Below, piece by piece: positions 1 through 64,000 of a stretch of 64,000 nt of DNA (positions within the stretch are counted from its first letter, which is position 1; each line of letters begins with the position of its first letter). Where the stretch lies: contig MCGT01000011.1 in NCBI GenBank assembly GCA_002104935.1, forward strand, positions 682,001 to 746,000. The letters run 5' to 3'. The DNA is from Hesseltinella vesiculosa. Lineage: Eukaryota > Mucoromycota > Mucoromycetes > Mucorales > Cunninghamellaceae. The translations under genes were made by a program, and so were the position numbers. The notes under the pieces were generated by a model. It was given only the letters and a program-made list of their open reading frames with translations. It was not told the origin of the DNA and made no database searches.

Positions 1-2159
1 ATAGCAATGCGTTGCTTTTGGCCGCCGCTCAAGGAAACAGACCGTTCGCCGACCTGGGTGTCGTACTGGTCGTGGAAGGATTCGATGAAACTGGCGCAGT
101 TGGCCAGCTGGGCTGCCGATTTGATCTCGTCCATGGTAGCGCCTGGTCGACCATACGCTATGTTTTCGGCAATGGTGCCATGGAATAAGGTAGGTTCCTG
201 CGACACGATGCCCACTTGCTCGCGCCACCAATGTAGGTTCAGGTCCTTGATATTCACATCGTCCACATACACATTGCCCTGGTCAGGATCATAGTAACGC
301 AGTAGCAAAGACCCAATTGTGCTCTTGCCGCAACCTGAAGGTCCCACGACAGCAACAACTGAATGAAAAAAAAAAAAAAAAAAAACTTAGCGACTTGTCT
401 AGGTGATGGGTGGTATTCTATTTTTCTGCTTACCAGAGCCTGGCTTGACAGAGAGCGATAAATTCTTGAAAATAGGATTCTGGTCGCGCGTAGGGTAGGT
501 AAAGAAGACGTTTTCAAACCGGATCTTGCCATGTAACGGATTCAGGGACTGGCCACCTACGTAGAAAAAAAAAAAAGTGAGTGATGCATTTTTTATTCAA
601 AAGCGTCCTGCTTACCTGACATCTGAATCTTGCTCTTGCGACCCAGCAATTCGAACAATCGGTCTGATGCACCAATAGCTTTGGCAATTTCCGAGTAAAA
701 TGAGGTCAGGCCTGCCAAACAAGAAAAAAATAAACGTCCACCGTCAGCATTGTTATTCTGAAACTCTTTCACTTACCACCCAGTGACGTTCCGACATAGG
801 CTGTGTATAACATAAAGGATGCCAGCTCACCAATGGTGATCACATTGTTCAGGACCATGTCGCCGCCATACCATAGCACGGACAAAACCGCCAGGTTGCC
901 CGACAGACCAGCGCCTCCAAAAAAGGCACCGCTTGCCAAGGCTTCCTTCTTTGCAAGCTTGAACAGATCGCTGACCTTGATGGCATACATCTTGCTTTCG
1001 GCTTCTTCCTTGGCAAACGCCTGCACCGTCCGGATCGCGCTGATCTTTTCCTCTGACACCTTTGTGATTTCGGCCACGGCCGTCTGGGTCTTTCTGGACA
1101 GTTTCTTCACATAACGACCATAGACTATCGCAAACATAGCCACCGGCGGCACTACCAGCATCATTGTCCCTGTCAGCTGAGGACTATCTCACCGAAATTA
1201 AGAATCAAATGAATCAGTGCCATTCAAGAACTCCATTTTCGTTTTTTTTTTTTTTTTTTTTTTTTACCTGACGTAAAGCATCATGCCTGAGCCAACAAGG
1301 GCTGTGGCTAAAGCCCTAAAAGAGAGAAAAAGAGAGAAGCAATGGTGAGAAGACGTCCATTTTCACGTGATTCTTATGATTTCATGCATTACCGAAGGCC
1401 GTCGCTGACGTTGTTGGTGACGCTCTTTCCGACAATGGCGGCATCTGTGGATAGACGTGAGATCAATTCGCCAGTGCGGTTACGATCAAAAAAAGCCATT
1501 TCTTGCTGGAGGATGTTCTTGTACAGGTCATTGCGGAGCCGCTGGATGATACGCTCGCCAGAGAGTCGGAACAGAATGACCCGGCCCACGTTGGCGGTAG
1601 CGCCCACCGTGAACACCAAGGCTAGAGCGCCAAAAAATTCAGGGAGGGTCAGGCCAAAAGCATTTTCCTTGGCTGATTCGGGTTTCGTCACAATATCAAT
1701 AATGCGGCCCATCGAAAACGGCACAGACATGGTGATCGACGAGGAAATAAGCAGCAAACCAATCGCCCCTACGAAGCAAAAAATAAAAAAACAGGTCAGT
1801 CCCGTCCTCTTGGTTGCCCCACTTTATCTTTCTTACTTACCGGTGATGCTCTTTGCTTCAGGCTTGGCCAAGGCAAACAGCCGTTTGGTATCTTTCCAGT
1901 TGGTGGTTTTTTTGGAGGAATGACTGGTTGATTCTTCGACAGCGGCAGCTACTTTTTGCTTATCAGAGAGGACTGATCGTGTGTTCGAGAGCCATCGACG
2001 AGCAGAATTATGCAATCCAGGGCGAGTCATAGGTTGCGTCAGTAGCGCAGCGCTGGCTGGGAGAGGCTGCATTGGTATCGATCGATGCGAGCTGGAGAAT
2101 CCATGTCTAGCCCTTGAAGTTGAAGACGTCAGCCAACGTCGTGATGTAGAACACAACAT
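1..2159 (-). CDS. Mitochondrial ABC half-transporter (MDL1/ABCB10-like), 3' part outside window
   Basis: Half-size ABC exporter expected in the mitochondrial inner membrane, exporting peptides or a related substrate by ATP hydrolysis. Seven exons are visible: 2159-1841, 1768-1393, 1315-1268, 1183-777, 711-616, 556-434 and 358 to the window edge; phases agree throughout. Residues 1 to about 100 are Ser/Arg-rich, like a mitochondrial presequence. The membrane domain follows and includes IYGRYVKKLS-type ABCB10 signature stretches (read here as VYGRYVKKLSRKTQ) and AGLSGNLAVLSVL. The ATPase domain starts near residue 430: Walker A GPSGCGKST (about 462-470), Q-loop SQEP, and signature LSGGQKQRIA right at the window edge. 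Walker B and the H-loop lie outside. ABCB10/Mdl1 is preferred over Atm1 because of the membrane-domain wording; the exact paralog (Mdl1 or Mdl2) is not settled. Confidence 0.9.
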
Positions 2160-3238
2160 GGTTCAATTAGACACCTTTATGTAAAAAAAAAAATGATAAT
2201 GGAAAGCGAAAGAAAAAAAAAACTGCCAGGCAAAAAAAAAATAATAAATAAAAACTGGCCAGAACACAGCAAAAAAAAAAAAAAACCTGGCAGCTGGATG
2301 GCCTCAGCACAAACAAAAATGGCATGGAAACAGCAATATATAATATATAAACGAATGAGGCAGCCAAACAGTGGAAAAATCAGCGGGCACTAGTAGGGCT
2401 CATTTGACCTACAAAATGAAGATTTTCAATGGCTGTAACCTCTTACTGTACAAAAGCGAGGTTCACAGTAGACAATTGAGAGCAGGCAAAAAACCCCCCA
2501 CCCCACTTTTTTAAGCTTGAAAACCTGTAAATTGTAGTAATGTACCGTATTGACCACTTCTTCATCACACTGGGACTTTGTTCATGGTAATGTTGGATTG
2601 CTGATCACCTATAGCCCTGTGTTGGTCAGGAAGCAAGAGCAACAAGCGGCGTATGAATTTGTCGATGTGAAAAAAAAAAAAAAAAAGCAGATACACACAG
2701 CACTTTTGAGTGATTGGACCAATGTGAGATTTCATATGGGCACGCAAATGCATGAATGATGCTGGTGTACAAAAAACCAGGACGATTGGTGGGGGCCACC
2801 CAGCCAACTTTTGATCAGGTTGATGTTGACACTTTTGCTTCCCCGGCAAAAAAAAAAAAAAATGAGGTCACCCGGGCGATCTGATCGAAGGTTGCTTTAT
2901 GAAAATTCACCCCGAATTTTGCACATCAGTGCAAAATCAAGCAATGGCAATGTCATCGACTGATTCTGTATATTGTACAGCGCACTCTGGGATGTTTGAT
3001 CAAGTTTCCATCTTTGGCTCCATGGCGCTTGACTTAGCAAGTTATACACTTGATAGTTTTGACAAAGGCTCTTCGAACATTTCTTGGTGCATCAGGCACG
3101 GTTTGAAAGTGTACAAGTGCAACGGCGACCCCGCGAAATAGGAGTAAACGAGGAAAAGGTGCGGGTTGAAGCATCATTGTACGGGCGAAAAGTATCCTGT
3201 TTGGCTACGTCTACTCGCGTTACCATGTTCATTTTTTA
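2160..3238. other. Intergenic, with a dispersed-repeat copy
   Basis: No gene is supported between the ABC transporter start and the glycosyltransferase stop. The first 250 bases are A-rich leader of the ABC gene with several poly(A) runs. From about 2697 to 2935 there is a diverged copy of a repeat also seen at 38.12 kb and inside every 2.19-kb array unit (shared wording: gattgg-ccaatgtgagattt, atgcatgaatg, gacgattggtgg, ccaacttttgatc). Short open frames here are interrupted and lack family resemblance. Confidence 0.6.
2697..2935. repeat. Dispersed-repeat copy A (diverged)
   Basis: Shares ordered blocks with 38120-38390 and with part of each array unit. Shared anchors are cacttttg-gtgattgga, caatgtgagattt, gcatgaatg, gacgattggtgg and agccaac, and then gatctgatcgaa. 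No coding capacity seen and no clear terminal repeats. Confidence 0.5.
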
Positions 3239-4639
3239 TTACACAGTGGCATCAAAAGGGAAGCCATTGCGGTCGAATGGAGGCTTGCAAAGGTCGCTGC
3301 ATTTGTAGGCTTGGCTAGCGAGCTTGTCGCTCAAAAAGGGGAGGAAGCGCTCGACATCGACCTTGCGGCTGACTTGCTTGCGATACATCTCCACGACTTC
3401 CCACTTCACATCGGCCGGATTTTCATCTCGCATCACCGCTGCAACTTGCTCAGCAGAGAGGTCAGGTGCCAGTTCCTTGACGAGGGCAGGTTCGAATTCT
3501 TGACAGCTTGCTCGCGTGCATTCAAATGTGTAGAGGCGGATGCCGATCGATGTCATGGGCCAGTAGAACCAGCTCTCGGTGTAATAGCGTGCATCAATAG
3601 AGATGATGATGCTGTTGGGCTTCATGAACACACCAGCACCCTGGCCGTTTCCAAACGAGGCAATCAGCACGTCCACGTCCTTGACGAGCTCGGCCGAGCT
3701 CCGCATGTCGCATCCGTCATCAAATCGAATTTCGCGGATCACGTCGTGTGGGTATGCTTGTCGTAAGGCCGTGATCAACTCGGGTATATTGGTGATGTGC
3801 CGGGACTTGGCTCGGTTTAGGATGGCGAAGACGCGAGTCTTGGGCTGGTCGGTACTGGCGTTTCCATACGTGGCATGTTCCGTCACAGAGCCAAGGCACG
3901 GGTTGGTTTGAGGAGACAAGGTTGTGTTTAGCACCTCAGACTTGAAGGCGCTGTAGTGGTCATGAGGGATGTTGCGTTCACAGTACCAGAGCGAGCAACG
4001 GTTGCCGGTGCCAACGACGGCCCGATCAAAGCACATGGGTAGCATTGGCAGCTTCGTTTGGCGTTTGCTGGTGACATCCCATGAATCCATGACCAAGTCA
4101 TGCCCAGGCGGAAAGATCTCCATATCCAGCACTGTGTGTTTTGTCCAGAACGTCTGTGCACGAAGGGTCCAATCGGATGCTGTGTGTGGAGGTGGGTGCT
4201 GCTGGCGGTCGTCCATCATCGTACTGAAAAGCGGCATCAAGCCATTGTAGAGGAAATGCGAAAAATGGAAGGGGGAGAACAAGCCGTAGACATAGAGCGT
4301 GTCCTTGATATGCTGCGAAGCTCGGAGCCAAGGCTGGGACCCTTGAGGAAAGGCTTTGATTTGCAGCCACAGGTCTTCGTCTTCATTGGCATTGATCAGA
4401 TTCACAGCTGGAGGAACACCTGTTGCATCGTTATCAACAATGACAAATGGTCCATGCCATCGGTCCACGCACAGATTGGTGATATGACAAATGCGATTTC
4501 GGTCAGTGGTGCCTAGGCATTTCCAGCTCGAAGGAGGTATCGGCGTGGTGGCAGTGGCAATGAACAATACAAAGTAGAGCCCATATAAGAGAACCAGGAA
4601 CAAAAAAATATTGCGAAGTCTAGACAGTCGGAAGTACAT
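3239..4639 (-). CDS. GT61-family (DUF563) glycosyltransferase, type II membrane protein
   Basis: Single-exon gene of 466 residues. The N-terminus has a short basic stretch followed by one hydrophobic segment (about residues 10-31), then a lumenal domain, the type II Golgi/ER topology of GT61 enzymes. GT61 members (EOGT, POMGNT2, plant xylosyltransferases) transfer sugars such as GlcNAc or xylose to glycoproteins or glycans. Around residue 328 is the family block SFGNGQGAGVFMKP followed by NSIIISID and, about 25 residues later, the conserved C-terminal Trp/Tyr-rich stretch. In many relatives this block reads HGAxLxNxxF; here Asn/Gln replace the usual His. Paired cysteines occur around residues 41-57 and near the end (KCSDLC). 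Start is the ATG before YFRLSRLRN; its 5' end faces the F-box gene 343 bp away (divergent pair). Acceptor and donor sugars are unknown. Confidence 0.85.
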   Translation of the reverse strand: MYFRLSRLRNIFLFLVLLYGLYFVLFIATATTPIPPSSWKCLGTTDRNRICHITNLCVDRWHGPFVIVDNDATGVPPAVNLINANEDEDLWLQIKAFPQGSQPWLRASQHIKDTLYVYGLFSPFHFSHFLYNGLMPLFSTMMDDRQQHPPPHTASDWTLRAQTFWTKHTVLDMEIFPPGHDLVMDSWDVTSKRQTKLPMLPMCFDRAVVGTGNRCSLWYCERNIPHDHYSAFKSEVLNTTLSPQTNPCLGSVTEHATYGNASTDQPKTRVFAILNRAKSRHITNIPELITALRQAYPHDVIREIRFDDGCDMRSSAELVKDVDVLIASFGNGQGAGVFMKPNSIIISIDARYYTESWFYWPMTSIGIRLYTFECTRASCQEFEPALVKELAPDLSAEQVAAVMRDENPADVKWEVVEMYRKQVSRKVDVERFLPFLSDKLASQAYKCSDLCKPPFDRNGFPFDATV

Positions 4640-4982
4640 GCCACCTACGCATCGACAACAAGATGAGAATCAGATCGATAGAGTAAGAAAAAAAAAAAAA
4701 CTCGTCAGTGGCGCCGTTTTTTTGTTTGTGCTATGCGTAAGGCTATTTTTATGCCAGCAGCAATGCTCTTCCAAACTAATTTTGTCCTCTGTGCATACTA
4801 TGAACAAGGAGCTATATTGTGACTGTTCTTCATCAACCTTCCTTTAGCTAAAACGTTAATCCCAAGGCAGGTCGCCATTTTCCAGGCACAGTGTCATTCA
4901 ATAGAAATTTTTAAAAAAAAAATCAGCCGTTGTCCTTTTTTTTTTTTCTCTTCCTTCTCTATTTTTCTTATTATTTTACCTG
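4640..4982. promoter_or_regulatory. Divergent intergenic promoter region
   Basis: 343 bp between the starts of the minus-strand glycosyltransferase and the plus-strand F-box gene. It must hold both 5' regions. The visible features are poly(A) and poly(T) runs and a pyrimidine-rich tract just before the F-box ATG (about 4935-4980). No defined operator was recognised. Confidence 0.4.
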
Positions 4983-6224
4983 ATGACCAGACCAGTATAT
5001 GCAAAGCTATTGGAGATATTTATGGAATCGAATCGTAGATATGAAGAACGAGTCGCATTTCAGAATCGCCATCTTTCGGGAGCCGAGCCCAACCCGCCAC
5101 CCGTCATGGTGAGAACGAATGATCAAGCCAGCACGATCGCCACCTCTCCTGTTGCCCAGCAGGAAAAGAGCCAAGACATTCTTAGCCTGGGAAAGAGATC
5201 AGTCGATGATGAAGGTCATATCTCTCCACCACAATCACAAGGCAAAAAAATCAAATACGATCTTGAATCATCAGATGCTCACCAACGTGAGCGATTGGAC
5301 ACTCGCACTAATGCTTTTGACCTTGCCCTTATCAATGACGCTGCCTCGTTTAACGTTGTACTGGACGAGATCCAACCTCTTCCGCCTTCTGACATTGTCA
5401 ATGATGTCGGGAAAAGTGTTATGAGTGATATCAACTTCCACCAAGTCATCAAAAGGATTATTCAAAAGTGCAGCCAGCCATCTGTTATCGATGATAGAAC
5501 TCAGCTGCCAGACATGCTTGGGCATTTGAAGCTCCCCGAGCTATTGTGGGCTCACATCCTGCAATATCTTCCCCTCAGCACAGCCGCCCATTGCCGCCTG
5601 GTTTCAGCCCGATGGAACTATGTGATCCAACGGTCGCCCACTTGGTTCCACCGCATGTGGCCCGCCCAACGAAATCGATTCTTGAGCGTGAACCGCTCCA
5701 AAACTGACCTCCTTTGCACCACTCTGCCTTTCCACTCCTTGCTCAACTCCCATATCAGTGGTCGATTTATGTGTGACAGTTGCTATGCCTATCCCAAATT
5801 CACTGCTTTCAAGCACGGACCCCAGGCCGTTCTCCCCGTTTTCATTGGTCCCTTCCTTCACGAGCGCTACACAGACATCGACGACGAAGGAATCCCCATC
5901 CCCCCTGCATTTTTCATGCCTTCGCCTGGTGACCCTTACTATATCAACTTGTGCCTTCCCTGCCGCCGAGCTTACTTCTCTCGCCGCCCAGAGCCCATGC
6001 CAAGTTGCCCAACTGACCTGACCATCACATCGAAACAAGCCAGCCGGAGCTTTGCCGTGTTCAAAACCCAGTTGAAAGGTCGTGGATTCAGACCAAATGC
6101 ACTTCCTATCCACGAAGTCATTCGCATTGCGCGCCACAAACTTGGCGGGGATGTTGGTATCGCCTGCCATCGCTCCTCCAACACCCCAGCTGCTTCTCCT
6201 ATGCCCAAGATTGAATCCGCATGA
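4983..6224 (+). CDS. F-box protein with a C-terminal Cys-pair domain
   Basis: Single exon, 413 residues. The F-box lies at about residues 183-226 (LPELLWAHILQYLPLS, then CRLVSARWNYVI and a W-rich end), so the protein should dock to Skp1 and serve as substrate adaptor of an SCF ubiquitin ligase. Residues 1-150 are polar and probably disordered. The C-terminal half has two CxxC pairs, CDSC near residue 264 and CLPC near 324, separated by about 55 residues, compatible with a zinc-binding fold of the kind seen in several fungal F-box proteins; that fold is inferred. No leucine-rich or WD repeats follow. A decayed copy of residues about 310-365 is found 12 kb downstream (18.06-18.21 kb), beyond the tandem array. 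Substrate is unknown. Confidence 0.8.
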   Translation: MTRPVYAKLLEIFMESNRRYEERVAFQNRHLSGAEPNPPPVMVRTNDQASTIATSPVAQQEKSQDILSLGKRSVDDEGHISPPQSQGKKIKYDLESSDAHQRERLDTRTNAFDLALINDAASFNVVLDEIQPLPPSDIVNDVGKSVMSDINFHQVIKRIIQKCSQPSVIDDRTQLPDMLGHLKLPELLWAHILQYLPLSTAAHCRLVSARWNYVIQRSPTWFHRMWPAQRNRFLSVNRSKTDLLCTTLPFHSLLNSHISGRFMCDSCYAYPKFTAFKHGPQAVLPVFIGPFLHERYTDIDDEGIPIPPAFFMPSPGDPYYINLCLPCRRAYFSRRPEPMPSCPTDLTITSKQASRSFAVFKTQLKGRGFRPNALPIHEVIRIARHKLGGDVGIACHRSSNTPAASPMPKIESA

Positions 6225-6645
6225 AGCTTCAACCTTTTTTTTTCGGCTACAGCACTTCCCGTGTTCTATCAATATGATCCACCATACCCACACTCTTTAG
6301 TTTCCATATTTTTTCCTAGTCCCTCAGCGTGTTCAGTAAAAAAATCCATGATTTGCTAATGTTTCTCTGTTGCAAGTTAAGCGCCAAACGTTTGAGTAGG
6401 AGACTTACTCAGGCTAAAAACGCCCAATTATACCACCCTTCGGTCCAAGCAACCGTACCTCTCTTCTCCACGAATATGCCACTGGGTTGTGATTTTTAAC
6501 ACTGGTCAATTCTCACCAAGGGCGATCAGCCCGAGCAGTTTGGGGTGGAGGTCCCTTTTTTTTTGGCTGAAAAAAGAAAACCGTGTCGGACATTGTAATT
6601 TTTTTTTTTTTTTTCGTTTTGCCTTTTTTTTTAGGCTGGGGAAAA
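6225..6645. other. F-box 3' region with a segment duplicated beyond the array
   Basis: Non-coding stretch downstream of the F-box stop. Bases about 6483-6585 (starting ctgggttgtgatttttaaca) recur with few changes at about 17520-17625 on the same strand. The tandem array begins at about 6646, directly after a T-rich stretch and a G/A-rich junction. Confidence 0.6.
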
Positions 6646-7334
6646 GGAGGTCCCAAAAACTACTTGATACCAAATTGGCTGGGCAACCTTCATAGATTGA
6701 CTTGATTTTTTCACTATCCATATATTGCTTTAAAACCTGAACCCATGCAAAATTTAATCTTGATTCATTCATTCAAAACTGCAATAGAGTAATATCTTTT
6801 TTTGTAAAAAGCAAAGGGTCTCTCTGGCGACCTGGCCAAAAAATCCTCCATTTTCATCAAAAATTTAAGCGTCCAATCTTTTGCATGTAACTGATACTTG
6901 ATGAGGTGGGATGGAAGTCACAATAAAAAGCTTTGTATGGGACGTGGTACCAAGCTAGAACAGCCAGAAATCATGGCTGCCCAGCCATTTTGCAAGGAAG
7001 GCCCATCTTTTTTTAGGTGAGCCTAGTTCTTCACCGTCTTATCCAAGTGCCGTATAATTTTAACTGTCAATATTTCCCATTAAGTACCAATTCCAAGTAC
7101 AGTTTGGTGTGAATCATATCATCTGCCATCCTTTCCCACTATGTACCAAAAACGCAACCATGTCGATGAAAAGCACTGGGGAAAAACGGGAATCACTGCC
7201 GCTTAGGCTTGAGGCTTTGGTCCCAAGAATTAACTAAGCCGTGCTTGGATTGGTTGAACCTTAAATCCTATCTGTAAAACAAAAAAAATTGTTTTTTTTT
7301 CTTTCGTTCTTTTCTCTTTCTCTTTTTTCATCTC

Positions 7335-7508
7335 TCCTTCCTTCATGGAAGCATACTTGCCCTTCTTTCGTGGAAGCATACTTTTCCTTCCTTCGTGGAA
7401 GCATACTTTTCCTTCCTTCGTGGAAGCATACTTGTCCTTCCTTCGTGGAAGCATACTTTTCCTTCCTTCGTGGAAGCATACTTTTCCTTCCTTCGTGGAA
7501 GCATACTG
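7335..7508. repeat. 25-bp minisatellite, 7 copies, unit 1
   Basis: Seven consecutive copies of a 25-bp motif (consensus ttccttccttcgtggaagc plus atactt). Copies 1 and 4 end in ttg rather than ttt, copy 1 reads cttcatgg, copy 2 reads ccttctttcg, and the last ends in actgggg. Each copy carries the short inverted pair CTTC-GTG-GAAG. It lies 240-410 bp upstream of the array gene. The same copies in the same order occur at about 9530-9703, 11721-11894 and 13916-14089. Confidence 0.95.
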
Positions 7509-7746
7509 GGGAGACTTTCTCCCTCTTTTTATTTTTTTTTATCAAAAATACAAATGAAAAAAAAAAAAAAAAAAAACATGAGAATCGTGCCTACCATACT
7601 AGTTAAGGATTCTTGAAAGAAAGCCTTTCCTTTTAACATGTAAAAGCATGGTAGTTTTAAATTCCAATCAGGAGCAAGCTGTTTTTTAAAAATATAACTT
7701 CGATCAGTAGCAAACTGATCTTTGCTTTCTTTTGCCTTTTTCAACC

Positions 7747-8649
7747 ATGCCGTGCTTTTCTTGCCATCATCCGCAAAAACAAGTTTTACTAAAAGGAACC
7801 ATTTTAAAGACAAAAACAGAAACCGATATTTTAGCAGCTTTGGCGCGATGCACACCAAACCGCCCTCTCCATGTTGTGAAGAGACAGCAGCACGACGACT
7901 TTTGCTACGTGCACTTTCATAATGAAACGCATGCTGCAACATTCTATTTGTTTTATGCAAAACAACGACGCACAGTTTGTGAGCAGTTGCCCACCATCAT
8001 CGTCAGACCAGCTCTCCTTCCCAACAAGCAGCCAGTTGCTTATGTAAGCCTTTTTTTACCTGGACTCTTTACTGAATGAACTAACGTGATCTTTTCTGGA
8101 TAGGACATGACAAACGTGCAAACCACACTCGATCGGAACTCTTTATGCGCTTGCCAAACCACACGAGCAACTTCCTCGAAGCAGCCAACCACACCAACCC
8201 CATCGACCAATGAATGTCATGTTGGAGATGAAAATGACGTTGCTCTGGAAACACAACACCATGGCGAACCTGATATCCTTCCTACTGAACTATATGATGT
8301 TGATGAGAGTGAAACCACACGAGCAACTTCCTCGAAGCAGCCAACCACACCAACCCCATCGACCAATGAATGTCATGTTGGAGATGAAAATGACGTTGCT
8401 CTGGAAACACAACACCTTGGCGAACCTGGTATCCTTCCTACTGAACTATATGATGTTGATGAGAGTGAAACCCCACGTCCCAAGAACCCATCCCCCCACA
8501 TTGACAATACTCAGCATGGATGGAGACTACAACTCAAACATGTTATAGCCGGCTTGAAGCGAGAGATTGATGAAAAAGACGACGAATTGCATCGAATGAA
8601 GAAAAAACTCAAGCTTCTATGTGAAATTCTTGAAGATTCAGAAATGTGA
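7747..8649 (+). CDS. Array gene copy 1: RRM-like / coiled-coil protein of unknown function
   Basis: Two exons, 7747-8043 and 8104-8649, joined by a 60-nt intron (gtaagc … gatag), 280 residues. I do not recognise the family. Residues 1-99: an N-terminal CFSCHH cluster, then a beta-alpha-beta-beta-alpha-beta pattern with an RNP2-like VLLKGTIL and an RNP1-like DFCYVHFH, suggesting an RRM-type nucleic-acid-binding fold (inference). Residues about 118-221 are two 52-residue direct repeats (TTRATSSKQPTTPTPSTNEC start, ELYDVDESE end), duplicated at DNA level with a 156-bp period. The last about 50 residues are highly charged and coiled-coil-like (LKREIDEKDDELHRMKKKLK). The start is the first ATG in frame after a T-rich leader. 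Four tandem copies exist in the window. An intact reading frame in three of four copies argues for a real gene. Confidence 0.55.
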
Positions 8650-8732
8650 AAATATTCAAATACCCATTTACCCCTTTTTTACCTCTCTTTTCTTGTTCCA
8701 TCTTTTACCCAAAAAAATAAATGGCAAATGCT

Positions 8733-8845
8733 CCTCCACAGTGCTTTTGGATGATGGGATTGATATGAAATTTTGTATGTGAGCACAAACGCATGAATGT
8801 TGACGGTGGTGAAGAACCAGGTCGGATGATGCAGGTCAGTGGAGG
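8733..8845. repeat. Dispersed-repeat edge inside each array unit (unit 1/2 junction shown)
   Basis: Reads cagtgcttttggatgatggg, then gattgatatgaaattttgta, acgcatgaatgttgacggtg and accaggtcggatg, matching the first half of copies A and B. The array unit boundary falls just to its right; equivalent stretches occur in units 2, 3 and 4 (near 10928, 13120, 15315). Confidence 0.5.
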
Positions 8846-9529
8846 TCCCAAAAACTACTTGATACCAAATTGGCTGGGCAACCTTCATAGATTGACTTGA
8901 TTTTTTCACTATCCATATACTGCATTAAAACCTGAACCCATGCAAAATTTAATCTTGATTCATTCATTCAAAACTGCAATAGAGTAATATCTTTTTTTGT
9001 AAAAAGCAAAGGGTCTCTCTGGCGACCTGGCCAAAAAATCCTCCATTTTCATCAAAAATTTAAGCGTCCAATCTTTTGCATGTAACTGATACTTGATGAG
9101 GTGGGATGGAAGTCACAATAAAAAGCTTTGTATGGGACGTGGTACCAAGCTAGAACAGCCAGAAATCATGGCTGCCCAGCCATTTTGCAAGGAAGGCCCA
9201 TCTTTTTTTTAGGTGAGCCTAGTTCTTCACCGTCTTATCCAAGTGCCGTATAATTTTAACTGTCAATATTTCCCATTAAGTACCAATTCCAAGTACAGTT
9301 TGGTGTGAATCATATCATCTGCCATCCTTTCCCACTATGTACCAAAAACGCAACCATGTCGATGAAAAGCACTGGGGAAAAACGGGAATCACTGCCGCTT
9401 AGGCTTGAGGCTTTGGTCCCAAGAATTAACTAAGCCGTGCTTGGATTGGTTGAACCTTAAATCCTATCTGTAAAACAAAAAAAATTGTTTTTTTTTCTTT
9501 CGTTCTTTTCTCTTTCTCTTTTTTCATCT

Positions 9530-9703
9530 CTCCTTCCTTCATGGAAGCATACTTGCCCTTCTTTCGTGGAAGCATACTTTTCCTTCCTTCGTGGAAGCAT
9601 ACTTTTCCTTCCTTCGTGGAAGCATACTTGTCCTTCCTTCGTGGAAGCATACTTTTCCTTCCTTCGTGGAAGCATACTTTTCCTTCCTTCGTGGAAGCAT
9701 ACT
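9530..9703. repeat. 25-bp minisatellite, unit 2
   Basis: Same seven-copy 25-bp tract as in unit 1, with the same variant copies in the same order. Confidence 0.93.
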
Positions 9704-9941
9704 GGGGAGACTTTCTCCCTCTTTTTATTTTTTTTTATCAAAAATACAAATGAAAAAAAAAAAAAAAAAAACATGAGAATCGTGCCTACCATACTAGTTA
9801 AGGATTCTTGAAAGAAAGCCTTTCCTTTTAACATGTAAAAGCATGGTAGTTTTAAATTCCAATCAGGAGCAAGCTGTTTTTTAAAAATATAACTTCGATC
9901 AGTAGCAAACTGATCTTTGCTTTCTTTTGCCTTTTTCAACC

Positions 9942-10843
9942 ATGCCGTGCTTTTCTTGCCATCATCCGCAAAAACAAGTTTTACTAAAAGGAACCATTTT
10001 AAAGACAAAAACAGAAACCGATATTTTAGCAGCTTTGGCGCGATGCACACCAAACCGCCCTCTCCATGTTGTGAAGAGACAGCAGCACGACGACTTTTGC
10101 TACGTGCACTTTCATAATGAAACGCATGCTGCAACATTCTATTTGTTTTATGCAAAACAACGACGCACAGTTTGTGAGCAGTTGCCCACCATCATCGTCA
10201 GACCAGCTCTCCTTCCCAACAAGCAGCCAGTTGCTTATGTAAGCCTTTTTTTACCTGGACTCTTTACTGAATGAACTAACGTGATCTTTTCTGGATAGGA
10301 CATGACAAACGTGCAAACCACACTCGATCGGAACTCTTTATGCGCTTGCCAAACCACACGAGCAACTTCCTCGAAGCAGCCAACCACACCAACCCCATCG
10401 ACCAATGAATGTCATGTTGGAGATGAAAATGACGTTGCTCTGGAAACACAACACCATGGCGAACCTGATATCCTTCCTACTGAACTATATGATGTTGATG
10501 AGAGTGAAACCACACGAGCAACTTCCTCGAAGCAGCCAACCACACCAACCCCATCGACCAATGAATGTCATGTTGGAGATGAAAATGACGTTGCTCTGGA
10601 AACACAACACCTTGGCGAACCTGGTATCCTTCCTACTGAACTATATGATGTTGATGAGAGTGAAACCCCACGTCCCAAGAACCCATCCCCCACATTGACA
10701 ATACTCAGCATGGATGGAGACTACAACTCAAACATGTTATAGCCGGCTTGAAGCGAGAGATTGATGAAAAAGACGACGAATTGCATCGAATGAAGAAAAA
10801 ACTCAAGCTTCTATGTGAAATTCTTGAAGATTCAGAAATGTGA
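9942..10843 (+). pseudogene. Array gene copy 2, frameshifted in exon 2
   Basis: Same gene as copy 1 with exon 1 at 9942-10238 and exon 2 from 10299. A C-tract in exon 2 (about 10687-10691) has five C instead of the six in the other copies. The frame shifts after KNPSP and stops at 10740-10742, so the C-terminal coiled coil is lost; the original stop would be at 10841-10843. Either this copy is damaged or the base call in the homopolymer is wrong. Confidence 0.55.
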
Positions 10844-11720
10844 AAATATTCAAATACCCATTTACCCCTTTTTTACCTCTCTTTTCTTGTTCCATCTTTT
10901 ACCCAAAAAAATAAATGGCAAATGCTCCTCCACAGTGCTTTTGGATGATGGGATTGATATGAAATTTTGTATGTGAGCACAAACGCATGAATGTTGACGG
11001 TGGTGAAGAACCAGGTCGGATGATGCAGGTCAGTGGAGGTCCCAAAAACTACTTGATACCAAATTGGCTGGGCAACCTTCATAGATTGACTTGATTTTTC
11101 ACTATCCATATACTGCATTAAAACCTGAACCCATGCAAAATTTAATCTTGATTCATTCATTCAAAACTGCAATAGAGTAATATCTTTTTTTGTAAAAAGC
11201 AAAGGGTCTCTCTGGCGACCTGGCCAAAAATCCTCCATTTTCATCAAAAATTTAAGCGTCCAATCTTTTGCATGTAACTGATACTTGATGAGGTGGGATG
11301 GAAGTCACAATAAAAAGCTTTGTATGGGACGTGGTACCAAGCTAGAACAGCCAGAAATCATGGCTGCCCAGCCATTTTGCAAGGAAGGCCCATCTTTTTT
11401 TTAGGTGAGCCTAGTTCTTCACCGTCTTATCCAAGTGCCGTATAATTTTAACTGTCAATATTTCCCATTAAGTACCAATTCCAAGTACAGTTTGGTGTGA
11501 ATCATATCATCTGCCATCCTTTCCCACTATGTACCAAAAACGCAACCATGTCGATGAAAAGCACTGGGGAAAAACGGGAATCACTGCCGCTTAGGCTTGA
11601 GGCTTTGGTCCCAAGAATTAACTAAGCCGTGCTTGGATTGGTTGAACCTTAAATCCTATCTGTAAAACAAAAAAAATTGTTTTTTTTCTTTCGTTCTTTT
11701 CTCTTTCTCTTTTTTCATCT

Positions 11721-11894
11721 CTCCTTCCTTCATGGAAGCATACTTGCCCTTCTTTCGTGGAAGCATACTTTTCCTTCCTTCGTGGAAGCATACTTTTCCT
11801 TCCTTCGTGGAAGCATACTTGTCCTTCCTTCGTGGAAGCATACTTTTCCTTCCTTCGTGGAAGCATACTTTTCCTTCCTTCGTGGAAGCATACT
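11721..11894. repeat. 25-bp minisatellite, unit 3
   Basis: Same seven-copy tract. The poly(T) run just upstream is one base shorter than in the other units. Confidence 0.93.
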
Positions 11895-12132
11895 GGGGAG
11901 ACTTTCTCCCTCTTTTTATTTTTTTTTATCAAAAATACAAATGAAAAAAAAAAAAAAAAAAACATGAGAATCGTGCCTACCATACTAGTTAAGGATTCTT
12001 GAAAGAAAGCCTTTCCTTTTAACATGTAAAAGCATGGTAGTTTTAAATTCCAATCAGGAGCAAGCTGTTTTTTAAAAATATAACTTCGATCAGTAGCAAA
12101 CTGATCTTTGCTTTCTTTTGCCTTTTTCAACC

Positions 12133-13035
12133 ATGCCGTGCTTTTCTTGCCATCATCCGCAAAAACAAGTTTTACTAAAAGGAACCATTTTAAAGACAAA
12201 AACAGAAACCGATATTTTAGCAGCTTTGGCGCGATGCACACCAAACCGCCCTCTCCATGTTGTGAAGAGACAGCAGCACGACGACTTTTGCTACGTGCAC
12301 TTTCATAATGAAACGCATGCTGCAACATTCTATTTGTTTTATGCAAAACAACGACGCACAGTTTGTGAGCAGTTGCCCACCATCATCGTCAGACCAGCTC
12401 TCCTTCCCAACAAGCAGCCAGTTGCTTATGTAAGCCTTTTTTTACCTGGACTCTTTACTGAATGAACTAACGTGATCTTTTCTGGATAGGACATGACAAA
12501 CGTGCAAACCACACTCGATCGGAACTCTTTATGCGCTTGCCAAACCACACGAGCAACTTCCTCGAAGCAGCCAACCACACCAACCCCATCGACCAATGAA
12601 TGTCATGTTGGAGATGAAAATGACGTTGCTCTGGAAACACAACACCATGGCGAACCTGATATCCTTCCTACTGAACTATATGATGTTGATGAGAGTGAAA
12701 CCACACGAGCAACTTCCTCGAAGCAGCCAACCACACCAACCCCATCGACCAATGAATGTCATGTTGGAGATGAAAATGACGTTGCTCTGGAAACACAACA
12801 CCTTGGCGAACCTGGTATCCTTCCTACTGAACTATATGATGTTGATGAGAGTGAAACCCCACGTCCCAAGAACCCATCCCCCCACATTGACAATACTCAG
12901 CATGGATGGAGACTACAACTCAAACATGTTATAGCCGGCTTGAAGCGAGAGATTGATGAAAAAGACGACGAATTGCATCGAATGAAGAAAAAACTCAAGC
13001 TTCTATGTGAAATTCTTGAAGATTCAGAAATGTGA
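12133..13035 (+). CDS. Array gene copy 3: RRM-like / coiled-coil protein
   Basis: Exons 12133-12429 and 12490-13035. The predicted 280-residue protein is identical to copy 1, including both 52-residue repeats and the C-terminal coiled coil. Function unknown. Confidence 0.55.
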
Positions 13036-13915
13036 AAATATTCAAATACCCATTTACCCCTTTTTTACCTCTCTTTTCTTGTTCCATCTTTTACCCAAAA
13101 AAATAAATGGCAAATGCTCCTCCACAGTGCTTTTGGATGATGGGATTGATATGAAATTTTGTATGTGAGCACAAACGCATGAATGTTGACGGTGGTGAAG
13201 AACCAGGTCGGATGATGCAGGTCAGTGGAGGTCCCAAAAACTACTTGATACCAAATTGGCTGGGCAACCTTCATAGATTGACTTGATTTTTTCACTATCC
13301 ATATACTGCATTAAAACCTGAACCCATGCAAAATTTAATCTTGATTCATTCATTCAAAACTGCAATAGAGTAATATCTTTTTTTGTAAAAAGCAAAGGGT
13401 CTCTCTGGCGACCTGGCCAAAAAATCCTCCATTTTCATCAAAAATTTAAGCGTCCAATCTTTTGCATGTAACTGATACTTGATGAGGTGGGATGGAAGTC
13501 ACAATAAAAAGCTTTGTATGGGACGTGGTACCAAGCTAGAACAGCCAGAAATCATGGCTGCCCAGCCATTTTGCAAGGAAGGCCCATCTTTTTTTAGGTG
13601 AGCCTAGTTCTTCACCGTCTTATCCAAGTGCCGTATAATTTTAACTGTCAATATTTCCCATTAAGTACCAATTCCAAGTACAGTTTGGTGTGAATCATAT
13701 CATCTGCCATCCTTTCCCACTATGTACCAAAAACGCAACCATGTCGATGAAAAGCACTGGGGAAAAACGGGAATCACTGCCGCTTAGGCTTGAGGCTTTG
13801 GTCCCAAGAATTAACTAAGCCGTGCTTGGATTGGTTGAACCTTAAATCCTATCTGTAAAACAAAAAAAATTGTTTTTTTTTCTTTCGTTCTTTTCTCTTT
13901 CTCTTTTTTCATCTC

Positions 13916-14089
13916 TCCTTCCTTCATGGAAGCATACTTGCCCTTCTTTCGTGGAAGCATACTTTTCCTTCCTTCGTGGAAGCATACTTTTCCTTCCTTC
14001 GTGGAAGCATACTTGTCCTTCCTTCGTGGAAGCATACTTTTCCTTCCTTCGTGGAAGCATACTTTTCCTTCCTTCGTGGAAGCATACTG
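13916..14089. repeat. 25-bp minisatellite, unit 4
   Basis: Same seven-copy tract as in units 1-3. Confidence 0.93.
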
Positions 14090-14327
14090 GGGAGACTTTC
14101 TCCCTCTTTTTATTTTTTTTTATCAAAAATACAAATGAAAAAAAAAAAAAAAAAAAACATGAGAATCGTGCCTACCATACTAGTTAAGGATTCTTGAAAG
14201 AAAGCCTTTCCTTTTAACATGTAAAAGCATGGTAGTTTTAAATTCCAATCAGGAGCAAGCTGTTTTTTAAAAATATAACTTCGATCAGTAGCAAACTGAT
14301 CTTTGCTTTCTTTTGCCTTTTTCAACC

Positions 14328-15230
14328 ATGCCGTGCTTTTCTTGCCATCATCCGCAAAAACAAGTTTTACTAAAAGGAACCATTTTAAAGACAAAAACAG
14401 AAACCGATATTTTAGCAGCTTTGGCGCGATGCACACCAAACCGCCCTCTCCATGTTGTGAAGAGACAGCAGCACGACGACTTTTGCTACGTGCACTTTCA
14501 TAATGAAACGCATGCTGCAACATTCTATTTGTTTTATGCAAAACAACGACGCACAGTTTGTGAGCAGTTGCCCACCATCATCGTCAGACCAGCTCTCCTT
14601 CCCAACAAGCAGCCAGTTGCTTATGTAAGCCTTTTTTTACCTGGACTCTTTACTGAATGAACTAACGTGATCTTTTCTGGATAGGACATGACAAACGTGC
14701 AAACCACACTCGATCGGAACTCTTTATGCGCTTGCCAAACCACACGAGCAACTTCCTCGAAGCAGCCAACCACACCAACCCCATCGACCAATGAATGTCA
14801 TGTTGGAGATGAAAATGACGTTGCTCTGGAAACACAACACCATGGCGAACCTGATATCCTTCCTACTGAACTATATGATGTTGATGAGAGTGAAACCACA
14901 CGAGCAACTTCCTCGAAGCAGCCAACCACACCAACCCCATCGACCAATGAATGTCATGTTGGAGATGAAAATGACGTTGCTCTGGAAACACAACACCTTG
15001 GCGAACCTGGTATCCTTCCTACTGAACTATATGATGTTGATGAGAGTGAAACCCCACGTCCCAAGAACCCATCCCCCCACATTGACAATACTCAGCATGG
15101 ATGGAGACTACAACTCAAACATGTTATAGCCGGCTTGAAGCGAGAGATTGATGAAAAAGACGACGAATTGCATCGAATGAAGAAAAAACTCAAGCTTCTA
15201 TGTGAAATTCTTGAAGATTCAGAAATGTGA
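14328..15230 (+). CDS. Array gene copy 4: RRM-like / coiled-coil protein
   Basis: Exons 14328-14624 and 14685-15230. The predicted protein is identical to copies 1 and 3. It is the last copy; the partial fifth unit stops before the minisatellite, so it has no gene. Confidence 0.55.
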
Positions 15231-16410
15231 AAATATTCAAATACCCATTTACCCCTTTTTTACCTCTCTTTTCTTGTTCCATCTTTTACCCAAAAAAATA
15301 AATGGCAAATGCTCCTCCACAGTGCTTTTGGATGATGGGATTGATATGAAATTTTGTATGTGAGCACAAACGCATGAATGTTGACGGTGGTGAAGAACCA
15401 GGTCGGATGATGCAGGTCAGTGGAGGTCCCAAAAACTACTTGATACCAAATTGGCTGGGCAACCTTCATAGATTGACTTGATTTTTTCACTATCCATATA
15501 CTGCATTAAAACCTGAACCCATGCAAAATTTAATCTTGATTCATTCATTCAAAACTGCAATAGAGTAATATCTTTTTTTGTAAAAAGCAAAGGGTCTCTC
15601 TGGCGACCTGGCCAAAAAATCCTCCATTTTCATCAAAAATTTAAGCGTCCAATCTTTTGCATGTAACTGATACTTGATGAGGTGGGATGGAAGTCACAAT
15701 AAAAAGCTTTGTATGGGACGTGGTACCAAGCTAGAACAGCCAGAAATCATGGCTGCCCAGCCATTTTGCAAGGAAGGCCCATCTTTTTTTAGGTGAGCCT
15801 AGTTCTTCACCGTCTTATCCAAGTGCCGTATAATTTTAACTGTCAATATTTCCCATTAAGTACCAATTCCAAGTACAGTTTGGTGTGAATCATATCATCT
15901 GCCATCCTTTCCCACTATGTACCAAAAACGCAACGGCTGGAGCTGGCCACCCTCCCAGCACACGCTGCGCTTGACCAGAATTGAATCCCAGCCGCAGTAA
16001 ACTGGTCAACCAGTAACCCATGGTGGGTAAGCCTAGGCGCACTTTTTTTCTTTTGTTTGTTTGTTTTTTCAATGAAAAACTTGGAATCTCTGTTGACAAC
16101 CGCTAAATGGCCTAGTCTAAAATGCAATGAGGATGCTTGGTGCAAGGTAATCTATTATTGGCATACTTGTTGTATGCTAATCCTCGGAAAAGAGTACAAA
16201 AAAAGAGCAGCAACTCACTCTTTTTATCTCTTTTGTTTGTTTACATCAAGAAGTTATCGTCTGGGCCCTGATGGACAATGTTACGTTATGAATGTGTTGT
16301 TGCCTGATATCAAGTAAGTCTGACGCATGAAAAAAGAAGCAAGGCTTACATAGTTTTTTTCAACTTCTTTTCAAAAGGCTACCGTGATGTCTCGAGTCCA
16401 CATGCATGTT

Positions 16411-16531
16411 GCAGGCTGCCCTAGCAAGGAACTTGCCTTCTGGTGGCGCGCCCGTACATGACGGATCAATAGATCTCTGATTGTGCCCGTGTTGGCCATA
16501 GGAAACTATTTACGGATAGTTTGCAGCCTGC
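16411..16531. repeat. 121-bp element with 9-bp inverted ends, copy 1
   Basis: Starts with GCAGGCTGC and ends with its exact inverse, GCAGCCTGC. An apparently identical copy follows at 16600-16720, so the direct-repeat period is 189 bp. The inside contains ctagcaaggaacttgcc and a ggcgcgcccg GC-rich core. It could be a miniature inverted-repeat element or simply part of a local duplication; no target-site duplication is clear. Confidence 0.6.
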
Positions 16532-16599
16532 CTGGTGCTGGTGGTCTTGGTGCTGGTGGTCTCTCCTCTTGGCTCTGCCTTTGTTGGCGTGGTGATGTC

Positions 16600-16720
16600 G
16601 CAGGCTGCCCTAGCAAGGAACTTGCCTTCTGGTGGCGCGCCCGTACATGACGGATCAATAGATCTCTGATTGTGCCCGTGTTGGCCATAGGAAACTATTT
16701 ACGGATAGTTTGCAGCCTGC
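16600..16720. repeat. 121-bp element, copy 2
   Basis: Second copy of the element at 16411-16531, again bounded by GCAGGCTGC and GCAGCCTGC. It is followed at once by the 16-bp minisatellite. Confidence 0.6.
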
Positions 16721-16915
16721 TTGGTGCTGGTGATGCCTTGGTGTGGTAGTGCCTTGGTGTGGCGGAGCCTTGGTGTGGCGGAGCCTTGGTGTGGTGGTGC
16801 TGTGATATGATGGTGCCTTGATATGATGGTGCCTTGGTGTGGTGGTGCCTTGGTGTGGCGGTGCCTTGTTATGAAGGTGCCTTGTTATGAAGGTGCCTTG
16901 GTGTGGTTGTCTCTT
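16721..16915. repeat. 16-bp minisatellite, about 11 copies
   Basis: Imperfect repeats of gtgccttggtgtggtg with two variant classes (…gatatgatg and …gttatgaag). The tract is G/T-rich on the plus strand. Because 16 is not a multiple of 3, minus-strand translation gives a 16-residue HQGTTTPRH-type repeat in an open frame; this is taken as a by-product. Confidence 0.85.
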
Positions 16916-18054
16916 TGCGTCATCCTGCATCGCTAAGGATGGCGGGTGGTGGTGGGCCTTCCTCTCTCCTCTTGGAGTCTGTTGATTGGTGTGCCAGTCC
17001 TTTTCATTGGCACACTTTTTTTTTATTCACAATAAAAGATGTTTACTTGCATCTCGTTCTTTACTGAATTTTATGACCGAAAAAATAAGCACATTTAACT
17101 ACCCAACGCTTTAGAATGAATGGATCAATGTCAAAATTTTCACGGATGCAGAGTAATCATATCATTCTATGCTGGTTCAACGTGGCCGACGCTGTAGGCA
17201 CTGGGCTACTGCCAGCCTTTGCCAACCTTGCCCGCCCACCTGCCCGATACTGATTCCCTCATATCACCTTCAATATTGCTCCTTTTTTCATGCGCTTTGG
17301 TTCTATGGATAGCTGTGAAGGTTAGCTTTCTAACGGTGCCATTGGAAGAGCGGAAAAAATGATATTGGGATTTTTCCGGGCCAAGAGAAGAGACACTCTC
17401 TGGAAAAAAAGAAAAAAAAAAAAAAAAAAAGAGGAAATTGTTAGAGGTTGGGCTTGGACGCAGCTTACGGCAGGCAAGTTTGGGCAGGAGAAAACTTGGT
17501 CTAGCTCTGGAGGAAGTGATCGAGGTGGGTTGTGATTTTTAACACTGGTCAATTCTCACCAAGGGAGATCAGCCTGAGCAGTTTGGAGGTGGAGATCAGG
17601 CTGCGTTTCTTTGGCTGAAAAAAGGCATGAAACTATGAATAAATGAAAGTTATGAACTTCTGCTCCCTTGCATCACCTTTTGCACAGTCTTGCCGTGCTT
17701 TCGCTTTTTTTTTTTTGAGCTGCTAAATCAGAACGTATCAAGTTGGCTGGGCTGCTTCGCAAATGCTGGCCAAATGCACAAAAAAAAAAAAAATCCCACC
17801 TGATTGTTTGCTTGCCAAAGATGTTATTTCAGGTTGGTTAATCCCAAGTTACTCATCTAGCCTCCTTAAGGACCATGGTATAGTGTGTTCTTAATTGCTT
17901 CTGCAAGTAAATGCTGTTCTTTTCGGTGGAGGGCGTTGCTTGTCCTTGCGCACAAGCAGGACAGACAGACTCAGCTTACAGTATACAGAACATCTCCATG
18001 CCTAATCATTTCAGAGAATTGATTAACAATACGCGACGAAACTGGTCTTGGCGG

Positions 18055-18215
18055 AATCATGCCATCGCCTGGTGACCCTTACTACATCAACCTATGACTT
18101 CCATCACGCCCAGATTTCTTTTGCCGCCTCCCGGAGCCCATGCCATGTTGCCTTGATGACATGACAATCACGTTGAAGCAAGCAAGTAAGAATTTTGGCG
18201 TCTTCATGTCTCGTG
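18055..18215 (+). pseudogene. Decayed fragment of the F-box gene
   Basis: About 160 bp aligning colinearly, without frameshift, to bases 5915-6075 of the F-box gene. It begins atgccatcgcctggtgaccc where the parent has atgccttcgcctggtgaccc. Translated, it matches parent residues about 310-365 (MPSPGDPYYINL, then PEPMP, then TITLKQAS). The first Cys of the parent CLPC pair is now a TGA stop and the second is Ser. There is no F-box or start, so this is a relic. Confidence 0.85.
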
Positions 18216-18561
18216 AACTCGATGAAAGCGCTGTCCTCATCCTCTGTTGCTCGTCACAAACTTTTTTTTTTTCAGCATTACATGTCATTGCCCTACTCAT
18301 AGCCCTGCTCTTTGTCCTGCTCATGGTCGCCTGCTTTCTCTTTCCTAACCCATCGACTGTCAAGCCAGTGTATTTTTTCTACATTTCTTTTGAGGAATAT
18401 GTGTATTGTAAAGATAATAAAGTAACAAATTTTTTACGGCAAGTGTAAATAGAAATTAAGAGGTGTAGAATGATAAAAGAGCGGATGAAATGAACTAGAA
18501 TGGAATTTTTTTTTTTGGAGAGCGAAGAGAAGAGAAAGGGGGGATGCCTAGGAATACTGGT

Positions 18562-21500
18562 TTAATCTTCGGGAAGGAAGATGCGTTCGACGAACTGCTC
18601 ATAAGACCATGTGGCGACCTTGTGACGTTGGGTGATGGTCTTGACGTCGCGGGCACGCTGGGATATGATGGAAGGGGTGTTGGTATGGACACAGGCCCGG
18701 CAAGCAGCGATGGCGGTGGCTCGGACCATGGGTCCCAAGGTGGCATGCGAGACCGTCATTTGGTTGAATAGTGGGCCAAACATGGGTATTTTGGGATCGC
18801 GATGCAAGTGGATCGAATAAAGACCGTCAGGTAGAGGGGTCACCACAATCTGAGCATTACCAAAGTCACCACCAATCGTGCCCACATGATAATCTCGGTT
18901 GTGCTCGTTCCAGACAATGTGAACATGATCGTTGCCAATATGCCGTTTCTACGCGAAAGTGTGCCAAGAAAAAAAAAAAAACGCATGAGATGCCACCAGC
19001 CCTCGTTTCCTTCCTTACCTTTTTCAGTTGTTTGGGATCATTGACATCGGTAGGCATTTTGGTCACATCATGGAAGATGATTTCGACAGTCGACGAGCAA
19101 AAGTACGTAGCCTTGTTCCCATTCGTCAGGTTGCGTTCCAGACCACCTAGGTAGCCGGTGTGCTTAGCGATGTCGATTTCCCAGCCGAGGCTCTTCACAA
19201 AGGCGTCGTAGGCAGCACTACCACTGTTGTTGTGCAGGATACTCTGCTCATCTTCTTGGTCTGCGCCGACATACATTAAGCCAATCTTCATGGTTTCATG
19301 CCTTCAGTAAGGGAAAAAAAGAGGGTGAGAAGGCAATTCCGCTGGTGATACCCAAGCTGGGTGCATGATGGCCAAAGCTTACCCAGGTTTACGATCCAGC
19401 CCACGCAGGTCTCTAAACAAGGCTGAGGTTTTGTTGAGCATCTGGAATGAACCGTCCTTGAGTTGACTATAACTAAGCAATCCCAGGTGGCTGATCAGGA
19501 GTCGTGACTGTTGGAAAGGAACATTGGTCTTTTCAGGGTCCCGCGGCAGGGCGGGGCAAAAGTCTTTTTGGGCCGAGAAGTTGGTTGAGAGCAGAGACGA
19601 GGTGGGTGCAGGGGTCTGGCTGCTTCGTCGTTGGACAGCATTGAGCTTGGCATACCACACTCGTCTAAGGTAAAAAAAAAAAGAGTCAGCTTCAAACATG
19701 GCAACCGCACAAGCAGGTGAGGACTTACGGATCAGACTCTCTCTGTTGATGGTTATCACATTCACTGGTCAAAAAGTCGTTGAGCTGCTCGCTCAGGCGC
19801 CCAAGCATGCCGACCTGCAAGGATGATAATGTTGACGGGGAGGTCATGGACACATTGCTGGAACTCATGCAGTCTGGATGGTCTTCACCAATGCTATAAA
19901 ATAAAGGGTTGGTATGCTGCAGTCGTTGGCTAGCGCTCGGTCACTTACTCTTGTAACAAGCTACTCAACGTATCAGGAGATGAAGTCAAGCTGCTATTGG
20001 CCAATTTTTGGTGCAAGAAATAAAAAAAAAGTCAGTGTCTTCATCATTTCCAGAAGAGAATCACAAGCTTACGAATGAGAGCTCTGGTCCCGTTTCTTGA
20101 CAAGGAGGCCGGGGCGTAATGTAAAGCCTTGCTCACGTTCCAACAGATGGTCCTCGGCGGCTTCGAATTTGGCGCCATCGTCCAAAGGTGAAAAGGTGAG
20201 AGGTGAGTCGCAGAATGGTGGCTCTAGATGGGCATCCCAGGCATAGCGGCCGGTTAAGTCGCGAATGACAATGCGTGTTTCGGCGGGTTTGGTGTCGGTA
20301 GGGGGCAGTTCGACAAAGGCAATGATGGTGGTATCGTTGAAGGAGAAATATTGGAAATGGCGGTATTCAATGTCATTCTTGTCGTCCGTAGAGGATGACA
20401 AGCCGGGCCCAACAATGGTGCTACACGCCGTTGCGGGCCCATATGGCGGAGGGAAATTGTTAAAGTGATGTAGCAAGTGCAGCAACACGGCCTCCGCAGC
20501 ATCCTAGTTTTCATAAGAAGTAGACGCGTCAGTGTCTGGGGGAAAGCTCCTCTTCTTTATAACTGCCTTACGTTGACACAGCTTTGGTCAGCCTGGTTGA
20601 CTTCTGAGCTGTCAGTTGGTGTTGGGTCCTGCATGACTTGGGGTCGTTTTTCAGTCAGCAAGAACTTGAATGGCACCTCTTTTTTCTTGGCCCGGCTGGA
20701 TTTGCGAATCAATGGAGGATGAGGTAGCATTTTCTCGGCACGGCCGCCCTGAAAGAGAAAAAGAGACGTGGAGAGAGATGGAGTGGGTGAAGTGAGTTTC
20801 TGCTATGGGTAGCACAATGAATGTGGTTGCTTACGGCAGAAAAGTGCATAGCCTCGTCAATGACATCAAACACGAGCTGGCACAGCTCAGTGTCGGTGAG
20901 GATTTCAGGCTCAATGATCATTAGCCACTCCAAAATACAGGTGAACAACTTGGCAATGATAATTCCTAGAGGAAGTACGAGTCAGCGGTGTCTGTGTCCT
21001 CTCATCCTAAGGATGCTCATCCTTTACCTCGGCCACTTCGCACATTGCTCTTGTAAAACTTCAGCTGTACATTCAGTGCATCGATGATTCTGGTGAGTAC
21101 TTCTTGGATGATGTCCTTGTAGGAAAAATAAAAAAAAAAGAGGTTGGTCTGTCTGCTAAAGCACTGCTGCCCAATCACCCATCCACCCGCACTTACGCCT
21201 TCAGGATCTAAGGTTCGGTTGTAGATTTGTGATATTAGGACCAAGCAGTCCACCACCGCATTGATCACCGAGATATTGCACCAATACAAATGACTGACCA
21301 AGACGGTAATACATTCTTGAATCAAGGATCGTTGGGGACTACAAGAGAGTTGTGAGAAACGTGTGCGTGTTCTTTGAGCGATAAAAAAATGCCCTGGTGA
21401 CTTACGTTTTGGTGGCCAAGAGTTCATCCATGATCAAAGAACACGTCGCCCCAAGCAGCATACAATGGACTTCTGTTTCCTCTTCACAGAGGGTTGTTGC

Positions 21501-24500
21501 TGGGTCGACATCGACAAGTTGGATAAAGAGGTTCTTTAACCAGATTTTGACCTAGGCGTGCGGGGGGGGGGGTGAAATCAGGAGTAAGCCCTTGGTTGTT
21601 TATGGTGAGCAATGTCGGTGCTTACGTCAGAGAATTTCAATTGCTTGGTATCTGTGCATTGGCCATCTCCAGTCTTGACACCAAGCTGAACGTCGCTAAA
21701 TTGGTTGGAGACCGAAGTCAGCGAGCCCAAGATGGTGATGCAGCTCTTGCGCACAGATAAAGGCACCTTGGCCGCTTTACCACCTACCACCAACTGAATT
21801 GGAAGGGAAAGCCATGTGAGCACCGTGGCATCCTTTTTTTTTCTGGTCAATGCAGCTTATCTCTACCTGTTTTTCAATCGTGTGGATGAATGGTGGGATG
21901 AGGATGTGCGCACCGGGCAAGGAAAATGTAAACAGGCGTTCACAATTTTGGATGATGGCCTGTATGATTTGGCTGTCGTCAGAGGTCAGTCCCTAGAAAA
22001 AACAGAAGACTAGCGTTTAGACATATCTCATTCATTTGGTAGTGAGTAAAGGGATGGTGGATGTTTTTACCTTTAGAATGGTACGGTAAAAGTGGGCATA
22101 GAATTCTTTGGACTGGGGAGCACGGGTTTTGCGACATACAAGACGACAAAGGCAGCCATATGCTTTGCTACGACCAGCATTGAAGCCACTGAGGAAAAAT
22201 AGGGGAATTGAGTTGGTGTTCAGTATTTCATAGCCATTAAAATATACCTTGGCAATTCTGTTCCTTGCAAGAGCCAGGAGGTGATGTCGTAAAGAGCGGG
22301 AGTAGGTAAGCCACGGTAAGGTTGGTTGTCCCGGACCTAATAATAAAAAGAGCGTGTCAATGGAAAGCCATGGCTGGGCCGTTGTCAAAAGTCACTCAAG
22401 TCACCTACCCAAATAAGCGTGTCCCAGATATCGACGACGCATCGCATGGCAAGGTCATGGCGCTGCGGCGATTCAATTTTGTTGATGTTTCCAAGGGAAC
22501 ACAGCAGGTTCATCCAAATGATCTGGGTGCCAGGTCCGTCCCAGGGCAAGTTATGCAGGTTGAGAAACTCGCTGCTTCGGAAAATACCTAGGTCTGCTGG
22601 TAGTTTGTCGTTGACATCGGCAGGCGTGATTTTCATAGTGATCATTTCCGTAGGAGCAAGGATGGTGGAGGCAGAGGTGCGGTTGGACTAGAGATGGGCA
22701 GTGAGAAAAAAAAGAGCGAGGTTTTTGTTTTCTTTTTTCTGTTCATTGATTCGCTGACGGGTTTACCTTGCTGGAAAGGGTGAGGTTTGTGCTGCCATTG
22801 CTGCGGCGATCCCAGTCGATGATCAGGCCCTTGCGTTTCTGGGTATTGGCGCCTTCGTCATCCTTGTAGGCAACAGAGGAGTTGGAGCCAAGGTTGAGCT
22901 TGGAAGTGGATGGCTGTGGGGTGTCATGATGCGTGCCGAGAAGATCGCTTGCGCCTGCGTCTGTTGTGCTGGGGTGGGAAGGGGTGGAAGCGCCTGACTG
23001 AGAAGCGGATGCGTGGACGAAATTAAGCAGTTTGCTGCCGGATTCTTGGAACAGGTGGTCAAACTGGTGAATGCTGACGGTGCGTCTGCCGCGGCGAGAG
23101 CCAGGGGCAGAGCTGACGGAGGTTGCGCGAGTTGGGGAGAGAGGTGTGTGCTGAACTTTTTCGACAGAATCGTTACCGTGGCGGGTTAGAGGTGGGTGAT
23201 GGTGGGTGGGCGAGGAATGGGTGAGATGGCCAGAGGTACTGACGCTGCTGGCAGATGGACCGTTCTGGGGCACAAGTAGGGACGATGTGTGGGAGGATGA
23301 GAAGGAGGTGGCGGGGATGATGTTTTTGATCCCGAATTTGCGGCCGGTGCTGATGCTGTTGGAGGGGGCCGTCGGTTTATCCTCCTCTAAGGGTAGCATG
23401 TTAGGCATAGTGGAGGGTGCAGGCGGTAGGGGTACTTCGACCACCCCAGGTGGGAGAGGGAAGCCGCTGGCAAGGTCCAGGATATGTTGGTGTGGTTGGC
23501 AGGCAGGCAGGTCGAGGAGCTCACCTTCGCTGACGCTGGCAACGTTGCTTGTGCCTATGGAGATGGGCCGGTTGCCAAAAATTTTGGATGAGGCGGCGCG
23601 GGAGGGGTTGTTCTGTTCATCCTGGATGCTCAAGTGGCGTGTTCGTGAGCGCCGCACACCGGTAGCATTGGCTGCATTGGCGTCGTAAAACGACCCCGAC
23701 AGTCGGTTCGGTACGGAGCCGGATTTGTCGAGATAGAATTGGCTGGGGGTTCGGTAAATGACGTCGTAGTCGACTTTGTACAGTTTGTGGGAGAGTACTT
23801 TTGTGATTTTGTACATAATCTTAGTCCATTGGTCCAGGACCTGCCATCGATCTAGACCGGCTAACAGCAGCTGTTGGAGTTCATGCCATAATTCCGAATG
23901 AGCTATCCGCGCCCGCGCAAATGCATAAAAGACCGTCTACCCAAGAAAGTCAGCTTGGCCGTGTCAAGATGCTAACTTTTTTTTACCTCGCAGAGATAAT
24001 CCACAAAGTCGTCGGCCAGCGCTGGCATGGCTATGCGACTGGTTTGAGTTGGCGCAGCCATGATCCATTTTTGAATACACATGACGCAACGTAACAAACA
24101 CTCCCTATGAAAGAGGAAAATACGGAAAAAAAAAGTAAGCAGTTTGGTCACTGGTTGATGAGAGGCAGCCTACCAGCTTTCCCATTCCATTTCGATTCCT
24201 CCTCGTGTTACGGTGATCGAGCGATAGACATTGATGGCGTCTTTGTAGAGATTGACCAGGCCATCCCAATCGAACTCTGGGTCGAGGACGGTGGCGGAAG
24301 GCTGGTCAAAGATGAGTTGGATCATAGTAAAGTAGCGGCGCAGAAACACGTTGGCTTCGGATTGCTGATGAGGTTGGGGTGTGTGGCGTTTTTGCTGGGG
24401 TGGCGGGGACAGGGGGAGGTCCTCGAGAGAATGCGAGCTTGCGACTGGGAGCAAGGGAGGTGTTGGTTTTGGCTTCTTCTCGTGGTATTTTGTCAGAGAG

Positions 24501-26378
24501 GTGGAGCTTGTGGAGCGGATCATGCCAGGGGTAGCACCGGGTGGTCGGAGGAAGGAGGGTCGTTCATCTTCGTTCCCTAGCGACCAGACGCCGATGATGT
24601 GCAGAGCACCACGGGTGATATCCCAGTAATTGGCGTTGCTGGTAGGCAATAGCATGCACTGGCGAATCATATCATGTAGCATTTCCCGGGTTTCATGGGA
24701 AGACAAAACGATGGATTTCAAGATGGGTGTGGCTGGTGATGACGTTGCTTGGGCTGGTAGGTTGGGCCAGTACACTTGGGCACTGTGGTTATTGTCGAGA
24801 CAGTAGCCAATCAGGAAGCGCAGCACAGTACGTAAAATACTGGGGGGACACCTTGGGAATCCTACCGCTATCGCCAAGGTCATGGGAAAAAATGGCGGTC
24901 AGGATACTATTTTTTTAGTTTTGTCTACTCACGTTGGTTGCTGTCGGTTTTGGTGGCACCTTCCATTTGTAATTCAGAAGCGATGTGAGGGACGAACTTG
25001 GTCATGTAGTAAGTGCGGAAGATCTTGAAGAGAAACTTTGCGCTGGCAGTGGCGGCGTCGATGCCAGTGCCGGTGGCAATCCCTTCATCGGGTTCACATT
25101 GTTCAGGATAGTCGTAATTGTCAGGTGGAGGAGGAGATCCGGCGGCGACGGAGGCCAATCGCACAAGGTTGGTGATAAAGATGTTGAACAAGACAAGGGA
25201 ATCATGGAAAGTGGGTGGCACAGGGCTGGGGAACAGTGGGTCGTGATCGTCGCCTTTGAAGAAAAGAAGTGAGTGGTGAATGTGGTTGGCACGACTGCGT
25301 TTTTCTTATACCGTGGATAAAGGACTGCTGTAAATGAATGTTTGCTTGTTTGACTCGGTCGTTTCTGACCAGGCCATAGCCGGATAGTTTTTCAGCATGT
25401 CGATCGCTTAGCTTCTTCACAAAAGGTAGGGCGTTTGTCAGCAGGTTCGAAGAGTCATCCGTTGAAGGGTTGTTGTCAGTCTCTTGTTGAAGGGGGTCTT
25501 CCGAGGAGGCGGAAATGTCGTCCATGATGAACAAATCCAAAGAAAGCGCGTTGGCAAATAATTGCATACATTCTGGATATTCGACGACTTGGTCATTCAA
25601 CCACAGGAGCAGTAAATGGAAGCCAAGAGCACGAAGCCGGATATGATTCCCATGGTCAAGGATATGGGCTAGCAGTGTCGCTGTTGAAAAAAAAAGTGAG
25701 TCAGGGTTTTTTGAAACAAGGATGGCTTACCGATATTCTGGCGCTGCCAGCCATTGCGCATCATTTCAGGTACAAACAAAAAGATTTTGCGTAGCAATAG
25801 CAACATCTTTTGCAGACTGACCATTTCCTTTGCATGCCACGTCTGGGGTCGTTCGTGCCGTTCTACAAAAGAAAATGAGTAGGTGGCCATGGGACGGCAT
25901 GGAGAGTGACTTACGTTTCATTTTGTCGATTTGCTGAATACAAGCTTCATGAACAACATGAAAGACCTGCTCATAGTATTCTTGAGTGAAGCGACACTGG
26001 TCAAAGGAGTCGATGGCGTCTAAAAATAGGATAAAAGGGAGGGATGTTGGTGCAAGGCTGCAAAGAAATAAGCAGGACATTACCTAGATAACTCCATAGG
26101 CTTTGTAATCTAGACTTGACTTTTTGCTTTTCATCTAAAAAGACCTTGAGTTTTTTACGTAGCTTTTCAGGGTGGTCTTCTTTGATGGCGGTGGAACTGG
26201 AAGGCAGGGGGAAGTCTTGGGTAGAAGCGTCAGGAAGGTGGTCTGTAGATGCGGTCGTGGTAGGCATGTTGGATTGGGCACTGGTCTCTGTGCTGGACGT
26301 GGTGGTGGAGGTCGATGTCTTCAAACTGGTGGCATTGGTATTGAATGTTTTTCTCATCACAGAGCTGGCTTTCCGCAT
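18562..26378 (-). CDS. RalGAP-alpha-like GTPase-activating protein (C-terminal Rap/Ran-GAP domain)
   Basis: A very large, many-exon gene; it starts at the ATG near 26378 (MRKASSVMRK) and ends with FLPED before the TAA at 18562-18564. The N-terminus reads KLRKKLKVFLDEKQKVKSRLQ, like the start of metazoan RalGAP-alpha. The middle is a long alpha-helical scaffold interrupted by a Ser/Pro-rich disordered block (about 22765-23816). The C-terminal catalytic domain (19290-18562) has VGADQEDEQSIL, LGWEIDI, IFHDVTKMP, the asparagine-thumb segment HIGNDHVHIVWNE, and GGDFGNAQIVV. Family knowledge: the alpha subunit is the catalytic subunit of a RalGAP complex with a beta subunit and stimulates GTP hydrolysis by Ral-type small GTPases; fungal target is uncertain because fungi lack clear Ral (perhaps Rheb- or Rsr1-like). 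At least 20 exons are implied; individual boundaries were not all resolved. Divergent from NAP1. Confidence 0.85.
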
Positions 26379-26710
26379 AGCAAAAAAAAAAAAAAAAAAG
26401 AAAAAAAAAGAAAAAAAGAAGCCAAAAGAGACCAAGAGGTATTAAAAAAAAAAAAGGGGACAGTCACCCAAGATGCAAAGGTGCAAATAAATATGGTGTT
26501 TGTCTTGTCAAAAACTGAAAACAAGAACCTTACAGCAATAACCAAAAAGAAAACGAAAAAAGGAGACACTGCCAAAAAAGAAAAAAAAAAAAAAAAAAAG
26601 AGGTATTGCCACGCTAAAGAAAAAAAAAAATTTTCGAATCCGATTTTTTTTTCTCTTTTTCCTTTTCACACATCCTCTTTTTTTCTCACTGTATATTTTT
26701 TTAAAGCAAC
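26379..26710. promoter_or_regulatory. Divergent RalGAP-like/NAP1 promoter region
   Basis: 332 bp between the two start codons, crowded with long poly(A) runs (on the plus strand) near the RalGAP side and a CT-rich stretch (26640-26700) just upstream of the NAP1 ATG. No specific factor site was recognised. Confidence 0.4.
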
Positions 26711-28206
26711 ATGGACTCATCATCAGGTAAGGAACAATAGCCATGACCGTTGTGAATATTCACATTGGCATTTTCTAGGTGTTGACATCAAAAAGGTTGA
26801 CAAGTTTTCGGCGCCCACCCCTCAAAACACCCCAAGCAACCCTGCTCCCATTACTTCAAACTATAAGCCCACCATCAACACCATCTCGGAAGATAAGGAA
26901 CCTGGTAAGCCAACTATCATCAAAGATATGTAAAGATGATCGTTCATTAATCACAATGGGATGTCTTTTTGTTGATGTGATCCTTTAGAAGCTGCTGCTT
27001 TGACCTCGTCATTGGCCGGTGCTTTCAGCGGCAATCCTGCATTGTTGAGCATGTTGCAAGGCAAGCTTGACACCTTGGTGGGTCGTTCTTCAGGCTATGT
27101 GGAGTCTCTCCCTCCCTCTGTCCAACGTCGTTTGAACGGTCTCAAGTATTTGCAGTCCAAACACAGCGAGTTGGAAGAAAAGTTCCAAGAAGAAGTCCTG
27201 ATCCTGGAAAAGAAATACCTGGAGCTGTACCAACCTCTGTATGAAAAGCGTGCGCAAATGATCCATGGTGATGTTGAGCCTACAGATGAAGAAGTTGCCA
27301 TTGGTGAAAAGGTCGATGAAGAAGATGATGATGAAGAAAAGCCTGACGAAGAGATGAAGGACACTGTTGAGCAAGATGACACCAAGGGCATCCCTGAATT
27401 CTGGCTCACCCTGCTGAAGAACCACCCTCACATGTCCGAAACCATCACCGAAGCCGACGAAGACTGTCTGAAGCACTTGCTGGATGTCCGCATGTCGTAC
27501 TTGGATCAACCGGGTTTCAAGCTCGAATTCGTGTTTGAAGCCAACGATTACTTCACCAACGCCTCTCTGACCAAGACTTACTACTACCAGGACCATGCCT
27601 ATGCTGGCAACTTCATCTACGACCATGCCGAAGGCTGCACCATCGACTGGAACGAAGGCAAAGACTTGACCGTCACTGTTGAATCCCGCAAGCAACGCCA
27701 CAAGGGCACCAACAAGACCCGCGTTGTCAAGCGCACCGTGCCTTCCGACAGCTTCTTCAACTTCTTCACCCCTCCCTCCTTCCCTGAAGACGACGAAGAA
27801 TTGGAATTGGACGAAGCCGAAGGTCTGGATGCCAAATTGGAAGCTGATTACGAAGCTGGTAACCTCTTCAAGGAAAAATCCCCTCGCGTCTCATTTTTTT
27901 CTTCTCTTGTGATTCTAGGTGAAGAATTCAAGGACAAGATCATCCCTCATGCTGTGGACTATTTCACCGGCAAGGCTTTGGCTTACGATGGTTTTGATCA
28001 AGAAGACGACTTTGATGAATTCAGTGAAGACGACGAAGATGAAGACGACGACGAAGACGACGACGAAGACGATGATGACGATGACGACGACGATGACGAC
28101 GACATTGTAAGTTGACAGAAAATGGCTTGATCCTGGGCTCACTCTTTTTTTTTAAAAAAAGAAACCTGGCCAGCAAGAAAATGCCCCTGAATGCAAGCAA
28201 TCTTAA
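26711..28206 (+). CDS. NAP1: Nucleosome assembly protein 1 (histone H2A-H2B chaperone)
   Basis: Five exons: 26711-26726, 26779-26904, 26989-27858, 27919-28106 and 28162-28206, giving 414 residues. NAP1 binds H2A-H2B dimers, shuttles them between cytoplasm and nucleus and promotes nucleosome assembly. Visible family blocks are LPPSVQRRLNGLKYLQ with the following long dimerisation helix, IPEFWLTLLKNHP, LDQPGFKLEF, YYYQDHAY, IDWNEGKDLT, SFFNFF and DKIIPHAVDYFTGKAL, followed by an Asp/Glu tail. The last intron removes an early TGA and restores the conserved terminus PECKQS, whose Cys fourth from the end resembles the prenylation site of NAP1L1. The third intron (27859-27918) is exactly 60 nt and has no stop in frame, so retention would insert 20 residues. 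Confidence 0.97.
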
Positions 28207-28431
28207 AGCTGCTCTTCAACCCACGTTTGTATTTTTTCCTCTTCCCATTCCATCATAACTATTTTATTTTTACTATTCATCATCCAGCAACAATAAAGAA
28301 GAAAGCCTACTTGGTTTTTTTTTTTTTTTTTTTTTTTCAAGATCTTGGCTCCCCGTCCAAGCTGCATGACCCCGACCGTCAAAAAAAAAGCGCCTCTTCC
28401 TTTTTTTTTTTTTTTTTTTTGGATCTTGGCT

Positions 28432-29553
28432 ATGCGATTTCGAAAAGCAAACGTTGCTGCCGTTTGCATTTTATTTATCGGCCTTACTGTTTTTCTTGTT
28501 TATTCCATTGATTTGAATCTGCGGATTAACTGGAGACCCTGGGTAAAACAATGGCATGCTTCGCGGCCCCCTTGCATGCTTGCTCCTGAATGCCAAGCTT
28601 TTCCGGTGAATGCTAGCAAACCATCGTCCATGGTCGTGCCCGGTATACTTCTCAAGTCGCTGGATGAATGCCTTGGCTATGCTCGTTCTGTCCAGCCCGC
28701 CTCGCCCAGCATTGCAGCCCGCTATTGGTTCCACACCTACTGGCACCCGTCATTGGATCAGACCCGAGTGGCCACCATGATTGAATCCTTTGACGCCACC
28801 CAACCTTGTCTTACCTCTGGCCACCAAGCTGCCCTCGGCATCAAGCTCTGGCTGCTCGACCCCGAACATGAGCTGCTCCTGATCCAATCTGCCATGTGGG
28901 CCAACCTTCAGCCACGTCTGCAGGACCGCCTCACCTTTGATCTCTGGTCGGCAACCACACATCCATCGTTCATCTTTGGCGATCACATGGAAACGCCATG
29001 GCTTCTAGGGTTAGATGTGCTCTACACCTATGGAGGCGTCTGGTTCCCGCCCATGACGTATTTCAATCGTGGTAAGCTGTAGAGAACCGTGCGGTCTGGC
29101 AAGCAGACGCTCACCAGTTTTTTTGTCCTTATCGCTTGCTCGGGCCTTCCAGATTGGTCGCCACTACTAACGGACCGAGAATGGATCACCTCCACCGATT
29201 GTTCCTCGCTGGAAACGATCGACCCAGAAGCGATGTCGTTTTACTTGTTCCCCAACTCAACCAACGCCTGCCAGCTGTCCAGCACGATCCGCCATGCCTT
29301 GGCAGCCTCAGCCATGGTGCCAGGTTGGGTGTTCGGCCACGTGTATCGATCGATGCTTCGACATCATGCCCAGCCTTGGCTGATACTCCCGTGGTGTTAC
29401 ATGAACCCAACGTCTGGATGTGACGCTGCCAGTCGCTCCTTGCGTCACCTAGCTGGCGACCCTGCTCTGGATGCACCTTTTCGATTGGCATTGACAATTG
29501 AGAATGCCCAGATTGTGCAACATGCACATCAACAGCGAAATCGGCCCACTTAA
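28432..29553 (+). CDS. Type II membrane protein, degenerate GT32-like glycosyltransferase
   Basis: Two exons, 28432-29071 and 29153-29553, 346 residues. The N-terminus is short and basic, followed by one membrane anchor (about residues 9-27), as in Golgi glycosyltransferases. The segment WLLGLDVLYTYGGVWFPP resembles the GT32 / alpha-1,4-glycosyltransferase core in which D-x-x-R-x-x-x-L-x-x-x-GG-x-Y-x-D-x-D is expected; here the DxD metal-binding pair is replaced by Pro-Pro-Met. An earlier stretch, YWFHTYW, is aromatic-rich. Family membership is therefore tentative, and the protein may be catalytically inactive or use another mechanism. It lies 225 bp downstream of NAP1 in the same direction. 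Confidence 0.5.
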
Positions 29554-31784
29554 TCGACAAACCCAGCCCCTTCTCCAGCTCATCACCATACCCCTCCTTT
29601 TTTTTTTTTATTTAATTATCGTACCTCCCCAAACTTCTCAGGTGCAATAAACCCCGGTTGTACTTCTCTTTACCGTGCACGGCTTATTTTCAAAGGAAGA
29701 AGTGCACAAAAAAAAAATAAAGGGGGGGAAAGGGGGCGTCTGGGGTCGATGGTGAATGGCACTGCTATTTCTCGCTAACTTGCACAGGTCGGCCAGACCC
29801 CAGGTATTAAAAAGCCGTCTGCTTTCCAGTCGATTTTAGATACAGATGAATGTTTGACCATACTTGACATCCAATTTGCAGAGCTGAACGGCTTAAGATC
29901 TAGTGGGTCATCCAGATCAACGTCTTTTTGGCACGCGCGGGGTCTGAAATCTGTCGGAATGTCAATAAGAAAACGTGGTCTAGCCCATGGCCAGCTGTTG
30001 GATGGATCCAATTTTTTAACAATGACTTGCAATACCTGTGCCAATGTGGAATTTATATTACAAAAAATAAAAAATAAAAAGAAGAAACGTGCCTCTCGAC
30101 GGGATTTTCCATTTTAAAGTCTGTGGGGGAGAGGTAAAAAAGGGGGTGCCTCTTTGGGGCCGCACATCCCGGGCGCTGGGTAAGCCAAAAAAGGCAACTG
30201 ACGATCTATGACCTGAGAAACCCGTTGCTCCTTTATCCTTGACATTCAAAGAGAATGGATCATGTTCTTCATGTGGTGAAAACGGGTGATCCTCATTGAT
30301 CAAAATAAAAAATAAAAAAAAAAAGTCAATAACGAAGCATCCTCGGTCGTCCGATCGAGCATTTTTTTCGATCTGCCTGCGTTCCAAAACGCTTGCCTTT
30401 TCCACGTGAAATTAAAAAAGAAGCTCGAGAAAAAAAGCTCCGGCGTCAGGGAGGCGAGACCGGGACGGCTAAAGAAAGAGAGACACCCAGAGACTTCATG
30501 TGTTGTCAAGTGCCATCACGAAAAGGTAAAATGAACCAGACAAAAAAAAAAAACCCAGATTCTCTTATTGGCTATCATTTCACCCGCTTGATTGGGTCAT
30601 GGGGAGAAAAGCTTCCGCCAAAGCAAAGGGAGTCCACCCAACTCGTCGTTTGCGTAATTAAAACCTCCTCTTTTCTTTTCCTCCTGGATCGAACACTCAG
30701 GGCTTTTTGAAGGCAGGTAAAAAAAAAAGCATGTCATGCTCTGGGCTCACACAAACCAGATTGATTGGCGTATCGGCCTCCTTTTCTCTCAATCGCGTGA
30801 GCTCGTGTGTGGTGAGGCTGCGTTCAAGACGTGCATTTTAACGTTGGCCTGCAAATAAGAGGTTGAAATGCAGGAGCGGACATTCGAAAAAAAAGTATCG
30901 CTTGATAACAGCCCCACTGTGCAACCTATGGTAAATGTGATCGTGCAAAAATAAAATAAAAATAATCATGCAAAGTGCAGCATTATTATCGTCATGTCCA
31001 TAGTCATGTAGTCAAACAAGCAACGGCTTGCATCACAAAAAAACTTGAATGCTGTGTAACAGCTGAACCAAGGCAAAGAGGAGGTTGAGCGGATAGGAGC
31101 AAACCTATTTTTTTTTTCTTCCAGGGAGACGGCCAGCAGCTTTCAAAGATTTTAAAAGGTGTTGGGAGATAATCCTCTGCTTTCAACTTGTCAGTCCCTT
31201 AATGCAACGACTGAGAACATGCATCTTGCTCCACACAAACAGAGCAAAATCCACCGATCATCGACAACCCTGCTACAAAAAACCTTTGCTCTTCCTCTGC
31301 TTCTCTTTTGCCTTGAACGTAAAAATAGAACAATAAAGAAATCTTTCTTTCCCCCTTGCATTTCAATGTGTAAAAAAATAGAGTCAGTTTCCTGCATCAT
31401 AAACACCAAGAACCCCTCTCCTGCATCCCCCCTTTTTTTTTTTTTTTTTTTTTTTTGGGCCTCGACGATCCTCAGAAAAATAAAGACGATGGGCCTTTCT
31501 GGCCCTCTCCCCCCTTTTTTATATATTTTATATCCTAATTCCCCAGGTCATATTAGCCATTTTGCTTATTTGTTCCTTTTTTTTTTATTTCTCTTTTCCC
31601 TTCTCTCTCTCTCTCTCATTTCCATCGTTTGTATTATAGCATACACGCATTTTTTGTCCTTGCCCTCGACAACCCTTTTTCCTTTTCAACAAACGACCGA
31701 CGGAGTTTTACCCCACACTGATCTTGAGAGAGAAAAAAAAATCACAACCTTCAGCAAACCCATTTCTTTTGAGGAAGCCATTAG
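29554..31784. other. 2.2-kb intergenic region upstream of VTC4
   Basis: No conserved gene is seen. The first part holds the 3' end of the preceding gene (AATAAA near 29646). An orphan open frame lies on the minus strand at 29775-30044. Further on there are poly(A)/poly(T) runs and, from about 31290 to 31780, a strongly pyrimidine-rich leader before the VTC4 start, typical of a long 5' untranslated region. Confidence 0.5.
29775..30044 (-). other. Orphan open reading frame, possible gene remnant
   Basis: 89-codon frame with a balanced amino-acid composition, without the homopolymer-derived runs of most spurious frames here (contains WPWARPRFLIDIP and WKADGFLIPGVWP). No family was recognised and no splice partners were found. 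It could be a fragment of a lost gene or mobile element. Confidence 0.25.
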
Positions 31785-34700
31785 ATGAAATACGGATTGG
31801 AACTACAACAGAACATATTTGTGCCCTGGCGCTTGTCGTATGTGTCCTATGATGTCCTCAAAGGCGAACTGAAAAGCCGCCAATTGGACCATGGCTGGAC
31901 GGACACGGATGAAAAAGAATTCCTGCTGCTGATGGACAACGAATTATGCAAGGTGTACGATTTTATCAGCGCCAAGCTCACAGAAATCGACGCCCGCATT
32001 CTTTATTGTGAACGGACGATCCAGACACTGCAGAAAAACCCCACCATGGCGTCGGATGCCAATTACAGCATCATGGACGAAGCCCTGACAGAAATCCTCT
32101 TTGACGTCAATGACCTTTCTCGGTTCACCCGAGTCAACTTCACAGCTATTCAAAAGCTACTCAAGAAACATGACAAATGGACAGGCTTGAACCTCAAGCA
32201 AGCATACGTAGCCAAGCTGCGTGAAAAGCCTCTGGATAAACAAAGATTCGACGTGGCCATTATTTATATTTCTGCATTGCATGACATCTGCCGTAACCGA
32301 GGGCAACAATCCTCGGGCAACCCCACCTCTGGTGCTGACCAAAATGCCTTTGAACGCGCCACAGCCAAGTATTGGATCCACCCCGACAACATCACCGAGG
32401 TCAAGGCCATCATCATGTTACATCTGCCTGTCCTCATCTTTGACAAAAACAAGAAATGGGAACCTGCCGACTCTGCCATTTCCAGCATTTATTTCGACAA
32501 TGATAATTTTGACTTGTACACCGGCCGTTTGCAAAGGGATGAAGGCGCTGAAGCTATTCGTTACCGTTGGTAAAGGGAAAAAAAAAAAAAAGCAAGCGGA
32601 CTTTCAACCGCTTGCATGAATTGTGAAGAGCAAGGGGCACACACACACACACACACACACGCTATGACAAAAAAAGAAGGGAGCGCCGAAAAAAAAAGAG
32701 GGGGGTGGCCACTCTTTCTCCTTTTTTTTGTTTCTCTAGCAATTCCCCTTTGTCCTTCTTTGCCTTGTATCCCTATCATCCCTTCTCTGTCTCTCTCTCA
32801 TTCTTCTTTTTTGTGATTCTCCTCCTCCCTTTCCCCCCCTTGATAGTATGTGTGTGTGTGTGCTGGGCTGGAATGACGGTGGATGATGGCATCTGTCAGC
32901 CACTGGTCACTCACGTGTTTTTTTTCTTTTTCTAGGTATGGTAATACAACCAGCCGTGATGTCTACATTGAAAGAAAAACCCATCACGCACCTTGGCTGA
33001 ATGGCACTTCGGTCAAAGATCGCTTCCGCCTAGATGAAACGCATGTCAATCCCTTCACCGTGGGCGGTCGCTCAGCCGATGAAATTGCCGCTGAGTTACG
33101 ACAAAAAAACACAAACGCAAAGGTCATTGACGACATTCATTTTATTGCCCAAGGCGTGCAAACGTCCTTGAGCGAAAAACGTCTGGAGCCCATGCTCCGC
33201 GTCTTTTACAACCGTACCGCTTTCCAGCTCCCGGACGATCAGCGGCTTCGCATCTCATTGGACACCGACCTCACCTATATCCGTGAAGATCATCTGGATG
33301 GCCAAACCCGCCGCCAGCCACCCTACAGCTGGCGTCGTTCCGACGTGGGCATCGATTCACCCTTCTCCTACGTCAAAGAGCAGGACATCCTGCGCTTCCC
33401 CTACGCTGTGCTCGAAACCAAGCTGCAAACCCACCTTGGCCAAGAACCTCCCCAGTGGCTGTCGTCCCTCGTCGAATCGCATCTGGTGCATGAAGTCCCC
33501 CGCTTTTCAAAATACCTGCACGGAGCCTGCCACTTTTACCGCTCACGCCTGCCTCTGCTGCCCTGGTGGCTGGCCGAGCTCAACGTCGACATCCGCAAAC
33601 CTCGCGCCGAGAACATCGGCCTGACCCGGTCCCGCAGCTTCAAGCCCTTGATCGACGGCCGTTACCGTCGAGCCATGATCGAAGAACAAGAGCGCGCCCA
33701 CCAAGAGGCCGTGGTCAATCGCCATGGCTCCATCTCTGCCGCCAGCACCGGCAGCCGCCAGTCATCCCATCATACCCTCGGTTCTCGCCAAAGTGCCGCC
33801 AGCATCGTCCGCCAATCCTCCCACGGCCATCCTAACAACAAAGACCCCGCCCTCAAACAACTGCCACCTGGATTCAGCAGCACTGTCACCACCCACCAGA
33901 CCCTCACAAGCAAATCGCTCGATTCACAGCAGCGGCTATCGGCGGACGACCCCGGCATCGTTTTGTCCCCACCGAAAAAGGATTACACCGTTGTTCGGGT
34001 GCCGCCGTCGTCACCACCGCATCACCATCCAAGCCAACACAGCACCCGCTCCACCCCACCCCCTCCATCCTCCAACAGCCGACTGCATCTTTCGGCTTCC
34101 AACTCATCCCGTGCCAGTAGCCCATTTTCGCAAGCCACCTCGCAGCGCATCGGCAAAATCTTCCACAAAGTGTCCAACAGCTTCCCATCGCACCCTGAAA
34201 AATTGGTCGGCCATCCCCGCGACAGCCGCACATCCATCACGCCCAAATCACTCTCCATGGTCGGCATGCCAGTGGATGATGACACGCCTAAGCGACAAAA
34301 GATCAAGGTCCGTGTGGAGCCCAAGACCTTTTTTGCCAACGAACGCACATTTATCTCCTGGCTTCAATTCTGTGCCTTGCTCCTCAGCGTCGCCCTCAGC
34401 CTGCTCAACTTTGGCGATGGCATATCACGTGTAGTCGGTGGCGTCTTTATGGCTCTTTCTGGTCTCATTGCCATCTATGCTCTCTATCGATTTGAACAGC
34501 GCGCATGGTAAAAAAAAAAAAAATAGAGGGGAGGGGGAGTCGGTGACAAAAACTATTCGCTCACTTTTATTTGTCGTGCATATTAGGATGATCCACCGAC
34601 GCATTGATGGACGCTATGATGATATATGGTACTTATTTTTTTTTTATTGGTCAAGTTGATAAGGGGAATTAACACGCTTTTTTATTTTTAATCTAGGGGT

Positions 34701-34830
34701 CCCGTGGTGCTTTGTGTGCTGCTCGTCATTGCGTTGATTGTAAGGATGGCATGCTTCCAGAATGAGAAAAAACACGTTACTAACCCCTTGATCCCTTTGT
34801 TAGATCAACTTTTATTTACGCTTCAAGTAA
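31785..34830 (+). CDS. VTC4: VTC complex polyphosphate polymerase, Vtc4-like (SPX + catalytic tunnel + membrane domain)
   Basis: Five exons (31785-32569, 32936-34507, 34587-34628, 34697-34739, 34804-34830), 822 residues. In the vacuolar/ER membrane the VTC complex makes polyphosphate from ATP; Vtc4 is the catalytic subunit. Residues 1 to about 150 form an SPX domain starting [10 protein letters not shown], with the inositol-pyrophosphate-binding Lys helix [13 protein letters not shown]. The tunnel domain (about 200-490) has RYRWYG, IERKTH (catalytic Lys in Vtc4), [32 protein letters not shown] and DIRKP, all as in Vtc4. A Ser/His/Pro-rich linker of about 170 residues follows, then a Vtc1-like domain with three membrane segments, of which the last is built from three tiny exons ([18 protein letters not shown]). 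Catalytic wording favours Vtc4 over Vtc2/Vtc3. Intron 1 (366 nt) carries an (AC)n and a (TG)n tract. Confidence 0.94.
32638..32862. repeat. Paired (AC)n and (TG)n microsatellites inside VTC4 intron 1
   Basis: An (AC) tract at about 32638-32661 and a (TG) tract at about 32847-32862 sit near the 5' and 3' parts of the same intron. They are complementary, so the transcript could fold back across about 190 nt. Confidence 0.75.
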
Positions 34831-35780
34831 TTCGAAGCGGCTTTGTAATGTAATATTTATTTCCATCGATGCCTCTTTTTTTTTTTTTTTTTTTTACGCA
34901 CCCTCAACAATTTCATCCCACTTAATTTTTTTTTCTCCTGGCCCTCGACCTTTCGCAGCAAATGTAATAATACCATATATCCATTTCAACCGGCAGTTGT
35001 TTTTTTTCTAGCCCTGAATAAATTCTTCTAGCGCATCACCAACGGAGGGCTGCTGACACTGCTTGATGTACTTGCAGAGCTTGAGATATACATCAGGGCA
35101 TTCGACAAGCGTTTGTCAGCAGTCGAGATCTTCATTCGGGGTCCCCTGACAAGACTTCTTGGCCGATGGAAGGCAAACGAGAACGAGAGTGAAGTCTATC
35201 ATTGGGTAAGAAAAAACCGGATGTGTAGAGTCGGCCATTGCATTTGGCTGGAGGGTTTTATTGGCGGAGGTTCCAATGAAGCCAGCCGATGGCCTATCGA
35301 TCTGATTTTTTCTGTATCGTCCTATTCTATGATGACAGGCACTTTTGATAAAAGGTACGTGCTTCGAACAGATTAATAATGCTATACAGCAGCTTGCCTT
35401 CTTCCTGATGGACCATTTTCCCCAAGGGACTCCCAGGCAACATCAGCAAACACCAACAAAGCTGTGACATCCTTTGATGGATGCCAAGCTCCGCACTATG
35501 ATAATCGAAGGCCACAATCATGCACTTTTTCCAACAAGTGAAATAATAGAATGCATATAAAGTATTGACAAGACGATGAGAGGTGACCTGTGCTACTCGC
35601 ACGACCTCTGACGTCAAGGCTATTACTCATGGACCAGCCTCTTCGCGAGAATATTGCCGTTGTTGGTCAATCAATACCTCCTTTTTTTTTAGCATTTTCA
35701 TCGAAACACTTCTAGCACTCTCGCATATATAAAAAAAAAAGCTCATCGTAGTTTATTACATGATCGCCATCCAGCCCTTT
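34831..35780. other. Intergenic between VTC4 and RPN11 (convergent)
   Basis: Contains poly(T) runs after the VTC4 stop and a broken small Cys-rich frame on the minus strand (35008-35202, listed separately). Nothing else coding was recognised. Confidence 0.5.
35008..35202 (-). pseudogene. Possible broken gene for a small Cys-rich secreted peptide
   Basis: From the ATG at 35202 the frame reads a short hydrophobic stretch (FTLVLVCLPSA) and a Cys-bearing segment ending EDLDC, meets a TGA at about codon 29, and continues in the same frame with ECPDVYLKLCKYIKQC and ALEEFIQG to a TAG at 35008-35010. Six Cys in about 64 codons and a weak signal-peptide-like start suggest a small secreted protein interrupted by one stop. 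No obvious intron removes the stop. Confidence 0.3.
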
Positions 35781-37118
<1,338 letters not shown>

Positions 37119-39134
37119 CGTTGATCGAGTTAATAAAAAAAAAAAGTTGAAAAGAAAAAAGAGGCAGGAAAAGACTTTCTTTTGAGTGAAGAAGGACGCG
37201 TGTCCACTTTGGCAAAAAAAGTAAACTCCGGTACCAATCACAGGGCTTGAGCAATGGGCTGGCTAAAAGCACCACTTGGAGGCTAAATGTTTTCAACACA
37301 TATTTGCCCGAGCAGGTGGCAACCCTGTATGCAGGACATAGTGTCAGGAAGAGCCAACCACCTTGGTAAAGTTTGCCCGTGATCTTGAACATTGCTATGG
37401 AAAATGCCTTGCTGCCGTCAACTCAAAATGCGCCTTTCATTTCAAATCTTCAGTCCTTGGTAAAAAAACAAAAACAAAAAATGTTACAGAGTGAAATTGT
37501 GATTATCCACGTCATCCTGTGTATATCAAGCGCATGTCAAGCGCATGTCTTTCCCTATACCCTGTCATTTTTGATACAGTTTACAGTTCCAAGGCATATC
37601 CATTGTAGTAAGAAGCAGCCAGGTGACTTCGTTTCTCATCTGCATCTGCAAGCGGAGAATATTAGTGCGTTTAGTGGGCTGTTTGCAGCTTCCTTTTTGA
37701 TTAGCTGATTGTTTTTTCTTTGCCACAAGCCAAAGCGCTTGGGATGGGAGGTGTCAAAGCACTGAACAAAAAGCTGGCATTTGTGCACATGTTCAAATGA
37801 TTCATCGATCCAATCACGCAGAAAGCGCTTGGTTTATTTTTTTAGAAATGAAAAAAAAAGTTTGGACGAAAAGTGTCCATGTCGTCAAAATCTTGATCAA
37901 CGGCCCGACCTGATGTAGAAGTGCCGTCAACGGTTTATTCCAATGTCTTTGTCGTACCTGGTGAAGACGCTCAAACTTGTCCAAGAGAGCACCTATCTTT
38001 GCTGACCAGCAACAGCTTTGCATGTACTAGCCATAAATCGAAGAGGCTGTGCAGAGGCTGAATATGGCCATGCATGTCATTTTTTTCATTTCGTAAACGA
38101 GAAAGTATACTCTTCATAGCACTTTTTCATGATTGGATCAATGTGAAATTTGGCACAATTGATCAAATGTATGAATGGCAATGGTGCTGAATAGGTCGAT
38201 TGGTGGACGTCACTGAGCCAACGTATGATCGGTTTCATTTGGACACCTCCGATCCTCCAGCTAAAATATTGAAAAAATCGGTCATTCTACCCAGGGGATC
38301 CCAAGGCAATCTGATCAAAAATCACAGCGCAAATTTGTTCCAAATCAAATCTCGTCAAATTTTGGATGCAAGTACAAAGTGATGAGAAATGACGATGATT
38401 CAATGACAACCCTCTCAGAGAGTCATTTTTCATTTTTTTTTTTTCAAGCTTGGGAACAATAAAGTTTCCCTGCTTGCATTTTGGAGCTGGAGCATCGAGA
38501 CAGTGGATAGAGGAGCTAGAAGGTGGGCAAATTTGCGCTAGACATGCTTCAGCAAAATCAAAGCGTCTCTCCGCCGGTCTGGCTGACGTTCTCATGCCGA
38601 TGCCCTTTTACTTTTTTTCCCTCCTTTTATTTTCGTCCTTGTTACCCGCATGTTGACGGCTGCAAGTTATTCTACCTGGCCACATCTGTTTTACCAGTCG
38701 TGATCAAGGTTCTAGACACACGCGAGATGGGGACAACGCCGACGAGCAACAACCAGCAAACGACCAGTAGGAAGCCGTAATCAGTGAGGTCCAACATGAA
38801 TTATCAGATAAACGTGTTTGGGCAATGCTCGGCTTTTGAAAAAGTAAGCGACTTGTCTCGGCCATAGTCTTGGCCAACGATATCGTGCATGGCGCAATCC
38901 AGCAATTAGCCCAAGAATGATTCAAGCCGTCTGTCTACCTCTCCAGCCCCTCACTGCAGCCATGGCTTCTTCATCGAACTCTTATAGCATACGCCATCAC
39001 CGGGAGATTCAGTCTAGCCACCACCACCGGTAACTCGTCCCCGGCCTACACTACGAACAAGCTTATGCCAGTCAAACAAAAAAAAAAAATAATAATAATA
39101 ATAAAAAATAAACACAACGTCATGATTGTTTATT
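37119..39134. other. 2-kb intergenic region with a dispersed-repeat copy
   Basis: RPN11 upstream region followed by A/T-rich spacer. Bases about 38120-38390 are a diverged copy of the repeat seen at 2.7 kb and within the array units (gattggatcaatgtgaaattt, ggtcgattggtgg, gagccaacgtatgatc). No convincing gene; open frames are short and unrelated to known families. Confidence 0.5.
38120..38390. repeat. Dispersed-repeat copy B (diverged)
   Basis: Anchors cactttttcatgattggatc, caatgtgaaattt, gtatgaatgg, ggtcgattggtgg, gagccaacgtatgatc and caaggcaatctgatcaaa occur in the same order as in copy A. It may be a non-autonomous element remnant. Confidence 0.5.
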
Positions 39135-39578
39135 TTAACCAAGGATATGGCGATTGGGTGCAAGGCATTGATCTTCGAGATCAGGGACAATGTCGACTTG
39201 GATGTCAAGTTCACGCAGGAGCTGGATGCCTTTGCAGTCAACAAGGTTGGGGGGCTCTCGGACACCGAGGACAACTCGAGCAATGTTGGCTTGGGCAATG
39301 CTTTGGACACAGGGAATATTGCCAGAAAGACGGGTGGAACAGGGTTCCATGGTGGTATACATTGTGGCACCTTGGGCCACGGTGGGATCGGTTAGTTTCA
39401 TTAAGCAGCATTGCTCGGCATGGGTGTTGCCTGGTAGTTCGCGTGAGTAGCCTGTGGTCAGTAGCTCTCCATCTTTGACCAAACAAGCACCTACGCAGTA
39501 GGCTTTTTCAGCTGGGATGCTCTTATTTGCCTCGACAATGGCCAGCTCCATATACTTAATGTCTTCCTGCACTGCCAT
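39135..39578 (-). CDS. RIB2-type pyrimidine deaminase (riboflavin pathway), CDA fold
   Basis: Single exon, 147 residues. Zinc-dependent deaminase with both signature blocks: THAEQCCLMK (His ligand plus the proton-shuttle Glu) and MEPCSTRLSGNIPC (two Cys ligands). The wording GYSRELPGNTHAEQC and YTTMEPCS…RLSGN…PCV matches the deaminase part of fungal Rib2, which deaminates 2,5-diamino-6-ribitylamino-4(3H)-pyrimidinone 5'-phosphate in riboflavin synthesis. Yeast Rib2 carries this domain fused behind a pseudouridine synthase domain; here the deaminase stands alone with its own ATG and no upstream partner. A tRNA- or nucleotide-deaminase role cannot be excluded, but the motif spacing favours Rib2. 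Divergent from the Sel1-repeat gene. Confidence 0.72.
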   Translation of the reverse strand: MAVQEDIKYMELAIVEANKSIPAEKAYCVGACLVKDGELLTTGYSRELPGNTHAEQCCLMKLTDPTVAQGATMYTTMEPCSTRLSGNIPCVQSIAQANIARVVLGVREPPNLVDCKGIQLLRELDIQVDIVPDLEDQCLAPNRHILG

Positions 39579-40234
39579 TGTAATTTAAATAGTCAACGGG
39601 CTAAGAAAGGGAAAATGAGCGGTGTCATCGCTTTCCCAGCCGGCTGAAGCTCTTTCATTTGCGAGCCAACGAAAGAGAGGGCAACCTTTCCATTTCTGGC
39701 AAGACGCTTCTTTTTTTAGGTCAAGAAGTCTCGACTGTTTGTCTATTGTTCAGCAAACAATAATAAAAAATCTGGGCCGAGGATGAAAAAAAAAGGGCAT
39801 GAATGTCAAAATGGTATATTTTTAATATCACAGCAAGAGAGGGGCGGTCGTATTGAAAGAGTGTCACAAACGCATCCGATTCGAAAAGGCAATCGAAAAT
39901 GCCTCCTGGAAATTCTAGCGTTCATTCAAAATGCAATCAAGCAAAAAAGTGTCTTTTTTTTTTTTTTTGCCCAGGTTGCTCCCTCTTTTTCTCTCTTTTT
40001 CTCTTGTCTTCTTCACAAGTTTATATTATCTTATTCAATCCTTTTCGTCAGTCCGCCCCCCCTTTTTTGTGTGTTCCTGCTTCTCTCCCTTCCCTTTCCC
40101 CTTTATCTTCTATTTATTCTGTTTGCTTTTGGTCGTCGTTTTCTCTGACCCATTCTCGACTACTTTTGCAACGTCGTCATTGCCATTATATTCTTTCGTC
40201 ACCATCCATCGACTCAATCAACACAGCCTCCACC
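39579..40234. promoter_or_regulatory. Divergent region between deaminase and Sel1-repeat gene
   Basis: 656 bp. The right-hand 270 bp is a CT-rich leader (39950-40230) for the Sel1-repeat gene. The left part is mixed-composition spacer. No specific regulatory site recognised. Confidence 0.4.
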
Positions 40235-41419
40235 ATGACTGCCAAGACATTACTAGGTAAGACGAGAGATAGTGTCGCAATGAAAAACTAAACCAAAACG
40301 AGTCATGCTCATGTCCCACTCCCTCATTTTTTTTTTATTTCCCCTCGGTGGTGTTTCAACGTTTCAGCCAGCCCAACGAACGAAGGAATGGAAAAGACCG
40401 AGCAGGTGTCGATTGGTGACTTTTTCAAGGACCAAGAAGACACCGAAATAGAAGCAGACACAAGTTCCATCGACTCCACACGTCCGATCAAAAGTGTACG
40501 GCAAGATTCGGTGCGGATGTTCCGCCAAACTCTACCATTGGCCAAACCCTCCGCTGCCATCATTGAAACGACTCCCACCTTTCCTCTGACACCAGCCTCA
40601 CCTCACCAGTCTAAAACCGAACATGATACCCATTTACTTACTCCTCCTCTTCCTACCATGTCCCAAAGCTCCAGCTCCAGTACCGACCATCCTCCTTTAG
40701 AGAAGCACATTGCACGACATTCTCCTCCATCGACGGACGATCCAATTGAAGCCATGGTGCAAGCTGGTATTCAATTCCATGAAGCTGGTCAATTGGAAAA
40801 AGCTACTGAATGCTTCCGTCAAGCCACCACCAAGGAATCTCCCATGGGCATGTTTTTATATGGTGTCTCTTTACGTCATGGCTGGGTAATGTCTGTGGAG
40901 AGTCGGCAAGGCGTTAAGGGAGGCCAGAAACAAGAATTGCCCACTCACCTTTTTTTTTTTACCCTTAGGGCTGTAAGAAGAGTGAACACCTGGCGTTCCA
41001 ATATCTTCAAAAAGCTGCGGAACATGCTGTCCTGGATTTGAATAACCTCTCCAACACTGTCAACCGATCTGCAAGTAAAGGCGAATTGATCATTGCTATT
41101 TATGAAATGGGTGTGTCCTTTCGGCATGGTTGGGGGGTAAGCGGTTTGAACCCAACACTTTTTCGACTCACGCCATTCTTTTTTCCCTTGGCTTTTGTAG
41201 TGTAAAAAGAACAAGGAAACAGCTGTGCATTTCTTCAAGATTGCAGCAGACTTAGGCGATCCTGACGCTCAAAATGACCTTGGCTTTTGCTACCATCACG
41301 GCCACGGGGTCAAAAAAGATTTACACATGGCTGCAAAGTATTATCGCAAGGCCGATAAGCAAGGTCATGGGCTCCTGGGCAATTCTTGGATTTGGAAGTC
41401 AAAATATGATTTAAAATAA
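40235..41419 (+). CDS. Sel1-repeat protein, Dsf2/Skt5-like
   Basis: Four exons: 40235-40256, 40368-40885, 40969-41136 and 41201-41419, 308 residues. The first about 175 residues are Ser/Thr/Pro-rich and probably disordered. Then come Sel1-like repeats (helical pairs with A-x-x-x-F-x-x-AA and G-x-x-Y/F-x-x-G-x-G spacing): IQFHEAGQLEKATECFRQA, MGVSFRHGWGCKKNKETA, LGFCYHHGHGVKKDLHMAA, ending with the GNSWIWKSKY terminus typical of fungal Dsf2-type proteins. Such proteins act as scaffolds; relatives include the chitin synthase activator Skt5. No membrane anchor or CaaX box is present here. A direct role in chitin synthesis is not supported beyond repeat similarity. Confidence 0.85.
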
Positions 41420-41946
41420 AAATTGCACCAATGGCTTGGCCATGCTCAGATTCCAACAAGATGAACAATGGACACTAGGAAGGAAATCCCCTTTGAACCA
41501 GCCATGTCGCGCATTGATCCAACCGATCTACACCAAGCAGAGGCGGCCAACAGAACCAGCTGATTGAGAAATGGTCCCGTTTGTATTGGCTAACAGCTGT
41601 AGAAATCAAAAAAGGTAGACGTGATTCATGCCGCTGATGAAGATGGAGGAAGCCACGTAGTGGCGAGAGAGAAGGCGGGGATGGCGCTAGAGCCAACCTT
41701 CCCCATGACACCCCATTGTGCCATTATCTATTCCCACAGGAACAACGCCCATTGCTAAACAGGCTTAGAAATGGTGGTGAAGAACAAGCGTCATGAGCGA
41801 GTTCTACGGTCACTTTTTTGCTGGCTGGGGGCCACTGTGGGGCAATGAACTGATCTGCGGAATCCAAAAAAGGGAGAATACGAAAAAGCGCCTGCACTTC
41901 TTTTTCTTCTACTTTTACAGTATTTTGAATAACCCCCATCCGCTCA
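41420..41946. other. Intergenic upstream of SPT20
   Basis: 527 bp. No coding or repeat feature recognised; short pyrimidine-rich stretch (41895-41940) precedes the SPT20 ATG. Confidence 0.5.
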
Positions 41947-44900
41947 ATGGCTGCTGCCAAACTGATGTCATCCATTCAGAATGAACAACAGCACATCGCT
42001 CAGCTGGCACAGGGGCATGCGAAACAAGGCGCCACACTGAAAGCAACCTCCAATCAACGGAATCATGGGCCTAAAGTATGTTTGTACCCAAGAAGAAAAA
42101 AAAAACAATGCAATATTATAATAATAATGTGGCATCACAGAAAAAACGCTTTTACTCACACAATAACTTCATCCACTTTCTTTCCTTCTCACCCGTTAGA
42201 CGCCTTTTAAAAGAGACGATGATGGTAATAAGCCAATGGTAAACAACTCATTCATTCACACACCTTTTTTTTTTTCTGTAGCTTTGATAGAACGTTACAA
42301 TCATGACCCACCATCTCTTATTTTGCATCTTTATTCTACTTATTTCAAATTCGAACATGAGGTAAGCTACCTTTTGACCTTGACGATCGTACCATGGCTA
42401 ACCAAAACTCGATTTCTTCAGGATGGATTCTTTTCCTACAAAAGCCAGTTCAAGGTAAAATAAAAACAGACAAGAAACCAGGTCTATCAGCTTGGGTGAA
42501 ACTCACAGCGTATTCTTCTACTTGGTCTAGGATTTCTTGACTTGCGTAAAAGAAAAACAACTGCCAGCTGATCTGATGGATATCTTCAACGAGGCTTCCT
42601 GCCGCTATTATGAAGGTAACACAATGAAAAAAAAAAGAGATGCATAGACGTAACACGTTCAATCGGGTGCCCCTCTTTACCAGGTTGTTTGATTGTTGAA
42701 ATCAAAGATCACCGCCAATCCTCCAAAACTGGTCAAGAAAATGAAGAGCCAGACGCCTCCTCCAATGATACCACTGGCCCCTCTGTCAAACGAGTCGTTA
42801 TGCGCCCCACTGCTGAAAGTATATGGTCAGATATCCAGCTCTTGAACGAAAGCTGGGGCTATCCTTGGACAGAGCAGATGGCACTAGAAGTCGAAGCTCA
42901 AATCTTAGTAAATACCCTTTATTTTTTTTAAAAAAAAAGTAGGCCACCCCGTAACTCTCTTTTGAACCTCTGTAGTTGGCCACCGAAGAACCGTTATGTC
43001 TTGACCCTTCGTTTAATGTCACCCGAATCAGCAATGCACTGGCTCACTCAAGTCAGCCTCGTAAGACCAAAAAGAAACAAAAATGGAACTCCCTGGAACG
43101 TGAACAAAAGCTGGCAAAGAAGGCTGAAAACAACAAGCTTATGACCTTGATGGATATGGTAGGGCTCTCCTGTCTTACTTTCTTATCCGCTCACCCTCTC
43201 GTCGTTCTATCCTTTTAGCGCGCCAAACGCAGCTTTCCATTCGAGCCTAGCTTTGGTAATATATCCTTTGTACAAGATTGGCGCACAAAACGAACTAAAT
43301 TCAGTCATGATCCTATCGCTTCTATTGAAATGAAACGCAACAAAAGTAACATCATCTCACTGACACTTTCAGGATGGAAAACTGACTGCCTTTTTGATAG
43401 ACCGTAAGAGTTTAACGGAGCCTCCTCTTCTGCCCGATGGACGGAAATGTGTACGCACTATTCGCTTTCAACGGAATGAAGGCCCTGATCGTAAGTGCGA
43501 AGCATAGCAAAAAAAAAAAAAAAAAAACCAGGGGGGATCGCTAATGAGCTATCTCTCCTCTCCAGGAAAAGTCTATACGATTATCAATTTATATTTTTCG
43601 AACGGTGTCTACGATGGCGTATTTCGTTGGGGAACGAGTCCAGATACAAGCCTTCATGGTGGCAATATAGAGTAGGTTTTTTTTTTTAAGAAAAAAAAGG
43701 ACGCTTCTCGAGAATTGCATGAAAGACTCACCCTCCCTTTTTTTTGACAGATTCAAAGTAGGTCCTGAATACCTGATGGAGATCTATGTCGTACAACTAA
43801 AGACCACTTATGGTCAATTCAATGAATTGCTCTGCGACTACAACATGGCTAATCCTGTACCGCAATCACCGTCCGTCGCTGCTCGATTGCAAGCTGCCCA
43901 GCAACAGCAAATGGCCATGCTCCAAAACGCTGCCTTGCAACAACAAATCCAGGCAGCTCGCCAACAGGGCAAGATGCTCACACCCCAACAACGGGCCCTC
44001 ATGGCCCAGGCCCAGGCCCAGGCCCAGGCTCGGTCCCAGCAACCACAAGCAACCCCAGTCACTCCTACATCCGCTAGCACAACTCAATCTCAACCTCCTC
44101 CAACCACTTCTCTTCCTCCCACCCCTTCCACCGCCCCAGCCGCTGCCACCGCTTCTCCCACCTCGTCAGCCCAACCTACACCGCACCTTCCTACTTCCTC
44201 CACCATGGCTTCGCCGGTCCAAGCTGCGGCCTCCTCCACTGCCCCCACCCCCATCATGGCTCCATCCAATATCCCAGCCTCGAACGCTCCAGTCACCAAC
44301 GGTGTCAAGCCCATGCCCATGGTCTCCCAGGCCCATGCTCAACAGGCTGCATACGCCCTCCAGCAACAGCAAATGGCTCGTACCGCTTCCAACCAATCCA
44401 ACCCTGCTGCTGCCAATGGTCCTGTAATGCCATCCAACATGATGCCCATGGCTACCTCGGGCGTGATGCCTCAGCAGCAACAGCAGCCCATGTCTGTGCA
44501 AATGATGACAGCCCAGCGGATCCAACTACTGGTGAGTGCCGGCGTTTTGCCTGTGGCCACCGCCCAAGAATTCATTCAGCAACTGTCCTCCAACCCTAAT
44601 GCAGCTGCCCTGATTCAACAGCGCCTCCAGCAGTATCAACAGCAGCAAGCCGTCCTCCAGTTCCAACAGCAACAGCAGGCCTTGATGAACAATCAGCAGC
44701 GACCTCCGCAACCCCAAGCCAGTGTTGCAGCCTTGCAGCAGCAGCAAAATCAACAGGCCATGCAGGGCCAACAGCCTCAACAGCCTCAGCAACAAGCGGG
44801 ACAGGCTTGGGCGCAAAACCCGGCCCAGCAACCCAACGCCGCTGCGGCCCAGCAACAGCTGGCTGCCAACCAGCTGTTTGCCCACCTCAATCCCCAACAG

Positions 44901-46157
44901 CAACGCCAGATGGCCGAGTTCCTCTTGCGCCGCAAGCAGCTTTCGGATCTGATGTCCAGTGGTCAAATCAATGCCGAGCAATTCCAGCTGCAGTTCCGCC
45001 AACTCCAGGCCACGTACATGCCGGTATTGCAGCAGCATCAATTGCATATGCAACAGCGCAACGCCATTGCTCTGCAGCAACGCGCTTTACAACAGCAAGC
45101 CACTGCGGCCACCCAACCTCAGGCCCTTCCAGCCCAGCCGCAACAGCCTCCCCCTACACCTCAACAACAGCCCCAGCCATCGCCCGCCACCCAACCCCAG
45201 GCTCAGTCATCGTCCCCGAGCCAACCCATCAACGGCACGTTAGCCAACCAGGACCAAGGTCAGCCGTCCCCGCAAGTGCCTCAGACTCCCTCCAGCCAGC
45301 CTCAACAACTGCCTCAGATGACACAGCAAATGATCCAGCAGATGACACCCGAGCAGCAGCAGTTTTATCAGATGATGCTCTTGCAGCAGCGCCTTGCCGC
45401 CGCCGCCCGAGCAAAACAAGGAGGCGCTGCGGCACCCATGGTGCCCAATGGCATGGTCAACGGCATGGCCGGCCAACAAGCTGCCAACGGCAATCCTGTA
45501 TCCTCTAACCCTGCCGCCAACGGCACGCCCGCCACCCCTGCCATGAACTCTGCCAACGACACCGTGACCTCGGCGGCGTCGTCACCGGCGATGGCCGGCA
45601 ACATGATGGCCTCCAACACTATGCCAAACGGCGCCCCTATGACTGCCCAGCAAATGGCCACCATGCAACGTATCCAGCAAAATATCATGGTCCAGGCTGC
45701 GCTCTTCCGTCAGCAGCAGATGCAGCAGCAGCAGGGTGGTGCTCCTGCGATGCAGCAAAATCAACAACAGCCCCAAGCCTCACCTCAACGCCAGCAAGCC
45801 CTGAATGCCCAACAGCAGCAATTGCTCGCTGCCCAACGGAATGCCTTCCAAGCCGCGCAACAGCCGCAGCAACAACCCAGCCAGCCCGGTGCGGCTCCTC
45901 AACCCCAGCCGCAAATGCAAATGAACCAACAGCAATTCTTCCAGCGACTCCAATTGCAGATCCTGCAGCAGCAGCAGCTGATCCAACGCGAACAGGCCAA
46001 CTGGACCCCTCAACAGCTCCAAGCCGCCCGTTTCCAGCTCGCCTACCATCAGCAACAGCTCAGCAGCTTTATTCGTGCCGCCACCTCCCAGGCTGGCAAT
46101 CCCAACCTCGCTGCTGCTGCTGCTAATACCGCTCCCAACAGCGGTGGTGCCAATTAG
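41947..46157 (+). CDS. SPT20: SAGA complex subunit Spt20 (FAM48A/SUPT20H family), Gln-rich C-terminus
   Basis: Eleven exons (41947-42075, 42200-42224, 42282-42361, 42422-42454, 42531-42615, 42684-42907, 42976-43158, 43219-43269, 43373-43490, 43566-43671, 43751-46157), 1146 residues. Spt20 is a structural subunit of the SAGA histone acetyltransferase co-activator. The N-terminal third holds the Spt20 domain: PPSLILHLYSTYFKFEHEDG, then FSYKSQFKDFL, IVEIKDHR, SIWSDIQLLNE, FPFEPSFG, DGKLTAFLIDR, VRTIRFQRNE, INLYFSNGVYDGVFRWG and the MEIYVVQLK strand. The remaining 790 residues (one exon) are Gln/Ala/Pro-rich, typical of fungal co-activators. The intron after exon 8 is uncertain: the donor at 43270 keeps frame, but the skipped 76 bases up to 43345 also look coding. 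Confidence 0.88.
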
Positions 46158-46568
46158 CCTTTTGCAAGGAAAAAAAAAAAAAATAGCCAACCCCATCCAT
46201 CGTCAGTCTCGACTATATCCTGCTCCTCTTTTTGCCGATTTCTTTTTTCTTTTTTTTTATTATACTCTTTTCGCACCACAACAACCAGCTCATCTTTATT
46301 GTACATATTATTTTTCAGTCGACCTAATAAAACCACTCTCATTGTTCATGTCAAATCCAGCCAAATTTGACTGGTGACACCAGCCAATAGGAAGAAAGGG
46401 GCTGGATTGCCTGAAACGGGGCGTTGTTTTTTCGGCTTTGCCTTTATTGATAAGAATGCATGAATCAAAACATTGGGGTAAAAAGACATAAAAACCCAGT
46501 CCCCTCTGGTTTCCTTTCATTGCCTGCACTTTTCTTCTTTTCCCTTCATTTCCTTGTTTTTTTTTTTA
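46158..46568. other. Intergenic SPT20 to F-BAR gene
   Basis: 411 bp. AATAAA near 46326 suggests the SPT20 polyadenylation region. CT-rich leader just before the F-BAR start. Confidence 0.45.
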
Positions 46569-49281
46569 ATGGCTCCCGACACCCACCAAACTGAACAAGA
46601 CGTTGAAGACGTAGTACATGATGGACCTCATTTCGTGGATCGGCTCTGGGTAATCCTATTGACTCTCTGCTTTGAACAACCACCACTGACTAGCTTTTCT
46701 CATTTGTTATTAGACACTTGATGGGAAACAAGTAGCAGCAGCGCGTGCGTATTTCAAACAAATTCATGATGACCTAGACCAAGTCCTTGACATTTACCTG
46801 GCAAGGTAAAATGGCCCTCCTGAGATACTCGGGTCTTATTCGCTCTCTCTCTCTCTCTTTTATTTATTTATCTTTTTTGTAGAGCCGAGCTGGAGCAAGG
46901 TTTTGGGGAGCAGTTGGAGCAGCTGGCAAGCCGGTTCTCAAGCAAGCTCCATGAAGAGAGCAAGCCTACGAAACAAGAAGACGCGGCCGCCAACAGGCCA
47001 GGCACCCAAGGCGCTTTGGATGCCATCTATACAGAGCTGACCAAAGCTGGGCAGTCACACACCGGTCTGGCCAAACGACTCAAAGGCACTGTGGCTCAAG
47101 AACTGCAAACATGGCTGACTGATCAGAAGCTCCAAGCTGACCAGGTAATAATTCGAGCGCTCCACTGCTGTGCCTTTTCGGCTTATTCCGCTTTTTTTTT
47201 TCTTCGCCTCTTTCCCAAAAAAAAAAAAAAAAAGACATTTCCTCCCAGCCAAGCGCTCTATGATGACCTAAAGGATCACATCCATCAGCTTTATGATCTT
47301 CGGGAAAAATACCAAGCCATGGACAGACGTGACCCTGAATGTGCCACCATCCGTAAGTGTTCGAAGTTTAGCTTTTCTTTTTTCGGTGCCTTTGAGAGCC
47401 AGGGAACAAAACCGGTCTCATTGATTTTACTTTTTAGAAAATGACTATCGACTCTTGCTGAATGAGATTGACAGTTTGGCCAAAAAGACCAATCAACAAT
47501 GGCAAGAAGCCTGTGTCCAAATGGAAGTCATGGAGCAACAACGCCTGGAATTCTTTTCCACCAATGCTTGGGACTATGCCAACTTGGCATCGGCCCGCTT
47601 GATGGTCCAGTACGACGTACGTAGCTTATGTTTGTTTCCATACGCTGACTTACCCTTTCCTTGCTTTTCTGGAAAAAGTGGTGTGAGATGATCCGCTCGC
47701 GCTTGGAAGTGTGCACGTTTGAAAATGAAACGGAACTTTGCTTGGCCCAGATCGGCTCCTTTGATTGCGAACCACCAGGTAAAACGCAAAGCCATTCCCC
47801 TGTTGTTTTCTTTTTCTAACAAAAACATATTGCAGCGACCAAAGACTACGTGAACTACTTTTTTGACCAGCAGTCCCAGAACCAAACCAAAGAACAACAA
47901 AAGCAGGCCCCAGACCACCAACCAAAGCCAACCCCGCAGCCTCCAGCTCAAGACATTGCTCCGGTCAAACCTGCCCCTTCCAAGCCCGACCAGGCTCTGC
48001 CTAGAAAGAAGGACCTTCCGCCAAAGCCTACACACTCCATCAAGCGCAAACCCATCGGCACTGAACGGACTTTATCGAAGCCAAAGGATTCTGCCAAGCC
48101 CGCCGCAGACTCTGTTCGTACCACCTCGGCTACCAAACGGTCCACTGGTCCAGCCTCTGCCCATACAGAACTATCGGAGATATTGTCCAAGTTTACCACC
48201 CACAAGGCTGAGCGCCAGCAACTGGAAGACGAACGCCAGCTAGAAAAAGTGCGTGAGCGAGAAAAGGAACGCAAACGCGAAAAGGACCGCCAGCGCGAAA
48301 AGGACCGTGAACGTCTGCAACGGCAACAGCTTCTGCAAGACAACAATAGGAGTAACAGCACTCGGCCTCCATCTCCTCCATCGACATCACCGTCGGTCAA
48401 CAACAGCCCCCTGTCCTCCACGCCGCCACCCATGTCTGCCGCAGCTACCGCCCTGGAGCCTGTGCATAATAACACCCAGGTGATCGAGCCTCACACGCCC
48501 ACAACCATCACCTCCACCATAGGCATGGCAGCTCCCCAGGTCACCATGGCACCCAAATCACCGCGGCCAGCTGCCCAGCAGCTCTCTGGCCAACAGGACC
48601 ATCGATACCCAACACCCATCAATACCAATTTCCACGCGCCAGCCTCACCCATGATACCTCCTCCACAGCCTTACCCGGCGTCGCCCATGATGCATCCTCA
48701 TCTGCCCTTTGCTCATCAAGCCCCGGCCTCGCCCTTGCTTCCTCCATCCACCACCAACCCTCTGTATTCACCTCAACACTCACCCAACCTGCCACCGTCT
48801 TCTCCCATGGGAATCCATCCTGGCTATCATCCTCCGCAAATGTCAGCGTCTCGATCACCAAGCCCTTACCTAGCCCACCCAAGTCCTGCCCCTGGCTATG
48901 CCTCTCGACCATGTTCACCCATGGCCGGCTTTGCGTCCCGACCTTGCTCACCTATGGCCCCTCTCAGCCCCAGTATCCAACATCAGCCTGCTGTTACCCA
49001 TGCACCCGATCAGCGGCCTATTCTGTTTTGGTGTAAGTCTCGTTATGCCGATAAAAAAAAAAGACATGCTCACATCTCATTTCATCTCTTCCTTGACAGG
49101 CCGATCCATCCATAATTACGACGCCAATTTGGAAGAGCATGAAATCCCATTCCGAAGTGGCACTGATTTTGCCGTGGTTTACCAACGAGAAGATGGCTGG
49201 TGGCAGGCTTTCAAATGCGAACGCGGCCAATTACTCCAGCCGGCTGGCTACATCCCTAGCAACTTCATGACCCAGATTTGA
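46569..49281 (+). CDS. F-BAR and SH3 domain protein (Cdc15/Hof1/Bzz1 type)
   Basis: Eight exons (46569-46649, 46714-46805, 46883-47144, 47235-47352, 47438-47616, 47679-47778, 47836-49032, 49100-49281), 736 residues. The N-terminal about 290 residues form an F-BAR domain: FVDRLWTLDGKQVAAARAYF, then the dimerising helices (LDIYLARAELEQGFGEQLEQLA, YDDLKDHIHQLYDLREKYQ, WDYANLASARLMVQYDWCEM). A 320-residue Pro/Ser/Gln-rich linker with a charged EREKERKREKDRQREKDRE stretch follows. The last 60 residues are an SH3 domain (IHNYDANLEEHEIPF, EDGWWQAF, GYIPSNFM). Such proteins bind curved plasma membrane and recruit actin nucleators at endocytic sites or the septum. The exact ortholog (Hof1/Cdc15 or another subfamily) is not settled. 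Confidence 0.9.
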
Positions 49282-51038
49282 AATACAATGAAAGCAATTA
49301 AATAAAAAGGAGGCACAACTATGATATCATCGTGCTGAGTATCCTTGATCGCCAAGCAACGCGTTTTTAAGGGTGAACTTGTTTACCAGGTTTCTTTTTT
49401 GGCGTTGTCGACCTGCCCGCTGCAGTCCATTTTGATGGAGAGGGATAAAAAAGAAAAAACAGAAACTCAGGAGGATCATTGGACATTGGAGATGTGAGAG
49501 ATGATAATGTTATTAAAAAAGGAGAAAAGGAACCATGAATGTGGGTGAATAGGCAAAAGCCCTGGTGGTGACACAGAATGGCAGTAGGAAATATTTTATA
49601 AAAAAAAGGAGGACACATTGTTTAAAATCAACCATGTGTCGCCCATTCAAGCATTTGACAAAAGTGAAAAAAGGGGGGTCTTTCATTTTTAAACTCAAAC
49701 GCACCATGACATCATTTGCATTGGTTTTGATCTTTGAGTTTATTTCCACGCGATTGGAATATAAAAAAGGGTTGGCTAGGTAGGGTAGCAGCTTAATGAA
49801 TTACAAATTTTAGAGTCATCCAAGCCAGGGTCCTCTTTTCATTGTCAAATGAGAGGAGCCGGTAGAAGCAAAAGATGGTCTCGCACATGACAAGATATAC
49901 ACGAATATTAATATAAAAAAAAGGCCAAGAAGGTGTTCGTCCAAGAGACAAGGAGTCAATCATAATAGGAGCTTGGTTGAACGACAACAACAAAAAAAGT
50001 GGAGAAAGCATAAAAAAAGGGGTGACGACGAGCGGAAGTGTAAATATCAAGGATCAAATTTCTACATAGGAACAATCATATACAAACAAGGTAGAAATGC
50101 TGCAGCTTCGAGTGAATAAATAAGAGAACCTTGGTCAGAGGTCTTGGATAAAAAGAAGTATAAAAAAAAATTTACAAGCATATGTACATAAGAGAAAAGT
50201 TGGAAGGAATGGCAAAAAAAAAAAAAAAAAACGTACTGGACTGAAAAATCCGGAAATGGGAATAATGGGATCGTGACTGAACCTTTTTCCTCGGTCCCAA
50301 AAAGGAACATTGGGTAAAAGAAAAAAAAAGGTGGAGTTGTCAAAAATCGATGGAAATCTACCGGTAGCGGCACCTAGCATATGACAGCGTCAAGAATGGT
50401 GAGCCGAGAATACAGCCATTTTTACATGCCCTTGAGACTATTTTGCCACTTACCAGTATTCATGGCTAACAAAAAAAAAATAGTAAGCAGGAAAGTCTTT
50501 GTTAATGTTATAGAGTTTACCTGTTGTAGCTGACATCAACACCGCAACACGAACAAAAAGCATGTGTATGCTCAGTGGTTGGCTGATAGCAAAGCAATTG
50601 ACAGCACATCATAATCAAATTACAAAAAAAAAAGCGTAGGAAAGAAAAAAAAAAGCAATAAATGGAAGACCCGTGGAGAAAGAAAAGAAAGAAAGTGACA
50701 AAATTGACGGGTGAACTTTATAGACGACAAAGGATTTAGGGTGGATAGGTCGACGGTGGAAATTTCAATTAAAAAAAAAGCAAGGGCCTTGCTAGGAACG
50801 CAGGTTTTTTTTTTTTTTTTTTGACAGGCAACCTTTTCCTTCAGTGAGCAAAAGCGGGAAAAAAAGTTCCTTTGCCAACCAAATGGGCTGCTCATCACCG
50901 ATTCAAGGAGAAAAATAAAGGGGAACAAGAGGTTTTTCCATGAGCTACTTTAGAACCAATGGAACAAGGACATCCCACTGAACACACTTGGCTACTTTTG
51001 GAAAATCAATAATAATAAAAAAAAAATAGGGGAGAACA

Positions 51039-51085
<47 letters not shown>

Positions 51086-51324
51086 AATAGGGGGCATGAG
51101 CATCATTGGTGCCTTGGGATTCAAAAAGAACAGCATTTTAAGCATCCACCTTCCAAAATTAGTAGCTTGGGGAGAAAATGAAGAACGGTATTGGTTTACG
51201 TCATTTCGTTTTGTGCAGGGAAGCATTTTTTACGAGAAAGAAGTGTGTCTCTTGCATTTTGAAAACATTTTCTTTTTTTATTACTTGTTTGGGAGATGAT
51301 GAAAAAGACAAAGAATGTGGTTAT
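49282..51324. other. A/T-rich intergenic region with possible small gene
   Basis: 2.0 kb downstream of the F-BAR gene and downstream of BUD6 (convergent). It has many poly(A)/poly(T) runs, including about 43 consecutive A at 51041-51083. A candidate set of small minus-strand exons at 50373-50536 is listed separately. Otherwise no gene recognised. Confidence 0.45.
50250..50536 (-). other. Possible small spliced gene, unrecognised
   Basis: On the minus strand, ATG at 50536 opens a 16-nt exon (to 50521, donor gtaaac), a 12-nt exon 50465-50454 (acceptor ttag, donor gtaagt) and a third exon from 50373 (acceptor gctag). All joins are in phase, giving MSATTAMNTGAATGRFPS. After about 50 further codons the frame runs into poly(T)-encoded Phe, so the 3' structure is unclear. 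The splice signals are good, but no family is recognised. Confidence 0.25.
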
Positions 51325-54039
51325 CTAGTAGATGAGTTCACTTTTCTCGGCTTGGTACAGATCTTGCAGCAGCTTTTTTCTTTTCTCTGCTTGAATTTGC
51401 TCCAATTGCGCAGCACCGCCCACATTTTTCAATTGTTTGCAGTCAACAAAGCTAATCAATTCCTTTTCAAAGTCATCGATGCGGTGGGTCACCCACTTGG
51501 ATCGTTTCTGCTCAGCCTTGGCTAGAGCCTGGATCCGCCGGTCATGATCCACGTCAATGGTTCGTAACTGCTGCAATACATCTGTCATGGCCTGACGGTT
51601 GTCGCCACCCAAGAAAGACGCAGTGGTGGAAACGGAGGTGGCGGAGGTCGGTGATGAAAAAATAAAAGACCGCGAGCCTTTGCACCGTTGCAGCCCCGAC
51701 TGGCTTGTCTGCTGTCTATACAGGTCCACCACCTGATGGAGATGGTCCATGATTGCACGCATGGTCTGGACATCGTCCTGGGCGTCAATGATGAGATGCT
51801 CCCAATCCTCGACATCGTGTTGTTCCTGGATGATTTTTTGAAGCTGGAGCTCCCAAGCTTGCTTCCACGTGGGTTTTTCCTTGGCTAGCAAATTGCTGAG
51901 ATCCTGCACCATCCCTTGAATCAGCCGAAGATCGTCTTCACATGTTGCCATTTGCTCGGGCGACGGTCGGCTGCGGTGGTGAGTGACATCTTGTTTGATT
52001 TCATCCATTATATCCTGAAGTTGTTCCAGGTGATTGACCATCGCCTTGGCTTGTTGCTGGATTTCTTGGCGCTGAAGGATGATGGGTGGGCTGGCCCATG
52101 TCTGTGGGCTGCAGGACTGGTCTTTTGTTTTTTTCTCCTTTGGTTGGGCTGTCACCCCCTGTAGGCTTGCTAGTTTGTCGGTCCACTGATCTAGTTGATC
52201 TTGAAACGCCTCTTGCAACTTGGGAATGTACCCATCCATCCCATCCGTCACGTGCGATCCCAAAGACGACCATGGCACCTCTTGAAAGATAATTCGTTAG
52301 TTTCTCTCCTCCCGCTTTTTTTTTTTTTTTTAAACTTTACGAAGCTGGATCAAAGAATTTGACTCAATGTCACTCAGGTCTTCCAATTCATATTGGATGT
52401 TGGTATGTGTGTCGAGGTGCAGCAGAACGCACTGATCACGAGAAACGTCAGGTTTTGCCGAGCCATCCGTCGAGACACGAGTGGCAAAGGCCAGGTCGAA
52501 TTTTTTCTCAAACAGGCCCAGCAGTGCATCCAGAGATCCCAACGGCTGTTCCAGAGAAACGCGCTTGATACGATCACGCCACTGCAAAAAGAGGACCTGG
52601 CCAGCAGCCAATGCCGTGCCGGGGTCCGAGACGACCTCTGTCATGCGATCGCTGTTAGGTGCCGGTTTGCTTGCTGGCTTGCATGCTGGTTCACGTGAGG
52701 TGGAGATCGGCCGGGGCAACATGTCCCTCGAGGACGACTTGGCATGGAAGCTCTTTCGTCTTGGCATGATCGCTGGCGGCGAGACATCCAGCGGCTGAGG
52801 TTCAGCAGCCTGGGCTGGAGGCAGCGAGGCGGCCTGAGGTTCAGAAGGTGATTCAAGTAGCAAAACAGGATTGGGCGCTTCTGTTGCTGCTGGCGTGACA
52901 GGCACGCGGGTTCTTCGAGGAGCAGCTGGCGTGACTGGCACAGATCGAGGCGGGGCAATGGGGGCTGGTGATCCAGCAGTGAACGTTCGAGGTGGCACCA
53001 CAGGTGACGCCGTGAGAGCAGTGACAGGCGGAGCGACAGGGGCCGGCATGGACGCCGGTCGAGGCGGGGCGATGGGGACAGTGGAGGTGGAGGTAGATGG
53101 CGTGATCGGCGTGGGTGGTAGCGGGCGTGCGAGTGAGGCGGAGGAAATGTTCAGGTCTCGCATGAGCGGTGCATTGTCGACTGGGTCTCCGGACTCGCTG
53201 GCGGTAGATTCTGGTGTCAAAGGTGCTGGCATGATAACGGTCGAAGCCTCTTGTGTCTCGAGCGATAAGATATCATTCAAGTGACCAGTGTCGATTTCTT
53301 CCAGAGCTTCGCTGGTGTTTGCATCAGCTTTGGATGCAGGATGTTCAAGGGATTCTTCCAGACCGAGGACGGTGGCATTGGGCGGCTGTTTGTTTGATGG
53401 TGGCTCTTTGAGGATGGATTTCAATGGCTTGGTGGAGGCTGTGGCTGTGTCCTTGTTTTTTCCCGGCGCGGGGGTCGTTTGAGCGGGCGAGGCATGTAGC
53501 ATGGCTTGTTTCAGTCTCAGCATTTGCAGCAGCTGGAGAATGACATTGCGGATCGTCGGCAGATACTGTTCCAGATGGGAAGGTGGCTCGCTCAAGGTGT
53601 TGTCCAGGCATTTTTTTAACTCTTTTGGGATCAGCTTCAAATCGCTAATTGAAACGCAGAATGGGATGAATTTCATGCGACTTTTTGCATGATTTTTTTT
53701 TTTCTACCTCTCCTTTTTTTTTTTTTTTTTTTTTCTCATTCTCTTTACCTCATATCCACATTGGCATCTTCAAAATTATGACAGACAAAATCAAACTGGA
53801 CTTGTAATTGGGAAAAACAGGAGAGTACGTTGTCTTTGTTGCTTTGATCTGACGACCATTCCGTCAATGATTCCAATAACGACTTGGTGGATGTCAATAA
53901 CTGGGTCACTGTTCGATAAATATCAAACCACTATAAAAAAGCAATAGGTCACAAAGGAAAAAAGGTGAGCAGTCTCGCTTTTATTTCCTTTCTTTGTCCT
54001 ACAGGATCTTTTGCGGTTTCGGTCATCATTTTTTTATTA

Positions 54040-54070
<31 letters not shown>

Positions 54071-54213
54071 TAGCCACGCGCGATTATCAAGAAAGAAAAG
54101 ATAAAAAAAAAATATGCGTTCCGTATTTTTGTTTGATGTTTGAGAAAAAAAAGAAACCGAGTTGTTTTCGTTTTATTTGTGGATTCCATCTTTGACTGGG
54201 TAGTCAACTCACC
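51325..54213 (-). CDS. BUD6: Bud6/Aip3 actin-interacting polarity protein; 5' end unresolved
   Basis: Exons 52280-51325, 53644-52341 and 53930-53749 are clear, preceded by a short upstream exon ending at 54213; together at least 813 residues. Bud6 is a polarisome component that binds actin monomers and assists formins in nucleating cables. The N-terminal block IYRTVTQLLTSTKSLLESL and DLKLIPKELKKCLD lead into a helical domain (LPTIRNVILQLLQML). A long Pro/Ala/Thr-rich segment (about 52900-53500) follows, then an Aip3 segment LFLQWRDRIKRVSLEQPL with YELEDLSDIESNSLIQL. The C-terminal coiled-coil core (HLEQLQDIMDEIKQDV; MQDLSNLLAKEK-like stretch; KQAWELQLQKIIQEQ; KLLQDLYQAEKSELIY) is the flank of the formin- and actin-binding region. 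No start codon in phase was found for the 5' exon; the true N-terminus may lie up to about 54300. Confidence 0.88.
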
Positions 54214-54379
54214 TCAACAATCCCAGCCCCTAATCAAGGACACGGAAGGAGAAGCCAGCGGCGGAGACTGAATGATCCCGAAAGGGTGAACATTTATTAG
54301 GGGAGCACTCCATTTCTATAGTACATAATTGATTGGCAACACCAGCCACCTCGATAGATTATCAAATCTTTAGAAAGAG

Positions 54380-55147
54380 CTATACAATAGTGAAGGACTG
54401 ATCGGCCATAATGTAAGAGGCGCATCGGGTGTAGGGAGCTGCAGTAAAAAATAAAGTGACGCATGAGTGAGGCCAAATCTTAAAGATGAGGTGCAGTTAC
54501 TTACGTTGACCATTATTATTAACAGAGCACATATAGGACGATCTGTAGTTATATAGGAATATGAGGAACAATGAAAGGACGCGTAAGTAAAAATTGGGGT
54601 AAACCCAAGGGCAGGTTTTTTTTTTTCTCTCTCTCCTTGATATGACACTCCTTGACAACCCTTTTTTCATTTAATGCTTCTCCTCTTCCCCTTGGTATGA
54701 ATTGGTTATCCTACTTTCTTTAAGACTTACGGGCCAGCCACATGGACAACATAGTCACCAGGCTCCATGGTTTCGGGAATGGTCCAGGTCACATTGGTGC
54801 CTCGACGGTCGCCGTTGTCGTTCACCCACCGACCCTTTGGCAAGAAATTGATAATGGTAAAGTCAGGCTTCATGATCGTCACCATCGTTGATCCCAACCT
54901 GGCCATCCCTTCAAATTGCACTTGATCCAGGGGTTAAATATATAACAAAAATCCGAAAAATAATAATAAGAATAAGCTAAACACACAACCCTTTTGTCTT
55001 ACCTGCATAATCAATGAGCATGTCGGAACCTGGAGTAAAAGTCTGTTTCTCGGTCGGTTGATGGATGATGATTCGATCACCAAGGACACTGGAAAGTGTC
55101 CCGCATAAAATAATAAACAAAACACAAAGTGGACCACAAATCATCAT
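54380..55147 (-). CDS. Small secreted protein, Kre9/KNH1-like Ig-fold
   Basis: Four exons: 55147-55003, 54920-54731, 54542-54505 and 54438-54380, 143 residues, all in phase. The N-terminus is a signal peptide (hydrophobic LCVLFIILCGTLSS, likely cleaved near residue 23). The mature part starts with IIIHQPTEKQTFTPGSDM, then a beta-sandwich-like pattern ending VTWTIPETMEPGDYVVHV and AGPSSYMC. This pattern (P-x-x-G at a strand start, W-x-I-P, G-x-Y-x-V/L) is that of the fungal secreted Ser/Thr-rich Kre9/KNH1 family, whose members are linked to cell-wall beta-glucan. There is no GPI-anchor tail, and the protein is short for the family, so the assignment is tentative. Confidence 0.65.
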
Positions 55148-55432
55148 TCATCAAAGCGAGCTAGAATTTATAAAAAAGAGCGTTTATGGGGAAAAGTGAA
55201 GAAAAAAAGATGAAAAAAGAAAAGAAACCTCGACGCTGCTTTTATGGCCCCATTCTCACCCCTTCTTTCTTTTTGGCTCATTCAAACTATCACCCCTTGT
55301 CTTCCGTCACCCCCATTTTGACAAGTAGCCAAGTACCTATCTTTGTACCGGTAGCACATGCCGTGAAAAGCCCACTTGCCTTTTTACCCAAAAGCAAATC
55401 CATCAAAAATCATGCATTGTTTTTTTTTTTTT
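55148..55432. other. Spacer between secreted protein and Zn2Cys6 gene
   Basis: 285 bp, pyrimidine-rich on the plus strand; holds the promoter of the secreted-protein gene and the 3' end of the transcription-factor gene. No motif recognised. Confidence 0.4.
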
Positions 55433-57720
55433 TTAGCTATCCAACATGGCGTCACAAAGGAGAATGTACCGAGGGGCTTGATCCCAGATACGCAAGATAT
55501 ACAAAGGCAGATAGTCATGGCACATTTCCAATTGTTGTAAAAAAAATTGACAGAGAGCAATGATCCGCTTGTCAGAGAAGCAGCGTTCGTGTTGGTGTTG
55601 GCGCAGGTGGCGGCACAGGCGGATCGAGTTGACGGTGGCATGAATGGCGGCATTGATGATGGGATATTGCAATCGGGCAGACGTCCCATCACCCCATTTG
55701 TAAATGGTGCCAAGGACCGTGAGGAATTCTTCGTCCGTGCCGTTGAAGCCGGTGTCTTCGCGTAGCTTGCGGTACTTCCAGATGCGTCGGCGCCAAGACG
55801 CAGAATGTTGAGCCACCGGTGATGCCATGTCTTCCAGGTCCGGGTGTGCCATGATGGCCTGCCAAAAATCGGTCTTGGAGTTGTTCAGGGCCTGCTTTGG
55901 AATGCATGCGAGCCCCAGAAGGATCAGCTGCTTGTAGACAGCCAGCGTCATAAACACCGGGAGCAATGGCTGGGTCGTCAGGTGCTGGATGTATTCGTCG
56001 TCGGTCATGGACCAAGCTTCCAGCAGAGGCAGGTCCCGCAGTTGGTAGTCTGGGCTCAGGCTGCTGTACCACTTCTTGACATTGGTTTCGATCATCAAGG
56101 ACAGGGTGATGACCAGGCCCTGCATCACAAATCCCGGCACGCCGCTGGATCCACGCAAACGATGAAGATACTCACCAAGGACATGCGACATGTCAGCATT
56201 GTACTGGTGCATGGTTGCAATGGTCTTGTTTTCTGTCGGGGTTGGTTGAAAGGCATCGGCCTCTAGGCCAAGCAGGGTCGATTGCCAGTGAGGATATTTG
56301 AGCGTGCCGCCACGTTCTCGGTGTAAAAAGAGCATCAAGCGAGCAAAATGGGTTCGGTGTTGATGGACGGTGGAAGAGGAAGGCGATGGTGGATTGGGGG
56401 GATAGGTATCCATCAGCAACATGGCAATGCGGCAGGCCATATCAGCATAGCGATCGCTCGAGGTCTCGTCCAGGCAGTGATGGTGGTAAATGGACATCAT
56501 CACATATGCTGTCAGGGTGTCCAAGGACGGCTGGTCGAACAGATCGGCCACCAGGTCATGGGCTGCTTCATAAAAGGCGTTCGCATACGACCGACGAAGA
56601 TGGCGAGGCAATACGTCTTCCAGGTGTGAGCACGGCGTCGGTGTCGCGCACATGTAGGCACAAAACGCTGTCCGGGCCGGGTTGGTCGTAGGGTCATGCT
56701 GGTGGATCATGTTGGTGAGTGTGGCAGGCTCGACTGCCCAGTGGAAAGGGTGCAGGCAGGACAGGTATACTTTCAGCAGGCCGGGCGCAACGTCAGCGAT
56801 AGAGTCGGCCATTTGGGCTTCAGATGTAGGCGTGGTGGATGAGGTGTCAGGACTAGCTGTGGTATGAGGTGGTGTATGGGATGACAAGGATGAAACCGAA
56901 GGCAGAGACGAAGAGGAGGAAGGCGACAGGCTTGGGCAGTCGCTGTGGTCTTCTGAAAAAGCGCTGGAGGCTATATTTTCTAGCCTAGCGACAGACGTGA
57001 CAACTTGGTGATGCACTCGGTATTGGGTTTTGGAAAATTTGTGCTTGAGCTGCATGATCAGATGGCATGTGATGCTGGACCATGAAGAGTAGCGATCGAC
57101 GTTGGGTGGGATAAATTGGGTGGCAACGTAGATTTGCTGCAGAAACGCTGTGAGATCTCTGTGGGTCTTGATAGGCACCTTGAAGCACATGCCGCTTCGA
57201 GTGACCTCCAGGGTCCACTGCGGGCCATCGGCGCGGCTGGCGGTCGTTGACTGCTGAGCCTGGTATACATCAGAGGCGGTTTGCTGTCGATGGTACTGCA
57301 GCTGCTGGTCCAAGGCATCGATTTGGTTGGCGAGCACCACAACCTCTCGGGCCAGAGAATCTTCTTGATGCCGTTCGATCAATTCCAGGTCGCAAGGGGT
57401 ATAGCTTTTGATATAGACACAAGGCAGGCGCACCCGTTCGCATCTGGACAAAATGATACACTTCAGCTTCCATCTTATCCTGTGTGTATGTCCAGCCCAT
57501 GCCTGTCTTCTCTTCCCGCCCTCCATTGGCATCTCTGTTTCTCTCAAAGGGTTTAGATTTTTGAACGAACCTGTCACAAGGATGCTCGCCGCTGCATTTT
57601 CGTTTTTGATTTCGACATTCTGCAAAAAGAGAAAAAAGCGCAGACGAGCACCGTGAGGACAAGTTGTAGAATGAATGCCTACTATTTTTAAGGTTTACCT
57701 TCACATGGTATTTTCTTCAT
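55433..57720 (-). CDS. Zn2Cys6 fungal transcription factor
   Basis: Three exons: 57720-57699, 57619-57571 and 57443-55433, 693 residues. The DNA-binding cluster is at the very N-terminus and is split over all three exons: MKKIPCEECRNQKRKC, then SGEHPC, then DRCERVRLPC, giving the Gal4-type spacing C-x2-C-x6-C-x5-C-x2-C-x6-C (residues 6-32). A short dimerisation helix (about 50-70, VVLANQIDALDQQLQYH) follows, and the rest resembles the fungal-specific transcription-factor domain (middle homology region), including CLHPFHWAVEP, YANAFYEAAHDLV and MACRIAMLLMD. It should bind DNA as a dimer and regulate unknown targets. Without the two short 5' exons the zinc cluster would be missed. Divergent from ERV1. 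Confidence 0.9.
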
Positions 57721-58600
57721 TTAGATCAAAGGAGAGCTTGCCAACATTAAAAAAATGGTAAAAAGAATGGTGGTGTGAATATTTTTTTTTTTTTTTTTTT
57801 TTTTTTGCGAGGCAGCTGAGCAGCATTCTTGCCAATGAGACACTGTAAGCAGAACACTTCTTCAACAGACATCAGATACTGTAATTAAAGAAGCCGCCAG
57901 ATTTCAACCAAGGAGATATGTGCCTTCAAAAGACATGTCCAGCCATATCTTTCCTGGTCGATGACAACAGTCTCGGTATGGTTTTGAACGTATGCTCGCA
58001 CCTTTGCGCATTCTTTTTTCTACCACACCTTTTACATTCAGCTTCAGCTCCCTTCGACCAGCCTGGAATAGATCCAAGCGCACAACCAATTCACAGAGTA
58101 TTGGGCAGCTAAGAGCAAGATGCCAGTGTACAGGAGGATTCTGGATGAACGATAGCCCGTCGAGCCGGCGCAGCTCCGACGTTAGTGAGCAAGCCATCAT
58201 TCCCTGGGTTTGGACACATTGTGTGGATCTGCTCAAAGTCTAGAAACTCCTAACCAGGCTTGTCTGGACTGCAAGCCCTCCCACCGGTCACTTCCCTCGC
58301 TTTTTGGCCGATTCCTTCGCAACTCCGCGAGCAGACTGGGGTTGCCTTTGCCGACATGAGCGAAACGCTGTACTAAGCTGTAATTTACACCCATTTGATT
58401 CAGGGCCTGACTCCTCTGTACATCCGGTTTCCATATTGACTCTGTGAGTAGGAAACTACAATGGCCTGCACTACCAAGAAATGAAATCCTTTTACTGCTT
58501 CCATATTTGGTAGCGCCGTTTTCTTCTTTTTGATGAGAGCGGCCGCATGAAAAAAATGTCTTCTTTTTTTTTTTTCATTCCTCGCAATTGACAAATCAGC
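57721..58600. promoter_or_regulatory. Divergent region between Zn2Cys6 factor and ERV1
   Basis: 880 bp with a long poly(T) run (57780-57806) near the transcription-factor start. The mid part has open stretches on both strands without family resemblance. The last 50 bp before ERV1 is T-rich. No defined regulatory site recognised. Confidence 0.4.
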
Positions 58601-59297
58601 ATGGTGTCTCAAGCAGAGCACGATGTGATGGTGGATCCAATGACTGGGAAGCCTGTGCCGATGACAAATGGAAAGCCTTGCAGAGTCTGTACGGATTTCA
58701 AATCCTGGTCTCGTCTCGAAAAACAAAAAGGAAAACAAGAATCTCACCATGACAAATCAACGTCGTCTGGTGAATCCACCACAGCAACAGCCACTGCAGC
58801 TGCTTCCGCTGCTACTGCTGCTGCCAGCGTAACAGTAGCCAACAAGGATGTATCGACCTCGGAAGAATGGCGCAAAAACAACTGCCCTGCCGATGTTGAG
58901 ACCCTGGGCCGTGCCACCTGGACACTTTTACATACCACTGCAGCCTACTACCCTGAAAAACCCGCGCCCTCACAACGTGACAGCATGAAGCGGTTTATTG
59001 AATCCTTTGCTGAGCACTATCCTTGCTGGTTCTGCAAGGTAAAAAAACAACTGGCCAGGGACCGAGCCAAGGGGGATAGGATGTTTGGCTCATCTTTTTT
59101 TTTTTTTTTCATAGAATGATTTCCAGCAAGCCATGGCACAAGAGCCTGTCCAGGTGGAAAGTAGGGAACGGCTCAGCCAATGGCTTTGTCGTCGTCACAA
59201 CGAGGTCAACGTCAAGCTGAACAAACCAGAATTTGACTGCACCAAAGTGTTTGAACGATGGCTGAACGGACCACCCGATGGAAAATGTGACGGGTGA
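58601..59297 (+). CDS. ERV1: FAD-linked sulfhydryl oxidase Erv1
   Basis: Two exons, 58601-59038 and 59115-59297, 206 residues. In the mitochondrial intermembrane space Erv1 re-oxidises Mia40 and passes electrons to cytochrome c, driving oxidative import. All key elements are visible: shuttle pair KPCRVC in the flexible N-terminal arm (about residues 27-30), an Ala/Thr/Ser-rich linker, the FAD-binding start LGRATWTLLHTTAAYYP, active-site CxxC in HYPCWFC, split from the rest by the intron, and the structural pair in CRRHNEVNVKLNKPEFDC, including the His-N-x-V-N flavin contact. The gene is 249 bp upstream of SFT2 on the same strand. Confidence 0.97.
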
Positions 59298-59546
59298 TTT
59301 AGATAGACGTCCTGTTCAATGTAAAAGTGGTCTTGATGCCATCCATAGATAAACTACAACAGCAAAATGAACCCGTACTTGACAATGATCCATTTTTGGA
59401 CCGGCCTTTTTTTTTTTTTTCTTCTCTTTTTGAGCCCGCCGTTTTCCCTTTTTTCCTCTTCTTCTTCATTGCTGTTTTTGTAACACTTGTAGATAAAAAT
59501 AATGGCATTTGGATTCTTTTCAGAAACATTTAGTGATCAAGGCACT

Positions 59547-60500
59547 ATGGATGATGGTAATGACTATGCCCTATGGAAAACGCATGGCAAAACAAACTCA
59601 CTCCCCCCCCTTTTTTTATTTCCTTGACCAGGCACATGGCAATTCTGTGGTCTGAGCAGGTTGCAGCGTCTCTATGCATTCGGTATCTGGTAAGCTATCC
59701 CTGGTTACGGGCCACTAGTACAGCCCTTCTGACCAGTCATTCTTCGCTAGTTTTGTCGTGGGCTTTGTTCTCTCTCTTATTGTAAGTAGCCTGGCCAAAA
59801 CTCCAGCGTGTTTCTTACCTATGCCGTTTTTTTTCTTCTTTTTGTCTAGTCAACCCTTGTCTTGATTGGAGGAAATGTGTCTGGATTTGCCATTTTGTAT
59901 AGCATCGGGAATGTGATCTCCATTTTTAGGTAAGGGTGCAATGAACGACAGCTAGCCAAGACCTTGGCGACCAGCGAAAAGATCACGCACTCACTTTTTT
60001 TTTTTTTTTTTTTGTTCAATTCTTTGCAGTTTGACGTTTATCATTGGTATCTACAAACAAGTCAAGACCATGTTTGCACCAGGTACAAGAGAAAAGAAAG
60101 GCATGGGATAAGCTTGACTGACTATTTTTTTGATCTTGCAAAAAAAAAAAAAAAAGTGCGTTTCTGGGCAACCGTGATTTATTTGTCGATGCTCGTGGTG
60201 ACTTTGGTGGTCTCCATCACTGTAAGGCACACAAAGTTCAAATGCGGAGTCTTGTCAGAGCATAAACCTTGTTTAATTTTTCTTATTTTTAGCTTCACTT
60301 GTTCTTCGTATCCTTGATCTTGGTCGTCATTCAATTCTGTGCTCTGGTTTGGTACTCGTAAGTGTCCGAGCGCGCGCCCGCCACCGACAATCTCCTGCTC
60401 ACTCCTTTTTTTTTTTTTCCCACACACCAGGGCAAGCTATATCCCCTATGGCCGTGAAGTCATTCGCCGATTCTTTGGTAGCTGTGTGACCTCCATTTGA
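59547..60500 (+). CDS. SFT2: Sft2-like Golgi vesicle-transport membrane protein
   Basis: Eight short exons (59547-59556, 59632-59689, 59751-59781, 59850-59929, 60030-60082, 60157-60221, 60293-60357, 60431-60500), 143 residues, all phases consistent. Sft2/Got1-family proteins are small four-helix Golgi membrane proteins acting in retrograde endosome-to-Golgi fusion. The N-terminal LSRLQRLYAFGI box, four hydrophobic segments and the C-terminal WYSASYIPYGREVIRRFF box identify SFT2. The N-terminus from the ATG at 59547 is very short; the acceptor-like ttttcag at about 59516-59522, just before it, suggests an upstream exon that I could not place in phase. The gene converges on the reductase gene, with only 117 bp between stops. 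Confidence 0.93.
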
Positions 60501-60617
60501 TTTGATATCCATTTTCTATCGTCGTTTTATTTTCCCCACAAATCCCCTCTTCTTTAAGTTTTAAGTCTTGTAGCGTTGGTAATACGTAAATAAACTATCA
60601 TTTATTTTTTTTTAAAA

Positions 60618-61999
60618 TCACACGCCATAAGGCACAGGCTGGTTGGCAAGGGCTGCAAGGGTGTTGTCTAGGCTCATGCTAGCCATCCGTTCACGGGTTT
60701 CCATGGTTGCACTGGCAATATGGGGAAGGATGACACAATTGGGGAAACGATACAGGGCATGGTCGGTTGGCAGTGGCTCAGGTGTGGTCACATCCAAGCC
60801 AACACCTGCAATCTTGTGTTCTTCAAGAGCCCTCACTGCAAATAAAAAGAGGTGAGAGATGGTCCAGGCTGGCTTGCCAATCCCACTTGCCTAAATCATC
60901 TTGTTTCACGATGCCACCCCTAGCTGTGTTGACGAAAACCTATCCAATGGATCAGCGTAGCCCAGGCTGTTTGCTTTCCAAACCGGCTTACCGCTGAAGG
61001 CTTCATTTTGGAAAAGGCTGAATAATCAAACAAGTCTTTTGTTTCGTCCGTCAAGGCACAACACACAGCCACGTAGTCGGACACTTGCAATAACTCATTC
61101 AATGGCACGTGATCGGCACCACCCAATGCAGTCTCGGCCTCGATCTTCCGGCTGCGCCCGCTGTACACAACGCGATGGATGCCAAATGCCTTCATGCGCT
61201 TTGCAACCGCTTCACCAATCCGGCCCAGGCCCACCACACCGAGCGTCTTTCCTGTAAACTGAGAGCCACACAGCCATGTCGGTCGCCATTCTCGCCACTT
61301 GGACAAACAAAGCATACGTCAGCCCTCGTTTTGTCCTTGTCATCGCACACGCGTGCGCCCCTCTTGTTTTTCCATTTACCTCTCCTGTCTCAGCTGCCTG
61401 AATGCCCTGCAATCCAGTCGGTCGAAAGCGTGAGTATTGCGCAATAAAAATAAAAAAGCCATGCCATCAAAACGTCCCTACCTCCTTCATGCGTCTAGCA
61501 GCAGCCAGAGTGAGCAAGACGGTGAGGTCGGCGGTAGCATCGGTCAGGACATCAGGTGTGTAGCCAATTTGAATGTTTCTTGCTTTCAGAGAAGGAATAT
61601 CAAGGTGATCATATCCCACAGACATGGTGGCCACCACTTTGAGCTGAGGCCCTGGAGTCAAGGTAATAAAAAAAAAAATACGTGTGAGGATTGCAGCCCA
61701 TAAAGGAACAAAGCATAGTCGCCATTCACCTGCAGCATCTAGCACTTCATTGTCGATTCTGTCGGTAAGCAAGCAAAGAAGCCCATCGACACCTACGCAA
61801 TGCAAAAAGGAACCGTGTGAGTGCGAGAGAGTGAGAGAAAAAAAAAGTCTTAAATGAATGGATGGATACCTTGGACCCAGGAGAGCAATGTATCGCGGGG
61901 CATGGCCTGGTCATGTTGCCATTGAATCAATTCAACATCCTGTTGCTCCAAACGTGCCTGAGTTTCAGGAGGCAGTAATCGTGTCACTAGGATTTTCAT
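60618..61999 (-). CDS. Glyoxylate/hydroxypyruvate reductase (D-2-hydroxyacid dehydrogenase family)
   Basis: Seven exons: 61999-61870, 61792-61730, 61651-61482, 61397-61380, 61297-60992, 60939-60891 and 60835-60618, 317 residues. NAD(P)H-dependent enzyme reducing glyoxylate or hydroxypyruvate, similar to GRHPR. Visible: substrate-side MSVGYDHLD, the nucleotide-binding GLGRIGEAVAKRM (G-x-G-x2-G) with WLCGSQFTGKTLG before it, FVNTARGGIVKQDDL carrying the conserved Arg, LDVTTPEPLPTDHALY with the Glu, and LPHIASAT with the catalytic His. The fourth exon is only 18 nt (AAETGE). The intron after exon 6 begins with GC (gcaagt) instead of GT. SGRSRK after the second beta-strand contains Arg/Lys after Ser, favouring NADPH as cofactor (inference). 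Confidence 0.9.
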
Positions 62000-62604
62000 G
62001 GTGGACGCGAAGAAAAAGAAGGAAAAAGGAGGAAAAAAGAACCTAAAAGAAAAAAAATAGTCCGCTTTTTTTTTTGCTCCCGTGTCTGGGCACTGAGACT
62101 TGTGCCAGAAACGACATCTAAACCCTGTCATTTATATCACGGCCTCATGGTCTGCATGAAATTGGAGGCAAACCAATTTTTTGATGTTTTTTACACTATT
62201 TTTTTTTTTTTGACGTAGGCACAAGGCATGATGGCGGATATCGGCAGGGAGAAGCGCTTGCATCTGGAAAATAAATGATCAAGAAGCAATAAATCGCTTT
62301 TGACCGATTGAATCGATATGAAATTCTGTGCTGGAGAAGGCCTTAATTAAAGGCACGGGCGCTGCTACGATTAAGGCGATCCAATAAGGCAGCCTGGACA
62401 AAACGGTACCTATCTTCCATCCAGATCAGCTTGTTGCCTTGGCGAAACAGCTTTCAAAGGAAATCTGACGTCGGAGCTGGGCTTGAATGCTACAGAATTT
62501 ATTATGATGTGTTCGATGAAGTGCGGGAGGGAAAAAAAATGCATTAAACAAAATGAAGTGGAAGGAGGAAACAAACGATGGTTGCAGAGAAGAGATTTTG
62601 GGAT
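62000..62604. other. Intergenic between reductase start and UTP14 stop
   Basis: 605 bp. Contains the reductase 5' leader (A/T-rich, 62000-62130) and, near 62300, about 45 bp resembling the edge of the dispersed repeat (gaccgattgaatcgatatga). No gene recognised; the reading frame that continues past 62607 is beyond the UTP14 stop. Confidence 0.45.
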
Positions 62605-64000
62605 CTATTTGAACGGGGCAGAGAGCGGGTCGATGACAGTGCCCAGTTTGGTGATGACACGAGGCTTGGTCATCTTGCGATGAATGTCCGTGGTATTCCA
62701 TTCCTTGCCCACAGGAGCGCGCAGCGAATGCTCGTATTGCTCCATGGATTTGAATGGGAAAGGAATCGAGGTAGATTGATATTTCTCGGCCTAATGGGTA
62801 GAGGGATGTGAGCCTGCGGTGCTTACTGTGCCATTCTGCTTTGGTTACCTTTTTGTGACGTTTTTCATTGAGAATGACATTCGCCAGCTTGGCGTCCTTT
62901 CGCTTGTCGGCACTGATGCCCTTGGTGACCTTGAGGAACTTCTTCTTCTTGGCAGATTTCTTGACGCCCTTGCCACCCCAGTTGCCCCAACCAGGCAGGG
63001 TCAGGTCTTCGACCTTGTCACCGTCCTCGGCAATAACAGCCTGCTTTTCCTCTTCGAATTCTTCGACCACGTTGTCGTCGGCAAATGCTTGCGCAACCAA
63101 GTCACGTTGGGAGAAGGTCAGTTTGTTGGTGGTGGGTACCATAGGAGTAGGGTCAGCATCGTCGCTATCGTCGTCATTGTCTGAGGCTGCAGTAGGCATG
63201 GGTTTGCTCGAGGCCTTTGTACTCTTTTTCGTGGCGGCTGCAGGCGATTTGCTAGCCTTGTGGACGGTCAGAACTTGGGTCAGGTCGAGTTCAACATCGT
63301 CGTCTTCGTCGGCGGCACCTTTGGTCTTCCTTGGTTTGCCTTGGGTGGATGTAGCTTTGTTGGACTTGCTTGCCTTTTTGGACAGGCGCGAGGTATCGTT
63401 CTGTAGCCAGGGATTGCTGGCATCATCGTCAAGATCAGCCAAGGGGCTAGGTTTGGCGGCTTTGCTGGCAACTTGGACAGAGCCAGTGGTGCGTGTGGTG
63501 TGAGCTGCACCGCGAGCAATCTTTTCGATTTGGCCGTGGGCGTTCAATTTGACATCAGCGCTGGGTGTGGTGGTGCCCTGGACTGGTTTTTTGTCGTTCT
63601 GGTTCGATTGAAGAAAAAAAAAAAAAAACAAGATCAGCACCCATCACCTCGTACATTCATATGTCTCTGCTTTTTTCCTTTAGCGAATGTACCTTCATGT
63701 TTGCACCAAAGGCAATACGGCCGGGATTGTTTTGGACTTGGCGGTGGTTGGCAGGGTCTTGCTCTGCTTGGTCATCGTCCTCGTCATTAAGCCATTCTTC
63801 GCGGAAGGAATCAAGCTCGGCCATGGTTTCCTTTTGGTTGCGGGCCTCGGCGTCTTGCATGAACTTCATGGAGAGAAGGCCTTTCTTTGGCTGGGTATCT
63901 TGTTGTATATCATGGGCTAGGCTATCGAGTTTGGCGGCCATGGCGTGAGCATCGTCATAGTCATCGTCAGAGTCGTTAGAGTCGGAACCATCGGAATCAC
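62605..64000 (-). CDS. UTP14: U3 snoRNP / small-subunit processome protein Utp14, 5' part outside window
   Basis: C-terminal part of a nucleolar pre-18S processing factor that activates the helicase Dhr1. Exons in the window: window edge-63693, 63598-62849 and 62790-62605. The last intron joins NEKRHKKV-side sequence to AEKYQSTSIPFPF. Conserved Utp14 blocks: acidic DDAHAMAAKLDSL; KLTFSQRDLVAQAFADD; FEEEKQAVIAED; TLPGWGNWGGKG; ADKRKDAKLANVILNEK; PFPFKSMEQYEHSLRAPVGKEWNT; TKPRVITKLGTVIDPL before the TAG at 62605. A long Ser/Lys/Ala-rich low-complexity segment lies between the acidic part and the conserved core. The N-terminal half is beyond position 64000. Confidence 0.95.

What the first reader, a model, noticed from the sequence alone, without database searches (positions are those of the whole stretch)
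6646..15934. Recent tandem amplification of a whole gene: four 2.19-kb units plus a partial fifth
Seen directly: units of 2195, 2194, 2192 and 2195 bp are nearly identical, including introns, spacer and minisatellite, with differences almost only in homopolymer length. The rest of the window is single-copy, so this is the one strongly accessory region. Either dosage of the unknown protein is under selection, or the region is an unstable repeat locus that gene conversion keeps uniform. The unit edge lies next to a dispersed repeat (about 8733-8845), a plausible site of the founding unequal exchange.
Basis: seen in the sequence. Interest (0 to 1): 0.8.

Follow-up and report, generated by a model that had tools for sequence, protein, structure and literature searches.

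The report
Tandem gene array on repeat segments
In the fungus Hesseltinella vesiculosa a small gene has been copied four times in a row, almost letter for letter, between five copies of a 514-base piece of a scattered repeat; this is an ordinary way for genes to multiply, although the scattered repeat itself looks as if it might have moved around as a circle.

Summary
Window 6646-15934 carries four units (2195, 2194, 2192, 2195 bp) and a shorter fifth. The four gene-bearing parts have no substitution between them, only homopolymer-length differences. Each unit is a 514-bp piece of a dispersed repeat of about 2.5 kb (called X here) plus a 1.68-kb insert with a two-exon gene. The "partial fifth" is a fifth complete 514-bp piece, and the array sits inside one X copy. 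The 514-bp direct repeats set the unit edges, not the diverged repeat at about 8733-8845. Both chimeric junctions occur only in the array, four times each. Best explanation: one illegitimate joining placed the insert between two 514-bp copies, and homologous exchange between these raised the number to four. The gene encodes a 280-aa protein with a predicted RRM fold, of a family found here only in H. vesiculosa. The 9 long dispersed X copies found are all near-unit-length circular permutations, which hints at a circular intermediate; short copies were left out. Copy number rests on the assembly and needs reads.

The parts
6483..6645 (+). left part of the host repeat X (X unit positions 2339-2499)
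   Evidence: similar sequence precedes the 514-bp segment in copies on C47, C57, C34, C12, C26 and C23
6646..7158 (+). 514-bp X segment, copy 1 (513 bp here); two substitutions against copies 2-5
7159..8840 (+). insert copy 1 (gene-bearing, 1682 bp)
7335..7507 (+). 25-bp minisatellite, 6.9 copies (also at 9531-9703, 11722-11894, 13916-14088)
7747..8649 (+). gene copy 1: exon 7747-8043, intron 8044-8103, exon 8104-8649; 280 aa
   Evidence: splice agrees with the NCBI protein DM01DRAFT_1406958
8688..8837 (+). tail of the insert: diverged dispersed repeat, of the same superfamily as the start of the 514-bp segment read in reverse
8841..9354 (+). 514-bp X segment, copy 2
9355..11034 (+). insert copy 2
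9942..10742 (+). gene copy 2: frame shifted by a C run of five instead of six; 246 aa
11035..11546 (+). 514-bp X segment, copy 3 (512 bp)
11547..13226 (+). insert copy 3
12133..13035 (+). gene copy 3, 280 aa
13227..13739 (+). 514-bp X segment, copy 4 (513 bp)
13740..15421 (+). insert copy 4
14328..15230 (+). gene copy 4, 280 aa
15422..15934 (+). 514-bp X segment, copy 5 (the 'partial fifth unit')
15935..17624 (+). right part of the host repeat X (X unit positions 515-2436), with its own minisatellite

Best explanation
Shown: five direct 514-bp copies of a dispersed repeat segment alternate with four identical 1.68-kb gene-bearing inserts, all inside one copy of that repeat. Inferred: an illegitimate joining (end joining, template switching, or entry of a small chimeric circle) once placed the insert between two 514-bp copies: X-left / 514 / insert / 514 / X-right. 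The 514-bp direct repeats then served as homology for unequal sister-chromatid exchange (or break-induced replication to the same effect), which raised the insert from one copy to four and could shrink it again. The gene, which encodes a species-restricted protein with an RRM-like domain, is the passenger; whether its dosage was selected is open.
For: Unit edges coincide with the ends of the 514-bp segment at each unit. The outermost flanks are the two parts of X in the right order. Segment copy 1 differs from copies 2-5 at segment positions 80 and 84, each side bearing one private base against 18 of 18 other aligned segments; repeated exchange between a left and a right segment gives this when the crossovers fall to the right of position 84, that is in 430 of the 514 bases. 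Both chimeric junctions occur 4 times each in the array and at no other place with up to 2 mismatches. No substitution in the four 1.68-kb inserts shows that the amplification is recent or kept uniform. Duplication by unequal crossover between flanking repeats is an established route (PMC4232551, passages).
Against: The founding single-insert state is not seen. The same final sequence would arise if a tandem circle entered in one step. No donor locus for the insert was found in the assembly: the larger partial relatives are 381 bp at 97% on C47 and 282 bp at 83% on C12, besides two matches of under 60 bp. Without a donor the founder junctions cannot be tested for microhomology. Copy number depends on the assembly alone.
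Confidence: 0.6

Rival explanations
1. A chimeric circle (514-bp X segment plus insert), perhaps a multimer from rolling replication, entered the X copy by homologous recombination in the 514-bp segment and gave the tandem array in one or few steps.
For: The nine long dispersed X copies found are near-unit-length circular permutations by the reference coordinates of their ends: C23 302 to 304, C12 178 to 183, C12 452 to 502, C34 2068 to 2197, C57 2396 to 2375, C30 2470 to 2392, C26 320 to 244, C13 544 to 299, window 2339 to 2436. X is also in tandem on C47. The pattern is like that of the Zygosaccharomyces bailii segment in wine yeast, for which the authors infer a circular intermediate (PMC3053389; start of abstract and passages). 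The left segment differs from the others as expected for a host/circle hybrid.
Against: No circle was observed. The permuted copies concern X, not the gene-bearing unit. The two models leave the same sequence at this locus. The nine were chosen by length (about 1.7 kb of X or more), which itself favours near-unit lengths on the short side, and no target-site duplication was recognised.
Confidence: 0.25
2. Assembly artefact: copy number over- or under-stated by mis-joined long reads.
For: Six of the eight differences between units are homopolymer lengths, as long-read consensus errors are, so units cannot be told apart inside the array. The X segment nearest the end of contig C47 has 9 mismatches in 511 bases against the copy two units on, and several single-base gaps, as a poorly covered contig end may have.
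Against: The two chimeric junctions with the two X flanks require at least one 514/insert/514 arrangement, if the joins are true; and segment copy 1 is told from copies 2-5 by two substitutions. Neither point fixes the number at four.
Confidence: 0.1
3. The array is held at several copies by selection for dosage of the RRM-like protein.
For: 3 of 4 copies are open. Against the C12 fragment, nonsynonymous change is lower than synonymous (22 differences over 208.3 sites against 24 over 58.7), so the domain has been under constraint at some time.
Against: One copy has a shifted frame (possibly an error). No expression or strain data. Among relatives in the genome, 5 of 18 rows and 9 of 42 rows have stops inside the match. 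Against the C47 fragment there are 2 synonymous and 3 nonsynonymous changes, no signal either way.
Confidence: 0.15
4. The 2195-bp unit is itself a transposon (an LTR element with 514-bp LTRs, or a terminal-inverted-repeat element) that landed in tandem.
For: Both ends of the unit contain diverged relatives of one superfamily in opposite orientation.
Against: The unit and its junctions were found nowhere else in the genome. Elsewhere the complete 514-bp segment continues into X on one or both sides instead of ending. The insert's tail lacks the outer part of the superfamily.
Confidence: 0.05

Closest known systems
CUP1 tandem arrays of Saccharomyces cerevisiae (PMC4232551; start of abstract, passages)
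   Same: a small tandem unit with a gene; copy number changed by unequal crossing-over
   Different: the passages describe CUP1 units joined at breakpoints in genes and intergenic DNA with 3 bp of homology or less; here the unit is bounded by a segment of a dispersed repeat and sits inside a copy of it, homology at the founder junctions could not be tested, and the gene's function is unknown
Zygosaccharomyces bailii 17-kb segment in wine yeast, thought to spread through extrachromosomal circles (PMC3053389; start of abstract, passages)
   Same: copies at different chromosomal places are circular permutations; tandem entry proposed by the authors
   Different: there a transferred multi-gene segment with a tested ARS; here a native repeat of about 2.5 kb without long open frames, no origin tested, and the gene array is a separate derivative
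Circles and amplification through direct repeats such as Ty LTRs in yeast (PMC4751563; listing and start of abstract only)
   Same: direct repeats of a dispersed element are the homology used
   Different: the 514-bp segment is an internal part of its element, not an LTR

Membership tests
Tandem gene array amplified through flanking direct repeats | direct repeats at both edges of every unit, in the same register | tested here: met
   five copies of the 514-bp segment starting at 6646, 8841, 11035, 13227, 15422
Tandem gene array amplified through flanking direct repeats | units nearly identical, including non-coding parts | tested here: met
   no substitution among the four inserts
Tandem gene array amplified through flanking direct repeats | copy number varies among strains or cells | not testable with these tools
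   one genome of the species was held, no reads
Dispersed repeat spread through circular DNA (Z. bailii segment type) | copies are unit-length circular permutations | tested here: met
   9 of the 9 fetched dispersed copies with about 1.7 kb or more of X have end coordinates within 244 bp of one unit and different start points. Not counted: the C47 array and shorter copies (C43, C34:284 kb, C56, C25, C2, C16, C67, C1); some short matches were not fetched. The searches scored 40 of 66 and 40 of 58 candidates, so more copies may exist
Dispersed repeat spread through circular DNA (Z. bailii segment type) | circular molecule present | not testable with these tools
   no reads or DNA
LTR retrotransposon | the 514-bp segment as a terminal repeat at the element's border | tested here: not met
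   in the dispersed copies with a complete segment the repeat X continues on one or both sides
RRM-fold protein | beta-alpha-beta-beta-alpha-beta domain | tested here: met
RRM-fold protein | sequence match to Pfam RRM models | tested here: not met
   no Pfam family at E up to 1 for the 280-aa protein or for the 4 members of A1

The most novel reading that the evidence does not exclude
X is a native repeat of about 2.5 kb that spreads through the Hesseltinella genome as a circle, inserting in permuted form, and such circles can pick up genes: the array would be a captured gene carried by an X-derived chimeric circle that re-entered an X copy by homology and multiplied there.
Probability: 0.2. 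Interest if true: 0.6.

Novelty: new member of a known kind. Interest (0 to 1): 0.35.

Why it matters
It is a clean natural example, in an early-diverging fungus, of a dispersed-repeat fragment setting the edges of a recent gene amplification. Because the left repeat can be told from the others by two bases, the exchange points could be followed in strains and cells. The permuted copies of X would make a circular intermediate in a filamentous fungus directly testable.

Tried and rejected
Considered and dropped: the 514-bp segment as a solo LTR or discrete transposon (complete copies elsewhere continue into X on one or both sides); a ribozyme-bearing retroelement (Rfam at E up to 5 gave 16 weak matches, all under their gathering scores and none a ribozyme); the repeat at 8733-8845 as the founding site. 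A second place, C12:109.9-115.6 kb, also has foreign DNA (2.9 kb) between two direct X pieces, but these are only 89% alike over 271 columns, so it gives no sign of a recent event. No target-site duplication was recognised at the nine permuted copies; the longest shared words in the 25 bases on either side were 3-6 bases. The protein has no significant Pfam match: none at E up to 1, two chance-level rows for exon 2 (E 0.47 and 3). Homologues were found only in H. vesiculosa: 2 proteins and 11, in a database of about 5.8 billion proteins searched by shared words, so distant relatives may be missed. The unit has no megablast match in the plasmid collection. Chance estimates for the near-unit lengths (4e-7 for ends uniform over the unit, 6e-4 for ends confined to the observed zone) ignore that short copies were left out and that some copies have internal gaps in the minisatellite part, and are too optimistic. 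Against my reading: no donor locus, no circle, no single-insert ancestor was found.

Full report
Setting. The window is C3:682001-746000 of a genome of 27.05 Mb in 85 contigs. The array's gene is the NCBI entry 'hypothetical protein DM01DRAFT_1406958, partial' of Hesseltinella vesiculosa, on a contig of 777,386 bases, the length of C3 (for C3, for the protein). That this genome was sequenced with PacBio reads for a 2017 study of adenine methylation is my recollection; the passage seen in PMC8298701 is a figure legend that lists the species among others.

The array. A 20-mer self-comparison shows one long repeated region, 6646-15935, with offsets of 2195 and its near multiples. The four units measure 2195, 2194, 2192 and 2195 bp and the fifth 513 bp. 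The alignment has eight variable columns: six changes of homopolymer length, and two substitutions, both in the first 514-bp segment. The inserts have no substitution at all. Each insert has a 25-bp minisatellite of 6.9 copies, a gene of two exons (297 and 546 bp, with a 60-bp intron), an internal 156-bp duplication in exon 2, and a tail that belongs to a scattered, diverged repeat. Copies 1, 3 and 4 encode 280 aa. Copy 2 lacks one C in a run of six and ends after 246 aa, which may be a consensus error.

The edges. A genome search with the first 760 bases of a unit gave full-length matches only in the array, but 9 places outside it match positions 1-514 and stop there; others match shorter parts (40 of 66 candidates scored). 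Extracting flanks showed that in complete copies elsewhere this segment continues on one or both sides into a larger repeat, called X here. In the window the left X flank lies only to the left of the first segment, and the right X flank only to the right of the fifth. So the array is nested in one X copy, which spans 6483-6645 and 15935-17624 outside it. The two junctions between insert and segment occur four times each in the array and nowhere else with up to two mismatches. The insert has no other full copy; its larger partial relatives are 381 bp at 97% on C47 and 282 bp at 83% on C12.

Order of events. Segment copy 1 has T and T at positions 80 and 84; copies 2-5 have C and A; the 18 other segments in the alignment have T and A, 18 of 18. 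Segments without these positions, or under about 87% identity, were not put into that alignment. Each side thus has one private change. If the founder was left segment / insert / right segment, each unequal exchange with its crossover to the right of position 84 yields new internal segments of the right-hand type, as seen. A multimeric circle entering by homology would give the same picture. The absence of substitutions in four inserts says that the multiplication is young, or that exchange keeps the units uniform.

The dispersed repeat X. With a C47 unit (2499 bp) doubled as reference, the long dispersed copies cover close to one unit but start at different points: C23 302 to 304, C12 178 to 183 (split by 2.9 kb of other DNA), C12 452 to 502, C34 2068 to 2197, C57 2396 to 2375, C30 2470 to 2392, C26 320 to 244, C13 544 to 299, and the window copy 2339 to 2436. 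These are all 9 fetched copies holding about 1.7 kb or more; shorter pieces (C43, C34:284 kb, C56, C25, C2, C16, C67, C1) were left out, some weak matches were not fetched, and the lists were capped. Some copies lack part of the minisatellite. C47 begins with X in tandem. X has no stop-to-stop frame above 110 codons. The pattern resembles that described for the Z. bailii segment in wine yeast (PMC3053389; passages). It is suggestive and no proof: no target-site duplication was recognised.

Verdict. It is a new member of a known kind. The part that might surprise a specialist is the permuted, near-unit-length state of X. The number of units needs spanning reads.

Noticed in passing
L009-L011 (C47:11805-14519 against 17540-20262): A 2.7-kb inverted repeat, 99.4% identical, with genes of the RRM-like family in both arms and the 514-bp segment (to position 506) near both outer ends; the inner edge of the left arm abuts a 97% fragment of the array's insert.
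   Followed up: partly
L042 (C45:230900-234400) and L043 (C63:13400-16900): Head-to-head pairs of the family genes in palindromes of about 1.35 kb (90% and 96% between arms), with a relative of the insert's tail about 0.4 kb outside on one side.
   Followed up: partly
window 5914-6063 and 18057-18206: 150 bp of the F-box gene (4905-6224) recur at 77% identity on the other side of the X copy.
   Followed up: no
L038 (C2:351500-353000) and L039 (C5:266800-268300): Foldback elements of about 0.74 and 1.03 kb whose arms are relatives of both the insert's tail and the start of the 514-bp segment.
   Followed up: partly
L023 and L031 (C2:410389-410599 and 419600-419899): A 514-bp segment split by about 9 kb of other DNA, with positions 202-209 present on both sides, like an 8-bp target-site duplication of a large insertion.
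   Followed up: no
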